Below, in pieces: positions 1 through 64,000 of a DNA stretch of 64,000 nt (its first letter is position 1; the number at the start of each line of letters is the position of its first letter). Location of the stretch: contig NC_010175.1 in assembly GCF_000018865.1 (NCBI RefSeq), positions 3,410,001 through 3,474,000 on the forward strand, read 5' to 3'. The notes below the pieces were generated by a model, which did no database searches, had not been told where the DNA came from, and saw only the letters and a program-made list of their open reading frames with translations. Origin of the DNA: Chloroflexus aurantiacus J-10-fl (GTDB lineage: Bacteria; Chloroflexota; Chloroflexia; Chloroflexales; Chloroflexaceae). Both the position numbers and the translations under genes were made by a program.

Positions 1-316
1 CGATTTCAAGATTCTCTTGCAACAAAATGGTGGAACACGAGGCAACCACGACAATCAGATCGGGGTGGACTCGTTCTTCCACCTGACGCAGCGTATCGGG
101 CAGCCGGATCGTGCCGCGCGCAAGGTCGGTACCGCTGACCACGCTGGTCGTCATGGCCGGAAAATTGGGTGTGCGGTCGAGCATCGCAAAGATGGCATTG
201 ACATAATCATCACCCTGGGGGGCGTGAAAGACGGCGTGCACATTCCGCATACTGTTGGCGATCCGGCCCACACCGTGGTGAGCAGTCCCTTCATACATCC
301 AGTAAGCCAGCCGCAT
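1..316 (-). CDS. bchB: BchB, N-terminal part (dark protochlorophyllide reductase subunit B), cut by window edge
   Basis: Subunit B of the light-independent (nitrogenase-like) protochlorophyllide reductase, which with BchN forms the catalytic component receiving electrons from BchL. About 105 N-terminal residues are visible. The start [20 protein letters not shown] and the [10 protein letters not shown] segment are typical of BchB. Asp36 in HAPQGD matches the aspartate that is the unusual non-cysteine ligand of the [4Fe-4S] cluster shared with BchN (known from Rhodobacter). The ATG at 316 follows a GAGGAG Shine-Dalgarno lying over the bchN stop, so the gene is [15 protein letters not shown] behind bchN (12-bp gap). 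The rest of the gene lies outside the window. Confidence 0.93.
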
Positions 317-328
317 GAATCGTCTCCT

Positions 329-1609
329 CTAGGATTGCAAAGAGATAACACCACCGGACGAACCGGGCATCATACCGGTCAGCCAGATCGGATCGGAGCC
401 GAGTGGATCGAGACGGGCATGGCGTTGCAGAGCGCGGGTAAAGGATGTCACCAGATTATTGACGCCGGCCCAGCCGTGAATGGGGAGAAAACAATATTCA
501 GTACCCCACTTGGCAACCGTTCCCTGACCGACCAGCGGATTGGTGGTGATGATGTTGGAAATAATCAGATCGGGCTTTGTCTCGGTAATTGTGCGCAACT
601 GGCGATGGAAATTGGCCTGTTCGACGAGACGGACTCCATCGAGTGCCGCCAGCTCGGCGGCGTGGAAGCGGCGATTGATGTAGGGGGTAGAGCACTCGAC
701 AACTTCGGCTCCACACGCCTTGAGAAAACGAGCCAGTGGCAATTCCATCAGCGTATCACTGGCGAAGAAAATCTTCTTACCGCGCAGCAGATCGGTATGA
801 TGTTTAATCCGCTCCCAGGCTGCCGCCTCGCGCTCACTCAGATCGACCTGCATCCCAAACTGAGCTGCCAAATCTTCCCAGAAGCGACGGGTTCCATCAG
901 GGCCGAAGGGGAACAACGAAGAGAGCACCGTGCAGCCACGTTCATTGCGCAATTGGGTCGCGGTCTTGTGCAGATAGGGTTGGAGCGGGGCAATGACAGT
1001 CCCCGGTCCAATTGGTGGCAACTCGGTGAAATGGCTGGCGGGCAAGAAACCGGCGACCGGAATGCCCAGGCGTGCCGCTTCGAGCGAAAAGTCATCGGCA
1101 ATCGCATCATTGACCGAGCCAAGGAAAACCACCCGCTTATCGTCCGGTGGTGCCGGTGGGCAGAAGGGGATCAGCGCCTGCAACACCGAATCCTCGCTCT
1201 GCGAAAACGTATAATCGAGGCCAGAGGCCGGCACAAACAGCACCGGCACTTCCGGTGTGCTGACCGAAGCTGCCAGTCCTTCAAACTCAACCTTCATCAC
1301 TTCAGGCGTACACGACGAGAGCAGAAAGATCACGGAGGGATGGTGCTCGCGCTTGATCTCCTCGATCTGGGCCGAGATGTCGGGTTGTGATGAACTCAGG
1401 TCAGACTCTTCGAGCAGTGAGACCGCAAAACGTGGTCGGGCGAAGATCATCACGCCGAGCGTATTTTGCAGCAGATGAGCGCAGGTATGGGTGCCGAGGA
1501 TGAGGAAGAAGCTGTCTTTGATCTTCTGATAGAGCCAGCCGACACTGACCAGGCCGCAGAACGAGTGGTAAATACCATCCTCACGGATGGGAGTCGCTTT
1601 TGACTGCAT
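329..1609 (-). CDS. bchN: BchN, light-independent protochlorophyllide reductase subunit N
   Basis: Subunit N of dark-operative protochlorophyllide oxidoreductase, reducing ring D of protochlorophyllide in bacteriochlorophyll synthesis. The 426-residue product has the three expected cluster-ligand cysteines: Cys18 (HSFCGL), Cys43 (THTCAHL) and Cys100 (LSSCTP). The ATG at 1609 was chosen over an in-frame start 90 bp upstream because it has a GAGGAGG-type ribosome site directly before it and begins at the family's usual N-terminus ([19 protein letters not shown]). It is first in a bchN-bchB transcript. A GTAGT-N11-ACTAC inverted repeat lies 18 bp upstream of the ATG. Confidence 0.95.
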
Positions 1610-1627
1610 AGCGCCTCCTCGCAGATT

Positions 1628-1648
1628 GTAGTACCCATTTGGAACTAC
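1628..1648. promoter_or_regulatory. Candidate operator, GTAGT-N11-ACTAC inverted repeat, bchN copy
   Basis: A 21-bp inverted repeat with arms GTAGT/ACTAC 11 bp apart, partly extended inward (CC...GG). It lies between the putative bchN -10 and the ribosome site, starting 13 bp downstream of the -10. The same architecture occurs at 40440, 40523 and 41260, all ahead of bacteriochlorophyll genes. The position is compatible with a repressor operator. The binding protein is unknown. Confidence 0.6.
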
Positions 1649-1661
1649 CGGATTTAGAAAC

Positions 1662-1689
1662 ATTTTAGCATAAAAAGCAAGAAGGTGAA
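1662..1689 (-). promoter_or_regulatory. Putative bchN promoter
   Basis: On the minus strand, TTCACC (1689-1684), a 16-bp spacer and TAAAAT (1667-1662) preceded by TGC, an extended -10. The predicted start lies about 50 bp ahead of the bchN ATG, just before the GTAGT-N11-ACTAC repeat. Confidence 0.5.
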
Positions 1690-1699
1690 GTATAAACAA

Positions 1700-2272
1700 A
1701 TTTGGTGCAAAAGCCGTGCAAGGGAGGGGAGGATGCGATGACAGCGTGCAGAGGTGAATGCTTTTTCCTATCTTCAGTCAGACTTATGCATGAGTATAGA
1801 GCCTAGTGATGTCTTGGGTGTCCTCAGCTCCGACTCCTCGCTCGTGTATCTTCGGGATCGGACAGCATGCGAGTGTACGCAGGAGATAGGGCTTGGGGGC
1901 GATCTGGAATATCCAAACCCGCACGGCGGGAGAGGTCAACCAGCGGGCTGTGCCAGGGTGGCTTGGTGCAGTAGAAGTTGCGTTAGCTCGTATTTTCTTT
2001 CCACCCCTGAGCTGCTGAAGGGAGGTGATGTTTGCATATCAAGCAGAGTATCATTCCACTGAACGCACTTGCATCAGAGGAATGTCTAAGCACTGCCTGC
2101 ATTACCGAACCAGTGCTATGGATGGATATCGACAACGCGGGTCAGGTTGATAATGGCAGGCAGAAAGAGTGAAATGAGACAGATGTTCAATTTACCTGCA
2201 AAACTCTTTGCACTTTTTTTGTCCATGCTTGCTGTCCATGGCGTATGAGTGCGCTATTTGATCAAAAATGTG
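1700..2272. other. Intergenic stretch between divergent bchN and the TPR gene
   Basis: About 570 bp with no protein recognised. An open frame at 1754-2062 on the plus strand has no convincing ribosome site and a composition unlike a protein. The only notable element is a very strong Shine-Dalgarno at 2021-2029, followed by the short frame listed separately. No known structured RNA was recognised on either strand. Confidence 0.5.
2032..2172 (+). CDS. Candidate short ORF with an unusually perfect ribosome site
   Basis: A 46-codon frame starting at TTG (MHIKQSIIPLNALASEE...), ending in TGA. Its only support is GGAGGTGAT at 2021-2029, a nine-base perfect complement to the 16S rRNA 3' end, at near-optimal distance. 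No homologue is recognised and no promoter is obvious. The signal may be coincidental. Confidence 0.2.
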   Translation: MHIKQSIIPLNALASEECLSTACITEPVLWMDIDNAGQVDNGRQKE

Positions 2273-2301
2273 TTGACCATTGCCGGTATCCATGCTAGAA
2301 T
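2273..2301 (+). promoter_or_regulatory. Sigma70-like promoter of the TPR gene at 2365
   Basis: TTGACC (2273-2278), a 17-bp spacer, then TAGAAT (2296-2301) preceded by TGC, an extended -10. The predicted transcription start is about 55 bp ahead of the ATG at 2365. Confidence 0.7.
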
Positions 2302-2364
2302 AGGCGCGATTACCACAGAATCCTGATCACTGCCTTGGGGCGGAAGTAGAAGGAAGGACAGGTC

Positions 2365-3738
2365 ATGGCGGATCCCGACAGCATCTTGCAACTTGGTATT
2401 GAGGCGGCGCGGAAAGGGGAGAAAGACGAAGCGCGTAGGCTCTTCCGCCTGTTGACCCGTGAACATCCAGAGAATATTCAAGGATGGCTCTGGCTTGCCG
2501 GTGTGGCAGCGGATCGCGAAGAGCGGCAAGCTGCACTCGAACAGGTGTTACGCCTCGATCCGCAAAATGAGATGGCTAAAAAGGGATTGCAGGCTCTGGG
2601 TGTGACACCAAAAGCAGCTCCGCCGCCGGCACCGCCATCACCACCACCATCCCCGGCACCAGCTCCCGTATCAACGATGCCCGATATTGACGAAGACGAT
2701 CCGTTCGCCCAGCTTGATGCGCTGTCTGAGGTGATGGCGACCGATGCCGGCCCGGTGCGACGCGATCCGGCAACACCACGACCGGAGACGACAAGTGAGA
2801 GTGAGTCGCCTGCATCGACCTCTGCACCGCCGCCCCGTCCGTCACGTGCTGCTGAACCACCACGAACAAGTCGTCCCAGCACCAGTTGGGCACGGGGCAG
2901 TAGCAGTAGCAAGCCGGCGAAACCGGCCCGTAGCGGAGGCTTGTTTGGTGGCCTTTTCCGTCGCTCAGGGCCACCACCGCAGAGGGGAGATGATATGGAC
3001 GAAGAGACGGTGCCGGCAAAGCGTGGCCTGACCCCATTGACGTTGGTGCTCCTGGCAGTGCTGCTGATCAGTTGTATCGGTCTTGGCTTCATCTTTTTGT
3101 CGCAGCGCAATCAGGTGGCGACACCTTCTCCAGCTCAGGCTACATCACAGGCGGCGACCAGTATTGCGGCCACAACCGAGGCATCGCTGGCACCGACAAC
3201 ACCGACCGAACCCCAGCCTGAACCAACTACGGCACCGACTGAGGAACCGACACCGGAACCAACACCGGAGCCGACACTAGAGCCGATTCCACCAACGCCC
3301 GATCCGGCGCTGGCGAACCCGACACTGGTGAGTCCTGGTACGGAGCTGACCAGTAATGGATGGGCTTACGATTTCAATCAGCCAACCTATGCAGCACCGA
3401 TTATTGGTCCACTCAATGGGATTACTCCCAACAACGGTCGCTTCGTGGTTGTGCTGGTGTTTGTCCGTAACACGACCGGTCAGGATCAGCCGGTACCGCT
3501 GGACTTCTTCGTCCTGAAGGATGCCCAGGGTCGGGTGTGGACACCGCGCCTCGATGCGTCTGATGCGTACCTTATCCGGGGGATCAATGCCGACTTGAGC
3601 CATAGCGAGCCGGTGCCTGCTGACGGTTTTGTGCGCAGTGTGGCAATTCTGTTTGATGTCGCCCCCGATGCGACTGATCTGGTCTTCTTTGCGCGCAGCA
3701 ATCCCGATCAAGGCTGGCTGGTCTTACCTCGCGTGTAG
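2365..3738 (+). CDS. TPR-like single-pass membrane protein with extracytoplasmic DUF4352-like domain
   Basis: Function unknown. In order: a TPR-like helical repeat region (residues about 5-75), a low-complexity Pro/Ala/Ser/Arg linker (80-220), one transmembrane helix (about 224-246), a Thr/Pro/Glu-rich stalk (250-315) and a C-terminal beta-rich domain (about 322-457). The last domain resembles DUF4352 or telokin-like Ig domains (conserved look of GRFVVVLVFVRNTTGQ and DFFVLKDAQGRVW). The topology suggests cytoplasmic TPRs and an exposed sensor or adhesion domain. The ATG at 2365 follows GGAAGGACAGG. The stop abuts the next gene, which has the same architecture, so the pair is probably a duplicated operon. 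Confidence 0.85.
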   Translation: MADPDSILQLGIEAARKGEKDEARRLFRLLTREHPENIQGWLWLAGVAADREERQAALEQVLRLDPQNEMAKKGLQALGVTPKAAPPPAPPSPPPSPAPAPVSTMPDIDEDDPFAQLDALSEVMATDAGPVRRDPATPRPETTSESESPASTSAPPPRPSRAAEPPRTSRPSTSWARGSSSSKPAKPARSGGLFGGLFRRSGPPPQRGDDMDEETVPAKRGLTPLTLVLLAVLLISCIGLGFIFLSQRNQVATPSPAQATSQAATSIAATTEASLAPTTPTEPQPEPTTAPTEEPTPEPTPEPTLEPIPPTPDPALANPTLVSPGTELTSNGWAYDFNQPTYAAPIIGPLNGITPNNGRFVVVLVFVRNTTGQDQPVPLDFFVLKDAQGRVWTPRLDASDAYLIRGINADLSHSEPVPADGFVRSVAILFDVAPDATDLVFFARSNPDQGWLVLPRV

Positions 3739-3762
3739 TTGCGTCGTGTTCGGGGAGGATGG

Positions 3763-4836
3763 GTGGGGGATTTGACTCCTGACGATCTTGAGCAATGGCT
3801 GACCCGCGGCGCGTTAGCAGCGCGCCGCGGTGATTTTGTGATGGCCCGGCGTATCTTTCGGGCTTTGAGTCGCCGGGCGCCTGCTGAGCGGCGGGTGTGG
3901 ATTGGGCTGGCACGGGTGGCCGAGAGTGCTGCCGAGCGGGAAGAGGCTTTGCGTCGTGCTGGAGTTGCTAATGCTGTGCTCCAACCCCTGCCCCCCGACC
4001 TGCACCAGCGCGCTGGTGCAGCGTTGCATCCCACTCAACAGTCTTTACCTGTAGCGTCATCGCTGAATATTGACGCAATTCCACCCTCTCCTTCGGTGTC
4101 GGATACTGCTGTGATGCAACCGCAGCAAGTTGTCTCGCCGCAGACTCTTCCTCAACCACAAGCTGTCACGCCGGTTACAGACCAGCAGACCCGCTGGCGC
4201 GGCTGGTGGTTGCTGGTCGTCCTGCTGGTGTTGGGTGGATGGTTGATAGTCATGCTTGCCGGGCAACTGTTCGAGGCAGCGCCATCCGTTGCTACACCGC
4301 CGACGCAGTCGGCCATTGGCCCCCTACCATCACCATTGTCGGTGCAGACGATAGCAGTTACGGTACCGGTGCCGACACCATCACCGCCACCGCCGACACC
4401 ACTGCCGCTACCTTCCCCTTCGCCGGTGCCGGATACCAATCCCTTCGGTCAGTTTGTGGCCTACGATGGCTGGCAGATCAGTCTGTTGCGACCGGATGAT
4501 GTAGTGGTGGTCGATGGTGCGTTGGGCTTGCTCCAATCCGATGGTCGGTTGTTAATTGCCTTGATCGCAGTGAGTAATGAAGCGTCGCGTGAGCGCACGC
4601 TGCCGTCCGGTCTGTTTACCATCGAAGACGATACAGGTCAACGCTACTATCCTCTGCCAGGTGCTTCGCTGCGCTACCTTGATCAGTTTGGCCGCGGTCT
4701 GTACGGTGACCTGGCCCTGGAAGACCAGTTCACGGCCCAAAGTGGCTTGCGGAGTGTCCCTCTCGTGTTTGAATTGCCGCGCCAGCGGACACCGGTGCGG
4801 TTGTGGGTGGGAGACAAGGGCTGGCAGTTGCGGTGA
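3763..4836 (+). CDS. Second TPR-like membrane protein, paralogue of the upstream gene
   Basis: A shorter relative of the gene before it: TPR-like N-terminus (LEQWLTRGALAARRGDFVMA onward), a Pro-rich linker, one transmembrane helix (about residues 148-167, WWLLVVLLVLGGWLIVMLAG), a Pro-rich stalk, and a C-terminal domain with the same pattern as its neighbour (GRLLIALIAVSNEAS... GLFTIEDDTGQRYYPL). No known function. The start is uncertain: GTG 3763 has GGGGAGGA just upstream but closely spaced, TTG 3772 would be better spaced, and the frame is open back to 3739 directly after the previous stop. Co-transcription with the upstream gene is very likely. Confidence 0.8.
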   Translation: MGDLTPDDLEQWLTRGALAARRGDFVMARRIFRALSRRAPAERRVWIGLARVAESAAEREEALRRAGVANAVLQPLPPDLHQRAGAALHPTQQSLPVASSLNIDAIPPSPSVSDTAVMQPQQVVSPQTLPQPQAVTPVTDQQTRWRGWWLLVVLLVLGGWLIVMLAGQLFEAAPSVATPPTQSAIGPLPSPLSVQTIAVTVPVPTPSPPPPTPLPLPSPSPVPDTNPFGQFVAYDGWQISLLRPDDVVVVDGALGLLQSDGRLLIALIAVSNEASRERTLPSGLFTIEDDTGQRYYPLPGASLRYLDQFGRGLYGDLALEDQFTAQSGLRSVPLVFELPRQRTPVRLWVGDKGWQLR

Positions 4837-4980
4837 ATACGTCACCAGTGCGCTCTCCAGGATGACTTCCTTCCGGCGCTGTCGGGTAGCGTCGAGCTGA
4901 TGGTTGGGATAGCGTGAGTGGCTTGCGCTGTTTTTAGAGGTACTATGCGACACGCCCCCACCCTGGCCCGCCCCCGCTGG

Positions 4981-5461
4981 GCTATGCATTACCCACATGT
5001 CACGCTGCGTTAGTGGGCTGCAAGCGCTCCCCGTGGCGCGGGCTTCCAGCCCGCGCGCAGGCATCATCGCCACCGCCATCAGGGGTTGGCCGTGGCCGTT
5101 GGTGCACAGGCACGAACTTATTGCAACAACACGTCTACGCGCAGGGATCGCATGCATGCCTGACCGACTCGATGATCGAAACAAGCACATCCAGCATCCC
5201 TGTGACCAGGATGGGTAACGGTGGGACACGCGCCGGATCGTAAGCACGGCTGGCGCGGCAGCGTAGCTGCTGCAATCCAAACGTCGCGACACGTGTATGA
5301 CAGGCGGGTAAGGCAACCCATCGAGCGCGTGATGGCATAACCGGAGTTGCCCTCTGCCAACGAGTCAGGAGCCGGGTAGGCTGTCGGTGGTGATGGGCAG
5401 GCGTGCAGGTGCCCGTGCGACCGTCTGGTAGCACGACAGCACAGCGTTTATGAAATAAGTT
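4981..5461. repeat. Dispersed repeat, copy A
   Basis: Non-coding element beginning GCTATGCATTACCCAC, preceded by a GC-rich CCCGCCCCCGCTGG flank. Bases about 4981-5290 match copy B at 20406 in the same orientation (shared blocks include CACGTCTACGCGCAGGGATC-like and GCATGCATGCCTGACCGACTCGATGA-like stretches, diverged). Bases 5417-5461 match the inverse of 32747-32790 (copy C). Part of a 4837-5473 gap that contains no gene. Confidence 0.7.
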
Positions 5462-5473
5462 CTAATCATCAGC

Positions 5474-5785
5474 ACCCCCTTCCCAACCTATTTCCTCTCC
5501 TCTCTTCTACAATCATGCCGCCCCCCCCCTTTCCTCCAACCTATTTTCTATCTTCTATTTTTCTATCTTCTATCTCCTACCTTCTACAACCATCTCCCTC
5601 CCAACCTATTTCCTCTCTCCTCTCTTCTACAATCATGCCGCCAACCCCTTTCCTCCAACCTATTTTCTATCTTCTATCTCCTACCTTCTACAACCATCCC
5701 CCTTCCCAACTATTTCCTCTCTCCTCTCTTCTACAATCGGCCCCTTCTTCTCAACCTATTTTCTACCTCCTATCTCCTATCTTCT
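5474..5785. repeat. Pyrimidine-rich degenerate tandem repeat
   Basis: Three imperfect copies of a C/T-rich unit (CCCAACCTATTTCCTCTC ... TTCTACAATC ... TCTATCTTCTATCTCC), with spacings of 120 and 104 bp between equivalent TTCTACAATC sites. Almost purely pyrimidine on the plus strand, with internal TCTATCT/TTCTATC micro-repeats. The last unit runs into the 3' end of cobQ. No spacer structure like CRISPR and no coding potential. Confidence 0.8.
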
Positions 5786-7246
5786 CATCAAACGGTCTAG
5801 TACTGCCGGCCCCAACGCAGCGGCAACATGATCGGCTAACCGGTCAAAGGGATCGGCTCTTGCCACGGGTGTGGTGGGTGGTTGCCAGCCTAACCGGCGA
5901 AGCCAGCCCCGCCGGAATGTGTCATTGGCGAAAATGCCGTGCAGGTAACATCCCCAGACCCGGCCATCAGAGCTGATGCAACCATCGTCGGCGCTCGTGG
6001 GAGTGTTGCCGCGCTGGATGATGCGCAGGAATGCCGGCGCTTCGCCGCGTCGGTAACTTTGCCCCATATGGATTTCATAGCCTTGCAGTGGCTCATTGCC
6101 GGCCCAGGGAACCTGAGCGCAGGCAATGGTCTGGGTTGTTTGTTTGGCAGTGGTGAAGATGGTTTCGATGGGCAGTAAGCCCAGACCGGCGGCCTCACCG
6201 CCACTCCCTTCAACCGCCAGTGGATCGCTGATCCGTTCACCCAACAGTTGATAACCGCCACAAATACCAACAATGGCGCCGGTGAATTCCCGGAGTGCGT
6301 TGTCAAATCCGCGTTCGTGGAGCCAGTGCCGGGCGGCGAGGGTGTGTTTGACGCCGGGCAGGATAACGGCAGCGGCACCGGTGAGTTCAAGCGGGTGATC
6401 GATGTAGCGCACGACGACACCCGGCTCGCGGGCCAGCGGATCGAAGTCGTCGAAGTTGGCAATGGTGGGTAGACGAATCACGGCGATGATCAGGCCGTGG
6501 GCAGGCGCGACCGGCGGTTGCTCCAGTGCAACCGCATCCTCTTCGGGTAGCCCCAGGTCGTCCAGCCACGGTATGACTCCCAGCACCGGCAATCCGCTGC
6601 GCTCTTCCAGGATGGTTACGCCGTCGGCGAAGAGGGAGGGATCGCCGCGAAACCGGTTCACGATACAACCGGTGATGAGCTGCCGTTCTTCGGGTTCGAG
6701 CAGCATAAGCGTGCCCAGTAATTGGGCAAAGATACCGCCGCGATCAATGTCGCCGACCAGGATGGTTTGAGCCTGTGCATAGCGCGCAACGCGCATATTG
6801 ACAATGTCGCCCGGTTTCAGGTTGAGTTCAACCGGACTACCGGCACCCTCGGCGATGACCAGATCATACGTTGCCCGCAGATGGTCCAGGTTGCGGGTTA
6901 CGACCGACCAGAGCTGGGCTTTGCGTTGCCAGAAATCGGTCGCTGTCAGGCTTTGCCAGGGCCGGCCTTCGACGATGATCTGGCTGCGCCGCTGGCCTTC
7001 GGGCTTGATGAGAATGGGATTCATCGCCACTGTCGGCGCGATGCCGGCAGCAGCGGCCTGGACAGCCGTGCTGCGGGCGATCTCTTTGCCGTCGGCGGTG
7101 ACGGCAGCGTTGTTGCTCATGTTTTGGGCTTTGAACGGTGCTACTCGAAGTCCGCGCCGATAGGCCAACCGGCAGAGGGCGGTGACCAGGGTGCTCTTGC
7201 CAACTGATGATGCAGTTCCGACGACCATGAGTACAGGCGCTTGCAT
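5777..7246 (-). CDS. cobQ: Cobyric acid synthase CobQ/CbiP
   Basis: ATP- and glutamine-dependent amidotransferase converting adenosylcobyrinic acid a,c-diamide to adenosylcobyric acid (b, d, e, g amidations). The 489-residue protein has an N-terminal P-loop-type domain ([11 protein letters not shown], then [10 protein letters not shown] typical of CobQ) and a C-terminal class-I glutamine amidotransferase domain with nucleophile Cys in [10 protein letters not shown] and a late HGIF histidine. The ATG at 7246 was chosen because GAGAGGA precedes it and the P-loop follows at once; the frame extends 51 codons further without family similarity. Last gene of the cobalamin cluster, its stop lying in the pyrimidine-rich repeat. 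Confidence 0.95.
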
Positions 7247-7277
7247 TGTCAATCCTCTCGTTTGTAACAGCGCGGGC

Positions 7278-8363
7278 TTATACCTGAGTTCTGGCGTGGA
7301 CATCGCGCCAGGCTGCCAGTAACCGGGCATTCTCGGATGGGCGTCGGGGCGCAACCCGCACCCATTCCGGTAACCCGAACGATGTACAGTCGCGCACAAC
7401 GCACCCGCGCACCAGCAGTTGCTGGCGGGTCAGTGCCGCATTGTCGCAATGGACAAGCATAAACGGCAGATGGGCGCGCCAGACGGTCAGGCCGATCTGG
7501 CGCAGGTTTTGGGCCAGTTCGCTGCTGGCATCCCATAGCGCCGGGAGCGTGGTGGCAAGAAAGCCGGTATCGTGCAGCATCGCTGCGGCGGCAGCCTGCG
7601 CTGCACTGCTCACGCTCCACGCCGGTTGGAAGCGGGCAGTTGCGGCTATCACGTCGGGATCGGCAATCATGTAGCCAATGCGGAGGCCGGCAACCGCATA
7701 GCTTTTGGTGAGCGAGTAGATACGGATCAGGCGCGACGGGCTGTTGTGGTCGAGTGGATCGTGACCGGTCTCGTCACGACCCAACGCCAGATAGGCCCGG
7801 TCGAGGATGAGCCAGCCTTGATGAAGTGCGCAGGTATGAGCCAGTTCTGTGATCGTCGTTACCGACAGATTGACCCCGGTGGGATTGTTGGGGGAGCACA
7901 GCCAGATCAGCCGTGGACGCAGTCGTTCGATGGTGAGCAGGAGTTCGGCGAGATCGGGTTGGAAGCCGTTGCCAACGGTGCTCCGTATCTCGATCACCCG
8001 CATGCCGGCCAGGTGTGAGGCGTAGGCGTATTCGCCGTAGGTTGGGGCTACGACCAGAGCTGTGGCACCGGGTTCACCGAGGGCACGGGCTACCAGGTGG
8101 ATCAGCTCATTCGCCCCGTTTCCCACCAGAACGGCCTCCGGCTGACAGTGATGGATGGCTGCCAGATGCCTGCGCAGGTGCAGACAACTGCGATCAGGGT
8201 AGGGGGCTGGATTGAGGGTACGCAGCGCCTGTAGAACCGATTCTGGTGGCCCGAAGGGGTTGATGTTGCTGCTGAAGTCGATCAGATGGTCGGCGCGCAG
8301 GCCAAGCCGGGCCAGTTCAGCCTCGTCGAGCGCACCGTGCACTACCGGTTTGTACGCATCCAT
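7278..8363 (-). CDS. cobD: L-threonine-O-3-phosphate decarboxylase CobD (PLP, class I aminotransferase fold)
   Basis: Makes (R)-1-aminopropan-2-ol phosphate, the linker between the corrin f-side chain and the lower ligand. 361 residues, with the aminotransferase fold I signature and PLP lysine Lys220 ([15 protein letters not shown]). The [11 protein letters not shown] start and SPNNPTG motif fit CobD/histidinol-phosphate aminotransferase; the position between cobU and cobQ settles it as CobD. The ATG at 8363 has GGAGG upstream and overlaps the end of cobU by 22 bp. The symbol follows Salmonella naming (cobC in Pseudomonas). Confidence 0.9.
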
Positions 8364-8896
8364 GCTGCCTCCAGAGAGCGTAATTCGACTGGTATGCCGC
8401 ATACCACCAGATAGACTTCGGCGGCGGCGGCGGCGATCTGCTGATTGACCCGACCCAGGAGATCGCGATAATGCCGGCCAAGCGGGTACGCCGGCACAAT
8501 CCCCATCCCGACCTCGTTCGTGACCGCAACAAAGGTGAGGTTGCGGCTGGCAATGGTGGCCAGCATCGCGGTGATTTCGTCATCAATCGCCGGTTCCGGT
8601 GCCGCTTCGTGGGCCAGCAAGAGGTTACTCACCAGCAGCGCCAGGCAGTCGAGTAAGACGACTGTGCCGGGCGGGAGATCGGTAAGCACACTGGCCACGC
8701 CGGTCGGGGCTTCGATGGTGTGCCAGGTATCCGGGCGACGGGCACGGTGGTGGGCAATCCGTTCGCGCATTTCATCGTCGCCGGCAGTGGCAGTGGCGAT
8801 GTAGACGATCTGTTCGCTCAGCCGGGCCGCATAGTGTTCGGCACAGCGACTCTTGCCACTGCGGGCGCCGCCGGTGAAAAGAACAATCTGACTCAT
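8342..8896 (-). CDS. cobU: Bifunctional adenosylcobinamide kinase / guanylyltransferase CobU
   Basis: Phosphorylates adenosylcobinamide and transfers GMP from GTP to give AdoCbi-GDP. 184 residues. The P-loop GGARSGKS is at the N-terminus, the HHRARRP segment carries the histidine that is guanylylated in the family, and NEVGMGIVP is the usual CobU motif. The ATG at 8896 follows GGGGAGA and overlaps the cbiA stop as ATGA. The end overlaps cobD by 22 bp. Confidence 0.94.
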
Positions 8897-10317
8897 ACAG
8901 CATCTCCCCGGTTGGTATATCGCTCTTCCTTCTGGCCGGTCTGATACCGGCCTGCCGCCGCCACGAATCGCGTCGCCGCCTGTGGGCAGCTCAGAAAGTG
9001 CAGATGAATGTACGACGCCAGGGTTTGACCATTGACAATGCCTTCCGTTGCGGATTGTGGTCGCAAAGCGTCGGGCAGACAGGTGTAGAGGGGAGTGACA
9101 GTTGGCGGACGCTCTTCCCACACCGAGTAGTGAAACTCGTGGCCGCGGATGGTCTCGCCGGCGTGCCAGAGCCAGGTATCGGTTTGGGCAACGACCGTGC
9201 GGTAGCCGAGGGTCAGACGGCGGGTCATTCGTGAGTGACCGGGCAAGAGACCGACCATTGGAAAGGTCTGGCCGTGCTGATCGATCAGAGATTCGGTCAG
9301 GTACATCAGTCCGCCGCACTCGGCGTATACCGGCATGCCGCTTGCGGCTGCGGTACGTATCGCGTCACGCAGAGATTGGTTCGCACTCAGTTGCGCAGCG
9401 TAGAGTTCGGGAAACCCACCACACAGGTAGATCGCGGCAGTCGCTGCCGGTAGTGCCCTGTCGTGCAAGGGGCTGAAGAAGGCCAGGCGGGCACCGGCAG
9501 CTTCCAGCAGGTCGAGGTTGTCGGGATAGATAAAGTTGAAGGCTTCGTCGCGGGCCACGGCGATGACCGGTCTGTTGCTCTGATCGGTTGCGGTGACGGT
9601 CGGGAGCGGCGGGATGGTAAGGGGCGGAGCGCTACGGGCAATCGCGAGCAGACGATCAAGATCGACGGTAGCCGCAATTCGGTTGGTGACCGCAGTTAAC
9701 CACTCTTGCCAATGCCCAGGCTCGGCCACCGGCACCAGCCCCAGATGGCGTTCGGGTAATGTCAACCCTTCAGCCCGTTCAAGGTACCCCAACACCGGCA
9801 CCCCAATCGTCTGTTCAATGGCCGTCTGAATGATGGTAGCGTGGCGTGGGCTACCGACTCGATTCAAAATGACCCCGCCGATATGCAGCCGGCGGTCGAA
9901 GTCGCGCAGACCGGCAACCAGCGCGGCAGCCGTGCGCGCCATCGCTCTGGCATCGAGCACGATGATCACCGGGGTTGCCGTCAAGCGGGCAATGTGAGCA
10001 CTACTGCCGGTGTCATCGTCGGTACCGTAGCCGTCGAAGAGACCCATGACGCCTTCGATGAGCGCCAGATCGGCATCGCCACTCCGGCGGGCCAGGATGC
10101 CGGCGATCTGATCGACAGGCATCAGCCAGGAGTCAAGGTTGTGGCAGGGTCGTTCAGCAGCCAGCGCATGGTAACCGGGGTCGATATAGTCCGGGCCGCA
10201 CTTGAAGGGTGCAATCCGCAAGCCGCGTTGCCGGAGGGCACCAATCAAACCGGCAGTCAACGTCGTTTTGCCGCTCCCGCTCATCGGTGCGGCGAGCAAC
10301 AGTCGGGGAAGCTGCAT
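8893..10317 (-). CDS. cbiA: Cobyrinic acid a,c-diamide synthase CbiA/CobB
   Basis: Glutamine-dependent ATP amidotransferase that amidates the a and c side chains of (cobalt-)cobyrinic acid. 474 residues. N-terminal P-loop domain ([11 protein letters not shown] at residues 10-20, [13 protein letters not shown]), C-terminal glutaminase with nucleophile Cys in [10 protein letters not shown] and a late HEFHYS. Both motif sets are canonical. Overlaps cobU by four bases and lies 54 bp downstream of cobA. In the cobalt-early route suggested by CbiX, CbiD and CbiG, the substrate would be cobalt-containing. Confidence 0.95.
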
Positions 10318-10371
10318 CGCATGTACTCCGTCTATTCCGCTCGTTATCCATGGCTAATGGGTGCGGTATCG

Positions 10372-11151
10372 CTACTCTTCCCACAGCATGGCGTCGCCAG
10401 GAGATCGGGCAGGGTTGTACCAGGCAAGTCGATCTGCCAGCGCCGCAACCTCTCCCACCACCAGCACCGCGGGCGGTGGGAGCTGGATCAGCCGTTGCTG
10501 GTCGCAAAGGGTTGCCAGCGTTGCCCGCAAGGTTGCCTGTTGGGATGTGGCACCCCGGCTGATCAGTGCTGCCGGAGTGTCGGGATTGCGTCCGGCAGCG
10601 ATCAGGGCCGAACAGACCTGTTCAAGCCGACCGAGGGCCATCAGTACGACCACGGTTGGCGAGGCGGCCAGGAGTGACCAACTGATGCCGCTGCAACCGT
10701 GTGGGGTCGCTTCATGGCCGGAGACAACGGTGAAGGCAGTCGCTACGCCGCGCCACGTCAGCGGAATGCCAGCGTACAGAGGAACGGCCAGGGCCGATGA
10801 CACGCCGGGAACGATCTCGAAGGGTAGACCGGCGGCGGCCAGGGCAGCCGCTTCTTCGGCGACGTGGGCGAAGACGCCGGGATCGCCACCCTTCAAGCGC
10901 ACCACCTGTAAGCCTTCGCGCACCAAGCGCACCAGCGTCTCGTTGATCCCATCCTGACGAAAGGCGTGGTGGCCTGGCCTTTTCCCGACAAAGATGCGTT
11001 CGGCGTGAGCCGGTGCTTCGTCGAGCAGGGCAGCGGCGATCAGCCGGTCGTAGAGCACGACATCAGCCTGGCGCAACACCGTCAACCCACGCACTGTGAT
11101 CAGATCGGCGCGACCGGGGCCGGCGCCGACAAGGTATGCTTTACCGCTCAT
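10372..11151 (-). CDS. cobA: Uroporphyrinogen-III C-methyltransferase (SUMT)
   Basis: SAM-dependent methylation of uroporphyrinogen III at C2 and C7 to precorrin-2, the branch point from haem and chlorophyll to corrin. 259 residues of tetrapyrrole methylase fold: [15 protein letters not shown] at the N-terminus (SAM loop), [14 protein letters not shown] and [11 protein letters not shown], all SUMT hallmarks. The ATG at 11151 has GGAG at good distance, whereas an upstream in-frame TTG has none. It overlaps the sirC-containing fusion gene by 11 bases, so the enzymes making and oxidising precorrin-2 are translationally coupled. Confidence 0.94.
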
Positions 11152-13492
11152 GGTTGTGAACTCCAATGCTGTCTAGCCAATCGGCGATTGCATCGCGCAA
11201 GGCAACGGCCCGACCTGGGGCTGTGCCGGCGCTGCTCACCGTAATCGTGATCCCGCCACTGCGATAGATTGCCGGAACGTGAAAATCGCCTTCGTCTGGG
11301 GCATCGGCGACATTGCAGAGTGCGCCGGCGGCAATCGCCGCCGCAGCGATGCGGGCATTGACTGCACGATCATTGGTGGCGGCGAAGACCAACCGGGCAC
11401 CGGTGAGGTCGCCGGACTGGTATGTGCGCCGTTCCCAGATCAGGCGCCCTTCCTGCGCCCACGCCATCAGTTGGTCGGTTGCGGTTGGGCTGATGAGCCG
11501 TACCGGTATGCCGGCGGCCAGCAAGCCACGGACTTTGCGTTCGCCAACCGCACCACCACCAATCACCACTGCCGGCATGTGGGCCGGTTTGGTGATCACA
11601 ATCGGGTAATCTGTTGTTTTGTTTGACATAAGAAAGTCTGACGGTCGGGCTGGTTGGGTCGTGTAGCCACGCGGGGTGACGACGTGGCCGGCCAGATGAA
11701 AGCTCTGACTGTTCCCAATTAGCACCAGGGTCAGCATGTCGGCCTGTTGCGGATCGGCGTCGGCCAGGGTGGTTATCGTAATCTGTTCGTCTTCGCGACT
11801 CACCTGCCGGCCAAAGACGACCGGTGTCGTTGCCGGTCGGTGGTCGCGCAGGATAGAGAGTGCTGTGGCCAGTTGCCAGTTTCGACCCTGCGAGCGGGGG
11901 TTGTATAGGGCAACGACAAAGTCGGCATGTGCCGCAGCTCGTAGCCGGCGTTCGATCAGAGGCCATGGCGTGAGCAGGTCGCTCAGGCTGATCAGGCAGA
12001 GATCGTGGTTGATCGGAGCGCCGATGCGGGCGGCCAGTGCCTGAAATGCGCTCACCCCCGGAATGACCTCGACTTGTGGGTGTCGCCCATCCCAGCCGCC
12101 GGCCTGAAGGTTCTCGAAGACCGGTGCGGCCATAGCGTAGATGCCGATGTCTCCGCTGCTGATCAGCGCCACCCGCCGCCCGCTGCGGGCCAGCTCAATG
12201 GCGTGGCGCGCTCGCCCCATCTCGTCACCCATCGCCGGTGTTGCGATAACTTCCTGGTCTGGACGCAGCAGGGGCCGGATCAGATCGATGTAGCGGGCAT
12301 AACCGGTGATGACCTCGGCTTTGATCAGGGCCAGTCGCGCCGCTTCGGTCAGGTGGGCGAGATCGCCAGGGCCGATGCTGACCAGGGTGAGCTGGCCGGT
12401 CGGTGTGGTGTCGCTACCGAACGTTGCCTGCTGCAAAGCAACAGCGACGGTGCAACGGGCAAAGCGCTGTTTCGGTACCAGCAGTGGCCCCTGCGCGACC
12501 AGGGTGGCGCAGGGTTCGGCCACACCGGGAATATCGAAGCGACTGGCCGCACTGGGGCTAAAGGCTGTCGGGTCAAGGGTCTGGAGCTGAGCAGTTGTGA
12601 CGATAGTGAGCGGTACACCGAGTTGCCGCGCCAGATCGCTGATGCCGGCTTCGTCAGCCTTGAGATCGGCGGTCGCAATAGTTGCCACGCACTCCGGGGC
12701 AAGATCGGCGGTCGCCAGGGTCGCGGAGACGGCGGTAGCGAGTTCGTGTACCGGTACATCGCGCCGACACCCGATCCCGATCACCAGTACCGGAGGCATG
12801 TACCGCAACCCTTTATCGCGTAGTTTGTGCCACAGCGGATCGAGGCGACGGTGTGAGACAACAATGGCTGCTGCGAAGCGTGGGTTGGTTAGCTCTTCGG
12901 AATCGGCGACCCATTCGACTGTCGCTACCGGTGCCAGTTCGGCGCCGAGCAGTGCCCGTGCAGCGGGTAGGTCGGGGTCAACCCAGACCCCAATCGGATC
13001 ACCATTGACCAGACACGCCATCACGTGGGTGGTGGCCGAGTCGGTGGCGATGCGCCAGCCCTGCGCCTGACCGATCAGATCGAGCGCCGGTAACCCCTGC
13101 CCATCGCTGGCGGTGGTGATCGCAGCCTGACCTCCGGTGAGTGCAGCGATCTGCCGGGCCAGGGCATTGGCACCGGCGCGATGACCACCGATCAACGGCA
13201 CGACTACATGTCCCTGTTCATCAAGGCAGATCACAGCCGGATCGCTGGTCTTCGCCTGGAGGAGCGGGGCAATCAGGCGTACAGCAATGCCGGTAGCCGC
13301 GATCAGAATGATTGCTTTGCTCTGTTGCCAGGCTGTTTGCACGGCTGCGCTGAGGTTGGTGTAGCAGCGTCCACCAGGCGCAAACGCAGCAAACCGCTCT
13401 GGGAGCCAGATAGTTGCCGGTAACGTTGCGGCCAGGCGAGTGGCCAGTTCAACGCCGTTACGGGTGAGGGCAAAGATGGCTGTTGTTGTCAT
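11141..13492 (-). CDS. cbiGH: Trifunctional fusion: CbiG (cobalt-precorrin-5A hydrolase) - CbiH (C17-methyltransferase) - SirC (precorrin-2 dehydrogenase)
   Basis: 783 residues in three joined enzymes. Residues 1-350 are CbiG (central [15 protein letters not shown] and [13 protein letters not shown]-terminal CbiG domain from [11 protein letters not shown] at about 238), which opens the lactone after ring contraction. Residues about 367-612 are CbiH/CobJ ([54 protein letters not shown]). Residues about 623-783 are a SirC/CysG-N NAD-binding domain ([39 protein letters not shown]) that oxidises precorrin-2 to sirohydrochlorin. There is no ribosome site at the internal Met622, so a true fusion is likely. 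The start at ATG 13492 follows AAGAGGTT. CbiGH fusions are known; the added SirC is the odd part. Confidence 0.93.
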
Positions 13493-13511
13493 ACGAACCT
13501 CTTCCCGGCTG

Positions 13512-14336
13512 TTATGCCTCTGCCGTCTCATCAGCCGGTTCACGGCGACGGCGCAACCGATGACTGTAGGTTGGATCGTAGAGCCGGCTGGTTGGCCGGT
13601 CGGTACGCTTGTTGGCCGGATCAAGCGCAGGGCTAACCAGGATCAATGCCTGCCGGGTAAAGCCGGCAGCTTTCACCTTTTCGGCGATGTCGCCCAATGT
13701 GCCGTGAATGATCACCTCGTCGGGCCAGGTAATGCGGTAGGCAACAACGACCGGTGTGTCCGGCGTGTAGACGCCACCGGTCAGCAGATCACGCACGACC
13801 TGTTGCATCCGGGTAATGCCGAGATAGATCGCCAGTGATGCGCCATGGGCCGCCATTCGGCTCAGTTGTTCGTGTTCGGGGAGCGGTGTGCGTCCGGCGG
13901 GCCGGGTCAGGATGATTGTCTGCACCAGTTCAGGAACCGTCAGCTCAACCCCCAGGCGGGCGGCGAGCGCAAATGCAGCAGTCACACCCGGTACAATCTC
14001 GTAAGGCACACCGGCTTCGTCGAGAGCAGCCATCTGCTCGTGGATGGCGCCGTAGAGTGCCGGATCGCCACTATGCAGCCGCACAACGACCTGGCCGGCT
14101 CGCGCTGCCTCGCACATCAGCCGCACAATTTGTTCGAGGTGCATCTCAACCGAACCGAGGATGCGGGCATCGGCGCGAGCGTAGGCTGCCGGCAAGGCCG
14201 CGTCAACCAGACTATCGGCGTAGAGAATGAGATCGGCCTGGGCCAGCAGATCACGGCCACGCACTGTTATCAAATCGGGTGCACCGGGGCCGGCACCCAC
14301 GAAGTAGACAGTTCCTGGAATAGCAGGGTAGGTCAT
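13512..14336 (-). CDS. cbiF: Cobalt-precorrin-4 C11-methyltransferase CbiF/CobM
   Basis: SAM-dependent tetrapyrrole methylase acting after ring contraction. 274 residues. [14 protein letters not shown] forms the N-terminal SAM loop; [41 protein letters not shown] and [15 protein letters not shown] are CbiF/CobM signatures. A basic tail ([10 protein letters not shown]) extends past the fold. The ATG at 14336 overlaps the cbiL stop as ATGA. Confidence 0.95.
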
Positions 14337-15061
14337 AGTAGCTCTCCGCGACGAACAATTACGAGTGACAGATACGGACGATGGTTCAGGTCGAGTGTGC
14401 GCAGATCACGAGTGATAAACTCACCGGCTAAGCCAACCCGTTCGGCGTAGAGGGCGTGATCGATCAGGTTGAGCTGGTGTAGTGCCGCGACGATAGCCGG
14501 CAATGCTGTGCCTGCTTTCATCAACACGACGGTGGTAAAATCGCTGAGCAGTCGTTGCAGAGCACCGGCATCGGTTTCGTAACTGGCCGGCACCACGATC
14601 AGGCGCTCATCGGCCATGGTGAGTGGGATGCCACCGGCGGCAGCGGCAGCGGCAAATGAGGTGATGCCAGGGATAATGCTGACCGTGATGTCTGGCGCCG
14701 CAGCACGCAGCTCGCGCCAGAGGTAGACGAATGTGCCGTAGAGCAGGGGATCGCCGAGCAACAGGTAGACACCGCGGCGGTGTTGGCCGAATTCCTGCTG
14801 CATCACGGTCGCAGCGGCCTGCCACGCCGGGCGTAACTGTCCGGAGTCGCGGGTCATGGGCAGGGGGAGCGTGATAATGCGCTGTCGCGATTGATCGATC
14901 CACGGGGTGGCAATCTGGAGCGCAATACTGGCATCGCCATCGCGACTCTGCGGCGCAAAGATCACATCAGCCGCCTGAATAGCACGTAGCCCCTTAACCG
15001 TAATCAGTTCGGGATCGCCGGGGCCAAGCCCGACCGCGATCAGTTCTGGTGTGTCAGTCAT
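14333..15061 (-). CDS. cbiL: (Cobalt-)precorrin-2 C20-methyltransferase CbiL/CobI
   Basis: Methylates C20 of the (cobalt-)factor II or precorrin-2 ring. 242 residues: VGLGPGDPELITVKGLRAI and AADVIFAPQS at the N-terminus, VYLLLGDPLLYGTFVYLWREL, and SIIPGITSFAAAAA, in CbiL/CobI order. The ATG at 15061 has GAGGAA upstream and overlaps the end of cbiET by eight bases. Two further in-frame ATGs upstream lack this spacing. Confidence 0.94.
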   Translation of the reverse strand: MTDTPELIAVGLGPGDPELITVKGLRAIQAADVIFAPQSRDGDASIALQIATPWIDQSRQRIITLPLPMTRDSGQLRPAWQAAATVMQQEFGQHRRGVYLLLGDPLLYGTFVYLWRELRAAAPDITVSIIPGITSFAAAAAAGGIPLTMADERLIVVPASYETDAGALQRLLSDFTTVVLMKAGTALPAIVAALHQLNLIDHALYAERVGLAGEFITRDLRTLDLNHRPYLSLVIVRRGELL

Positions 15062-16270
15062 GGTGTTCCTCATTCCGCCAGACAACGATGTACACCGGGT
15101 TGAGTGCGGCAAAGCGTAGATCGGATTGGATGGGCGTGCCGCGATTGACTTGAATCTGGGTAACCCGTGCGGTGGGCAAAAGCTGCACCGCCTCGGCGAG
15201 ATGGCCGGTCATTATCAGGTTGAGCACCAGTCTGCCACCGGGTCGTAGTCGGTGGCGGGCCAGAGCCACGATTTCGGCAAGGCGCCCGCCACTACCACCG
15301 ACAAAGATGGCGTGCGGATCGGGCAAGTCATGGCAGGCTGCCGGAGCTTCGCCGTGCGTGATGTGCAGATTGGGCGCCGGAAAGCGCACCAGGTTGGTCT
15401 GGATATGACCGATAAAGGTGGCACGCCGCTCGACCGCGTAGACTTGCGCGGTTGGGCAGGCGCGCGCAGCTTCGATAGCGACCGCGCCGCTGCCGGCACC
15501 GATGTCCCACATCACCTCACCCGGTTGCAAAGCCAGTTCGGCCAGGCTCAGCAGACGTACTTCGCGCTTGGTCAGTTGGCCGGCTTCAGTGCTGAAGGCT
15601 TCATCGGTAAGGCCGGGTGGAAATGGTCGGCGGGGATGGTCGTTCCAGACGATCAAGACATTCAGGGGGTCAAAGGTCGCCTCTGCAATGTCGGTGAGAG
15701 TGGCCTGGACGATTCGCTGTTTCGTACCGCCAAGCTGTTCACAGACGGCGCAGCGGCTTTCTGGCGCCAGACCGGCGGCGATGAGTGCCTGCGCAACGAC
15801 AGCCGGTGTCTGATGGTGATCGGTGAGAATTGCCGCTTTGGACGCGGTGAGCACAGCAGGAATGATGGCTGCTAACGGGCGTCCGTGCGCGCTGAGCAAG
15901 ACCGCATCGTGCCAGGGTTCGGCCAGCGCCGCAAATGCGAGTTGCGCCGAGGTTGGTGCCGGCACGATTTCCAGTGCGTCTGGCGGAAACACACGGCGCA
16001 GACTGCTGCCGATGCCGTACCAGAGTGGATCACCCGACGCCAGCACCACTGCCACCTCGCCGTTTTGCCACGCTGCGTGCAGACGGGTCAGCGCCGGTTC
16101 CACACTCGCCTCTATCGTTAACCGTTCGCCGGCAAAATCAGGAAACGCCGCCAGGTGCCGTCGCCCGCCTACCAGCAGATCGGCGCGGAGCACGCGCTCG
16201 ATCAGCGCGGATGACAGACCGTCGCTGCCGGCAGCCGTCAATCCAACCACAAGAATGGGCGTGCGTCGAC

Positions 16271-16274
<4 letters not shown>
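15054..16274 (-). CDS. cbiET: Fused precorrin-6B C5,15-methyltransferase / C12-decarboxylase CbiET (CobL)
   Basis: Bifunctional enzyme: the CbiE half (residues about 1-205; LVVGLTAAGSDGLSS, VVLASGDPLWYGIGSSL) methylates C5, and the CbiT half (about 215-406; LTKREVRLLSLAELAL, MWDIGAGSGAVAIEAA Rossmann motif I, IFVGGSGGRLAEIV) methylates C15 and decarboxylates the C12 acetate. Length and order match CobL. The ATG at 16274 overlaps the cbiD stop as ATGA. Confidence 0.95.
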
Positions 16275-17503
<1,229 letters not shown>

Positions 17504-17515
17504 AGTTGATCTCCG

Positions 17516-18178
17516 TTACGCGCTGTTGTCTTCACCGGTTGCCAGGCGGAGCAGGGCATTCACGGTGGCTGTGGCAACCGGTGAGCCACCCTTGCGCCCC
17601 ATGGTCACGATCCAGGCCACATCGGTGCGGTTCATCAGCGCGGCTTTGCTTTCAACCGTGTTGACAAAGCCGACCGGCATACCGATCACGATGGCCGGGC
17701 GGGCACCCTGGTCAATGAGGCTGATCAATTCAAACAGGGCCGTCGGTGCATTGCCAATCGCGACCAGCGCGCCGTTCAGATACCCCTGCTCGTGTGCCCA
17801 GCGCATAGCGGCGGCACTGCGGGTAAGGCCGGTAGCCGCGGCCAGTTCCATGACCGCCTGGTTGTCGTTGAAGCAGGCTACACTGCCGCCAAAATGTTGC
17901 AGGCGTCGTTGATCGATGCCTGCCCGAACCATCTGGACATCGGTAATCACCAGGCATCCACGCCGGAGTGCGTTGATCCCTGCTTCTACCGCACCGGCAC
18001 TGGCTCTAGTCAGTTCGGCAAACTCGAAATCGGCAGTCGTGTGAATGATGCGCTCGACAATTGCCGCGAGCGGTTGCGGGATGATCAGGTTGCGCGCCTG
18101 TAATTCGGCCCGAATAATCGCAAACGAACGGGCGGCAATGTCGGCTCCTGCCGATACCAATGGCGATTGGTCGTTCAT
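17516..18178 (-). CDS. cbiC: Cobalt-precorrin-8 methylmutase CbiC/CobH
   Basis: Moves the C11 methyl to C12, giving cobyrinic acid. 220 residues. Family motifs include ERIIHTTADFEFAELTR (with the His used in catalysis), LRRGCLVITDVQMVRAGI, and AIVIGMPVGFVNTVESKAAL near the end. The ATG at 18178 overlaps the upstream flavodoxin-like gene as ATGA. Confidence 0.95.
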   Translation of the reverse strand: MNDQSPLVSAGADIAARSFAIIRAELQARNLIIPQPLAAIVERIIHTTADFEFAELTRASAGAVEAGINALRRGCLVITDVQMVRAGIDQRRLQHFGGSVACFNDNQAVMELAAATGLTRSAAAMRWAHEQGYLNGALVAIGNAPTALFELISLIDQGARPAIVIGMPVGFVNTVESKAALMNRTDVAWIVTMGRKGGSPVATATVNALLRLATGEDNSA

Positions 18179-18699
18179 GATGCTGCTCCCCGGCGTAACT
18201 GAAGGGCAAGTTCAGCAACCCGTCGCCCCAGTGCCCTGGCCTGGATCAGATCGGCTTCAGTAATCGTGCCAACTGCGGTTGCTCCGTAGTACGAGCCAGC
18301 CTGTTCCATCAACGGACTCCACGGTAAGCCAACGATGATCATGCCGCTGCCCAACATCCAGTGCAGCACCGAGAGCAGCGTAAATTCGGTACCCGAATGG
18401 CGCCCGGCACTACTGGTGAAGGCTGCCCCTACCTTCCCGGACAGGCTACCCTCTTCCCACAGATCACCGGTTGTATCGAGCCAGCGCTTGAGGGTGCCCT
18501 TGATGCCAGTCCAATTGGGTGTGCCGATAATGATCCCATCAGCCTCCAGCAAATCGGCTTTCGTCGCGTGATGGGGCAGACTGATCTTAACCGTGACACC
18601 GGTAACGCCGGCGGCTCCCTCTCCAATCGCCTGCGCCAATTGGGTCACGTGCTCACCGTGATCGTGCAGGATGAAGATGCGGCAGGTTGGCGTTGTCAT
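18175..18699 (-). CDS. Flavodoxin-fold (WrbA-like) flavoprotein in the cobalamin operon
   Basis: 174 residues of flavodoxin/NADPH-dependent FMN reductase fold. An N-terminal beta strand and phosphate loop (IFILHDHGEHVTQLAQAIGEG), then GIIIGTPNWTGIKGTLKRWLD and the AAFTSSAGRHSGTEFTLLSVLHWMLGSGM segment, which resembles WrbA (GGQETTLLSMH-type). It overlaps both cbiX and cbiC by four bases, so it is an integral operon member. Roles that fit the context are reduction of Co(II) to Co(I) before adenosylation by CobO, or electron supply to another corrin step. No precorrin-6A reductase gene (cbiJ/cobK) is seen in the cluster, so a substitute role can be proposed. Assignment to function is inference. 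Confidence 0.8.
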   Translation of the reverse strand: MTTPTCRIFILHDHGEHVTQLAQAIGEGAAGVTGVTVKISLPHHATKADLLEADGIIIGTPNWTGIKGTLKRWLDTTGDLWEEGSLSGKVGAAFTSSAGRHSGTEFTLLSVLHWMLGSGMIIVGLPWSPLMEQAGSYYGATAVGTITEADLIQARALGRRVAELALQLRRGAAS

Positions 18700-20090
18700 C
18701 GCTGTATATGCTCCTTCCAGTAGTGATAGGTCTTGGCAACTGCCGTGACCACATTTTTGATCTCTCCCTCCAGCCGAAAATGCGGCCCCGCCGGTAAGAG
18801 TAGCGTGCGGTCTTCGCGACGGACACTGACATTTTCCACGATAATTGCCCGCAAGAGCCAGATTGCCATCTCTTCACTTTCACAGACCAGACCGATCCAG
18901 CCAGGGGCGGTGTCGGTCGTTACCGGCAGATCGGTGACCATCGTCAATGCCCGGCGGAGTTCGGCAATGACACGGGCGTAGCCTGCCGGGTCGGCCTGGA
19001 TCGTTGCCGGATCGACCGGCTCAAGCAGCGTTCCCCGGTGGGGCGGGCCACCGGCCAGTGCCAGCTCGCAGAAGGGATTGTCAGGATCATCACCGCCCCA
19101 GATACGATCCCACGCGACCTGCCCATGTTCGTCAAAGACAAGCGGGGCGGCAGTCATCGGCGCTGCGCTCACTGCCCGGCCACCACGGTAGCGAGGCGGG
19201 AGGATGTTCGTCATACTGCCAGATGCTTCGCCGCGTAAGCCGTGTTCGTGATCGCTGGTCTGGGGGCGCCCGAAGTCGGCGGTAAACCCTGGAAAGAGCC
19301 GTCGATATTTACAAACGTCACAGTTGGCCGCCGACTGACCATTCATGGCTTCCTGTACCCGTTGCATGATGGCGGCAAGGACACCTTCGTGCAGACCAAG
19401 GTGTTCGGTCACAACGAAGTCGTGATCGGGATATGTTTGGCGGGCCGCAGCGACCTGAGCAATGATCCGTCGCAGAATGCGTCCGGTGAAGAGCAGATAC
19501 GGGATCACGATGATGCGACGCGCACCTAGCGCGATGCAGGCATCGAGCGTTTGCGGTACTCGCGGTGTAGTAATGCTGTAAAAGCCATAAGTGACGTGAG
19601 CATAGCCACGACCTTCCCACAGCAAACGTGCCATGCGGGCAACATCAGCGTTACTGTCGGGGTCACTGCTGCCGCGCCCGATCAGGGCCAGGGCGGTTTC
19701 GGCACGTGGTACAGGTGGGGCGGCTGCTTCTGCCGTTGCCAGACGGTCGGCCAGTGCTTTGAGCAGTGAATACTGCACACCGAGTGGCGTACCGTATTGA
19801 ATGGTAAGTTCCGGCCAGCGCAGGCGCGCCTGCTGAAGTGCAACAGGAATATCATTTTTCTGATGGCCGGCTGCGCCTAGGAGCAGCGGTATCGCGATCA
19901 AACGTTGATACCCGGCACGCGCGCACTCGTCAATCGCCTGCCCAATCGGAGGATCGGCCAGTTCGAGAAAGCATGGCTGCACTGGGAGATCGAGCCGCTC
20001 TTGCAGCATGCCGGCCAGTTGGCGATACTCGGCCAGACCATCACTGTCATCAGTGCCGTGCCCGATCAGTAAGATTGCTGTTCTGGTCAT
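18696..20090 (-). CDS. cbiX: Long-form sirohydrochlorin cobaltochelatase CbiX with an unrecognised C-terminal extension
   Basis: Inserts Co(II) into sirohydrochlorin in the cobalt-early pathway. 464 residues. Repeat 1 keeps the metal-binding histidines His11 (LIGHGTDD) and His76 (LGAAGHQKND). Repeat 2 is degenerate (LIGRGSSDPDSN, IPYLLFTGRIL), as in Bacillus-type long CbiX. Cys257 and Cys260 (NCDVCKYR) match the CxxC region reported to bind an Fe-S cluster in long CbiX. Residues about 270-464, including PDNPFCELALAGGPPHRG and WIGLVCESEEMAIWLLRAI, are not part of the chelatase fold and are not recognised. The ATG at 20090 has GGAG upstream. The gene follows the repeat block that separates it from cbiB. 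Confidence 0.9.
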   Translation of the reverse strand: MTRTAILLIGHGTDDSDGLAEYRQLAGMLQERLDLPVQPCFLELADPPIGQAIDECARAGYQRLIAIPLLLGAAGHQKNDIPVALQQARLRWPELTIQYGTPLGVQYSLLKALADRLATAEAAAPPVPRAETALALIGRGSSDPDSNADVARMARLLWEGRGYAHVTYGFYSITTPRVPQTLDACIALGARRIIVIPYLLFTGRILRRIIAQVAAARQTYPDHDFVVTEHLGLHEGVLAAIMQRVQEAMNGQSAANCDVCKYRRLFPGFTADFGRPQTSDHEHGLRGEASGSMTNILPPRYRGGRAVSAAPMTAAPLVFDEHGQVAWDRIWGGDDPDNPFCELALAGGPPHRGTLLEPVDPATIQADPAGYARVIAELRRALTMVTDLPVTTDTAPGWIGLVCESEEMAIWLLRAIIVENVSVRREDRTLLLPAGPHFRLEGEIKNVVTAVAKTYHYWKEHIQR

Positions 20091-20149
20091 CGTCGTGGTC
20101 TCCGTTCATTACGCTGTAGATGGTGTACACGTCGGCTGGCTTCCTCCCT

Positions 20150-21540
20150 TCACTTTACCCCCCAGCCCCTGCTCCGCTTCTGTCGGGGGAGTGGTGACGG
20201 ACGTGCTCCGTATGCATCCCGCCCACCTTGCTTCCGCCCCCCTCCTAACCTCCCCCCGCTGGGGGGAGGAATTGAAGGTAATTCCTCCGTCCCCAGCGGG
20301 GGCGGGCTGGGATGGGGGTGTTCCCTTCCTCTCGCTCCCCAGACCCCCACTCCACTTCTGTCGGGGGAGTGGTGAGGGGTGAGGGCATCCTCCCGCCCCC
20401 AGCGGGCTATGCATTACCCACATGTCACGCTGCGTTAGGTCGGGCTGCAAGCGCTCCCTGTGGAGGCATTCCATCCACCGTCGGCAGGGTCTGGCCATGA
20501 CCGCTGGTACGCAGGCACGAACCTGGTGTAACAATACGTCTACGCGCAGGGATCGCATGCATGCCTGACCGACTCGATGACCATCACGAATACATCCACC
20601 ATCCTCGTGACCAGCAGGGTCAACGGTATGCCACGAGCCGAATCGTGAGTACGGCTGGCGCGGCAGCATGGCTGCCGCACGCCAAACTGCGCGACACGCG
20701 CATGACGAGCGGATACGGCAATCAATCCAGCACGCGCCGGCACGGCTTGAGCAGCGAACTGCCCCGGGCCAGTCGCTCAAACCAGCACCAATAGCGATCA
20801 TACCCGCTGATACGCACGTGGTTGACACCAGTTGTGGGTAATGTATAGCGGGGAGGGCAGACGTGTGAGCCAGGGCTTCCTGATAGGGTATACGTTGGGT
20901 TCGTTCATCTGTCCTGGCCGTTTGTGAATGCCGCCAGGGGTGGGAGCTTGCGCCTGGCTCCTCCCTCCAGCAATGGTACCGGCACCATGCGCGCCGGAGG
21001 CGCGCGTTCCCAGCTCCCGGCTGGGGATCACGCCCGTCATCACGCCCCCGACCCGCTCCGGCACGCGGGCAAGGCAGTATGCGAGGTATGGGTAATGCAT
21101 AGCCCCCAGCGGGGGCGGGTTGGGGTGGGGGTGTTCCCTTCCTCTCGCTCCCCAGACCCTCGCTCCTCTCCCCTAGGGGAGGAGCGGGGGAGTGGTGACG
21201 GACATGCTCCATAATGGTTCCCGTTCGCATCAATTCCGCCCCCCTCCTAACCTCCCCCCGCTGGGGGGAGGAATTGAAGGTGATTCCCTCGCTGGGGGGA
21301 GGAATTGAAGGTAATTCCCCCGCCCCCAGCGGGGGCGGGCTGGGGTGGGGGGTTCCCTTCCTCTCGCTCCCCAGACCCCCACTCCTCTCCCCTAGGGCGA
21401 GGAGCAGGGGAGTGGTGACGGACATGCTCCATAATGGTTCCCATTCGCATCAATTCCGCCCCCCTCCTAACCTCCCCCCGCTGGGGGGAGGAATTGAAGG
21501 TGATTCCCTCGCTGGGGGGAGGAGTTGTGGGTAAGATTGC
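20150..21540. repeat. GC-rich palindromic repeat block inside the cobalamin cluster
   Basis: About 1.4 kb without a gene between cbiX and cbiB. It holds three copies of a 21-bp hairpin with arms CCTCCCCCC/GGGGGGAGG at 20249-20269, 21251-21271 and 21471-21491. Each is followed by GAATTGAAGGT(A/G)ATTCC or similar. The last two lie in a direct repeat of 220-bp period (about 21106-21530) containing GGGGAGTGGTGACGGACATG and CTCCATAATGGTTCC. CCCCCAGCGGGGGCGGG palindromes recur. A long open frame on the minus strand (20109-21425) is only [16 protein letters not shown]. Confidence 0.85.
20406..20849. repeat. Copy B of the dispersed repeat, with terminal inverted repeats
   Basis: 444-bp element bounded by GCTATGCATTACCCAC (20406-20421) and its inverse GTGGGTAATGTATAGC (20834-20849), a 16-bp terminal inverted repeat with one mismatch. 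The left part is similar to copy A at 4981. No transposase is encoded, so it resembles a MITE. Another inverse end (ATGGGTAATGCATAGC) is at 21088-21103, next to a CCCCCAGCGGGGGCGG palindrome. Confidence 0.65.
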
Positions 21541-21550
21541 CGGCATCCCG

Positions 21551-22516
21551 TCACCCCCTTAGCGTGGCATCTGGGTGCAGAGGCGCGGCACGCCGTATCC
21601 CTGCACCGGTAAGTATGCCGATCCACAGTCCACTCACCACTATCGCCATTGCTACCTGCACGATACGGCGCGCTTGCCCAATCATCGCCGCATCAGGAAT
21701 ACAGCTCCCATCACCCAGGGCGTAGTGATCGCGTTTGGTGAGGACGGTATCCAGCGCACCGGCCATAGCAGCCATCGGCCAGCCGGCATTCGGCGAAGCA
21801 GTGTGCCGGGCGTCACGCAGGGCGGTCTGCCAGGCGTGCCACCCCCGTCCGTTGATCAGGTGGGTAGCCAGCGCAAGTAGCAGTGCGGTCAGGCGGGCCG
21901 GTACCAGGTTGAAGGCATCGTCGCAGCGGGCAGCAATTTTGCCCAGATACTCGTAGCGCTCTGTGCGATACCCCCACATCGCATCGGCGGTGTTGGTCAG
22001 GCGGTAGATAGCCAGGGCGGGCAGACCACCCACCAGAAAGGCCAACAGAGGAGCGATGATGCTGTCACTCAGATTTTCGGCCAGCGACTCGATGGCTGCA
22101 CCGGCCACTTCAGCCGCACTAAGGTCGGCGGTTGGCCGACTGACGAGGTGCCAGCCAAGCAGATGACGCGCTTCTGCAAGATTGCCCGTTCGCAACGCCT
22201 GTTCCACCCCGGCAACTGCTCGATCAAGTCCCCGGTAGGCCAGAAGCAGGGAAACGCATGCCCCCTGCACCAGCAGATGACGCGGCAGGCGGGAAGCCAC
22301 TCTCCCCACCAGCCACCAGCCCCCGTATAGCCACCCACCACCCCAGGCCAGGCGGGCCAACGGTGTCGCTGGTGCTAATCGTTCCCCCCATTTCAACCAA
22401 TGCCCCATCAGGCTCACCGGATGAAGCTGGTTGGGCGGATCACCCAACGCGAAGTCGAGCACCAGGGCCAGGAGGGCAATCGCGCAACGCCGACGTAGCT
22501 CTTCACCAATCATCAT
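21551..22516 (-). CDS. cbiB: Adenosylcobinamide-phosphate synthase CbiB
   Basis: Membrane protein joining aminopropanol phosphate to adenosylcobyric acid. 321 residues with several hydrophobic helices. LDFALGDPPNQLHPVSLMGHWL near the N-terminus, AAIESLAENLSDSIIAPL, YRLTNTADAMWGYRTERYEYLGKIAARCDDAFNLVPAR and SPNAGWPMAAMAGAL are CbiB signatures. The start is ATG 22516 (or 22513) after AGAGGAC, overlapping cbiO by 14 bases. It is the last gene before the repeat block. Confidence 0.95.
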   Translation of the reverse strand: MMIGEELRRRCAIALLALVLDFALGDPPNQLHPVSLMGHWLKWGERLAPATPLARLAWGGGWLYGGWWLVGRVASRLPRHLLVQGACVSLLLAYRGLDRAVAGVEQALRTGNLAEARHLLGWHLVSRPTADLSAAEVAGAAIESLAENLSDSIIAPLLAFLVGGLPALAIYRLTNTADAMWGYRTERYEYLGKIAARCDDAFNLVPARLTALLLALATHLINGRGWHAWQTALRDARHTASPNAGWPMAAMAGALDTVLTKRDHYALGDGSCIPDAAMIGQARRIVQVAMAIVVSGLWIGILTGAGIRRAAPLHPDATLRG

Positions 22517-23249
22517 GCCAGTCCTCTGCCGGTGCAATCAGGTGACGCAGGGTCTCATCAGCAAACACACGCGCCGGCGTTCCCACGGCTGCCACGCTAC
22601 CCGCATCCAAAACTATCACCAAATCGGCCCAGCGGCGGGCAAGCGCCAGATCGTGCGTCGCCAGTACGACCGTCTTGCCCTGCGCAGCCAGTCGATCAAA
22701 TACCTGTACGATCTGTCGGCGTGCCCAGCGATCTAATCCTGATGTTGCCTCATCAACCAGCAGATACTGTGGTCGCATGGCCAATACGCCGGCAAGTGCC
22801 ACTCGTGCTTTCTGCCCCCCACTCAACGCATGGGTGGGTCGGTCGAGCAGATCGCTCACATCACACAACGCAGCCGCTTCGTGGACGGCGCGCCGGGCTT
22901 CGGCAGGGCTAAGACCAAGATTGAGTGGCCCAAAACTGATGTCTTGCCAGACACTGGCACTGAAGAGTTGTTCATCAGGTGATTGCATGACCAGGCCAAC
23001 ATGCCGGCGCAGGTGCCGCAATCCCGAACGTGAGTAGCTGATCGGCGTGTCGCCCAGGCGAATCTGCCCTTCTTGGGGGCGCAAGATGCCGGCGGCCAGC
23101 AAGAGCAGCGTACTTTTGCCGGCGCCGTTGCGCCCCAGGACAGCAATCCGCCGACCGGGGTCAATCGAGAGCGATACCCGGTGAAGTGCCGGTGTCGGGT
23201 TACCGGTGAAGCGGTACGATACCGCTGCAAACGTCAGCGCTGCTGTCAT
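22503..23249 (-). CDS. cbiO: Cobalt ECF transporter ATP-binding protein CbiO
   Basis: ATPase of the CbiMNQO cobalt uptake system. 248 residues: Walker A LGRNGAGKST, Q-loop VMQSPDEQLF (typical of ECF ATPases), signature LSGGQKARVALAGVLAM, Walker B YLLVDEATSGLD, switch His in LATHD. The ATG at 23249 overlaps the cbiQ stop as ATGA; a GTG three codons upstream is an alternative. Confidence 0.93.
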   Translation of the reverse strand: MTAALTFAAVSYRFTGNPTPALHRVSLSIDPGRRIAVLGRNGAGKSTLLLLAAGILRPQEGQIRLGDTPISYSRSGLRHLRRHVGLVMQSPDEQLFSASVWQDISFGPLNLGLSPAEARRAVHEAAALCDVSDLLDRPTHALSGGQKARVALAGVLAMRPQYLLVDEATSGLDRWARRQIVQVFDRLAAQGKTVVLATHDLALARRWADLVIVLDAGSVAAVGTPARVFADETLRHLIAPAEDWHDDW

Positions 23250-24010
23250 GACCACCACCTTGCCAGAAAGAGGCTAACGAAGATCAGGATACCGATCAGC
23301 CAGAGGGTTTGTTCAGTCCGGTACGATAGTGGTAGTACGCGCACATCGCCATCGAAGCCACGCCCGATCAGAGCTTGTTCGAGCGCCTGACTCCGCTGGT
23401 AGGCGATGACAAACAAGCGACTGCCGATCAGCGCTGAACTGCGCAGTGTTGACTGCCACGAGGTATAGCCAAGGCGTGCAGTTTGCGCAGTGACCATCTG
23501 TTCAAGAGTGTCGAGGAGCACAAAAATCGCCCGATAACTCAGCATCATAACTTCAACCAGGAGTGCTGGCACGCGCAACCGATGCATCAGCTCGATCAGA
23601 TCGACGAGCGGTGTCGTTAAGACCAGAAAGTTGAGAGCGGCGGTACACCCCAGTGCCCGACTAAACACCTGGAGCGCGAGAGGGAGCGCTGCGTGATGAA
23701 AGCCTATCCACAACGGCCCCAACCGGAGTGCCGCTTCTGATGCTTCAAAACCGACGCTCACCGCGATACCGACAACCGAGAGAACGAGAAAGACGCTCTC
23801 GGTTGTCAGTACAGCAATCACGACGTGCAAAGGTATTCGCGCATAGCCGGCCATGATCCCAACCATCCAGACCGTGGCAATCCAACCGACCAGTGGGCGA
23901 TCCAGCAGCAAGCAAAGCAGGATCGTTGCCAGAGCGATCCCGCTCTTCTGAGCCGGATCAACATTGCGTAGCCGGTTGCTAAACGCATAGCGATCAATCA
24001 CCCGTAGCAT
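23246..24010 (-). CDS. cbiQ: Cobalt ECF transporter transmembrane protein CbiQ
   Basis: T-component of the CbiMNQO importer. 254 residues with about five or six hydrophobic helices and the paired coupling motifs of the family: ALEQALIGRGFDG near the C-terminus and an earlier Arg-containing segment (MVTAQTARLGY). The N-terminus IDRYAFSNRLRNVDP is CbiQ-like, which favours the ATG at 24010, one base after the cbiN stop. An ATG at 24040 inside cbiN is possible. Confidence 0.92.
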   Translation of the reverse strand: MLRVIDRYAFSNRLRNVDPAQKSGIALATILLCLLLDRPLVGWIATVWMVGIMAGYARIPLHVVIAVLTTESVFLVLSVVGIAVSVGFEASEAALRLGPLWIGFHHAALPLALQVFSRALGCTAALNFLVLTTPLVDLIELMHRLRVPALLVEVMMLSYRAIFVLLDTLEQMVTAQTARLGYTSWQSTLRSSALIGSRLFVIAYQRSQALEQALIGRGFDGDVRVLPLSYRTEQTLWLIGILIFVSLFLARWWS

Positions 24011-24011
24011 G

Positions 24012-24314
24012 TCACCGATCCGGGCGTCGCCGGCGGCCATGGTGCCAGCCGAAGAAAAAGCCGATGAAGCCTGCTCCTAACCCGGCCTGCAACGCAAACA
24101 AGAGGCTTTCGGTTTCGCTACCCGGTGGCTCGAACAGCGGAGCAAACCATGGTTCGTAGTCGGGATTGATTTCGACAATCGCCACTTCGGCAGCGGCGTC
24201 GGCGCCACCAAACTCCGTATCGCGGATCAGCAAGATCGGTGTGATTGCAAGACCGATGACAATCAGCGAGAGCACGATCATCACCGGCCACGACAACGGT
24301 TTGGGCGTCATCAT
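24012..24314 (-). CDS. cbiN: Cobalt transport accessory protein CbiN
   Basis: Small two-helix protein needed with CbiM for cobalt uptake. 100 residues: transmembrane helix 1 (about 10-30), a loop with [20 protein letters not shown] and [21 protein letters not shown] (the conserved CbiN core), then helix 2 (about 71-90) and a basic tail. The ATG at 24314 overlaps the cbiM stop as ATGA and has AAGGGG upstream. Confidence 0.92.
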
Positions 24315-25051
24315 GAACGTACCCCTTTCATTGCAAGGGCTTGCAGTTCGGATGCAGCCGTCGTTTGCAGCGCATTCATAATCAACACCGTGAGAATACC
24401 TTCGCTTATCGCCAGCGGAATCTGGGTAATGGCAAAGATGGTGCCGAATTTGATGAACGAAGCAACGATCCCACCCACCGGATCGGGGTGCGCCAGCGCC
24501 AGTTGCAGCGAGGTCACGACGTAGGTTGAGAGATTTGCCAGCGCTGCCGCCAGGAATACCGTCAACCAGAATGGAAGGCGTCCGCTCAGGCCACGCCAGA
24601 TCAGCCAGGCGACCCATGGCCCGACAACGGCCATGCTGAACGCATTGGCACCGAGCGTGGTCAGACCGCCGTGGGCGATTAATAGCGCCTGGAACAGTAA
24701 AACAATTGAACCGAGCACACTCATCACCCACGGCCCGAACAGGATGGCTCCCAGGCCGGTACCGGTGGGGTGGCTGCTTGATCCGGTGACACTGGGTAAC
24801 TTCAGTGCGCTAAGCACAAAGGTGAACGCAGCCGCAAAACCGAGCAGTAAGCGCAATTCGGGCTTGTCGTTCACGATAGCGCGCAGGCGGCGAAAGCCAA
24901 TGATCCAGAATGGGATGACGACGGCGAACCAGAAGAGCGCCCACAGAGGCGGTAAGAACCCCTCCATAATGTGCATCGCGTAAGCTGGTCGAGCCTCGAA
25001 TACGATCAGGATGGCTGCGCCGAGACTGATGAGAAGCCAACGGTGTTTCAT
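24311..25051 (-). CDS. cbiM: Cobalt ECF transporter substrate-binding membrane protein CbiM
   Basis: S-component giving cobalt specificity. 246 residues. A signal-like N-terminus (residues 1-25, ending RPAYA) precedes [10 protein letters not shown]; cleavage would expose Met-His, which in the NikM/CbiM family contributes to metal coordination. About six further hydrophobic helices; the conserved [13 protein letters not shown] and [16 protein letters not shown] are visible. The ATG at 25051 has AAGGAG nine bases upstream. Confidence 0.95.
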
Positions 25052-25067
25052 AGCAGTGCTCCTTGCT

Positions 25068-26123
25068 TCAGACCTTCTCAGACACACCGGCTTCAGCGAA
25101 GGTGGCCATTTCGTCGAGAATCTTGCAGGCCGCCTGACAGATCGACATCGCCAGCACAGCACCGGTACCCTCACCGAGCCGCATGTTGAGGTCGAGCAAG
25201 GGTTGGAGATCGAGGTGCGAAAAGACCGCCGCATGTCCACGCTCAACCGAACGGTGACCGGCGATCATGTAGGCAGTGGCTGCCGGTGCCAGCGTTGCCG
25301 CGATCAACGCTGCCGCGCCGGCGATGAAGCCGTCGATGACCACCGGCACCCGCCGGGCCGCCGCCCCTAGAATCACGCCGGCCAGGCCGCCGATCTCGAG
25401 GCCACCCACCTTCGCCAGCACATCAAGCCCGTCGTCTGGATTGGGCTGGTGGCGATGCAACGCCTGTTCGATAACAGCTATCTTTCGCGCCAGCCCACTG
25501 TCATCAATGCCGGTGCCGCGTCCGGTGACCTCACTCGCCGGGCGGCGGGTGATGGCAGCAACCACCGCACTGGCAGCGGTGGTGTTGGCGATGCCCATCT
25601 CGCCGGTCGCCAGCAGATCAACGCCGCTATCGATAGCCTGGTTCGCGCAGGCAATCCCAACGGCAATGGCTTGCCGGGCGGTTTCGTGGCTCATCGCCGG
25701 TTCCTGGCTGAAATCGGCAGTGCCATACGCCAGCTTGCGACTGACCAGGTCGGGATGTGGAGGCAGATCGGTCGCTACGCCAATATCAACGACGATTACC
25801 CGTGCTCCGACATGGCGGGCCAGGACGTTGATCGCCGCCCCACCGCGCAGAAAGTTCAAGACCATCTGGGGCGTGACCTCAGCCGGAAATGCGCTCACAC
25901 CCTGGCGGGCTACGCCGTGATCGGCAGCCATCACGATGACTGCCGGATTGGTCAGGCGTGGCCGTTCACGACCGGTAATACCCGCGATACGGATTGATAG
26001 CTCTTCCAATCGCCCCAGCGATCCTGCCGGTTTGGTGAGCATGTCTTGCCGACGGCGTGCAGCCGTCGCTGCCCGATCATCGAGGGGGCCGATCTGGTTG
26101 ATGGTGCTTTGTACCAGGTCCAT
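25068..26123 (-). CDS. cobT: Nicotinate-nucleotide:dimethylbenzimidazole phosphoribosyltransferase CobT
   Basis: Activates the lower-ligand base by making alpha-ribazole phosphate. 351 residues. CobT motifs: [80 protein letters not shown], and [33 protein letters not shown], which contains the catalytic glutamate. The ATG at 26123 follows AAGGAG. This CobT is unrelated to the CobT chelatase subunit of Pseudomonas. Confidence 0.95.
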
Positions 26124-26152
26124 CTTCCTCTCCTTCCTCTACGCTCTGTACC

Positions 26153-29100
26153 CTACCCTTCGCGATCAATGTCGCGAGGAGCTGAAAACCCTTCACGTAA
26201 CTCCTCCCCCTGTGCCAGAACCTCGGCGATAGCGGCCTGCGCTTCAGGTGAAGGATGGCGCCACATGCCCCGCCCGATGGCCTCGTTGAGCCGCTCGGCG
26301 ATTGCCTGGAGCGCCCACGGATTTACTTCGTGTAACCACTGCTGAATCTCAGGGTCGCGGATGTAATGGGTCGTCACCTGCTCGTACATCCAATCTGCCA
26401 GCACCTGGGCTGTGGCGTCATAGCCGAAGAGATAATCGACCGTTGCCGCCAGCTCCAGGCCGCCTTTGTACCCGTGCCGGCGCATACTGGCCAGCCACTT
26501 TGGATTGATGACCCGCGCCCGGAAGACGCGGCGCGCCTCTTCGCGCAGATCGCGCGTGCGCGGGCGAGCCGGATCGCTACTGTCGCCAAAGTAGCGGGCC
26601 GGATTACGCCCACTGAGCGCACGGATGGCCGCGATCATGCCACCGTGGAACTGAAAATAGTCATCGCTATCGAAAATGTCGTGTTCGCGCGTGTCCTGAT
26701 TTTTGGTCGCAACCTGGACGGTGCTGAGTGCAGCAGCAAAGGCCGTTTCAGCCGGTACTCCCTGTTCGGTTGCCGTGTACGCATATCCGCCCCATCGCAG
26801 ATACACCCTGGCCAAATCGGCGTCATTCGTCCAGTTTTGCCCGTCAATTAAGGGCAACATACCTGCGCCATAGCTACCCGGTGGACTACCAAAGATGCGA
26901 TAGCGAGCCTCGCGTTGGGCCGTTTCCTGATCGGTACCGCCATTGACCAGCGCCTGTGCGGTCAGGTAGGCATGCTTGCGGGGAAAATTCAGTTCGAGCG
27001 GTTCATCGAGGTCGATGACCGTTTGGATCGCCTGATCGAGCAGCTCGATCAGATGCGGGAAGGCATCACGGAAGAAACCGCTAATCCGGCAGACAACATC
27101 AATACGTGGCCGGCCCAATTCCGTCAGTGGAATGACTTCAAAACCGATTACCCGACGATTTTCGCGTTGCCAGCGCGGACGCACTCCCAGCAGCGCCATA
27201 ACCTGCGCCACGTCGTCACCGGCAGTGCGGATCAGGCTGGTACCCCAGATACTGATACCGACGCTTTCCGGCAGCGTACCGTATTCCCGCTGATAACGGC
27301 GCAGCAGGTCATTCGCCAGTCCCAGCCCGGTCTCCCAGGCTGCCATTGCCGGTACGCTTCGCGGATCGAGACTGTAGAAGTTGCGTCCCGTGGGCAAGAC
27401 GTGCGCCATACCGCGTGTCGGAGCGCCGCTCGGCCCTGGTGGAACGAAGCGCCCGGCCAGTGCCGCCAGCAGATGATCGATCTCATCAATTGCACTCTGC
27501 CGCAGGCGGGGGATAATCCAATCGCAGGCGTATTGCAGTGCTGTCGCAACCGCAGTGGTATCACGACACGCCGGCAGCACCTGTTCGATTACTGACGTGA
27601 TCATCGCCGCTTGCCAGTGCTCTGCCTGAAGCCGCCGCAGCAGATCGCGACAGAGCGTTTCGATATGGGCAATCACATCGGCATTCGTCAAAAAGTGATC
27701 GTCACCATTGCGCCGTTGTCCCGGTGTGTTCTGGAGTGCATACCAATCGACACCGAGTGCGGTGGCGACAGACGCCGGCAGTGCCGGTGCGTGCAGGTTG
27801 GGTAATCGCAAGAGGTGGTAAACCAGATCAACAAGCTGATCACCCTCCGGCAGCGTGCCGAGAATGTGCAGACCGTCGCGAATCTGTGCTCCGGTCAGTT
27901 CACACAAATACCCTTCAATATCCTCAAGCAGATGCGCTACCTCGCGCCCCTCCAACTCGGCCAGCACGGTAGGCGTACCATCTTCCAGCACGCTGCCGTC
28001 CCATTCATGACGGTGATCGCCGTGGTCGGCCTGGAGAATGTAGCGCAAGTCGTCGGCCAGTTGGCTGCGTTGCAACACATCCCAGATTTGGCGTTGCAAC
28101 AGCGGGAGCTTCGTTGGATCAAGCCGTTCCATGCGGTAATACTCATCGACCAGGTGCGCCAGTTCGGCCAGGTCACCATACGCGCCGGCACTCGTCATCG
28201 GTGGCGTGAGATGGTCGATGATTACCGCATGCGCTCGCCGTTTGGCCTGTGTCCCCTCGCCGGGATCGTTGATGATAAACGGATAGATCAGAGGCATATC
28301 GCCCAGGAAGGGATCGGGGAAGCAGGTGGCACTCAAGCCAACCCCCTTACCGGGCAGCCATTCGAGCGTACCGTGTTTGCCGAGATGGATGATGGCATCG
28401 GCCTGCCACACATCACGCAACCAGCGGTAGAGCGCGTAGTAGTTGTGAGGCGGTGGTAAATCGGGGCGATGGTAAATGGCGTTTGGATCCATATCGTATC
28501 CACGTGGTGGTTGCAGGGCGACAAAGCAGTTGCCAAACTCCAACCCCGCCAGCGCCAGCTCCCCGCGATGAACATACGCACGACCCGGTGGCGGTCCCCA
28601 TTGGCGCGTCATCGCCTCTTGTAACGACAATGGTAATTCGGCAAACCAGCGTTGATAGGTCGTGCTGGGAATGCGATACGCCTGTGCCAACTGCTCAGTC
28701 GTCAGCCAGGTCTCGTCGTATGAGCAGCGAGCAATCAAATCGGCAATTAGACGGTCACCATGCTCCGGCAGGCCAGCAACGGAATAGCCGGCATCTTGCA
28801 ACGCAGCAAACAGACGCATCAGCGAGGCAGGTGCATCAAGACCAACTGCATTTCCAATCCGCTGCGCTTTGGCACTGCTGTTAGTCAAGATGATAGCGAT
28901 CCGCTTCTGTGCATTCGGTTTGTGCCGAAGTTGACTCAATCGCCAGACCAGTCCGGCCAGTCGTTCAATTCGTTCAGGGTCAGGCAGCGACCGCGCAGCC
29001 GCTTCACCTTCTTGCGCCTTAAACGCTATCGGTACGCTGATGATTCGTCCATCAAGCTCCGGCAGGGCGACATTCATCGCGGTATCGAGCGGCCCCAGAC

Positions 29101-30415
29101 CACGCCCGTCCCGTTGCCAGGCTTCCCGGCTGCTACTGCTGAGGAGGGCCTGTATCACCGGCACGTCGAGACGGGTAAAGGGATGCGGATCATCATCGCC
29201 AAGCGCAAAACTCAGGGTAGAGATGATCACATCCACCGTCCCCGCCTGTTCGATCAAAGCCAGCCCAATCGGGATACCTTCCGCATTGATCGCTTTCAGA
29301 GATTGGGTATAGACAGCGCGCACCCGCAGGCCACGGGACTGCAACCCATTGATCAGCGCGTCCACGAATCCGGTATTCCCGCTCAGCAAATGTGCCCGGT
29401 AGAAGAGCAGACCGACGACCGGCCCATCGTTGGCGGGTGATACAGGGTTCGCCGTTTGTCTGACTCTGCCCCGGCGCGATGGTTGGGGTGGGGTGTATAT
29501 ACCGTGGAGTGGTAGTTCAACAGGCGGATCGTAGCCCCAACCACTCACCAGCAGGTGATCGCTCAGACATTGCAAACCATTGGCGAGATTCACGGCGCCG
29601 CCCGCCTGAAAATAGGCACTTACCAGCATGGCCAGAGGCACACCAACCGTCGAGCGAGCCATGAGATCGGGATCAAGCTGCTCAACTGCCGGCAGACAGA
29701 GTAGGAACCCATCGGTGGTTGCCGCCCACTGCTGCAAGCGCTCCAAACCATATGTAAACGAAGCTGCACTATGGAGCCGCACCAACACAATGGCTGCCGC
29801 CGGCAAATGCTGTTCAAGCAAGCGGTCAATCGCTGCCGGCTCGGTCAGGCGGCCAATATGCGCCATGCGTACCGGTGCAAACCCATCGGGAAGCAACGTC
29901 AACGCCTGCTCAAGCGCCAGCAGATCGGTATCTGCCTGACTCAACACGAGAATGCCATTACCGGCCACCGTCGGAATCCGTTCGGTGGCAACCATCGGCG
30001 CAGTAACACCGTCCCAACTAAAACCATTAAAGACGTGAGGGATCAATGCCGGTGGCAGGGCTGCTGATTGGCCGGTATTCAGCAGTTCTTCAATGAAATC
30101 ATACAGGATCGGGATCAATGCCGGATCGTTGAGCGAGTGAAACCAATACGGACGGCCATCAAACAGCAAGAGGGCAACATTCGCCAGCGGGCATGGCCCC
30201 AGACACCCGCCTTGACTGAGATGCACCCGATTACGCAGGCGTCGTCGCTCCCATTCTTCGTGGTAGAGATCGGTCAATACCGGAGCAAACCCGCGTTCGG
30301 TGTGACCACAACAACATCCGGTTGCACAGACAATCAACATCCCGCGTCGTGCGCCGGCATTTACCATCCGCCCATCAAGGCGCTGCACCATATTGCGCTT
30401 GAGTTGTTCAGCCAT
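26153..30415 (-). CDS. cobN: CobN-like cobaltochelatase large subunit with N-terminal [2Fe-2S] ferredoxin-like domain
   Basis: 1420 residues. Residues about 24-110 form a thioredoxin-like [2Fe-2S] domain (Cys30, Cys34-36, Cys71 in GGCLGPC, Cys75). The rest is a CobN/BchH-type chelatase: [66 protein letters not shown] and [19 protein letters not shown]. CobN rather than BchH is favoured by operon position and by the separate BchH at 42941. Classical CobN inserts Co(II) into hydrogenobyrinic acid a,c-diamide with CobS and CobT AAA partners, which are not in this window. Together with CbiX this gives two potential cobalt-insertion enzymes. The start at 30415 has only a weak ribosome site; Met9 or Met17 are alternatives. 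Confidence 0.9.
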   Translation of the reverse strand: [1420 protein letters not shown]

Positions 30416-30427
30416 CGTTCTGCTCGC

Positions 30428-31036
30428 TCAATACTCAATACCCGGTTGCGCCCGAATCCCCTGATCACGGAACGGATGCTTCACCTCCCGCATTTCAGTC
30501 ACCAGGTCAGCGTATTCAATCAGCTCGGCGGGTGCGTAACGACCAGTAATGATCAGGTGCAGCATCGGCGGTTTATTTGCGCGCAGCCATGCCACCACCT
30601 CAGTGGCAGGTACCCAGCCGTAGTGCATCACATACGTAAACTCATCGAGGAGAAAGACATCGTAATTGCCACTGATAATCTGCGTTTTAGCGACCTCCCA
30701 ACCGTGTACTGCTCGTGCCTGCGTCTCATCAAGATCGCGACTCGTCCAGGTAAACCCATCGCCGAGCGGGGTCAGGGTAATTCCCATCCGTTCAAGCGCG
30801 CGTAATTCACCGAATTTCGCCTGCTCGTGCTTGATAAACTGCACACCACCGACACGCATATTGCGCCCCCAGGCGCGCAACAAGACACCGAGCGCGGCAG
30901 TAGTTTTTCCTTTACCATTGCCGGTATTAACAATCACCAGGCCCTTCGGTGTATGACTGGCGCGCACTGCTTTACGACGGGCTTCAGCTTCTGGCGACGA
31001 ACCCGGCCCAACCGGTGTGGTTGTCTCATCAGACAC
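30428..31036 (-). CDS. cobO: Cob(I)yrinic acid a,c-diamide adenosyltransferase CobO/BtuR
   Basis: Transfers the 5'-deoxyadenosyl group of ATP to Co(I) corrinoids. 202 residues: P-loop [49 protein letters not shown] and [22 protein letters not shown], all CobA/CobO-type signatures. GTG at 31036 is taken as start because AAGGAG lies seven bases upstream; the frame extends 24 codons into the riboswitch terminator hairpin. First gene behind the cobalamin riboswitch, 12 bp ahead of cobN. Confidence 0.94.
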
Positions 31037-31060
31037 GGCAGTCTCCTTCTGTTGACATAT

Positions 31061-31092
31061 AAACAAAAACCCCGACCTTCTCGGGTCGGGGT
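31061..31092 (-). terminator. Intrinsic terminator (riboswitch expression platform)
   Basis: On the minus strand an 8-bp stem CCCCGACC/GGTCGGGG (31091-31084 with 31077-31070) closes a 6-nt loop and is followed by TTTTTGTTT. It lies between the cobalamin aptamer and cobO, so ligand binding would be expected to favour termination. Confidence 0.88.
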
Positions 31093-31109
31093 AATGAAAC
31101 GACAACACT

Positions 31110-31325
31110 GCAAGTACAAAGCATGCAGGTCTCGTTCATCCTCCTTGGCTCGAGAAGGGCTGAACGAACAACACATCGCGGCAGGCGTCCTGACTTCCGG
31201 CCTGAAACAGCCGGTTACAGTTGCGGCACAGTGCTGGACTTTCACCAGCTTCCTTCCACCTTTACGCCCTGGCATCCGGGCCAACGGGTCACCGCGACGA
31301 TCTACGAACTTGGCAGAGTGCAACA
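31110..31325 (-). ncRNA. Cobalamin riboswitch controlling the cob/cbi operon
   Basis: Read on the minus strand, 31250-31211 contains GCTGGTGAAAGTCCAGCAC and GCCGCAACTGTAACCGG, the conserved core of the AdoCbl aptamer. This is followed by the B12 box AGTCAGGACGCCTGCC near 31195-31180. Downstream hairpins (GTTCGTTCA...TGAACGAGAC, and CTGCA...TGCAG) lead to the intrinsic terminator. Placement directly ahead of cobO implies feedback control of the whole downstream cluster. Confidence 0.95.
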
Positions 31326-31333
31326 GTGGTCTG

Positions 31334-31339
31334 ATTATA
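31334..31339 (-). promoter_or_regulatory. Extended -10 of the cobalamin operon promoter
   Basis: Minus-strand TGCTATAAT with a perfect TATAAT at 31339-31334; no good -35 at 16-18 bp. Transcription would start close to 31327, just before the riboswitch aptamer. Confidence 0.65.
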
Positions 31340-31621
31340 GCACAGGTTGAGGCGGGAATGTGTGTTGCATTGGAGGTTTTGTTACCAACAACATCTCTGC
31401 ATATTGGTTGCCCACACCAACGCAGAACCTTAGTAGGGTATGCAACATCCCACATCACTCGTTAGCCATACAACCAGGGCATGTTCATACTCGTGCAGAA
31501 GTGTCACTACGGTTTGTAGTTTGAACTACCACATGCCGCTTCCAACATCATGGCATATCACAACCGATTTGCATTCATAGAACGTATTACGACCTGTTCT
31601 CCTATCCGGAGAACCTTCATA
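31340..31621. other. Gene-free stretch upstream of the cobalamin promoter
   Basis: About 280 bp without a gene, AT-richer than its surroundings. It contains ACTAC-N5-GTAGT-N4-ACTAC at 31506-31529, with the short palindrome GTAGTTTGAACTAC at 31516-31529. The half-site sequence matches the 21-bp photosynthesis-gene repeats but the spacing differs. Regulatory meaning is unknown. Confidence 0.4.
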
Positions 31622-31657
31622 CACAAATGTAAAAGGGACGATACCCTGATCGTCCCT
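31622..31657 (-). terminator. Intrinsic terminator of the cupredoxin gene
   Basis: Nine-base stem AGGGACGAT/ATCGTCCCT at 31634-31657 with a 6-nt loop, followed on the minus strand by TTTTACATTT. It lies 66 bp past the stop at 31724 and insulates the cobalamin promoter. Confidence 0.8.
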
Positions 31658-31723
31658 GCGCTCAATCAGGTTAGGGTATTGAAGTCACCTATCGTTGCTT
31701 CGCATTCAGGGTAAAGTGCATAT

Positions 31724-32134
31724 TTACGGTGCAACTACGCGAATTGTTCCTTTCATGCCAGCCGTATAATGCCCTTCGATGCCACACACAAACTGGTAAA
31801 CACCAGGCTCACTTGGGGCGGTAAAGGCAACACTCATCTGCTGACCGGGTTCTACCTCTTGTTCCCAATAAATATTCTCTTCATCTTCATCTCCAAAACT
31901 TTCGCCAACTGTGGTTCCCAGCTTCATGATAACAAATTCATGGTGGACAGCGCCATTATTGGTTAAATTGAGCGTAATTTGTTGGCCTGCCGGGATATCA
32001 ATCTCATTTGGCTCATATTGATAATCAACCATCGTTACATCAATATTGGTTGAATAACTGTTCCTGCGTCCACAGGCTGTCATGGGGATGATGGATGCAA
32101 TGATAACTAATAGGAGCAGACCGATTTTCTTCAT
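31724..32134 (-). CDS. Cupredoxin-type lipoprotein (auracyanin-like blue copper candidate)
   Basis: 136 residues. A lipoprotein signal peptide ends in MTAC|G (lipobox Cys21), so the mature protein is anchored to the membrane exterior. One cupredoxin domain follows: IDIPAGQQITLNLTNNGAVHHEF supplies the first histidine ligand, and GVYQFVCGIEGHYTAGMKG the Cys, His and Met ligands of a type 1 copper site. Chloroflexus uses membrane-bound auracyanins as electron carriers; this protein has the same build but was not matched to a named auracyanin. Monocistronic: its own TTGACA promoter, AAAGGAG ribosome site and terminator. Confidence 0.85.
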   Translation of the reverse strand: MKKIGLLLLVIIASIIPMTACGRRNSYSTNIDVTMVDYQYEPNEIDIPAGQQITLNLTNNGAVHHEFVIMKLGTTVGESFGDEDEENIYWEQEVEPGQQMSVAFTAPSEPGVYQFVCGIEGHYTAGMKGTIRVVAP

Positions 32135-32240
32135 AAGGCATCTCCTTTCTGGGATTGTGAAAGAGGGAATACTTGACTAACCTTCAATGTCACTGTTGAT
32201 TACAAGATATTGAAGGGTGGATCAAGTAAATGTTTGATTA

Positions 32241-32258
32241 AACGAATATCTGTTCGTT
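32241..32258. promoter_or_regulatory. Candidate operator AACGAA-N6-TTCGTT
   Basis: Perfect 6-bp inverted repeat arms spaced by 6 bp, ending 4 bp downstream of the cupredoxin -10, thus over the predicted transcription start. Suits a repressor of the copper-protein gene. The regulator is unknown. Confidence 0.5.
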
Positions 32259-32262
32259 ATGA

Positions 32263-32291
32263 ATAATATAACCGCATGATTGTCTTGTCAA
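32263..32291 (-). promoter_or_regulatory. Strong sigma70-like promoter of the cupredoxin gene
   Basis: Minus strand: perfect TTGACA at 32291-32286, a 17-bp spacer and TATTAT at 32268-32263. The 5' leader would be about 120 nt. Confidence 0.8.
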
Positions 32292-32746
32292 GGTTGGTCT
32301 TTTTTTTGTTATAAGCATTTATTAGCAATGAGCTGTTTACTAAACCTTAAACTTACATGCAGTAATGCAGAAGTGAAATGTAGCTTCACAACAATGTAAA
32401 GTTGCTGAAGATATTTTTCCTTCGTTTAACTCAAAATTGCCAGACTTGCACATATCGCGAATGTTGCATATTCGATAGGAGCCATCGATATATTCGATGG
32501 ATGACGTGCAACTGTTGCCTGCGGTCTACCGGTTCACGAATGTGATAAGGTTATCCACTATAGCCTGACTTTCGGGGTATTACTTTCGAGGTATTAAATG
32601 TCGTGGTTGGTGATCTTAAAGGTGGTAAGATGTCGATAGAATCAGCACCGCTCTCTAATCCCATTGTGATAGCAAGTGCTAAGGTGTAGCGGAGGTTGAG
32701 AGGTGTGATACTGCGGCCAGGGTGTAACCAGGTGGAAGGTTGCTAA
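32292..32746. other. AT-rich gene-free stretch
   Basis: About 450 bp, low in GC compared with the neighbours, with no open frame of note on either strand and no recognised RNA. Possibly acquired or degenerate DNA next to repeat copy C. Confidence 0.4.
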
Positions 32747-32975
32747 AACTTATTTCATAAAAGCTGTGCTGTCGTGCTCTCAGACGGTCGCCCAGGCGCA
32801 TGAATGCTTGCCAATCGCCAACGCTATTATATCCTGCTCCCAGGCTGCCGGTGTGGCAGCGAGGATGGCTAACGACTATCTTCGGTGCCATCACGCGCTG
32901 GATTAGTTGCCTTACCCGCTCGTCATGCACGCAAGGCAATCCCATCCAGCGCGTGATTGCTGCATGGAAGCGCGA
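32747..32975. repeat. Dispersed repeat, copy C (inverted relative to A and B)
   Basis: AACTTATTTCATAAAAGCTG at 32747 and the following bases to about 32790 are the inverse of 5417-5461 in copy A. About 32870-32915 is the inverse of the copy A segment around 5290-5335 (CGAGCGGGTAAGGCAAC-like). A nearby second version of the CAGCGCGTGAT segment at about 32950 suggests an internal duplication. No gene. Confidence 0.6.
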
Positions 32976-33001
32976 AATAGTTTCTCCTCCCTACCACAAC
33001 A

Positions 33002-33298
33002 TTAGCCACCGGCCATCGCTCCAACGACCAGAAATGGTTCAGCACCGCTGATAACTTCATCAGGCAGCGGTATATCGGGCGATAGGTGTGAGAGATCTTG
33101 ACCACACGCGAAAAAGCGGATGAAAGGTCGCCGTTGTTTCGTTACGTGATCGCGAATAGTACCACGTAGCGCTGGATACGTGCGTTCCAGCGCATCCAAT
33201 AGCGAACGCTGGGTTACTGGCCCGGTAACCTCAATCTGTATTTCGCGGTCAATACGGGCCAGATTGCTCAGATGGTAAGGCAGTATGATGCGGATCAT
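33002..33298 (-). CDS. MoaD/ThiS-family small sulphur-carrier-like protein
   Basis: 98 residues, ubiquitin-like MoaD/ThiS fold: [23 protein letters not shown] start, [21 protein letters not shown] helix, and [22 protein letters not shown] with the C-terminal Gly-Gly that is adenylated and thiocarboxylated in sulphur carriers. No moaE, moeB, thiF or thiG gene is adjacent. Its only partner is the BNR-repeat protein, whose stop it overlaps as ATGA. A dedicated sulphur-carrier or protein-modifier role with that neighbour is inference. Confidence 0.85.
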
Positions 33299-34416
33299 GG
33301 GATAACCTGCACTTCGACCGAGAGAACCGGCGGTAAATGGCTTGCCAGTGGTGTCCAGTGCTCACCGTCGTCGGCAGATGCGTAGATTTGTCCGCCGGTT
33401 GTACCGAAATAGACTCCGCACGGATCTAATGTGTCAACTGTCAGTGCCTGCCGGAGCACATTGACGTAGCAGTGGCTTTGCGGTAGACCTGTGCTTAGTG
33501 CCTGCCAGTGATACCGTTCACCATCGCGGTGACCCCGATAGACACGAAGTGCACCTTCAGGGGGAAAGTGTTCTGAGTCGCTTTTAATAGGGACGACAAA
33601 GACGGTGTCCGGCTCGTGGGCATGCACTGCAATAGGAAAACCAAAGTCACTGGGAAGATCGTTGCTAATTTCATACCACCACTCACCGGCATTATCGCTA
33701 CGCATGACATCCCAGTGTTTTTGCATGAATATGACATCAGGACGTGAAGGATGTAACGCCAGACTGTGAACACAATGCCCCACTTCTGCGGTAGCATCCG
33801 GCAATTCGCCTGGCGAGGCCAATCCACGGTTAATCGCTTGCCAGGTCTGTCCGCCATCATCACTACGGAACGCGCCGGCAGCCGAGATGGCAACAAAGAT
33901 ACGATCAGGATTGTGTGGATCGAGCAGAATAGTGTGCAGACAAAGACCTCCAGCACCCGGTTGCCAGAGATGGCCCTTTACTGAACGTAAGCCGGCTAAT
34001 TCCTGCCAGCTCTGGCCGCCATCAGTTGATCGAAAGAGCGCTGCATCCTCTACACCTGCGTAGACGGTGTCCGGATCGGTGAGCGATGGTTCTAAACGCC
34101 AGACACGCTGGAATTGCCAGGGATGCTGACTGCCATCATACCATTGATGAGTGCCCGGAACACCTTCGTAGCGAAACTCGTTGTTCATCGGATGCCAGGT
34201 CTGACCTCCATCATCAGAGCGTTGGATAAGTTGTCCGAACCAGCCGTTTGATTGGGAAGCGTATATGCGGTTATGATCAACCGGTGAGCCTTTGAGATGA
34301 AATACTTCCCATCCGGCAAAATACGGGCCGTTGATTTGCCATTGGCTGCGTTTTTCATCCGTGGTCAAGATGAAGGCTCCTTTGCGGGTACCGACCAGCA
34401 GGCGTACTGTGCTCAT
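33295..34416 (-). CDS. BNR/Asp-box repeat beta-propeller protein (sialidase-like fold)
   Basis: 373 residues, no signal peptide, so probably cytoplasmic. Four or more Asp-box motifs: [33 protein letters not shown] and [11 protein letters not shown], spread along a six- or seven-bladed propeller with [22 protein letters not shown] strands. Similar proteins are annotated as exo-alpha-sialidase or glycosyl hydrolase, but the sialidase catalytic arginine triad is not evident, so enzymatic activity is doubtful. [10 protein letters not shown] with the MoaD-like gene (ATGA overlap). Confidence 0.85.
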
Positions 34417-34729
34417 TGTTTTTCCTGTCTTTCGTTCTTCCTGTACCGGGTAACTCCGGCATTCGTAGCGAACCCTCTCGCGTGCAGATGTTCCGAAAAT
34501 AACCCAATCCCGCTCAACACCGGTGCGGCGCGCATAGGTGACACGTTCACCTCAAACACCCTTTCGATGGTGGCGCTGCCGTTCTGTGCCAGACCGTGCG
34601 CCGATTGCAGTGATTCTCCTGTTCACCGTCCCTTACCGGATTGGGTTACCAGTCACTTTGCGATGATATGTCTGGACAAACCTGATTACGTTCTCGCCGT
34701 GATAACTGCTGCCCGTGTATCAGTGTTGT
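34417..34729. other. Gene-free stretch between the BNR gene and the DUF1801 gene
   Basis: 313 bp. An open frame on the plus strand (34297-34749) overlaps two minus-strand genes and has no ribosome site, so it is not counted. No terminator or promoter was confidently seen. Confidence 0.4.
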
Positions 34730-35164
34730 TCACCGTACTGCCTTTTTGATCAACGCGCTGATCTGTGCTTCAACGGCTGGGGTTAGCTCCTTTAACGCAA
34801 ACGCTACCGGCCACATGTCATCTTCGTCAAGGTGCGCGGTATCAGTGAAGCCAAGGGTCGCATAGCGGGTTTTGAATTTGTTGGCACTTTGGAAGAAGCA
34901 GATGACACTGCCGCCTCTGGCATACGCCGGCATACCGTACCAGGTTTTCGGTGTCAGCTCTGGGGCAACTGTTTTGATGATGGCATGAATGCGCCCGGCT
35001 ATCGTGCGATCCGGCTCAGGCATTTCGGCAATTCTGGTCAGAACATCACGCTCGCCGTCCGCCTTCCCTTTTTTGGCCTGCCGTTCAGTGCGTAGCTCGC
35101 GGGCACGCTCTTGCATTGCCGCCCGCTCTTCGGCGGTGAAGCCTTCGTTTGGTTCTGATGCCAT
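34730..35164 (-). CDS. DUF1801 / YdhG-like protein
   Basis: 144 residues. Charged N-terminal helix (residues 8-38, many Glu/Arg/Lys), then the DUF1801 domain: [49 protein letters not shown]. Family members are called iron-chaperone-like (YdhG), but the biochemical role is not established. Has its own promoter immediately upstream. Confidence 0.82.
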
Positions 35165-35176
35165 AGTCTCTCTGTT

Positions 35177-35188
35177 TATTGTACAATA
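35177..35188. promoter_or_regulatory. Palindrome TATTGTACAATA in the leader of the DUF1801 gene
   Basis: Perfect 12-bp palindrome between the -10 (35212-35207) and the ATG at 35164. Possible operator. Confidence 0.35.
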
Positions 35189-35206
35189 GAATAAATGTTC
35201 TAATCG

Positions 35207-35235
35207 ATAATATCACGGCAGGCATATCTTGTCAA
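35207..35235 (-). promoter_or_regulatory. Strong sigma70-like promoter of the DUF1801 gene
   Basis: Minus strand: TTGACA at 35235-35230, a 17-bp spacer and TATTAT at 35212-35207. The CTTGACAAGA context and -10 are the same as in the cupredoxin promoter at 32263-32291. Confidence 0.78.
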
Positions 35236-35553
35236 GGTGTGATATGTTGTCGTGAGGAGAATCTGCACAAATTCCTCGTTATCTGGCGTCATCTCACATC
35301 GTGGGCGATCCGGTGCATCACGGCCTGGCACCAGATATGCGGTGATCCGCGACGATCTATGGGGTGCGCCGGCACAACGCAGGTGGCGCGGGGTGCGCCG
35401 ATGCACGTGATGATGCCGTCAGGCGTGGCACCATCCGCACCTGGCGGTGTTCTTCAGGCGGGATGCGGTGAGAACGGGGATGGCGAAAGGTGACGGATTG
35501 GATCGATTGTTGGGTATTGAATTGTATTAGGTTTGATAATAAACTCTGCACTG
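35236..35553. other. Gene-free stretch between the DUF1801 promoter and the ilvA terminator
   Basis: About 320 bp, GC-rich with several short imperfect inverted repeats (for example around 35395-35465). No gene or known RNA recognised. Confidence 0.4.
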
Positions 35554-35581
35554 CCCGTCACACCATCTGGTGCGACGGGCA
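35554..35581 (-). terminator. Terminator hairpin behind ilvA
   Basis: A 13-base arm GCCCGTCACACCA and its partner TGGTGCGACGGGC pair with one mismatch. It lies about 60 bp past the ilvA stop; the following T-run on the minus strand is weak. Confidence 0.55.
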
Positions 35582-35638
35582 TTCTGTTCAATCGTGGCGC
35601 TCAATCGCTCCGCCACCCGGCTCTACCGGGGGCGTTGC

Positions 35639-37156
35639 TCATTTCAAAAACAGGTGGTACGCCGGATTATCACTCTGCTCCTGATACGGGTATCCCAGGC
35701 GAGCCAGTGAGGCGTAGAAACGGTCGAGATCGGCATCGGGCACCTGAATACCGGCCAGTACCCGCCCATGGGCGCTGCCATGGTTGCGGTAGTGGAAGAG
35801 GCTGATGTTCCACGAGGCATCGAGCGACTCGAGAAATTGCAAGAGCGCTCCCGGTCGCTCCGGGAACTCGAAGGTGAAGAGCCGTTCGTCGGTTGCTTCG
35901 GGTGCTCGTCCACCAACCATGTGGCGTAGATGAATGATTGCCAGCTCGTCGTTGGTCAGGTCAAGCACCGTATAACCGGCGTTGCGCATACGTTCGGCCA
36001 GCTCGTGGCGCTGATTGGCATTGGTCAGTTGTACACCCACAAAGACATTGGCTTCGGGGCGCGGTGCATAGCGGTAGTTGAATTCGGTGATATTGTGTGG
36101 TCCGATCACGCGACAAAATTGCTTGAATGAGCCGGGTCGTTCAGGGATGGTCACAGCAAACAACGCCTCACGCCGTTCGCCAATTTCGGCCCGTTCGGCA
36201 ACGTGGCGCAGACGGTCAAAGTTCATGTTAGCGCCACACGTTAAGGCTACTGCCGGTAGATCGGCCCCGTGTTCGGCGATATAGCGCTTTAACCCGGCGA
36301 CGGCCAGCGCGCCGGCTGGCTCCATAATGGCCCGGGTGTCCTCAAAGACATCTTTGATCGCCGCACAGACCTCGTCGGTTGTCACCCGCACAAAATCATC
36401 GACGTAGCGCTGAACAATCGCAAAGGTGTGTTCGCCAACCCGCCGAACTGCCACGCCATCAACAAAGATTCCGACCTGATCAAGGGTGACCCGATAGCCG
36501 GCCCGGACGCTCTGGTACATCGCATCAGAGTCATCTGGCTCGACGGCAATGATCTCAATATTGGGATTGATGCTCTTCAAGAAGATCGCGATGCCGGCAA
36601 TCAGACCGCCGCCACCTACCGGCACGAAGACACGGTATCGCTCGGCGCGCATCTGTTGGGAAATCTCCAGCCCAATCGTACCCTGACCGGCAATCACCAG
36701 CGGATCGTCGTAGGGATGGATGAAGGTTAAGCCCAATTCTTGCTGTAAGCGGTAGGCGTGCGCTTCAGCGTCACTATAGCTGTCGCCGTACAGGACAACT
36801 TCTGCATTCCGACGCCGACAGGCTGCCACCTTGATCTCTGGGGTGGTTGCCGGCATGACAATCAGCGTGCGCACGCCGAGCTGCTGGCCAGAAAAGGCGA
36901 CTCCCTGGGCGTGATTGCCGGCAGAGGCTGTGATGACGCCGCGTTCTTTCTCGGCAGGACTGAGATGAGCCATGCGGTTATAGGCACCACGGAGCTTAAA
37001 AGAGAAGATGGGCAACAGATCCTCACGTTTGAAAAAGATCTGTGCTCCCAGGCGGGCGCTGAGAAGAGGCGCATGTTGCAATGGGGTCTCTTTGACAACA
37101 TCATAGACCCGACTGGTCAGGATGCGTTGAACGTAGGTAAAATCAGGGTTGGGCAT
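35639..37156 (-). CDS. ilvA: Biosynthetic threonine ammonia-lyase IlvA
   Basis: PLP enzyme deaminating threonine to 2-oxobutanoate, the first step to isoleucine. 505 residues. Catalytic domain about 1-325 with the PLP lysine Lys54 in FSFKLRGAYNRM, SAGNHAQGVA, and the glycine-rich VPVGGGGLIAGIA loop. Two ACT-like regulatory domains (about 330-415 and 420-505), as in isoleucine-feedback-inhibited enzymes. Starts 14 bp inside the upstream GGDEF gene. Confidence 0.95.
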   Translation of the reverse strand: MPNPDFTYVQRILTSRVYDVVKETPLQHAPLLSARLGAQIFFKREDLLPIFSFKLRGAYNRMAHLSPAEKERGVITASAGNHAQGVAFSGQQLGVRTLIVMPATTPEIKVAACRRRNAEVVLYGDSYSDAEAHAYRLQQELGLTFIHPYDDPLVIAGQGTIGLEISQQMRAERYRVFVPVGGGGLIAGIAIFLKSINPNIEIIAVEPDDSDAMYQSVRAGYRVTLDQVGIFVDGVAVRRVGEHTFAIVQRYVDDFVRVTTDEVCAAIKDVFEDTRAIMEPAGALAVAGLKRYIAEHGADLPAVALTCGANMNFDRLRHVAERAEIGERREALFAVTIPERPGSFKQFCRVIGPHNITEFNYRYAPRPEANVFVGVQLTNANQRHELAERMRNAGYTVLDLTNDELAIIHLRHMVGGRAPEATDERLFTFEFPERPGALLQFLESLDASWNISLFHYRNHGSAHGRVLAGIQVPDADLDRFYASLARLGYPYQEQSDNPAYHLFLK

Positions 37157-38912
37157 CGTTGGTCAGCTCCTGTACACCGCAGACGCGATTGCGCCCCTGT
37201 TGTTTGGCCAGGTAGAGCGCGCGATCAGCGTCGGCAATCAGTGAAGATGGATCGGGATAGACGGTTGGATGAAATGATGCAACACCGATGCTGATGGTCG
37301 GATTGATCTGCCGACCATCAATCATGATCGGCGTGGTTGCCAGAACTGTTCGTAGCCGTTCCGTAGCTTTCAAAGCCTGTTCATAGGTGGTTTCTGGTAA
37401 GATAAGACCAAATTCTTCTCCCCCGTAGCGGGCCAGAACATCAACATCTCGCAATTGTTGGCGACAGCGTCGGGCAATTTCACGGAGTACATAATCGCCG
37501 GCGATATGACCAAAGGTATCGTTGATCTGTTTGAAGTGATCAACGTCGATCATCGCGATACTGACCGGTGTGTGGTAGCGTCGGTTACGTTCCATTTCCT
37601 GGTGCAGTACCTGAAGGAAGTGGCGCCGGTTTGCTAACCCGGTGAGATTATCGGTGATTGCCTGTGATTGGATCTGAGCAAAGCGAAATGCGTTGTGCAA
37701 CGCCACGGCTACAGTTGCTGCCAGCAGTTCAAGCGCGTTCAAATCGGCCATGGTGTAAGCATCGTGGTGGTTGCTCCACACCAGGAGAGCACCGATGATC
37801 CGATCACCAACAATCAGCGGGGCTGCCAGTAACGAGCCGTCGGCGAGTTCACCTTCAATTTCTGGCAGCAGTTGGACAGCCGGTTCTGGGAGAGCCTGTG
37901 CACCGGATAGTCGTAGTGACACGCCAAAACGCAAGACGTAGCCGGCAAGTCCGCAGTGTAGTGGTACCTGTTGCGGTGCCTGTCGTCCGGTGGGGGTCAC
38001 GATATGAACATATTCAACCATCCGGTTTTCGGTCGGGATCGCAATTACGAAACGTTGATGGCTGACCAACCGTGTTGTGGCGCGATAGATTACCTGGTAC
38101 AGTTGCTCAAGATCAAGGGTAGCACCGATCTCGATACTGGCCTGGTACAACGCAAAGCGCTCGTCGGCGTTGCGAATGGCGCGCTGATACAAACGGGCAT
38201 TCTGGAGAGCGATAGCCGTCTGGCGAGCGATTGCCTGGAGTAACTCGCGATCACTTTCGCTAAATGGTTCATTGCGCAAACGATACATCGCCAGGATGCC
38301 AAGCGGTGTTTTGCCGTAAATGATAGGGGTTGCCAGTAACGAACGTACACCGACCTGTACCAGTTCCGGTAGTGCCGCCGGATGGTCTGCATAATCGGCG
38401 ATCAGAATTGAGCTTCCCTGATGGACAATCTGCCACATGAGGCCACGGCGTTGCCCGATCACCGGTACGATCAGATCAACCGGTAAATTGACCAGATGCC
38501 CCGGCAACAGACGGTCGGTATCCGGGTCGTAGATGGGAAGTGCGCCAGCGTCAGCGTTGAGCAGATCCATCGCGAAGCGCACAACGTTCTCCAGAACGTG
38601 ATTGATCTCTAATTTGTCTGAAAGGGCGAGCGCAATTGCCCCGAGCCGGGGATCGGATGATTGCACTGCGCTTGTCTGTTGCAATGAGATGAGCAGACCG
38701 TATGACTCGCCGCTCTCGCTCTTCAGAAGGTGTCGGTGTATCTGGTACGTGCGCCCGTTGAGCAGGACGGTATCCTCGCCTGCTCCGTTGATCAGATCAG
38801 GTAGCAATGGTGAGATATGAGGGATTAATGATTGAGCTGTATCACTTACTGCCAGAACCTGTCCACTACCTGTGACCAGAATGTATTGTTCAGAAGAGGT
38901 GTCATGGTTCAT
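37143..38912 (-). CDS. GAF-GAF-GGDEF protein, probable diguanylate cyclase
   Basis: 589 residues: an N-terminal PAS-like segment, GAF domain 1 (about 95-250), GAF domain 2 (about 265-410) and a GGDEF domain (about 425-580). The active-site GGEEF is intact (about 497-501) and a product-inhibition RxxD site (RDVD) sits five residues before it. Expected to make cyclic di-GMP in response to a small ligand or redox state sensed by the GAF domains; no phytochrome-type chromophore cysteine was identified. Start ATG 38912 is preferred (AGGT upstream); an ATG at 38954 is possible. No transmembrane helix. Confidence 0.88.
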   Translation of the reverse strand: MNHDTSSEQYILVTGSGQVLAVSDTAQSLIPHISPLLPDLINGAGEDTVLLNGRTYQIHRHLLKSESGESYGLLISLQQTSAVQSSDPRLGAIALALSDKLEINHVLENVVRFAMDLLNADAGALPIYDPDTDRLLPGHLVNLPVDLIVPVIGQRRGLMWQIVHQGSSILIADYADHPAALPELVQVGVRSLLATPIIYGKTPLGILAMYRLRNEPFSESDRELLQAIARQTAIALQNARLYQRAIRNADERFALYQASIEIGATLDLEQLYQVIYRATTRLVSHQRFVIAIPTENRMVEYVHIVTPTGRQAPQQVPLHCGLAGYVLRFGVSLRLSGAQALPEPAVQLLPEIEGELADGSLLAAPLIVGDRIIGALLVWSNHHDAYTMADLNALELLAATVAVALHNAFRFAQIQSQAITDNLTGLANRRHFLQVLHQEMERNRRYHTPVSIAMIDVDHFKQINDTFGHIAGDYVLREIARRCRQQLRDVDVLARYGGEEFGLILPETTYEQALKATERLRTVLATTPIMIDGRQINPTISIGVASFHPTVYPDPSSLIADADRALYLAKQQGRNRVCGVQELTNDAQP

Positions 38913-39088
38913 AGAACATACCTGTTGGAGCAGGGTAGCTCCAAATAGAGGCATGTAGATCAGGGGTTGAGGTGTTCTGATGCTGCGCCTGCCGGTCTAC
39001 TGCCTGCTGTGCTTCCTCTCAACTCGACCTGTTCACTAACAACACCCGAAACCGGTGATCGCAGTCCTGGCGTGTCGTTGAACATCTA

Positions 39089-40162
39089 TCAGGCCAGAAT
39101 CTCAGCCGCTGCGCTAACCACCTGTTCAATATGCGCTGCCTCGATGCCGTAATGGGTCACAGCCCGGATGCTGGTGTTGCTCATACTACCCATCAGAATG
39201 CCACGCTTACGTAGGGCGGCCAGGAATGCCTCGACGCTCAGACGAGGATGGACAAAGGTGAAGCGCACGATGTTGGTTTGTACTTTGCTCAGATCGATCT
39301 GGATACCCGGCAATTCAGCCAGACCGGCGGCCAGCAGGCGGGCATTAGTGTGATCCTCAGCCAGGCGATCAACCATCTCGGTCAAGGCCACAATACCGGC
39401 TGCGGCAATCACCCCCGCTTGACGCATGCCACCACCGAGCATTTTGCGCACCCGACGTACTCGTGCAATCACATCGGCAGGGCCGGCGACCAGCGAACCA
39501 ACCGGGGCAGATAGCCCTTTCGAGAGGCAAAACATGACCGTATCGACGTGCCTGGTGAGGTCGGTCACCGGTACACCCAGGGCAACGGCGGCATTGAAGA
39601 TGCGTGCACCATCAAGGTGCACCGGCAAGCTGTGATCATTGGCGATCCGCCGCACCTGAGCAAGATAATCAGGGGTTAGCACAACCCCACCGCGGCGGTT
39701 GTGCGTGTTTTCCAGACAAATAACCCCCGGAGGCGCAAAGTGGGCATCGTCGATGGTCGTTGCTGCCTCGGCCAGTTCTGCCAGATCGATGCAGCCGTTG
39801 GGATCGGTTGACAGCGGATGGTAGATCAGTCCACCCAACGCACTCGCCCCACCAGCTTCGTAGTGGTAAATGTGGCTCTCGTTGCCGAGAATCACCCGTT
39901 GACCACGCTGACAATGGGCGAGCATGGCAGCCAGGTTCCCCATTGTGCCGCTGACGACCAGTACCGCGGCTTCTTTGCCAACTCGTTCGGCGGCCAGTCG
40001 TTCCAGCTCGTTGACTGTGGGGTCTTCACCATAGACATCATCACCGAGTGCCGCTGCACTCATAGCAGCACGCATTGCCGGACTGGGTAAAGTTACTGTA
40101 TCACTGCGCAGATCGATCCGATCAGGCAGCGGATCAGCGAGAGGCAGAGCATAGCCTTGCAT
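39089..40162 (-). CDS. ltaE: L-threonine aldolase (low specificity)
   Basis: PLP enzyme cleaving threonine or allo-threonine to glycine and acetaldehyde. 357 residues: IDLRSDTVTLPSPAMRAAM, GDDVYGEDPTVNELE, VLVVSGTMGNLAAMLAH, ENTHNRRGG and the PLP lysine in MFCLSKGLSAPVGS. The start at ATG 40162 has GGAGGA upstream; nine more codons are open before it. Monocistronic, in the same threonine context as ilvA. Confidence 0.94.
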   Translation of the reverse strand: MQGYALPLADPLPDRIDLRSDTVTLPSPAMRAAMSAAALGDDVYGEDPTVNELERLAAERVGKEAAVLVVSGTMGNLAAMLAHCQRGQRVILGNESHIYHYEAGGASALGGLIYHPLSTDPNGCIDLAELAEAATTIDDAHFAPPGVICLENTHNRRGGVVLTPDYLAQVRRIANDHSLPVHLDGARIFNAAVALGVPVTDLTRHVDTVMFCLSKGLSAPVGSLVAGPADVIARVRRVRKMLGGGMRQAGVIAAAGIVALTEMVDRLAEDHTNARLLAAGLAELPGIQIDLSKVQTNIVRFTFVHPRLSVEAFLAALRKRGILMGSMSNTSIRAVTHYGIEAAHIEQVVSAAAEILA

Positions 40163-40208
40163 AGCCAGAATCCTCCGGTGTACGGGCAATCAAAAATGTT
40201 GCTGCCCA

Positions 40209-40214
40209 ATTATA
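40209..40214 (-). promoter_or_regulatory. Extended -10 of the threonine aldolase promoter
   Basis: Minus-strand TGCTATAAT with TATAAT at 40214-40209; no good -35. The leader would be about 40 nt. Confidence 0.6.
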
Positions 40215-40396
40215 GCACGTGCTTCTGCGATGATGGTTGTATGACTGCTTTTGCTGAGAGATGTGTACTCTATGCAACAATGCTATCCCAATTGCGTCAC
40301 TATTTCTCTGTACTGCCAACGCTCGTTAACCGCATTGCAATGCCTTTTTGCTCAATTGATATGAAACGCAAAGATTTTGCACAATCATTGTCTATA

Positions 40397-40425
40397 TTCC
40401 ATGTTGTTGACTCTCATGCTACAAT
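40397..40425 (+). promoter_or_regulatory. Putative promoter of the bchM-acsF-bchH operon
   Basis: TTCCAT (40397-40402), a 17-bp spacer and TACAAT (40420-40425) preceded by TGC, an extended -10. A GTAGT-N11-ACTAC repeat begins 14 bp downstream, the same arrangement as at bchN. The leader to the bchM GTG would be about 135 nt. Confidence 0.5.
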
Positions 40426-40439
40426 TTATTTGAAGATTC

Positions 40440-40460
40440 GTAGTTTTGATTCTGCACTAC
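40440..40460. promoter_or_regulatory. Candidate operator, GTAGT-N11-ACTAC, bchM site 1
   Basis: 21-bp inverted repeat with arms identical to those at 1628, 40523 and 41260. Lies just past the predicted transcription start of the bchM operon. Confidence 0.55.
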
Positions 40461-40522
40461 GCTATTCCAGATCAAGAACAGCCACGTTTCAACCTGCCGG
40501 TCGATAGGAATTCTTTGTGAAC

Positions 40523-40543
40523 GTAGTTCCAGGTTTGGACTAC
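40523..40543. promoter_or_regulatory. Candidate operator, GTAGT-N11-ACTAC, bchM site 2
   Basis: 21-bp inverted repeat 25 bp ahead of the bchM GTG, 83 bp (about eight helical turns) from site 1. The inner bases (CCA...TGG) extend the symmetry. Confidence 0.6.
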
Positions 40544-40568
40544 GTTGTAAGACAACCAGGAGGCAGTC

Positions 40569-41255
40569 GTGCTAGAGCTATCTCAGCACAAGGCTCAATT
40601 GCGTGACTATTTCAACGGTTTGGGCTTTGAACGCTGGTCGGCTATTTACGGGAATGCCCCTCTTTCACTGGTGAGGCAGAGCATTCGTGACGGTCATAAA
40701 CGCATGCTGGCGATTGCCGATTCGTGGCTTGACGATCAACCACCACCAACCACTGCGCTCGATGTTGGCTGTGGCGTTGGCCTGTTTAGTCTGATGCTGG
40801 CCCGTCGTGGCTATCGGGTTCGGGCCGCTGATATTGCACCGCAAATGGTCGCTGCAACGGCGCAGGCAGTTGCTGAGGCCGGGCTGTCTGATCGAGTTGA
40901 GTGCATCGAGGCCGATATTGAATCGTTACGTGAACCGGCCCAGCTTGTCGCCTGTTTCGATGTCTTGATCCACTACCCTCAGCCGGCCTTTGGTCAGCTC
41001 TGCACCCATCTGGCAAAGCTTACCGAACATACTCTGCTTCTCACATACGCTCCCTACAGCACGCTGCTGGCTGCGCTACACCGGATCGGCGGCTGGTTCC
41101 CGCATAGTCAACGACGCACCGAGATTCAGATGATCCGCGATCACGAGGTGGCTGCAATGCTGAGCCAGTCTGGTTTGCAGGTACGGCGGGTGCAACCAAT
41201 CCGTAGCCGGTTTTATCACGTTACGTTGATTGAAGCCGTGCGGCTAGTTTCATAA
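40569..41255 (+). CDS. bchM: Magnesium-protoporphyrin IX O-methyltransferase BchM
   Basis: SAM-dependent methylation of the C13 propionate of Mg-protoporphyrin IX. 228 residues. N-terminal YFNGLGFERWSAIYG, SAM motif I ALDVGCGVGLFSLMLARRG (residues 63-81), then VECIEADIES, and ALHRIGGWFPHSQRRTEIQMI and SRFYHVTLIEAVR near the end, all typical of BchM/ChlM. GTG start with AGGAGG upstream. First gene of the operon; the following gene is 36 bp away. Confidence 0.94.
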   Translation: MLELSQHKAQLRDYFNGLGFERWSAIYGNAPLSLVRQSIRDGHKRMLAIADSWLDDQPPPTTALDVGCGVGLFSLMLARRGYRVRAADIAPQMVAATAQAVAEAGLSDRVECIEADIESLREPAQLVACFDVLIHYPQPAFGQLCTHLAKLTEHTLLLTYAPYSTLLAALHRIGGWFPHSQRRTEIQMIRDHEVAAMLSQSGLQVRRVQPIRSRFYHVTLIEAVRLVS

Positions 41256-41259
41256 GGTT

Positions 41260-41280
41260 GTAGTTCAGAAACGTAACTAC
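41260..41280. promoter_or_regulatory. Candidate operator, GTAGT-N11-ACTAC, between bchM and the next gene
   Basis: 21-bp inverted repeat (GTAGTT...AACTAC) filling most of the bchM-to-41292 gap, ending right at the AGGAG ribosome site of the small gene. Could act on DNA or as an mRNA hairpin that hides the ribosome site. Confidence 0.55.
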
Positions 41281-41291
41281 AGGAGTACACT

Positions 41292-41627
41292 ATGCGACGA
41301 TTGCTGGCATTGCTGGCCCTTGGTGCAGCCGCGTTTGCACTGCACAAGTGGTACAACCGTGAGGTGTTGCTGGAAGGTGAGGGCTTTGTTCGCTTGCAGA
41401 GCGAGCACGAACATTTTCACTTCCACGTCGATCTGCCACCCGGTATGGAGATTCAACCTGGCGATACGCTCGAAATTATGCATCTCCCGCCGACCGAAGA
41501 TGGTCGTACCAGCGGCGAGATCTGCTATCGCAGCCCGATCCGGCTCTACAAGGCCAGTGCCCTCCGCCGTTTTCTGACCAAGAAGAGCAGTCTGGTCGAG
41601 ATTAACGAGCTGGTTGAGCATCCGTAG
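41292..41627 (+). CDS. Small membrane-anchored protein of unknown function between bchM and acsF
   Basis: 111 residues, family not recognised. An N-terminal hydrophobic helix (residues 1-17, MRRLLALLALGAAAFAL) is followed by a soluble, mostly beta-looking domain with a histidine cluster (EHEHFHFHVDLPPGM, residues about 39-53) and a basic KASALRRFLTKKSSLVEINELVEHP tail. The ATG is preceded by AGGAG. The position between the methyltransferase and the cyclase, whose substrate is the BchM product, suggests a role with AcsF. In other phototrophs AcsF works with BciE or Ycf54; similarity to either was not seen. Function is inference. Confidence 0.75.
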   Translation: MRRLLALLALGAAAFALHKWYNREVLLEGEGFVRLQSEHEHFHFHVDLPPGMEIQPGDTLEIMHLPPTEDGRTSGEICYRSPIRLYKASALRRFLTKKSSLVEINELVEHP

Positions 41628-41692
41628 TGTTGGTGATCGGGCCTTTGGCCCGTGAGACGTCAGGAATTGCCAGATCGCAAAGGAGCGCTGAA

Positions 41693-42820
41693 ATGTTCTG
41701 GATTAATCCGCTGATGATGGAAATGCCCGGTGAGTTTAGCCGCACGACTCGCCATGCGCTGAAGGAAGCTATCCTCTCACCTCGCTTCTACACGACCGAT
41801 TTTAAGGCTATCGACAGACTGGAAATCGACCGCAATGGGCTGCGCGACGAGTTCGATTGGATCCGCGACGAGTTTGCCTACGATTACAACCGCACCCACT
41901 TCCGCCGCACCGATGAATTTTTGCAGGATTTCGATGATATGCCCGAACGCGATTCCTTTATCGATTTTCTTGAGCGTTCGTGTACTGCGGAGTTCAGCGG
42001 TTGTTTGCTCTATGCCGAGATGGTTAAGCATCTGCACGATCCGACGCTGCGGGCCATTTTCAAGTATATGAGCCGCGATGAAGGTCGGCACGCCGGCTTT
42101 CTCAACCGCACGATGGCCGATCTGAATGTGGCCCTCGATCTGACGGTGTTGCAGAAGCGGAAGAAGTATACCTACTTCCAACCGAAGTTTATCTTCTACT
42201 CCGTTTACCTGTCCGAAAAGATTGGCTATTCGCGCTACATCACTATCTATCGTCACCTCGAACGTAATCCGCAGTACTGCATCCATCCGATCTTCAAGTG
42301 GTTTGAGCAGTGGTGCAACGATGAATATCGCCACGGTGAATTCTTTGCCCTGCTGATGCGCTCGCAACCTGAGATGCTTGAGGGCGTTAACCGGCGCTGG
42401 ATCCGGTTCTTCTTGCTCGCTGTGTACGCGACGATGTATCTCAACGATGCGCGCCGATCCAATTTCTACGCCGCGCTCGGTCTCGACTGGCGTGACTACG
42501 ATCAGACGGTGATCCGGCTGTGCAACGATATTGCAACCCAGGTCTATCCCGAGACGATGAATCTCGATGATCCACGCTTCTTCGCCTACATGGATAAGCT
42601 GGTTGAATACGACCGGGCTTTGCGGGCGCTGGAGAGCCGGAAGGATCCGATTGCAATGGCCCATTCGACCCGCCTGAAAGCGGCAATTGCGCTCCGCCTG
42701 CTGGCTATCTATCGGTTGCCCACCCGTAAAACGACGGAGGCGATTCGCTGGAAGGGCTTGCCCGGCTTCCCCAATTATCCCGGTCCTAACCGTCCGCAGC
42801 GTGTGGTAGCAGCCGATTAG
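41693..42820 (+). CDS. acsF: Aerobic Mg-protoporphyrin IX monomethyl ester oxidative cyclase AcsF
   Basis: Oxygen-dependent diiron enzyme forming ring E of (bacterio)chlorophyll. 375 residues with the paired metal sites E-x2-H: Glu130-x2-His133 (SRDEGRHAGF) and Glu211-x2-His214 (NDEYRHGEFF), plus Glu100 in TAEFSGCLLYAEM. The start at ATG 41693 (MFWINPLMME) was chosen for AAAGGAG eight bases upstream; the frame is open to 41627 with unrelated sequence. In the operon bchM-orf-acsF-bchH. Implies that bacteriochlorophyll synthesis here can use oxygen. Confidence 0.96.
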   Translation: MFWINPLMMEMPGEFSRTTRHALKEAILSPRFYTTDFKAIDRLEIDRNGLRDEFDWIRDEFAYDYNRTHFRRTDEFLQDFDDMPERDSFIDFLERSCTAEFSGCLLYAEMVKHLHDPTLRAIFKYMSRDEGRHAGFLNRTMADLNVALDLTVLQKRKKYTYFQPKFIFYSVYLSEKIGYSRYITIYRHLERNPQYCIHPIFKWFEQWCNDEYRHGEFFALLMRSQPEMLEGVNRRWIRFFLLAVYATMYLNDARRSNFYAALGLDWRDYDQTVIRLCNDIATQVYPETMNLDDPRFFAYMDKLVEYDRALRALESRKDPIAMAHSTRLKAAIALRLLAIYRLPTRKTTEAIRWKGLPGFPNYPGPNRPQRVVAAD

Positions 42821-42859
42821 GATCGTCCGTTCGCGGGTATACATTGCTGTCGGTACTGG

Positions 42860-42880
42860 CGGCAGGAACATTTCCTGCCG
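42860..42880. other. Hairpin in the acsF-bchH intergenic mRNA
   Basis: Perfect 9-bp stem CGGCAGGAA / TTCCTGCCG with a 3-nt loop, no T-run directly after. In the 120-bp gap between acsF and bchH; may slow read-through or stabilise the upstream mRNA. Confidence 0.5.
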
Positions 42881-42940
42881 TCTGGCTCCGGTTTTGTCGC
42901 AATTCCGGTTTCGCCCGGTACGAGTGATGGGGAAATGCGC

Positions 42941-45900
42941 ATGCACGTTGTGGTGTTAACCATCGACGGTAATCATCGTCCGGCGCTGTTGGTGGCTGCC
43001 GAGCGGCTGCGCCGCGATCATAAGGTTGATCTGAGCTTGGCTATCTACGATGCGGCAACGTTGAGTAATGCCGCAGGATGGGCGAAACTCGACCGCGATC
43101 TGGCAAGGGCCGATCTGGTGTTCGGGGCACGCCTGTTCAGCGAAGACCTGGTGCGGCCACTGGTCGAACGATTGGCCCATTTTGAACGACCAACGCTGAT
43201 TATTACCTCAAATCCGGCACTGATCCGTTGTACCCGGATCGGTGGCTTTTCGTTGCGGCGCGAAAGCGAGAACGAACCGGGGCCACTTCGTCGTTGGGTG
43301 CAGAAGCTCCGACCGCAGGGTGGTGCAGGCGAGGCCCGGCGTCAATTGGCGATTTTGCGCAATTTAAGTAAGGTGTTGAAAGTTATCCCCGGCACGTCCC
43401 GCGATTTGTACACCTACATTACCAGTCATCAATACTGGCTGAATGCCTCGCCAGAGAATCTCTACCGCCTGCTTTGCGTGCTCATCGGTCGTTATGGCCC
43501 ATCGCCGCGCCCAAAGCTGCCACAGCTTGACCCACTAACCTATCCCGATACGGCGATCTACCACCCCGACGCGCCCGATCTCTTTACGTCGTTGAACGAT
43601 TACTACCGCTGGCGTGGAAAACGCATACCGTCTGCGGGTAAGGTTGGTATTCTGACCCTGCGGACGGTGGTGTTGAGTGGGAATACCCCGCATATTGATG
43701 CATTGGCCCGCGCTATTGAGGCGCGCGGGCTGGAAGCCCGTGTCGCCTACGCTGCCGGGCTTGATTTGCGTCCGCTGCTCGATAAGGAGCTGGCCGATGT
43801 CGACCTGCTGGTCAATGCAACCGGGTTTGCTCTGGTTGGTGGCCCAGCCGAGAGCCAGCCTCAGCAGGCTGCCGAGGCATTAACTCGCTTCGACCGTCCA
43901 TACCTCAGTCTGGTACCGCTGGCGTTTCAACGAATCGACGACTGGCGCGCCGATGATAACGGTCTGGTGCCGGTGCAGCAGGCGCTGAGTGTCGCCATTC
44001 CCGAACTGGAAGGTGCTGCCGAACCGCTGATCTTTGGCGGGCCGGCGGCTGATGGTCAGCGCTTTGCCCCAGCCCAGGCGGAAATCGAGCAGATTGCCGA
44101 CCGGATTGCGCGCCGGGTGGCCCTACGTCGGATGCCGAACGCGCAGAAGCGGCTGGCGGTGGTGATCTACAACTTTCCCCCGGCCCTGGGCACGGTTGGC
44201 ACTGCCGCCTATCTCGATGTCTTTGCCAGTCTGTTTCGTCTGTTACAGGCGCTGGCTGCCGACGGCTATCAGGTTGAGGTGCCGGAAAGCGTTGATGCGT
44301 TACGCCAGCTTCTGTTGGCCGATGGACCGGCCCACGGTGCCGATGCGCACATCGCCGATTGGCTCAGCGCGGACGAGTATCGCCGGCTCTTCCCGGCGTA
44401 TACCGACATCGAGCCGTACTGGGGACCGGCACCGGGTGATCTGCTGCGCGACAATCGTGGGATTCGGATTCTCGGTCGTCAGTTTGGAAATGTCTTTGTC
44501 GGGGTACAGCCCAGTTTTGGCTACGAGCGCGACCCAATGCGGTTGTTGCTGGCGAAAGATGCTGCCCCGAATCATGCCTTTGCCGCATTCTACACCTGGC
44601 TGATCCACAAATTCCGCGCCGATGCTGTCATTCATCTTGGCACACACGGCGCAATGGAGTTTATGCCGGGCAAGCAGGTTGGGTTGAGTGCCCGCTGCTG
44701 GCCGCTGCGCCTGATCGGGCCGTTGCCCAATTTCTACGTCTACAGTGTGAACAATCCGAGCGAGGCGGCGATTGCAAAGCGGCGCGGCGCGGCCACACTG
44801 GTGAGCTATCTGGTACCACCGGTGCAACAGGCAGGGCTGTACAAAGGGCTGCGGACGCTGCGCGATGCAATTGATCAGTTTGAACGCCATCCCGATCCTG
44901 CCCTGGTGAGCGATGTGCGCGAGCGGGCAGCGCAATTAGGCATTCCAATGGCGGCCAGTGGTGATGATTACGCTGATGTTGCCGGTCTGGCTCACGAGCT
45001 ACTGCGGATCGAGCAGCGCATGATCCCTCTCGGCCTGCACGTCCTCGGCCAACCCCCGGCACCGGCTGAGCTGGCCGACTTTCTCCTGCTCTACGCCAGT
45101 TTACAACCAGATGGTGGTTTGCCCGCTTTGATTGCCCGTGGGATGGGAATTGATTACGCTGATTTATGCACGCGCCTACATAGCGATCTGGCGGCCCAAA
45201 GCCAGCTTCGGTTGATCGAAGAGCGAGGAAGGGCGGCGATGCTGGCCTATGCCGAAGCCCCTGATGCCGAGACTGGCGCGCGTGCGGCATCCACTGCACT
45301 TGCCGATCTGGTGCCGGCAACCGCACTTCGCCCCCTCTGGCCGAAACTGGCTGAATTGCGTACCGGTCTGTTGACCAATCACGAGCTACGGAATCTGTTG
45401 CACGGTCTGCGTGGTGGCTTTATCCCTCCCTCCCCGAGCAATGATGCAGTCCGCAATCCGGCAGTGCTGCCGACCGGACGGAATCTGTTTGCACTCGATC
45501 CCTACCGGGTGCCTACGCCGGCCTCAATGCAGCGTGGTGAAGCGCTGGCCACTGAACTGATCGAGCGCTTGCGTCGTGAGCAGGGCCAGTTTCCTTCCAG
45601 CATCGCGATTGTGTTGTGGGGTACCGACAATCTCAAGAGCGATTGTGAAGCTGTCGCGCAGGTGCTGGCGCTGATCGGCGCCCGTCCGGTCATCGATGAA
45701 CTGGGCAATGTGTCCGATGTCGCGCTGCGCCCACTCGCCGAGCTAGGCCGCCCCCGGATCGACGTGGTGGTGACGGTGAGCGGTATCTTCCGCGATCTGC
45801 TCAGCCATCAGATGCGCCTGATTGATCGGGCGGCGTATCTGGCGGCAACTGCCGATGAGCCGCCAGAGTGGAATTTTGTGCGGGCGCATGCGCTCGCCCA

Positions 45901-46678
45901 GGTGGCCGAGACTGGCGTCTCGTTAGCCGAAGCGGCCATTCGCGTCTTCGCCAATGCGCCTGGAAGCTACGGAGCGAATGTCAACTTCCTGGTCGAGAGT
46001 GGTACCTGGGAGAACGACGACCAGCTCAGCGACGCCTTTCTATCACGCAAAAGCTTTGTTCGTACTGCTGATGGGCAATGGCGGGAAGCCCGTAGCTTGC
46101 TTGAAGGCGCGTTGCGTCACGTTCAGGCCACATTCCAGAACATCGACAGCTTTGAGGTGGGTCTCACGGATATTGACAACTACTACGAAAACCTGGGCGG
46201 GATGGCAAAGAGTGTTGCCAGGTTGCGTGGCGAACCGCCGCCGGTACTGGTTGCCGATGCGATCAGCTCACCCGGCGCCAGTCGCGTGGCCTCGATTGAA
46301 ACGATGCTGCGCCTTGAAACGCGGGCGAAATTGCTCAATCCGAAGTGGCACGAAGCCATGCTCGCCCACGGCTTTGCCGGTGTGCGCGAGATAGAGGCGC
46401 GTGTTGGTCATACCTATGGCTGGAGTGCAACAGCGAATGCGGTAGAAGACTGGGTGTACGACGAAATTGCAGCCACCTACGCACTCGACGACGCGATGCG
46501 TGAACGGATGGCCGCCCTCAATCCAACTGCGACCGCCGGGGTTGTTCGGCGTCTGCTCGAAGCTGCCGGACGTGGCTTCTGGGCTGCCGATGAAGCAACC
46601 CTCAACCGCCTGCAGGAAATCTATCAGGACCTCGAAGATCGACTGGAAGGCATTACCGAAGAGAGGAGTGTAGGATGA
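42941..46678 (+). CDS. bchH: Magnesium chelatase subunit H, BchH
   Basis: Porphyrin-binding subunit that inserts Mg2+ into protoporphyrin IX with BchI and BchD (neither in this window). 1245 residues, normal for BchH. Recognised by MHVVVLTIDGNHRPALLVAA, IIHLGTHGAMEFMPGKQVGLS-type DAVIHLGTHGAMEFMPGKQ, FYVYSVNNPSEAAIAKRRGAAT, LPTGRNLFALDPYRVP and EVGLTDIDNYYENLGGMAKSV. ATG 42941 is preferred over the ATG two codons upstream because GGGGA then lies seven bases away. Overlaps the next gene as ATGA. Confidence 0.95.
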   Translation: MHVVVLTIDGNHRPALLVAAERLRRDHKVDLSLAIYDAATLSNAAGWAKLDRDLARADLVFGARLFSEDLVRPLVERLAHFERPTLIITSNPALIRCTRIGGFSLRRESENEPGPLRRWVQKLRPQGGAGEARRQLAILRNLSKVLKVIPGTSRDLYTYITSHQYWLNASPENLYRLLCVLIGRYGPSPRPKLPQLDPLTYPDTAIYHPDAPDLFTSLNDYYRWRGKRIPSAGKVGILTLRTVVLSGNTPHIDALARAIEARGLEARVAYAAGLDLRPLLDKELADVDLLVNATGFALVGGPAESQPQQAAEALTRFDRPYLSLVPLAFQRIDDWRADDNGLVPVQQALSVAIPELEGAAEPLIFGGPAADGQRFAPAQAEIEQIADRIARRVALRRMPNAQKRLAVVIYNFPPALGTVGTAAYLDVFASLFRLLQALAADGYQVEVPESVDALRQLLLADGPAHGADAHIADWLSADEYRRLFPAYTDIEPYWGPAPGDLLRDNRGIRILGRQFGNVFVGVQPSFGYERDPMRLLLAKDAAPNHAFAAFYTWLIHKFRADAVIHLGTHGAMEFMPGKQVGLSARCWPLRLIGPLPNFYVYSVNNPSEAAIAKRRGAATLVSYLVPPVQQAGLYKGLRTLRDAIDQFERHPDPALVSDVRERAAQLGIPMAASGDDYADVAGLAHELLRIEQRMIPLGLHVLGQPPAPAELADFLLLYASLQPDGGLPALIARGMGIDYADLCTRLHSDLAAQSQLRLIEERGRAAMLAYAEAPDAETGARAASTALADLVPATALRPLWPKLAELRTGLLTNHELRNLLHGLRGGFIPPSPSNDAVRNPAVLPTGRNLFALDPYRVPTPASMQRGEALATELIERLRREQGQFPSSIAIVLWGTDNLKSDCEAVAQVLALIGARPVIDELGNVSDVALRPLAELGRPRIDVVVTVSGIFRDLLSHQMRLIDRAAYLAATADEPPEWNFVRAHALAQVAETGVSLAEAAIRVFANAPGSYGANVNFLVESGTWENDDQLSDAFLSRKSFVRTADGQWREARSLLEGALRHVQATFQNIDSFEVGLTDIDNYYENLGGMAKSVARLRGEPPPVLVADAISSPGASRVASIETMLRLETRAKLLNPKWHEAMLAHGFAGVREIEARVGHTYGWSATANAVEDWVYDEIAATYALDDAMRERMAALNPTATAGVVRRLLEAAGRGFWAADEATLNRLQEIYQDLEDRLEGITEERSVG

Positions 46679-47973
46679 GCTGGTTTAAGATGATTCGCCT
46701 TGGCATGTTGCACGTCGCGGTGGCGATTAGTCTGGTGCCGATTACCGGTGTCCTCAATCGGATTATGATCCACGAACTCGGTTTGATGGCCAGTATCGTT
46801 GCTGCCTTGATCATTCTTCCCCACCTCTTCTCGCCAATGCAGGTCTTTATCGGTCAGTTCTCTGATCGCCATCCGTTCTGGGGCTATCGGCGCACTCCGT
46901 ATATTGCATTAGGCTTACTGCTCTGCATCGGTGGTGCTGCTCTCACCCCCTTCGCTGCATTTGCAATGGATGCCAGCTTCTGGCCGGGGCTGGCGCTGGC
47001 GCTCCTCGTGTTCGGTATCTGGGGAGTGGGCTTCAATACTGCGGTTGTTTCGTATCTCTCGTTAGCCAGTGATATGTCTCCTTCACACCTGCGCTCGCGC
47101 ACGATTGCCGTCATGTGGTTTATGATGATTACGGCAGTGATTGGGACGGCGATTAGCACCGGTCGCGCACTGGAACCCTATTCGCCGGAGCGGTTAATCG
47201 AGGTCTTTGCCATCTGTGCTGGCGTGGCACTGACGGTTGGTGCACTCGGTTTAATCGGCCTTGAGCCGCGCAACGCAATCCCGCTGAGTCACGAAGAGCG
47301 CTACTCGGCTGCCGAGTCGGTGCGAACGGTTGTCCGTGATCCACTTGCGCGCCGGTTCTTCGTCTATCTGATGCTTATGCTGTCCGCTATCCTGGGTCAG
47401 GATGTCTTGCTCGAACCGTATGGCGCCCAGGCTTTTGGGATGGATGTGCGATCAACAACCCAATTGACCGCCGTCTGGGGTGGGGCAACGCTCCTTGCTC
47501 TGCTGTTGCATGGTGTTGTGTTCAGCCGTTGGCTCAGCAACAAGCGTGGCGCAATGATCGGCGGCTCGATTGCGGCGGTTGGTCTAACCTTGATCGCACT
47601 TAGCGGCATCTTGCATGTCGAGCCGTTGTTTGTTCCAGCGATTGCGCTGCTCGGTTTTGGTACCGGCATTGCAACAGCAACCAATCTGGCGCTAATGCTC
47701 GATATGACAACACCACAACAGGTTGGCCTCTTCATCGGCGCCTGGGGCGTTGCCGATGCTGCTGCCCGTGGTTTGGGCAACTTGCTGGCCGGCGTGATCC
47801 GTGATCTCGCGGCTCTGGTGGTGGGTTCTACCGGTGCATATGCCACAGTCTTTTTGATTGAAGCGCTTATCCTCTGTACGGCACTGGTGATGCTGCGGGC
47901 AATTGATGTGAGTGCCTTCCGTAGTCAGCGCCGCGAGCTGGGACAGTTGGTTGCCGCAATGGGCGATGCATAG
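46675..47973 (+). CDS. PucC/LhaA/Bch2-type major-facilitator membrane protein
   Basis: 432 residues, about 12 transmembrane helices. MIRLGMLHVAVAISLVPITGVLNRIMIHELG, PMQVFIGQFSDRHPFWGYRRTPYI and VGFNTAVVSYLSLASDMSPSHLRSRTIAVMWFMMI are hallmarks of the BCH2/PucC/LhaA family, which helps assemble light-harvesting or reaction-centre complexes, possibly by delivering bacteriochlorophyll. Stop-start overlap with bchH (ATGA) couples pigment synthesis to delivery. Which of the PucC-like roles applies cannot be decided from sequence. Confidence 0.93.
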   Translation: MSWFKMIRLGMLHVAVAISLVPITGVLNRIMIHELGLMASIVAALIILPHLFSPMQVFIGQFSDRHPFWGYRRTPYIALGLLLCIGGAALTPFAAFAMDASFWPGLALALLVFGIWGVGFNTAVVSYLSLASDMSPSHLRSRTIAVMWFMMITAVIGTAISTGRALEPYSPERLIEVFAICAGVALTVGALGLIGLEPRNAIPLSHEERYSAAESVRTVVRDPLARRFFVYLMLMLSAILGQDVLLEPYGAQAFGMDVRSTTQLTAVWGGATLLALLLHGVVFSRWLSNKRGAMIGGSIAAVGLTLIALSGILHVEPLFVPAIALLGFGTGIATATNLALMLDMTTPQQVGLFIGAWGVADAAARGLGNLLAGVIRDLAALVVGSTGAYATVFLIEALILCTALVMLRAIDVSAFRSQRRELGQLVAAMGDA

Positions 47974-48012
47974 AAAAGTATAGAAATACGCAGATTTTGA
48001 AACTATTTGCAG

Positions 48013-48033
48013 TATAATGATACGGCCCGTATC
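48013..48033 (+). promoter_or_regulatory. hemA promoter -10 with adjoining palindrome
   Basis: TATAAT at 48013-48018 is followed directly by the perfect 15-bp palindrome GATACGGcCCGTATC (48019-48033), which covers the expected transcription start. A -35 is not clear. A repressor site for the haem operon is a reasonable reading. Confidence 0.5.
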
Positions 48034-48041
48034 AACGCGAA

Positions 48042-48066
48042 GGGGCGTCGGGGCGGGCGGGCGGGG
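48042..48066 (+). other. Putative G-quadruplex in the hemA leader
   Basis: Five runs of three or four G (GGGG-cgtc-GGGG-c-GGG-c-GGG-c-GGGG) within 25 bp, followed by TTTTT. On the non-template strand, so it could form in the mRNA leader about 90 bases ahead of the hemA ATG. Confidence 0.5.
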
Positions 48067-48153
48067 TTTTTGTCGCCATCCGCCTGTCTGGATACAATGG
48101 TTCACCATTCGGTGTCTTGCCGTGAGCATTTTGCAAAGCAAAGGATCAGGAGT

Positions 48154-49458
48154 ATGAATCTGTTCCTTGCCGGTCTCGATCATACGACTGCGCCGGTTGA
48201 GATTCGCGAACAACTTGCCTTCAGCCAGACTGATTTGCCTTCAGCCCTGATGCAATTGACCAGTTCAGAAACCGGCACGCCGCCGCTCTTTGCCGAGGCC
48301 GTGATTCTTTCGACCTGCAATCGAGTTGAATTGTACGGTGTAACGAACCCTGGAACGACGGCCCAACACGTTGTCGATTTTCTGGCCGCTTTTCACCGTC
48401 GTCCAGCCGCGAGCTTTGTCCACACGCTCTATTTTTACCAGGGTGAAGCCGTTGCCCGTCATTTGTGTGCAACTGCCGCCGGGTTACGTTCGCTGGTTTT
48501 GGGAGAGGCCCAAATTCAGGGTCAGGTGCGCAATGCCTACGAAGCGGCGCAACGGATCGGCAGTGTCGGTTCGATCTTGCACCGTCTGTTTCAGATTGCC
48601 CTGGTCGCCGGGAAACGGGTGCGCCACGAAACGACTATCGGGAAAGGGGCGGCGAGTGTTTCGCAGGCCGGTGTTGAGCTTGCCCGTCGTCGGCTCGGTG
48701 ATCTACGGGGCCGTGAGGTGTTGTTGATCGGCGGCGGTGAGGTGAGCGAGCTTGCCGCCCAGAATCTGATCGCCAACGGTGCTGATCGATTGACGATTGT
48801 CAATCGCACGTCGGCGCGTGCTGCCGCCCTGGCCGAACGCTACGGTGCTGAGATGCTTGATTTCGGTGCTCTACCCCAGGCGTTGGCCCGCGCCGACATT
48901 GTCATTAGCTCGACCGCAGCACCGGTACCGATTATTTACCGCCATCACGTGGCCGAGGCGATTGCCCATAAACAGCGGGCTCGCGCCTGTGGTGAGTGCG
49001 ATCCGCCGACGATGTTGTTGATCGATCTGGCCGTGCCCCGCGACATTGCGGCTGATGTCGCCCAGATTCCCGGTGTACACCTCTTCACGGTTGATGATCT
49101 GCGTGAGGTTGTGAGTCATACGATTGAGTTGCGGAGCGCAGTCCTGGAGATTGCCCAACAGATTGTTGAAGAGCAGGTGCAGGAGTTTCTGTCCTGGATG
49201 CGTACCCAGGAGGCCCTGCCGGTACTGACAATGTTGCGCCAGCGGGCTGAGGAGGTACGGAATGAGGAACTGGCCCGTGCCTTGCGTCGCTTGCACGATC
49301 TCTCACCCGAACAGCGGGCAGTCATTGAAGGGCTGTCGCGGAGTATCGTGAACAAGCTGTTGCACCTGCCTACCCGTTGCCTGCGCGAAGCCGCCGCGCA
49401 TGGTCAGGGCAAACGCTATGCTTCCATTCTGGCCGAACTCTTTAATCTGGAGCATTGA
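48154..49458 (+). CDS. hemA: Glutamyl-tRNA reductase HemA
   Basis: First committed step of tetrapyrrole synthesis by the C5 route: NADPH reduction of glutamyl-tRNA to glutamate-1-semialdehyde. 434 residues: [20 protein letters not shown], catalytic Cys55 in [40 protein letters not shown] (NADPH site) and a C-terminal dimerisation helix region. The ATG at 48154 has AAGGATCAGG upstream; the longer frame back to 48007 runs over the promoter. Leads the seven-gene haem operon. Confidence 0.96.
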
Positions 49459-49466
49459 GAGGAGTT

Positions 49467-50441
49467 ATGGCACGTTTATTGCTTGGTACTCGTGGTTCGG
49501 CACTTGCCCGTGTTCAGTCCGTGTGGGTTGCCGACGCGCTCCGCACGGCCTTTCCCTCATTAGAGGTTGAGCTGCGGATTATTTCGACCACCGGTGATCG
49601 GGTGCTCGATGTGGCCTTGTCGGCGGTCGGTGATAAAGGTCTGTTCGTGAAAGAACTTGAGCATGCCTTGCTGGCCAGTGAGGTTGATCTGTGCGTACAT
49701 AGCGCAAAAGATATGCCGACGGCGACCCCGGATGGTCTGGTGTTGGCGGCGTTTCCGGTGCGCGTTGATCCGCGTGATGTGCTGGTTGTCCGTCAGGCCG
49801 GTTTGGGCACCGATCTCGCTACGTTGCCTGCCGGTGCACGGGTGGGCACGTCAAGCCTGCGGCGAACCAGTCAGGTGCGCCATCATCGGCCCGATCTGCA
49901 ATTGACTGACGTTCGGGGCAATGTTGATACGCGCCTGCGTAAACTGGCCTCCGGTCAGTACGATGCGCTCATTCTGGCTGCGGCCGGGTTGCGGCGGCTG
50001 GGTTTGTGGGATGGCACCCCCGGCGCACAGATCGGCGAAGCGGTTGTGTATCCGCTTGAGCCATCGGTGATGCTGCCGGCGGTGGCGCAGGGTATTCTGG
50101 CTATCGAGACCCGCGCCGATGATGAGGCAACGCGCACGCTGGTAGAGTCACTTGACGATCCGGCAGCCAGAGCAGCGGCACTCGCTGAACGTGCGCTGTT
50201 GCGCCGTCTGGAAGGTGGCTGTCAGATTCCGGTGGCAGCTCACGCGGTTATGACCGATACCGGTATGCATCTGCGCGGGATGGTTGGTACTCTCGATGGC
50301 AGTACGCTGGTGTTTGCCGAGCAGACCGGTGACCCGGCACAGGCCGAAGCGTTGGGAGTGGCGGTTGCCGAAGAATTGCTGGCTCGCGGCGGTGACGCGA
50401 TTCTCACCGCTATCCGTCATCAGTTGGAGGCACGACGATGA
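49467..50441 (+). CDS. hemC: Porphobilinogen deaminase HemC
   Basis: Polymerises four porphobilinogens to hydroxymethylbilane. 324 residues. Dipyrromethane cofactor Cys252 (LEGGCQIPVAAHA), catalytic Asp82 (HSAKDMP), TRGSALARVQ, VGTSSLRR and DVRGNVDTRLRKL. The ATG at 49467 follows GAGAGGAG; the gene starts 9 bp after hemA and overlaps hemD as ATGA. Confidence 0.96.
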   Translation: MARLLLGTRGSALARVQSVWVADALRTAFPSLEVELRIISTTGDRVLDVALSAVGDKGLFVKELEHALLASEVDLCVHSAKDMPTATPDGLVLAAFPVRVDPRDVLVVRQAGLGTDLATLPAGARVGTSSLRRTSQVRHHRPDLQLTDVRGNVDTRLRKLASGQYDALILAAAGLRRLGLWDGTPGAQIGEAVVYPLEPSVMLPAVAQGILAIETRADDEATRTLVESLDDPAARAAALAERALLRRLEGGCQIPVAAHAVMTDTGMHLRGMVGTLDGSTLVFAEQTGDPAQAEALGVAVAEELLARGGDAILTAIRHQLEARR

Positions 50442-51190
50442 GTGGACTGGTTGGTCGTCGAATCGCCATCACGCGCCCGGCCGGACGTGGCGATACGCTG
50501 GCTGCACGCTTGCAGGCGCTTGGTGCGATTCCACTTCTGACGCCACTGATTGCCTATATGCCGCCTCCCGATCCGGCACCATTGCAGCAGGCGCTCAATC
50601 GTCTGGCTACTGGTGCGTATCACTGGCTGGTCGTGACCAGCCGGCAGACGGTGCAGGTGTTAGCTGACACCACAATTCCTGAATCGACCGCCATTGCAGC
50701 GGTTGGCAAAGCGACTGCCAGCGATTGTCGGCGGGCCTGGGGGCGCGAACCTACAGTTGTTCCTGATACCGAGATCGGCAGTGCCTTGCCGGCGATCATG
50801 GGGCAGCTTGCCGGGAAGCGTGTCTTGTTGCCCTGCGCGGATATTGCTCCGCCAACTCTCACTGAAGCGCTTCGCGCTGCCGGTGCCGACGTTGATCGGG
50901 TTACCGCCTATTGCACCGTGGCCGGCCCTGGCCTTGCCGATTTGCAACGTATGATCGATGACGGTGCGATTGACGCTATCGTGCTCGCCAGTGGTTCGGC
51001 AGTTCGCCAGTTGCAGCAGCTTCACGTACCGACCGGCTTGCCGCCACTGGTCTGCATTGGCCCCAGCACGGCTGCCGTTTGCGCTGATCTAGGGCTCCCC
51101 ATTGCGGGTATTGCCGAACGTCCAAACGACGATGCGCTGATTGCTGTGCTTGAACAGGTTTTTACACCGTATTGTGAAGTGAAGGAGTAA
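50438..51190 (+). CDS. hemD: Uroporphyrinogen-III synthase HemD
   Basis: Closes hydroxymethylbilane to uroporphyrinogen III with ring D inversion. 250 residues, two-domain HemD fold (the family is poorly conserved in sequence): GRRIAITRPAGRGDTLAARLQALGA, the YHWLVVTSRQTVQVL segment, GKRVLLPCADIAPPTLTEALRAAGADVDRVTAYCTV, IVLASGSAVRQL and CIGPSTAAVCADLGL. Position between hemC and hemB confirms. Confidence 0.93.
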   Translation: MSGLVGRRIAITRPAGRGDTLAARLQALGAIPLLTPLIAYMPPPDPAPLQQALNRLATGAYHWLVVTSRQTVQVLADTTIPESTAIAAVGKATASDCRRAWGREPTVVPDTEIGSALPAIMGQLAGKRVLLPCADIAPPTLTEALRAAGADVDRVTAYCTVAGPGLADLQRMIDDGAIDAIVLASGSAVRQLQQLHVPTGLPPLVCIGPSTAAVCADLGLPIAGIAERPNDDALIAVLEQVFTPYCEVKE

Positions 51191-51194
51191 GGCT

Positions 51195-52253
51195 GTGGAT
51201 GTGCTCTCACGTCATACACCGGCTACGAATGGCACAACGACACAGGTACCAACGCCGGTTCACCGTCCGCGCCGGTTGCGGATCAGTCCGGCCATGCGCG
51301 ATCTGGTGCGCGAAACTCGCCTGACACCGGCCCAGTTGATTGCCCCGATCTTTGTCCGTCACGGCCATAACCTGCGCAATCCGATTGCCTCGATGCCCGG
51401 TCAGTACCAGATGTCACCCGACCAGGCTGCCCGCGAAGCACGCGAGCTGGCGGCGCTCGGGATTCGGGCCGTGCTCCTGTTTGGGATTCCGGCCCACAAG
51501 GATCCGTGTGGTAGCGAGAATGCCGACCCGGCGGGGATTGTACCCCAGGCCATCCAGGCCATCAAAGCTGAAGTGCCGGGAATGGTGGTTATTAGCGATA
51601 TGTGCTTCTGCGAGTACACCGATCACGGTCACTGTGGTGTGCTCAACACACCGACCCGCGATGATTTTCAACCGCAGTTGGGTGAAGGGTACCTGCTTAA
51701 TGATCCAACCCTGGCGCTGCTGGCCGAAGCATCGATAGTGCATGCCCGTGCCGGAGCCGATATTATTGCCCCTTCTGGCATGATCGATGGCATGGTGGCG
51801 GCGATTCGCTCGGCGCTGGACGCTGCGGGGCTGAGCCATACCGCGATCATGAGCTATGCCGCAAAGTATGCCAGCGGTTTTTATGGCCCCTTCCGCGATG
51901 CTGCCGAAAGTCCGCCTCAGTTCGGTGATCGGAGCCAGTACCAGATGGATCCGGCCAATGCGCGTGAAGCACTGCGTGAAGTCGATCTCGATGTGGCGGA
52001 GGGAGCAGATATCTTGATGGTCAAACCGGCACTCGCCTACCTCGACATTATCCGGCAGGTGCGCGACCGCCATACATTGCCGCTGGCAGCGTATCAGGTG
52101 AGCGGCGAGTACAGTATGGTGAAGGCCGCAGCATTACAGGGCTGGCTCGACGAGCAGCGGATTGCGTTGGAGATGCTGACCGCTATTCGACGTGCCGGCG
52201 CTGACATGATTATCACCTATTGGGCCAGAGAAGCCGCCGAATGGCTTGGATGA
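51195..52253 (+). CDS. hemB: Delta-aminolevulinic acid dehydratase (porphobilinogen synthase) HemB
   Basis: Condenses two 5-aminolevulinates to porphobilinogen. 352 residues. Schiff-base lysines Lys224 (MSYAAKYASGFYGPFR) and Lys277 (MVKPALAYLD). Cys137, Cys139 and Cys147 in DMCFCEYTDHGHCG indicate a zinc-type active site. An extra N-terminal tail of about 25 residues (Thr/Pro-rich) precedes the domain. The GTG start has AAGGAG upstream and lies 4 bp after the hemD stop. Confidence 0.95.
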   Translation: MDVLSRHTPATNGTTTQVPTPVHRPRRLRISPAMRDLVRETRLTPAQLIAPIFVRHGHNLRNPIASMPGQYQMSPDQAAREARELAALGIRAVLLFGIPAHKDPCGSENADPAGIVPQAIQAIKAEVPGMVVISDMCFCEYTDHGHCGVLNTPTRDDFQPQLGEGYLLNDPTLALLAEASIVHARAGADIIAPSGMIDGMVAAIRSALDAAGLSHTAIMSYAAKYASGFYGPFRDAAESPPQFGDRSQYQMDPANAREALREVDLDVAEGADILMVKPALAYLDIIRQVRDRHTLPLAAYQVSGEYSMVKAAALQGWLDEQRIALEMLTAIRRAGADMIITYWAREAAEWLG

Positions 52254-52313
52254 CTGGTGCTGAGCGAGGTCTTCAATCCGCGCTCAGCAGCGTCAACGCG
52301 GGGGAAGGGATTG

Positions 52314-52384
52314 CACCACCGAGGTACCAAGGATACAGAGATGAGATGATGAAAACCCTCTGTGTTCTCCGTGACTCGGTGGTG
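52314..52384. repeat. Imperfect hairpin repeat, CACCACCGAG/CTCGGTGGTG ends (copy 1)
   Basis: A 27-base arm (52314-52340) and its imperfect inverse (52358-52384), with ACAGAG/CTCTGT at the inner ends. It belongs to the 'CTCTGTGTCCTCTGTGTCTCTGTGGT'-like motif class also present at about 58437 and 58773. In the hemB-hemE gap. Confidence 0.7.
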
Positions 52385-52403
52385 AACCAGCCCGACAGGA
52401 ATG

Positions 52404-52470
52404 CACCACCGAGGCACAGCAGACACAGAGATAACAAAAAAACCTCTGTGCCCTCTGTGTCTTTGTGGTA
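52404..52470. repeat. Imperfect hairpin repeat (copy 2), directly after copy 1
   Basis: CACCACCGAGGCACAGCAGA... at 52404-52430 pairs with 52444-52470 (CTCTGTGCCCTCTGTGTC...). Two such hairpins in tandem fill the hemB-hemE gap, so the haem operon mRNA is expected to carry two long stem-loops ahead of the hemE ribosome site. Confidence 0.7.
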
Positions 52471-52506
52471 ACCCAACCCGCCATTGTAAAGATTGAGAGG
52501 AGTGCA

Positions 52507-53574
52507 ATGCGAGATCGTTTTCTGCGCGCCTGTCGTCGTCAGCCGGTTGATCGCACACCGATCTGGTTAATGCGCCAGGCTGGACGTTACATGCCGGAAT
52601 ACCGGGCCATCCGCGAGCGCTATGGCTTTTTGCAGATGGTTAAAACCCCAGAAGTTGCCGCCGAGGTGACCCTTCAGCCTGTGCAGGCATTTGGCGTTGA
52701 TGCGGCAATTATCTTTGCCGATATTTTGCCCCCACTCGAAGGGCTAGGGTTACAGCTCACGTATGAAAAAGGGGAAGGGCCGGTCATCCACAACCCGATC
52801 CGCAGCCCGCATGATGTCAGTGTATTACGCTCGTGCGATCCGCGCGAGACGGTTGCCTATACCCTGGCGGCACTGCAACTTGTCAAGCGGGAGCTGAACG
52901 GTTTACCGCTCATCGGGTTCAGCGGTGCGCCATTTACGCTCGCCAGTTATGCCATTGAAGGTGGTGGATCGCGCGAATATCGGCTTACCAAGCGCTTTAT
53001 GTACGAGCAACCGGCAGCGTGGCACGATCTGATGGAACGTCTCAGCCGGTTAGTTGCCGACTATCTAATCGCTCAGATCGAAGCCGGTGCCGACGCGGTC
53101 CAGATTTTTGATAGCTGGGCCGGTGCTCTCTCGCCTGCCGACTACCGGGCGTATGTGCTACGCCATACCCAGGCGCTCGTGCAAACAATCCGCGCCCGTT
53201 TAGGCGACGTAACACCACCAATTATTTATTTTGGTACCGATATGGCCGGTCTGGCCGGCGAAGTGCGCCAGATCGGAGCCGATGTGCTCGGTGTTGATTG
53301 GCGGATTGATCTTGATGTGGCCTGGGCGCAGTACGGGTTCAATCATGCGGTTCAGGGCAATCTCGATCCGATGACCCTCTTTGCACCGCCGTCGATCATT
53401 GCCGCTCGTGCCCGTGACATTCTGGAACGGGCCGGTGGGCGTCCGGGACACATCTTTAATCTCGGTCACGGCATTCTCACCGAAACACCGGTTGATCACG
53501 TGCGCTATCTGGTCGAGTTTGTCCAATCGTATCCGCTCCCAGCTACCGCTCCCGTCCTTCAGGAGGTTGTGTAA
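52507..53574 (+). CDS. hemE: Uroporphyrinogen decarboxylase HemE
   Basis: Decarboxylates the four acetates of uroporphyrinogen III to coproporphyrinogen III. 355 residues. [17 protein letters not shown] holds the family's substrate-binding arginines, [16 protein letters not shown] the catalytic aspartate; [16 protein letters not shown] and [16 protein letters not shown] also fit. The ATG at 52507 follows GAGAGGAG; the frame extends upstream to 52465 into the hairpin repeat. The stop TAA overlaps the hemL ATG by one base. Confidence 0.96.
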
Positions 53575-54905
53575 TGAGTGTTGTAACCGAACGCTACAGC
53601 CGTTCGCAGGCCGATTATGCTGCTGCTCGGGAAGTGATTCCCGGTGGTGTAAATTCGCCGGTGCGGGCTTTTCGAGGGGTTGGCGGAATACCTATCTTCT
53701 TTGAGCGTGGGCAGGGCGCTTATGTGTGGGATGTCGATGGCAATCGTTACATCGACTACGTGCTCTCGTGGGGGCCGCTTCTGCTCGGTCACGCCCATCC
53801 TGCGGTGGTCGAGGCGATTACCCTTCAGGCACAACGGGGTACCAGCTTCGGCGCGCCAACCGAGCTGGAGACCGAACTTGCCCGGCTGGTGATCGAACTG
53901 GTGCCTTCGATTGAACAGATTCGCTTTGTCAACAGCGGTACCGAGGCAACGATGAGCGCATTGCGTCTGGCTCGTGCCGCTACCGGTCGCCGCCTGATTG
54001 TCAAGTTCAACGGTTGCTACCACGGCCATGCCGATATGCTGCTGGTGCAGGCGGGCAGTGGGGTGGCGACCCTTGGCCTGCCTGATAGTCCCGGCGTCCC
54101 GCCATCGGTGGCTGCCGAGACCATCACCATCGAGTACAACGACCTCGATGCGGCGGCAGCGTTGTTTGCCAACCGTGGTGCCGAGATTGCGGCAGTGATT
54201 GTTGAACCTATTGCCGCCAATATGGGCTTCGTGCTGCCTAAACCTGGCTTCCTGAGTGGGTTGCGTGAACTGACCCAGACCCACGGCGCGATCTTCATTC
54301 TCGACGAAGTGATGACCGGTTTCCGGGTGGCGGCGGGTGGTGCGCAGGCGCTGTGGGGTCTTGATCCCGATCTGACCTGCCTGGGGAAGGTCATCGGCGG
54401 CGGTTTACCGGTAGGTGCCTATGCCGGCAAACGGCAGTTGATGCAACTGGTTGCGCCTGCCGGGCCGATGTATCAGGCCGGTACCCTGAGTGGTAACCCT
54501 CTGGCGATGACCGCCGGTCTGACGACCCTTCGTACCGCTTTCGGCGGGGATGCCGGTGCCTTCCAGCAGGCAGTCACCCGCACTGCCCGGCTTGCCGATG
54601 GCCTGCGCATGCTTGGCGAACGCTATCGCATTCCGGTGCAGGTTGGTAATGTCGGCACTATGTTCGGCTGCTACTTTTTGCGTCAAGAGGGGAGCCAGAT
54701 CACCAGCTATGCCGAAGCAAAAGCCTACGCCGATTCCCAGCGCTACGCCCGTTTCTTCTGGGCGATGGCCGATCAGGGCATCTATCTGGCCCCGTCACAG
54801 TTTGAGGCCGGTTTCCTCAGCACTGCGCACTCCGATGCCGACATCGATGAAACCCTGGCGGCGGCAGAAGTGGCGTTTGCTGGACTGGTATCGTCGGCGG
54901 AATGA
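53574..54905 (+). CDS. hemL: Glutamate-1-semialdehyde 2,1-aminomutase HemL
   Basis: PLP enzyme making 5-aminolevulinate, the second step of the C5 route. 443 residues: [64 protein letters not shown] and the PLP lysine Lys272 in [16 protein letters not shown]. Starts on the last base of the hemE stop (TAATG) with AGGAGG upstream. Confidence 0.96.
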
Positions 54906-54916
54906 GGAGATTACAT

Positions 54917-55825
54917 ATGACAATCACCGATACCCGTACCATCGTACACGATCTGATGCGGAGTGGCCAGCAGCGGTTATGCGCCGCCTTTGAAGAGATC
55001 GATCAGCACGCTCAGTTTGTCGCCGAGAGTTGGGAGCGCCCAGGTGGTGGTGGTGGCACCGCACGGGTAATGACTGAAGGGGCTGTCTTCGAGCGGGCCG
55101 GTGTCAATGTCTCGGCGGTCTATGGTGTCGAAGTACCACCCAGCATCTGGCAACATCGCCCCTCAACCCGTGGTCAGCCCTACTTCGCAACCGGCATCTC
55201 GATGGTGCTGCACCCGCGCAACCCCTACGTACCGGCGTTTCACGCCAATTTTCGCTACTTTGAAGCCGGCGATGACTGGTGGTTTGGCGGGGGGATGGAT
55301 CTCACCCCCAGCTACGGTTTCGCTGAAGATGCCCGCCATTTTCACGTAACATTACGCGACTATTGTGCCCGTCACCCAATTGCCGACTATCGTGAAATGA
55401 AGGCGACCTGCGATAACTACTTCTTCCTCAAGCATCGCAACGAAATGCGAGGGATTGGTGGCATCTTTTTCGATGATCTGCATCCCGCCGGCGACGATGG
55501 CTTCGAGCGCGCCTTCGCCTTCGTGAGTGATGGCATTACCACCATCCTCGACGCCTACCTGCCCATCGTGCGTCGTCGTATGCACACCCCATACGGTGAA
55601 CGCGAACGCATGTGGCAACTCTACCGTCGTGGACGCTACGTCGAATTCAATCTGATTTACGACCGTGGCACCCTCTTTGGGCTGCAAACCGGGGGCAACA
55701 TCGAAGCGATTTTAATGTCATTACCACCGCTGGCGCGCTGGCAATTCAAATACCAGCCCGAACCCGGTTCACCGGAAGCAGCGATGGCCGAATTTCTCAA
55801 GCCACGTGACTGGGCGGAGGAGTAG
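54917..55825 (+). CDS. hemF: Oxygen-dependent coproporphyrinogen III oxidase HemF
   Basis: Aerobic oxidative decarboxylation of coproporphyrinogen III to protoporphyrinogen IX. 302 residues. ERPGGGGGTARVM, FHANFRYFE, WWFGGGMDLTP, HRNEMRGIGGIFFDDL and RRGRYVEFNLIYDRGTLFGLQTGGNIEAILMSLPP are the HemF signatures. The ATG at 54917 follows GAGGAG. Last gene of the haem operon. An oxygen-dependent enzyme beside AcsF fits a facultatively aerobic phototroph. Confidence 0.96.
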   Translation: MTITDTRTIVHDLMRSGQQRLCAAFEEIDQHAQFVAESWERPGGGGGTARVMTEGAVFERAGVNVSAVYGVEVPPSIWQHRPSTRGQPYFATGISMVLHPRNPYVPAFHANFRYFEAGDDWWFGGGMDLTPSYGFAEDARHFHVTLRDYCARHPIADYREMKATCDNYFFLKHRNEMRGIGGIFFDDLHPAGDDGFERAFAFVSDGITTILDAYLPIVRRRMHTPYGERERMWQLYRRGRYVEFNLIYDRGTLFGLQTGGNIEAILMSLPPLARWQFKYQPEPGSPEAAMAEFLKPRDWAEE

Positions 55826-55924
55826 CTGCGTGTCCATACCACGCTGCATATCTGACAGCATACTGGTAGATTGCCCAGACCGCTCCCAATTCGTCGGCCC
55901 ACAATCCATACTCGTTACCTACAC

Positions 55925-55952
55925 GCAAGGGCGACCAACCGGTCGCCCTTGC
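55925..55952. terminator. Bidirectional hairpin between convergent hemF and pepF
   Basis: Perfect 12-bp stem GCAAGGGCGACC/GGTCGCCCTTGC with AACC loop, about 100 bp past hemF and 45 bp past pepF. No strong T-run on either side, so termination efficiency is uncertain. Confidence 0.65.
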
Positions 55953-55996
55953 ATAGACTTTAGAAAGATCACGAAGCGGGTAATCCGCTCTCACCC

Positions 55997-57805
55997 TCAA
56001 CCGGCCAACTGCTCAAGCTGATCAACCAACCCGGCAAATGTATCCATCGCCGCCTGTATCGGTTCCGGTGATGTCATGTCAACACCGGCGTCACGCAGCA
56101 AATCAATCGACGAGCGTGATGAGCCACTCCGCAGGAAGCGCAGGTAGCGTTCAATGGCCGGCTGACCCTCATTGATAATCTGGCGACTCAATGCCAGCGC
56201 TGCCGAGATGCCGGTTGCGTATTGGTAGACATAAAAGTTGTAATAGAAATGAGGGATGCGCATCCACTCATACGCCAGCTCATCATCGACCTGCAACTCA
56301 GGGCCATGGTAGCGAATGACCAGATCGCGATAATACTGGCTCAGGGCATCAGCAGTGAGCGGCTGACCGCGTTCGGCCCGTTCGTGCATCCACAACTCGA
56401 AGGCGGCAAACATGGTCTGGCGGAAGATGGTGCCCCGAATCTCCTCAATCTGCTGCGCCAGCAGGCGTCGGCGCAGTGCTTCATCAGCACCATTGGTGAG
56501 CATGTAGTGGGTCAACAGTGCCTCATTGAGAGTTGAAGCCACTTCGGCGACAAAAATCGTGTAATTCCCGTAGACAAACGGTTGATGGGTGCGGGTGAAG
56601 TAGGAGTGGAGCGAATGGCCCAATTCGTGTGCCAGCGTAAAGACATCGCGCAGCCGATCCTGGTAGTTCAGCAAAATGTAGGGCGGTGTGCCATACGAAC
56701 CACCGCTGTAAGCACCGCTGCGCTTGCCAACATTCTCGTAGACATCGATCCAGCGGCGACTGAACATCTGCTCAAGCGCAGCGCTATACTCTTCGCCGAG
56801 AGGCCGGAAGGCAGACCGCATCAAATCGCACGCCTCGTGGTACGGGATCGTCAACTCGACATCGGGTACGGGTTGGACATACAAATCGTAGAAATGCAGC
56901 TCATCCAGGCCCAGCAAGCGACGCCGTACCGACAGATAACGATGGAAGCGCGGCAAATTGGCCTCCACAGTCGCTATCAGGTTGTGGTACACCTCGACCG
57001 GAATCTCATTCGGTGCCAGTGCTGCCTCCAGCGCCGAGGAGTAATTACGTAAACGGGCTTCAATCACATGCGAACGGATCGCAGCACCCAGCGTTGTTGC
57101 AATCGTATTACGAAACGGCAGGAATGCGCTGTAGTATCCTTTGAACGCATCACGACGCACCCGCCGATCCTGGCTTTCGAGCAACCGGCCATAGCGGGCA
57201 TGCGACAACTGCACCGGTTGACCATTCTCATCCTCAATCGTCGGAAATTGCAGGTCTGAGTCGGTCAACATCGAGAACGTCCGGTACGGTGTACGGACCA
57301 GATCGCTGAACTCGGCCATCACCTGCTCAACCTCAGCCGAGCGTATATGGGCGCGTTGCCGGTTCAACTTCTCTAACTCGTAGCGGTAGACGTGCAAATC
57401 GGGAGTGGCATCTACCCACGCCTCAATGGTCTCCGCTGGAATCGTCAACAGTTCAGGCTCGATAAAGGCCAGCGCAGCCTGTATCCGGGCGGCAAAACTA
57501 CTGGCACGTTCAGCCAATCCCTGACCAACCGGGTTTGTGCTATCGCTATCCTTCAGATGTGTGGCATACACATAGATCGCGTATAAGCGACGACCAACCT
57601 CGTCGCGCAGCGTCAGCGCGGTCAGCAATTGAGCCGGGCCTTGAGCCAGGGTACCTTGCAGGGCGGCCAGCTCCTGCGCTCGCGCCTCAACGGCACTCAA
57701 TTCTTGCTCCCAGGCCGCTACATCGGGAAAGATCTGGCTCAAATCCCAGGTGTACTCTTCCGGTACCTCGGCACGGGTTGGAACTTTGCTGGTAGTTGTG
57801 GTCAT
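55997..57805 (-). CDS. pepF: Oligoendopeptidase F (M3 metallopeptidase)
   Basis: Cytoplasmic zinc peptidase cleaving oligopeptides. 602 residues. Zinc site HELGH at 393-397 (FTLAHELGHSLHSYF) with the third ligand Glu expected in EVASTLNEALLTHYM about 25 residues later. GGSYGTPPYILLNY and the N-terminal PEEYTWDLSQIFPDVAAWE are typical of PepF. The ATG at 57805 follows AAGGAAGG. Confidence 0.95.
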   Translation of the reverse strand: MTTTTSKVPTRAEVPEEYTWDLSQIFPDVAAWEQELSAVEARAQELAALQGTLAQGPAQLLTALTLRDEVGRRLYAIYVYATHLKDSDSTNPVGQGLAERASSFAARIQAALAFIEPELLTIPAETIEAWVDATPDLHVYRYELEKLNRQRAHIRSAEVEQVMAEFSDLVRTPYRTFSMLTDSDLQFPTIEDENGQPVQLSHARYGRLLESQDRRVRRDAFKGYYSAFLPFRNTIATTLGAAIRSHVIEARLRNYSSALEAALAPNEIPVEVYHNLIATVEANLPRFHRYLSVRRRLLGLDELHFYDLYVQPVPDVELTIPYHEACDLMRSAFRPLGEEYSAALEQMFSRRWIDVYENVGKRSGAYSGGSYGTPPYILLNYQDRLRDVFTLAHELGHSLHSYFTRTHQPFVYGNYTIFVAEVASTLNEALLTHYMLTNGADEALRRRLLAQQIEEIRGTIFRQTMFAAFELWMHERAERGQPLTADALSQYYRDLVIRYHGPELQVDDELAYEWMRIPHFYYNFYVYQYATGISAALALSRQIINEGQPAIERYLRFLRSGSSRSSIDLLRDAGVDMTSPEPIQAAMDTFAGLVDQLEQLAG

Positions 57806-57836
57806 AATACCTTCCTTTCGTTTCCTTCATTTGTTC

Positions 57837-57842
57837 ATTATA
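57837..57842 (-). promoter_or_regulatory. Possible -10 of pepF
   Basis: Minus-strand TATAAT at 57842-57837, about 30 bp upstream of the pepF ATG; no clear -35. Confidence 0.4.
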
Positions 57843-57889
57843 AGCTGAGTGAGCAATATTTGGTGTAGGAAGGAATAATGGCAATTGTC

Positions 57890-58332
57890 AGGTGGTGCAA
57901 GGTACCAGTTTCATCGTCGTGTTGGTGTGAACGGGAATGGAGGGTTTCAAATCAGAGTTTCCCCTGCGAGGTTATCCGAAACATCTTTCCCGCTGGATAG
58001 GCGAAAGCAATGCCTGGCAGCTATGTTGTACATCCGCGCAGCAATCATGCGCAGTAATGCTCTTGTCGCATGGTTTGGTGTGTGGAAGCCATGCTTCCAT
58101 TTTGCTCGATGTCAGGTGCATATCGCGCCGGCACACCTAATCGATGACGGTTACGACGTGCGATTGGTGAACGATCAATAATCAATAATCGATGAGATGA
58201 CGTGAACTTACTCTATGACGTGACATCCTTCCAACTACCTCCTCCACCTGATATAGTAACTCAAGTTGTCACCTATGCCGTGAGCTGGCTGTAGAGTCTG
58301 ATTGTCAGGATGAATAGTACGAAGCTGCACTT
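57890..58332. other. Gene-free stretch upstream of pepF
   Basis: About 440 bp with no supported gene. Contains short AT-rich direct repeats (ATCAATAATCAATAATCGATGA near 58172) and TAACTCAAGTTGTCACC near 58257, which resembles the inverse of the repeat ends at 58470 and 58808. Possible boundary of a repeat element. Confidence 0.45.
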
Positions 58333-58482
58333 AATACCGTATGGCGTAACCGCATGAACGATGTGGGGAGCAACCAGTTCTCGCGGATGTGCTATGTCAC
58401 GTCTCACGGTAACAACCCGACTTATCCCCATTCCTCTGTGTCCTCTGTGTCTCTGTGGTGAAAATGGTAGTAACTTGGGTTG
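58333..58482. repeat. Direct repeat, copy 1, with CTCTGTGTCC motif
   Basis: About 150 bp: ACCGTATGGCGTAACCGCAT..., GGAGCAACCAG, then CCTCTGTGTCCTCTGTGTC, CTGTGGTGA and TAACTTGGGTTGTAG. Matches 58680-58822 throughout at moderate identity. Confidence 0.65.
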
Positions 58483-58679
58483 TAGAACTCATTTCAAAAT
58501 TCGGTCAGTGACAGTAGCTTTCGCCAGGGACTGGGGAAACGTTCGCGTCATGGAATGGAGGCTTGATGCCGTACTGACGCAGGCTCTAGCGAAACACGGC
58601 ACTATCATACCCCAGTTGCCATCTATACTGTAAGCAGACACGGAGGCTGGCTGCCAGGAACGGCACGACGTTGTCCTTT
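58483..58679. other. Spacer between the two direct repeats
   Basis: About 200 bp; a plus-strand frame crosses it from 58361 to 58633, but it begins in the repeat and has no ribosome site. Nothing recognised. Confidence 0.4.
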
Positions 58680-58822
58680 ACACCGTGTGGCATAACCGCA
58701 TAAATGATGTCAGGAGCAGCCAGTTTTTACGGAGCCACGCCTCATAGGAGCAAACCAGGTTATGCCCATCCTCTGCGTCCTCCGTGCCTCTGTGGTGATA
58801 AAGGTGGCAACTTGAATTATTT
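58680..58822. repeat. Direct repeat, copy 2
   Basis: ACACCGTGTGGCATAACCGCATAAATGATG..., AGGAGCAGCCAG, CCTCTGCGTCCTCCGTGCC, CTGTGGTGATAAAGGTGGCAACTTGAATTA: same order of blocks as 58333-58482. Abuts the stop of the MFS gene. Confidence 0.65.
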
Positions 58823-60029
58823 ACGACCCCCGCACTTCCGCTTGCATCCCCGCAGGTATGTCGCGGGTGACGGTTGCTTTAGGGCGGCCCGGCAGGGTGA
58901 GCGCCAGAGCGGCTGCCGGTAAACCGAGCAGGGTAACGCCGATCATCACGGTTTCAAGCCCAATCACATCGGCAATGATGCCGCTAAACCAGGTGCCGAT
59001 GGCGCCGCTGGCAAAGGTGAAGCCGAGGATGAGTCCCGATGCCAACCCCTGTCGTACCGGTAAAATGCGTTGGGCATGTAAGACCAGGATGCTGTGCTGG
59101 CCGCCGACGAGCATACCTGCCAGGCCGCAGCCGATAAAGATTGCCCACAAGGGGGTAGCTATGAAGCAGGCCAGACCGGCAGGGACGCTGAGGATGAGCG
59201 GCCAGACGGTTGCAGCCCGCATGCCGAAGCGGTCGGCCATCCAACCGTTAATCACATTGCCAATTGCGCCACTCGCCATGAAGGTGCCGGCCAGCGCACC
59301 ATAGATCGCCGGTTCCCATCCGCGATCACTGAATAGTTTGGGCAGGAATGATTGATAGACGGTTTGGATCGATGATCGCACAACTACCAGCACAATAAAG
59401 GCAATCAACAGAACGACAGCCAGCTTTGTCCAGGGGTGGGTGTTGGGTGTAGGAGCAGCGCGGTTCAGACGGCGACTGCGTGCGGTTTGTTGCGCCAGGA
59501 GTAATACACCTGCCGGTATGGCGGCTGCGAGCGCAATTGGCACGATGCCGGGTGTCCCGGCCATGGTCAACACAATACCGGCCAGGATTGGGCCGGTGGC
59601 CAGACCGATCTGCCCACCGAAGAAGAAGATCGATGTTGCACTGGCCGGTTTGTCGGGCACGGCAGCCGCGGCGCTGGCGGTGCCAATCGGGTGAAAGAGA
59701 CCACTGCCGAGCGCGGCCAGGAGAAAACACGGCAGCAGGATAGTCCAGTTAGGGGCAAGGGCAACGCCTGTGTAGCAGGTTGCCATCCAGATCACGCCAA
59801 TTGCTGCGAGTTGAAGGGTGCGTCCGGGTAGTCGGTCGGCGATCCAGCCAAAGAGTGGTTGTGATAGCGCCCCAAGGAGCGTATAGATCGTCAGCGCTAA
59901 CCCGATCTGCTGATTGCTTAAACCGAGCGGTACCGCCAGTACCGCCAGCAGAACTGCTCCCAGGCTGTTCAGCAGATCGACCATAAAATGACCACCGACA
60001 ACGGCTGTGAAGACGCGATTACGCAGCAT
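58821..60029 (-). CDS. Major facilitator superfamily transporter (Fsr-like)
   Basis: 402 residues, about 12 transmembrane helices. HFMVDLLNSLGAVLLAVLAVPLGLSNQQIGLALTIYTLLGALSQPLFGWIADR and LPCFLLAALGSGLFHPIGTASAAAAV resemble the fosmidomycin-resistance (Fsr) branch. Substrate cannot be inferred. ATG 60029 (MLRNRVFTAVVGGHF) has AAGGGA upstream and is the natural start of helix 1; upstream in-frame codons run into the amidohydrolase. It lies 16 bp after that gene, so the two are probably co-transcribed. Confidence 0.88.
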   Translation of the reverse strand: MLRNRVFTAVVGGHFMVDLLNSLGAVLLAVLAVPLGLSNQQIGLALTIYTLLGALSQPLFGWIADRLPGRTLQLAAIGVIWMATCYTGVALAPNWTILLPCFLLAALGSGLFHPIGTASAAAAVPDKPASATSIFFFGGQIGLATGPILAGIVLTMAGTPGIVPIALAAAIPAGVLLLAQQTARSRRLNRAAPTPNTHPWTKLAVVLLIAFIVLVVVRSSIQTVYQSFLPKLFSDRGWEPAIYGALAGTFMASGAIGNVINGWMADRFGMRAATVWPLILSVPAGLACFIATPLWAIFIGCGLAGMLVGGQHSILVLHAQRILPVRQGLASGLILGFTFASGAIGTWFSGIIADVIGLETVMIGVTLLGLPAAALALTLPGRPKATVTRDIPAGMQAEVRGS

Positions 60030-60045
60030 GATGGCAATCCCTTTC

Positions 60046-61650
60046 TCAACGAGATGTGCGATTAAAAACGATCTTGCCCCCAACCATCGTTAGTTCGGCG
60101 TGCAATGTATGAAGGTGGGTTACCGGCATCTGGAAGGGATCGCCATTGAGCACTGCCAGATCGGCAAACATGCCGGGGATGAGCCGGCCCCTTCGTTCGG
60201 CATCGGCGCCGGCAATTGTCGGGCCAATACAGTATGCCTCTAACGCTTCCGTCAGGGTTAATCGTTGTTCAGGATACCATCCTCCATCCGGCGTGCCATC
60301 GGTCGTTTGGCGGGTTACGGCAGCATGAATACCGGCCCACGGATCCATTGTCTCGACCGGTGCATCGGAGCCAAACGCCAGCGTTGCCCCGGCAGCGCGC
60401 AGGCTGCGCCAGGCATAGCTGGTTGCGCAGCGCTTCCCCCACAGCCGCTCGGCCATCACCATATCAGCAGTACAGTGAATGGGTTGCATCGAAGCGATAA
60501 CGTTCAGCTCGGCGAAACGCGGAATATCGTGGGGATCGAGAATCTGGCAATGCTCGATCCGGTTGGGTAGGGCTAGAGACGCAGCCGTAGCCCGGGCAGC
60601 GGCAATCGCATCGAGCACACTACGGTTCGCGGCGTCACCAATCGCATGCACGACAACGCTGATCCCATGAGCGTTGGCCCGCGTGACAATCTCTTGCATC
60701 TCGGCGGGAGGGATGACGGCGATGCCGGTATGATCTCGTCCTTCATACGGCAGCAGCATGTGCGCACTTTCAGAACCGAGCGATCCATCAGCGAAGAGTT
60801 TCAGGCCGCCGATCCGCAGCCAGTCATCACCCAGACCACTGCGCAAGCCAAGGGCAATGGCGTGATCGAGATGTGCACCGGCGAGATGGGCCAGAACTCT
60901 GATGGTCAGATCGCCGGTATGGTAAAGGGTTTGCAGATCAATCAGGGTGTCGGGGCCATCCGTCGGGTTGGTGGCCGGTGGCACATGGAGAGCGGTTAAA
61001 CCGTAGCTGAGTGCTTCATCAATCGCCAGCCGTAACGCGGCAATCCGCTCGGCCCGTGTGGGTGGCGGCACCACTGCCCGTACCAGCTCCATAGCGGTTT
61101 CGAGCAAGATACCGGTCGGCTCTCCTTGATCATCGCGTTGAATCTGACCTCCAGCCGGATCGGGGGTTGCCGCCGTGATGCCGGCCAGTTCCAGTGCCCG
61201 ACTGTTAACCCAGAGCGAATGGCCGTCTTTCCGCGAGAGCATCGCCGGGCGATCCGGGCAGACCCGGTCGAGATCGGTACGTGTTGGCCAGTGTCCTCCC
61301 CACAGCGTATGATCCCATCCGTTACCGCGCAACCAGGCTCCGGCAGGAAGGCGCTGCGCAGCAGTTGCAATGTGATCAAGGGCGGCTGCATAATCGGCAC
61401 ATCCGGTCAAGCGTACCTGTTGACGGGCCAGTCCGTGGAGCACAATGTGTACGTGAGCATCGGTTAGCCCCGGAACAACCGCTCGCCCTTGCAGATCAAT
61501 CAGCTCGGCCTGGCTGCCGGCTGCCGCACGTACCGGACCTTCGTTACCCACGGCGATAATGCGCTCGCCGCGAATGGCCAGTGCCCGTACTACCGGTTGC
61601 TTTGAATCGAGGGTGTAAATGGGACCGTTGTAGATCATGATCGTCTTCAT
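60046..61650 (-). CDS. Amidohydrolase family protein (YtcJ-like)
   Basis: 534 residues, metal-dependent hydrolase of the amidohydrolase-3 type. VVPGLTDAHVHIVLHGLA supplies the HxH metal ligands; SRKDGHSLWVNSRALELAGI, LFADGSLGSESAHMLLPY, VVHAIGDAANRSVLDA, RIEHCQILDP and LAFGSDAPVETMDPWAGIHAAVTR follow in family order. Cytoplasmic; substrate unknown (family members act on amides and related compounds). The ATG at 61650 has AGGAGG upstream. Confidence 0.92.
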   Translation of the reverse strand: MKTIMIYNGPIYTLDSKQPVVRALAIRGERIIAVGNEGPVRAAAGSQAELIDLQGRAVVPGLTDAHVHIVLHGLARQQVRLTGCADYAAALDHIATAAQRLPAGAWLRGNGWDHTLWGGHWPTRTDLDRVCPDRPAMLSRKDGHSLWVNSRALELAGITAATPDPAGGQIQRDDQGEPTGILLETAMELVRAVVPPPTRAERIAALRLAIDEALSYGLTALHVPPATNPTDGPDTLIDLQTLYHTGDLTIRVLAHLAGAHLDHAIALGLRSGLGDDWLRIGGLKLFADGSLGSESAHMLLPYEGRDHTGIAVIPPAEMQEIVTRANAHGISVVVHAIGDAANRSVLDAIAAARATAASLALPNRIEHCQILDPHDIPRFAELNVIASMQPIHCTADMVMAERLWGKRCATSYAWRSLRAAGATLAFGSDAPVETMDPWAGIHAAVTRQTTDGTPDGGWYPEQRLTLTEALEAYCIGPTIAGADAERRGRLIPGMFADLAVLNGDPFQMPVTHLHTLHAELTMVGGKIVFNRTSR

Positions 61651-61854
61651 TGCGAGCCTCCTGCGCTAAGGGTGTTGCGTCGTATCCTACGCATCTCCCA
61701 CCGTTCTGTCAAATCTGAGTAGTCAAATATTTACACAGTCGAAAAGATTCTTAACTCCTGAACCTTCAACCTTCTCGCACGCTGCAAGTGTGGTATGATA
61801 TGTCATCATTTTGCACATACTGTTAACAGTTCGTGCCTTGAGAGGAGGCCAGCC

Positions 61855-63111
61855 GTGACCAATCCGCGCACGAATTACGCTCTGGCGGGAGCAGCACTCT
61901 TCAACCCGATGGCGGCGATGTACTGGCTTGATGTGATGCGCGGTCAACGTCCTGGTGCGGGACTCCTGCTGGTCAGTACAACAGGTGCTGTGTGTGCGGG
62001 ATTAGTGGCTGAACCGCGGCGGCATCCATGGCGGGCGCTCGCGAGTGGTCTGGCAGCCGCAGCCGGGGCAGCGCTGGCCGGTTGGGTGCTGCGGCGCTAC
62101 GTGGATTGGGTGACTGAAGCAGCGGATGTTGATGCACCTGCGCCGAATGCCCACGATCTGCTCTTGCCGGCAGCAGCGGTGTGTGCCGGTACGGTTGGCC
62201 TCTCTGCCCTGGTTGGACGCGAGCCTGAGCGTTATATCGAATATAGCGGTAAACACGGTGATTACCGCTGGATTTCCGCCATCCCCCATCCGGCACAGCG
62301 CTGGCTGGCCTGGAGTGGATACCTGCTGCATCAGTTCGCGATCTGGGGGTGTATCTACGCTGCTCAACACCAGCGCTTGCCTTACACTACTGCTATGAAG
62401 CGACTCAACTGGATTGCGCTGGCCGTTAATGCTGGTGGTGTGGCCCTGCACTATCTCCAGTCGCACTATACCTACGACGGATTGGCGCGTGATGTGCCTG
62501 AAGGGAGTGCGCTTGGCTCTGTTGCGTTCATCTTGATGTTGACGCTGGCGCTTGAGGCACCCCGGCGTGGTCTTTTCTTCGGCAGTCGGCGGGTCTTGCC
62601 ACCACCTGAGTTAGTCCGCTTTGCCCGGCGCTTTCACGGTTATATCTTCTCGTGGGCATCGACGTACAATTTCTGGTATCATCCTATCGATCCGAAACCG
62701 CTGCATTACACCGGTCTCTTTCACACCCTCCTGCTCTTTGTGCAATCGGCACTGATCTACACAAAAGCGCATCGCGACCCGCGCTGGACACTGGTACTGG
62801 AGTTGATGGTGCTGCCACATGCAGTTGTTTCGACTCTCTACAAGCGGAGCGGGTTGGGTGCAATGTTTACCTTCAGCCTGCTCGCGATGTTCGTCATTAA
62901 TCAGATGCACGGCCTGGGACTCTCGCAACGAGCGCGGTGGACAATCGGTGCCGCGTATGCAACAACCGCATTGACCTATTGCGGTGTACGTCGTGAGTGG
63001 CATCGTTTACCTGATATTCTGCGCATACCGATTCTTGAATATGGAGTGCTGGGCATTTTAGTCTTGCTGTCGCTACTCATGCGGGTAGTGCGTCAGTCTA
63101 AAGAGCGATAG
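61855..63111 (+). CDS. Polytopic membrane protein of unknown function
   Basis: 418 residues, not recognised. About nine or ten hydrophobic segments (for example 32-52, 60-80, 108-125, 155-175, 188-205, 224-240, 296-315, 385-410). Notable polar stretches: EPERYIEYSGKHGDYRWISAIPHPAQRWL (residues about 126-154) and FARRFHGYIFSWASTYNFWYHPIDPKPLHYTGLFHTLLLFVQSALIY, rich in His/Trp/Tyr at the membrane face. GTG start after GAGAGGAGG; an extended -10 TGgTATGAT is at 61791-61799. Divergent from the amidohydrolase. Confidence 0.75.
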   Translation: MTNPRTNYALAGAALFNPMAAMYWLDVMRGQRPGAGLLLVSTTGAVCAGLVAEPRRHPWRALASGLAAAAGAALAGWVLRRYVDWVTEAADVDAPAPNAHDLLLPAAAVCAGTVGLSALVGREPERYIEYSGKHGDYRWISAIPHPAQRWLAWSGYLLHQFAIWGCIYAAQHQRLPYTTAMKRLNWIALAVNAGGVALHYLQSHYTYDGLARDVPEGSALGSVAFILMLTLALEAPRRGLFFGSRRVLPPPELVRFARRFHGYIFSWASTYNFWYHPIDPKPLHYTGLFHTLLLFVQSALIYTKAHRDPRWTLVLELMVLPHAVVSTLYKRSGLGAMFTFSLLAMFVINQMHGLGLSQRARWTIGAAYATTALTYCGVRREWHRLPDILRIPILEYGVLGILVLLSLLMRVVRQSKER

Positions 63112-63269
63112 CTTGCCAACAAGACCTGGAACGTCGCTCAGCAAACTTGCTATTACGATGCCTTGCTGTAGTACAGGCAGGTATTTACAGCGTACATGAA
63201 GCAACGTATCCTGATCCAGCACACCGATCAGGAAGAGGGCAGTGTTGTCGTCCATCTACAGTTGGGTTG

Positions 63270-63491
63270 CCTCTTGCCGCCGTTGGGCGGGCTGTACCGT
63301 GGACGGGCTGAAGCCCTGCCTGACAGCGTGCAAGCCCTGCAGGGTCTGGGGGCACTCTTCCCCGTCGTCAGGCCAGTCCCGCAGGGGCTTCAAGGAATTG
63401 AGGTAGGGTTTTAACCCGCCGACTCGCCGGCCATCACCCCTGCTCCCGCACGCGAGCTATGCAGTATTCGAGTTATGGGTAATGCATAGCC
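63270..63491. repeat. Dispersed repeat, fragment D
   Basis: GC-rich region with internal inverted segments (GGGCTGAAGCCCTGCCTGACA... and GTCAGGCCAGTCCCGCAGGGGCTTCA...), ending in GTTATGGGTAATGCATAGCC (63473-63492). That is the same inverse end as at 21088-21103. Part of the gene-free 63112-63687 stretch. Confidence 0.5.
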
Positions 63492-63687
63492 TACACACGG
63501 GTGAGGGGAGACCAGAAGCTGGCGCTGGAGCTTCCTGCCTCCACTCCTCTGTGCGCGGTAGAGGGGAAACCAGAAGTCTGTGCCAGAGTGTTCCGACATG
63601 GCAGCAGTTGCATTCCTGGAGAGGTAAGGTGTGCTGGTAAAGCATCCCGTTAATTCAAACCTTAGCACTTTGTCATCCAGGAAACCT
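63492..63687. other. Gene-free stretch with short direct repeats
   Basis: Two related segments, GGGGAGACCAGAAGCTGGCG (about 63505) and GGGGAAACCAGAAGTCTGTG (about 63563), 58 bp apart. No gene recognised. Confidence 0.45.
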
Positions 63688-63715
63688 TTGCCTCACAATG
63701 ACGTTATGGTAGTAT
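63688..63715 (+). promoter_or_regulatory. Putative promoter of the gene at 63753
   Basis: TTGCCT (63688-63693), 16-bp spacer, TAGTAT (63710-63715). Confidence 0.4.
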
Positions 63716-63752
63716 AGGTACAACATCGAACCATTGCTGCATACGGTCACTT

Positions 63753-64000
63753 ATGCATCGCTTCGCCTCCTGGCTGCTCATCGTGAGCTTCGTTGTTATC
63801 GCCAATCCGGTCCACGCCCAGCCGACCGGTGGATGGAGCGTGGCTGAGTTTCTCGCCCGGCAGCCCGGCCCCTTGAAAGAACTCGATGTTGACGGGAAAC
63901 CTGCGGCCCAGATTATCGAAGAGCAGAGCATTTACTTCGGCGTCAGTCCATTCCTTACCCTGGCCCTGCTCGAAGCAACAGCGGGTCTAATCAGCGATCC
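63753..64000 (+). CDS. Exported protein, N-terminal part, cut by window edge
   Basis: 82 residues visible. A signal peptide (MHRFASWLLIVSFVVIANPVHAQ, cleavage probably after HA) is followed by PTGGWSVAEFLARQPGPLKE and AAQIIEEQSIYFGVSPFLTLALLEATAGLIS. The latter resembles the start of extracytoplasmic cell-wall peptidases (M23 type) seen in Chloroflexota, but too little is present to assign a family. Confidence 0.6.
   Translation, partial: MHRFASWLLIVSFVVIANPVHAQPTGGWSVAEFLARQPGPLKELDVDGKPAAQIIEEQSIYFGVSPFLTLALLEATAGLISD

Follow-up and report, generated by a model that had tools for sequence, protein, structure and literature searches.

A BciE-like protein with a predicted membrane anchor is encoded beside acsF in Chloroflexus aurantiacus and other Chloroflexales

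We propose that the 111-residue protein encoded directly upstream of acsF in Chloroflexus aurantiacus J-10-fl is probably a membrane-anchored auxiliary subunit, of the BciE type, of the AcsF cyclase. This reading follows from the homology of the protein to ORFs taken as BciE and from the bond of its gene to acsF. As judged from sequence comparison, the protein is a distant homologue of the open reading frame (ORF) that, in the photosynthesis clusters of Alphaproteobacteria, stands immediately before acsF, at the bciE position, and across the Chloroflexales its gene follows acsF, not phototrophy. What is new is a divergent and apparently anchored BciE homologue that is paired with acsF in this order. 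An initial annotation, made from the DNA alone, had placed a 111-residue ORF between bchM and acsF and had guessed at a partner of the AcsF cyclase. The ORF is present as claimed (41292-41627, plus strand), and the partnership now has strong support: in the Chloroflexales the small gene occurs strictly together with acsF and is lost jointly with it. All coordinates refer to the window, that is, the whole stretch of 64,000 nucleotides that was analysed.

The small gene and its neighbours

The gene row in the window runs bchM, small gene, acsF, bchH and a gene for a PucC-family protein. The features on which the argument draws are the following, all on the plus strand.

40569-41255, +, bchM, Mg-protoporphyrin IX methyltransferase (TIGR02021, 204 bits)
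41281-41285, +, Shine-Dalgarno-like AGGAG preceding the ATG of the small gene (sequence)
41292-41627, +, small gene, BciE-like, 111 aa, probably Caur_2589 (ORF, profile matches, purifying selection)
41292-41357, +, predicted N-terminal hydrophobic anchor helix, residues 1-22, which the alphaproteobacterial ORFs are without (AF2, alignment)
41385-41615, +, BciE-like domain, residues 32-108 (hhalign of the two profiles)
41403-41426, +, EHEHFHFH segment, residues 38-45, with His at alternate positions, mostly on the predicted strand 41-47 (alignment, AF2)
41693-42820, +, acsF (NF010172, 518 bits; TIGR02029, 435 bits; longest ORF from GTG 41627)
42935-46678, +, bchH, Mg-chelatase subunit H (profile match)

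The small gene runs from ATG to TAG over 111 codons of the plus strand. An excerpt of PMC3150298 gives bchM as Caur_2588 and acsF as Caur_2590, so the gene between them is probably Caur_2589, a tag that was absent from the literature in a full-text search. When it is compared with four homologues from the genus Chloroflexus, the differences at codon positions 1/2/3 amount to 6/7/43, 7/5/41, 7/3/43 and 3/2/34, and dN/dS lies at about 0.03-0.05; this is a real gene under strong purifying selection. An ORF of 114 aa overlaps it in antisense, and might lead one to suspect that the small gene is a spurious ORF or an antisense artefact. However, the third-position excess and the low dN/dS argue against such an artefact, as does the presence of the small gene in 37 of 82 Chloroflexales genomes, and the minus-strand frame, open along the gene in this genome, has stops in 5 of 7 homologues. 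On the codon-position pattern, dN/dS and the broken antisense frame we have ruled the artefact out, and consider its probability negligible. No Pfam or NCBIfam family matches the protein above the cut-off, the best being CZB (E 0.29) and PFE-CTERM (E 0.2), and a scan for promoters and terminators gave results no better than shuffles.

Two observations concern the neighbouring genes. For acsF, the ATG at 41693 (375 aa) is a more likely start than the GTG at 41627, since it is preceded at a fitting distance by AAGGAG (41680-41685); the GTG, from which the longest acsF ORF begins, overlaps the stop of the small gene by one base, and an annotation begun there would be too long. At the other end, the PucC-family gene (46675-47973) shares its first 4 bases with the end of bchH, so that the bch row extends past bchH.

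Homology to the bciE-position ORF and predicted anatomy

BciE is an auxiliary subunit of the AcsF cyclase in the Alphaproteobacteria, among the purple bacteria; it was reportedly named in a 2017 PNAS paper, and the Rhodobacter protein is, we presume, Rsp_6110. For comparison, acsF was found in 11 plasmid records, of which the 9 annotated alphaproteobacterial ones were examined, the other two being a Kovacikia record (a cyanobacterium, no annotation) and a partial Sulfitobacter match. An ORF of 96-98 codons, unnamed in the records, stands between puhC and acsF in all 9, and we take these ORFs as BciE on the basis of gene order. For Myxococcota, an excerpt of PMC10576062 gives puhBC-bciE-acsF-puhE as the order of the genes, and an excerpt of PMC6052148 records the D. 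shibae ORF between puhC and acsF (Dshi_3543) only as hypothetical.

It had been stated at the outset that the small protein bears no similarity to BciE, and a third, lineage-specific cyclase subunit had been suggested in its place. The statement was wrong, the similarity being seen with profiles or with the bciE-position ORF of a sphingomonad, and the suggestion is not supported. BLASTP of the small protein against the Novosphingobium ORF gives E=1e-6 at 23% identity over 77 residues, and hhalign gives 93.9% against the same ORF and 81.7% against that of Roseobacter. Between the Chloroflexales and the alphaproteobacterial profiles, hhalign reports a probability of 94.6%, E 6.7e-8 and a score of 45.8 over 75 columns, as against 13.8 for the reversed profile and 22.1 for the best of 200 column shuffles. 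The strongest test of homology was a blind one, in which a profile built from the alphaproteobacterial ORFs alone was run in six frames over the 82 Chloroflexales genomes with matches taken up to E of 1. The small gene came out as the top match in 36 of the 37 acsF-bearing genomes (E 2.7e-5 to 0.018) and was missed in one, G431; the best match among the 45 other genomes had E 0.156. Across 19 aligned rows, H45, V46, P56-G57-D58, G75, A88, E106 and L107 are invariant.

The hydrophobic N-terminal segment and the histidine-rich segment, from both of which the initial annotation had argued, are there. The former, a predicted anchor, is a stretch of 14-18 residues without a charged residue or His in 35 of 37 homologues, and the AF2 model makes residues 2-22 a helix; these statements cover 35 of the 37 rows, G370 and G420 having been left out. 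Flanking charges in the 35 rows are +1 to +2 on the N side and -2 to +1 on the C side, a pattern that under the positive-inside rule would lean towards N-in/C-out. With such a topology the domain would be separated from a cytoplasmic AcsF, an objection that falls away if the short helix is monotopic. The EHEHFHFH segment occupies residues 38-45, and all 20 of the aligned homologues share its H39, H41, H43 and H45. Its strict pattern holds in 35 of 37 rows, with G405 showing a Phe-to-Leu change while keeping all four His, and the G370 row left out. The Novosphingobium ORF reads HFHAHV at this place, and of the four His only the last is kept in every one of the alphaproteobacterial bciE-position ORFs (9 of 9).

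The AF2 model itself, built on a five-sequence alignment, is weak (mean pLDDT 72.4, pTM 0.53); beyond the N-terminal helix it predicts strands at 26-38, 41-47, 59-62 and 76-86 and a helix at 90-98. Searched with this model, Foldseek returned E 0.6 for its best solved structure, and VIA-align gave Z of at most 3.7 for phage tailspikes and 2.1-3.3 for ferredoxin-reductase chains. No solved structure was thus matched with confidence, and a likeness to either of these is not taken as evidence.

Co-occurrence and joint loss with acsF

A scan for close relatives over the genome contigs of 84,980 species yielded 7 loci, all titled Chloroflexus, Roseiflexus or Chloroflexota, and tblastn of the small protein against plasmids yielded one chance Rhodococcus match (E 0.5). 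Among 400 sampled Chloroflexota genomes, the small protein and AcsF each match 22: both genes are present in 20, both are remnants in G024, acsF stands alone in G281, and the protein match in G002 (E 9e-4) is a chance one, dropped on account of an internal stop and a frame that looks like an unrelated protein. Counted over the cut-off, 20 of the 21 acsF genomes of this sample carry the small gene. Matches of the joint profile at E 0.006-0.1 in 11 genomes outside the Chloroflexales were collectively taken as chance. Homologues common in non-phototrophs, which had been named in advance as evidence against a cyclase partner, were not found within Chloroflexota; beyond that phylum, this statement covers the close-relative scan and the plasmids.

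The Chloroflexales set consists of 82 genomes, with bchM over the cut-off in 50 and, when the split or partial genes of G238 and G406 are added, present in 52. AcsF is encoded over the cut-off in 37 of the 82 (in G409 as three frame-shifted pieces), with one remnant in G024, and the small gene is present in the very same 37 genomes, G024 and G335 having remnants of it; the 30 genomes of the 82 outside the bchM-bearing 52 gave no match for the small gene. Among those 52, all 37 with acsF carry the small gene, and 0 of the 15 without intact acsF have it intact (Fisher p 2e-13, for genomes that are related and not independent samples). These 15 retain the alternative cyclase, BchE, which is over the cut-off in 14 of them and in two pieces in the remaining one, G408.

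The two genes are also linked physically. In all 37 genomes the small gene shares a contig with acsF and lies upstream of it, 39-353 nt from the acsF profile match; it shares a contig with bchM in 33 of the 37. In three genomes from two genera (G206, G410 and G407) neither bchM nor bchH accompanies the pair within the 8-10 kb read, which points to the small gene plus acsF as the functional unit. The ORF upstream of the pair in G206 encodes an unrelated membrane protein.

We also note that acsF, the gene of the oxygen-dependent cyclase, was lost repeatedly among bchM-bearing Chloroflexales (G012, G024, G214, G253, G260, G288, G335, G347, G353, G401, G402, G406, G408, G415 and G416). Four genera (g2, g7, g13 and g225) contain genomes with the loss as well as genomes with the intact pair, which implies at least four separate losses, provided that the genera are natural groups and that none of them regained the pair. 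Of the 15 loss genomes, 13 have bchM and bchH side by side, with neither the small gene nor acsF intact between them, and in G406 and G416 no bchH was found in the stretch read. Four of the 15 (G024, G288, G335 and G415) keep a scar of acsF. G335 bears a single deletion, with bchM and bchH retained: the small gene breaks off after 34-36 codons and runs on into the tail of acsF, and the fusion leaves an open, chimeric frame of 78 codons between bchM and bchH (locus L067, about 1075-1311, minus strand). G024 shows two lesions: in the small gene the opening ~74 codons can no longer be recognised, and acsF is missing codons 81-346, again with bchM and bchH retained. Adjacent genes can of course vanish in one deletion without any shared function, and for G335 a contiguous deletion could be explanation enough. 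It does not account for the fact that 0 of 82 genomes keep one gene intact without the other.

Two further genomes deserve separate mention. G432 is one of the four exceptions to contig sharing with bchM: its bchM contig, C554, ends inside the first part of the small gene, at about codon 36. This break is near the fusion point of G335, and another contig, C8, holds an intact pair (the two contigs give loci L070 and L107), so that the sample may possibly represent a mixture of cells that carry the deletion and cells that do not, or else a coincidence of contig ends. G281 (L050/L147) is the only acsF-bearing genome of the 400-genome sample without the small gene. The joint profile found no BciE-like gene in it at E<=1, nor was one found in the 12 kb around acsF, and Ycf54 gave no match at E<=1. 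In an AcsF tree with few outside lineages, where long branches meet and which we use for this point only, the G281 enzyme does not group with those of the Chloroflexales. G281 provides a natural AcsF-only test case within the Chloroflexota.

Proposed role and comparison with known cyclases

Under the reading that we favour, a small, mainly beta domain would act as the auxiliary subunit of the diiron cyclase AcsF. The protein would bind AcsF and, by analogy with alphaproteobacterial BciE, would be needed for cyclase activity, raise it or stabilise it; the N-terminal helix may tether the cyclase complex to the membrane, and the conserved His face may serve either at the interface with AcsF or as a site for a metal.

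Other readings are conceivable. One is that the protein, as a third cyclase factor peculiar to this lineage, has no relation to BciE and resembles it by position only, as the lack of any Pfam or NCBIfam match over the cut-off and the possession of an anchor and a His segment that most reference ORFs lack might suggest. We consider this quite improbable, given a profile score far above that of shuffles, a similarity that is collinear over 75 columns, and the top rank in 36 of 37 acsF-bearing genomes in the blind search. Another is that it is a general factor for bacteriochlorophyll or photosystem assembly, sitting in the bch row by chance. The gene does lie beside bchM and acsF on one contig in 33 of 37 genomes, but it is found apart from bchM and bchH and never apart from acsF, and all 15 bchM-bearing genomes without intact acsF have no intact copy, yet 14 of them hold BchE over the cut-off; we regard a general assembly role as very improbable indeed.

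A third reading, unlikely in our view but the most probable of these alternatives, is that the protein is a BciE homologue that acts on AcsF stability, iron loading or membrane or chlorosome placement, and not on the cyclase reaction itself. The four alternating His, invariant in 20 of 20 homologues with three of them on one predicted strand, and of which only the last is kept throughout the 9 bciE-position ORFs, could then hand iron to the diiron site of AcsF; the metal site that this calls for is itself putative. As regards the chlorosome, excerpts of PMC3150298 and PMC4944227, citing a 2009 paper, report C. aurantiacus AcsF from chlorosome fractions under anoxic growth. Roseiflexus, described in an excerpt of PMC13025772 as without chlorosomes, keeps the small gene at a locus titled Roseiflexus sp. 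(L007), so that a chlorosome role would not be general, and we set it low.

The auxiliary-subunit reading, which we continue to prefer, runs contrary to the excerpted text of a 2026 review, in which AcsF is the sole cyclase component in Chloroflexi and these bacteria are placed in the AcsF-only class (PMC13297055). In an excerpt of another 2026 paper (PMC13025772), the AcsF tree joins the Chloroflexi with the purple bacteria in a lineage separate from that of the Cyanobacteria, and such a shared lineage would fit an old shared partner. It is tempting, although we would put the chances at somewhat less than even, to go further and regard BciE not as an innovation of the Alphaproteobacteria but as an old subunit of the anoxygenic AcsF lineage that was kept in anchored form in Chloroflexota, with the AcsF of Chloroflexus and Roseiflexus depending on it, the AcsF-only class being derived or narrower than supposed and the three-class scheme of oxygen-dependent cyclases in need of redrawing. 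If dependence of AcsF on the small protein is confirmed, two phyla or more would rely on a subunit of the BciE type, whose age and losses would then matter for how oxygen-dependent bacteriochlorophyll synthesis spread. The anchored form would also offer a way to study how the diiron enzyme is held at the membrane.

Three known systems invite comparison. Ycf54/LCAA, the subunit of oxygenic AcsF (PF10674), is like the small protein a small auxiliary protein tied to AcsF, and is described in an excerpt of PMC13297055 as soluble, with a four-stranded sheet flanked by helices. The small protein is without sequence match to it (no PF10674 match at E<=1), and Ycf54 was over the cut-off in 0 of 5 genomes tested, with stray matches at E 0.135-0.62 in 3 of the 5. 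The AcsF-only cyclase of the Rubrivivax gelatinosus class is where excerpts of PMC13297055 and PMC7319587 assign the AcsF of Chloroflexi, the latter defining the class as "anoxygenic phototrophs excluding Alphaproteobacteria", and among the matches listed for full-text literature with few subscription journals we found no report of BciE in Chloroflexi; in contrast to that class, Chloroflexales acsF is accompanied by the small gene in 37 of 37 genomes. The closest likeness is to BciE, with which the small protein shares a gene position directly upstream of acsF and a soluble domain of similar size, collinear in homology over ~75 columns. It differs from BciE in its N-terminal hydrophobic anchor of ~22 residues, in four invariant His of which the reference ORFs always keep one, and in the setting of its gene, which belongs to a bchM-acsF-bchH row, whereas bciE belongs to the puh operon.
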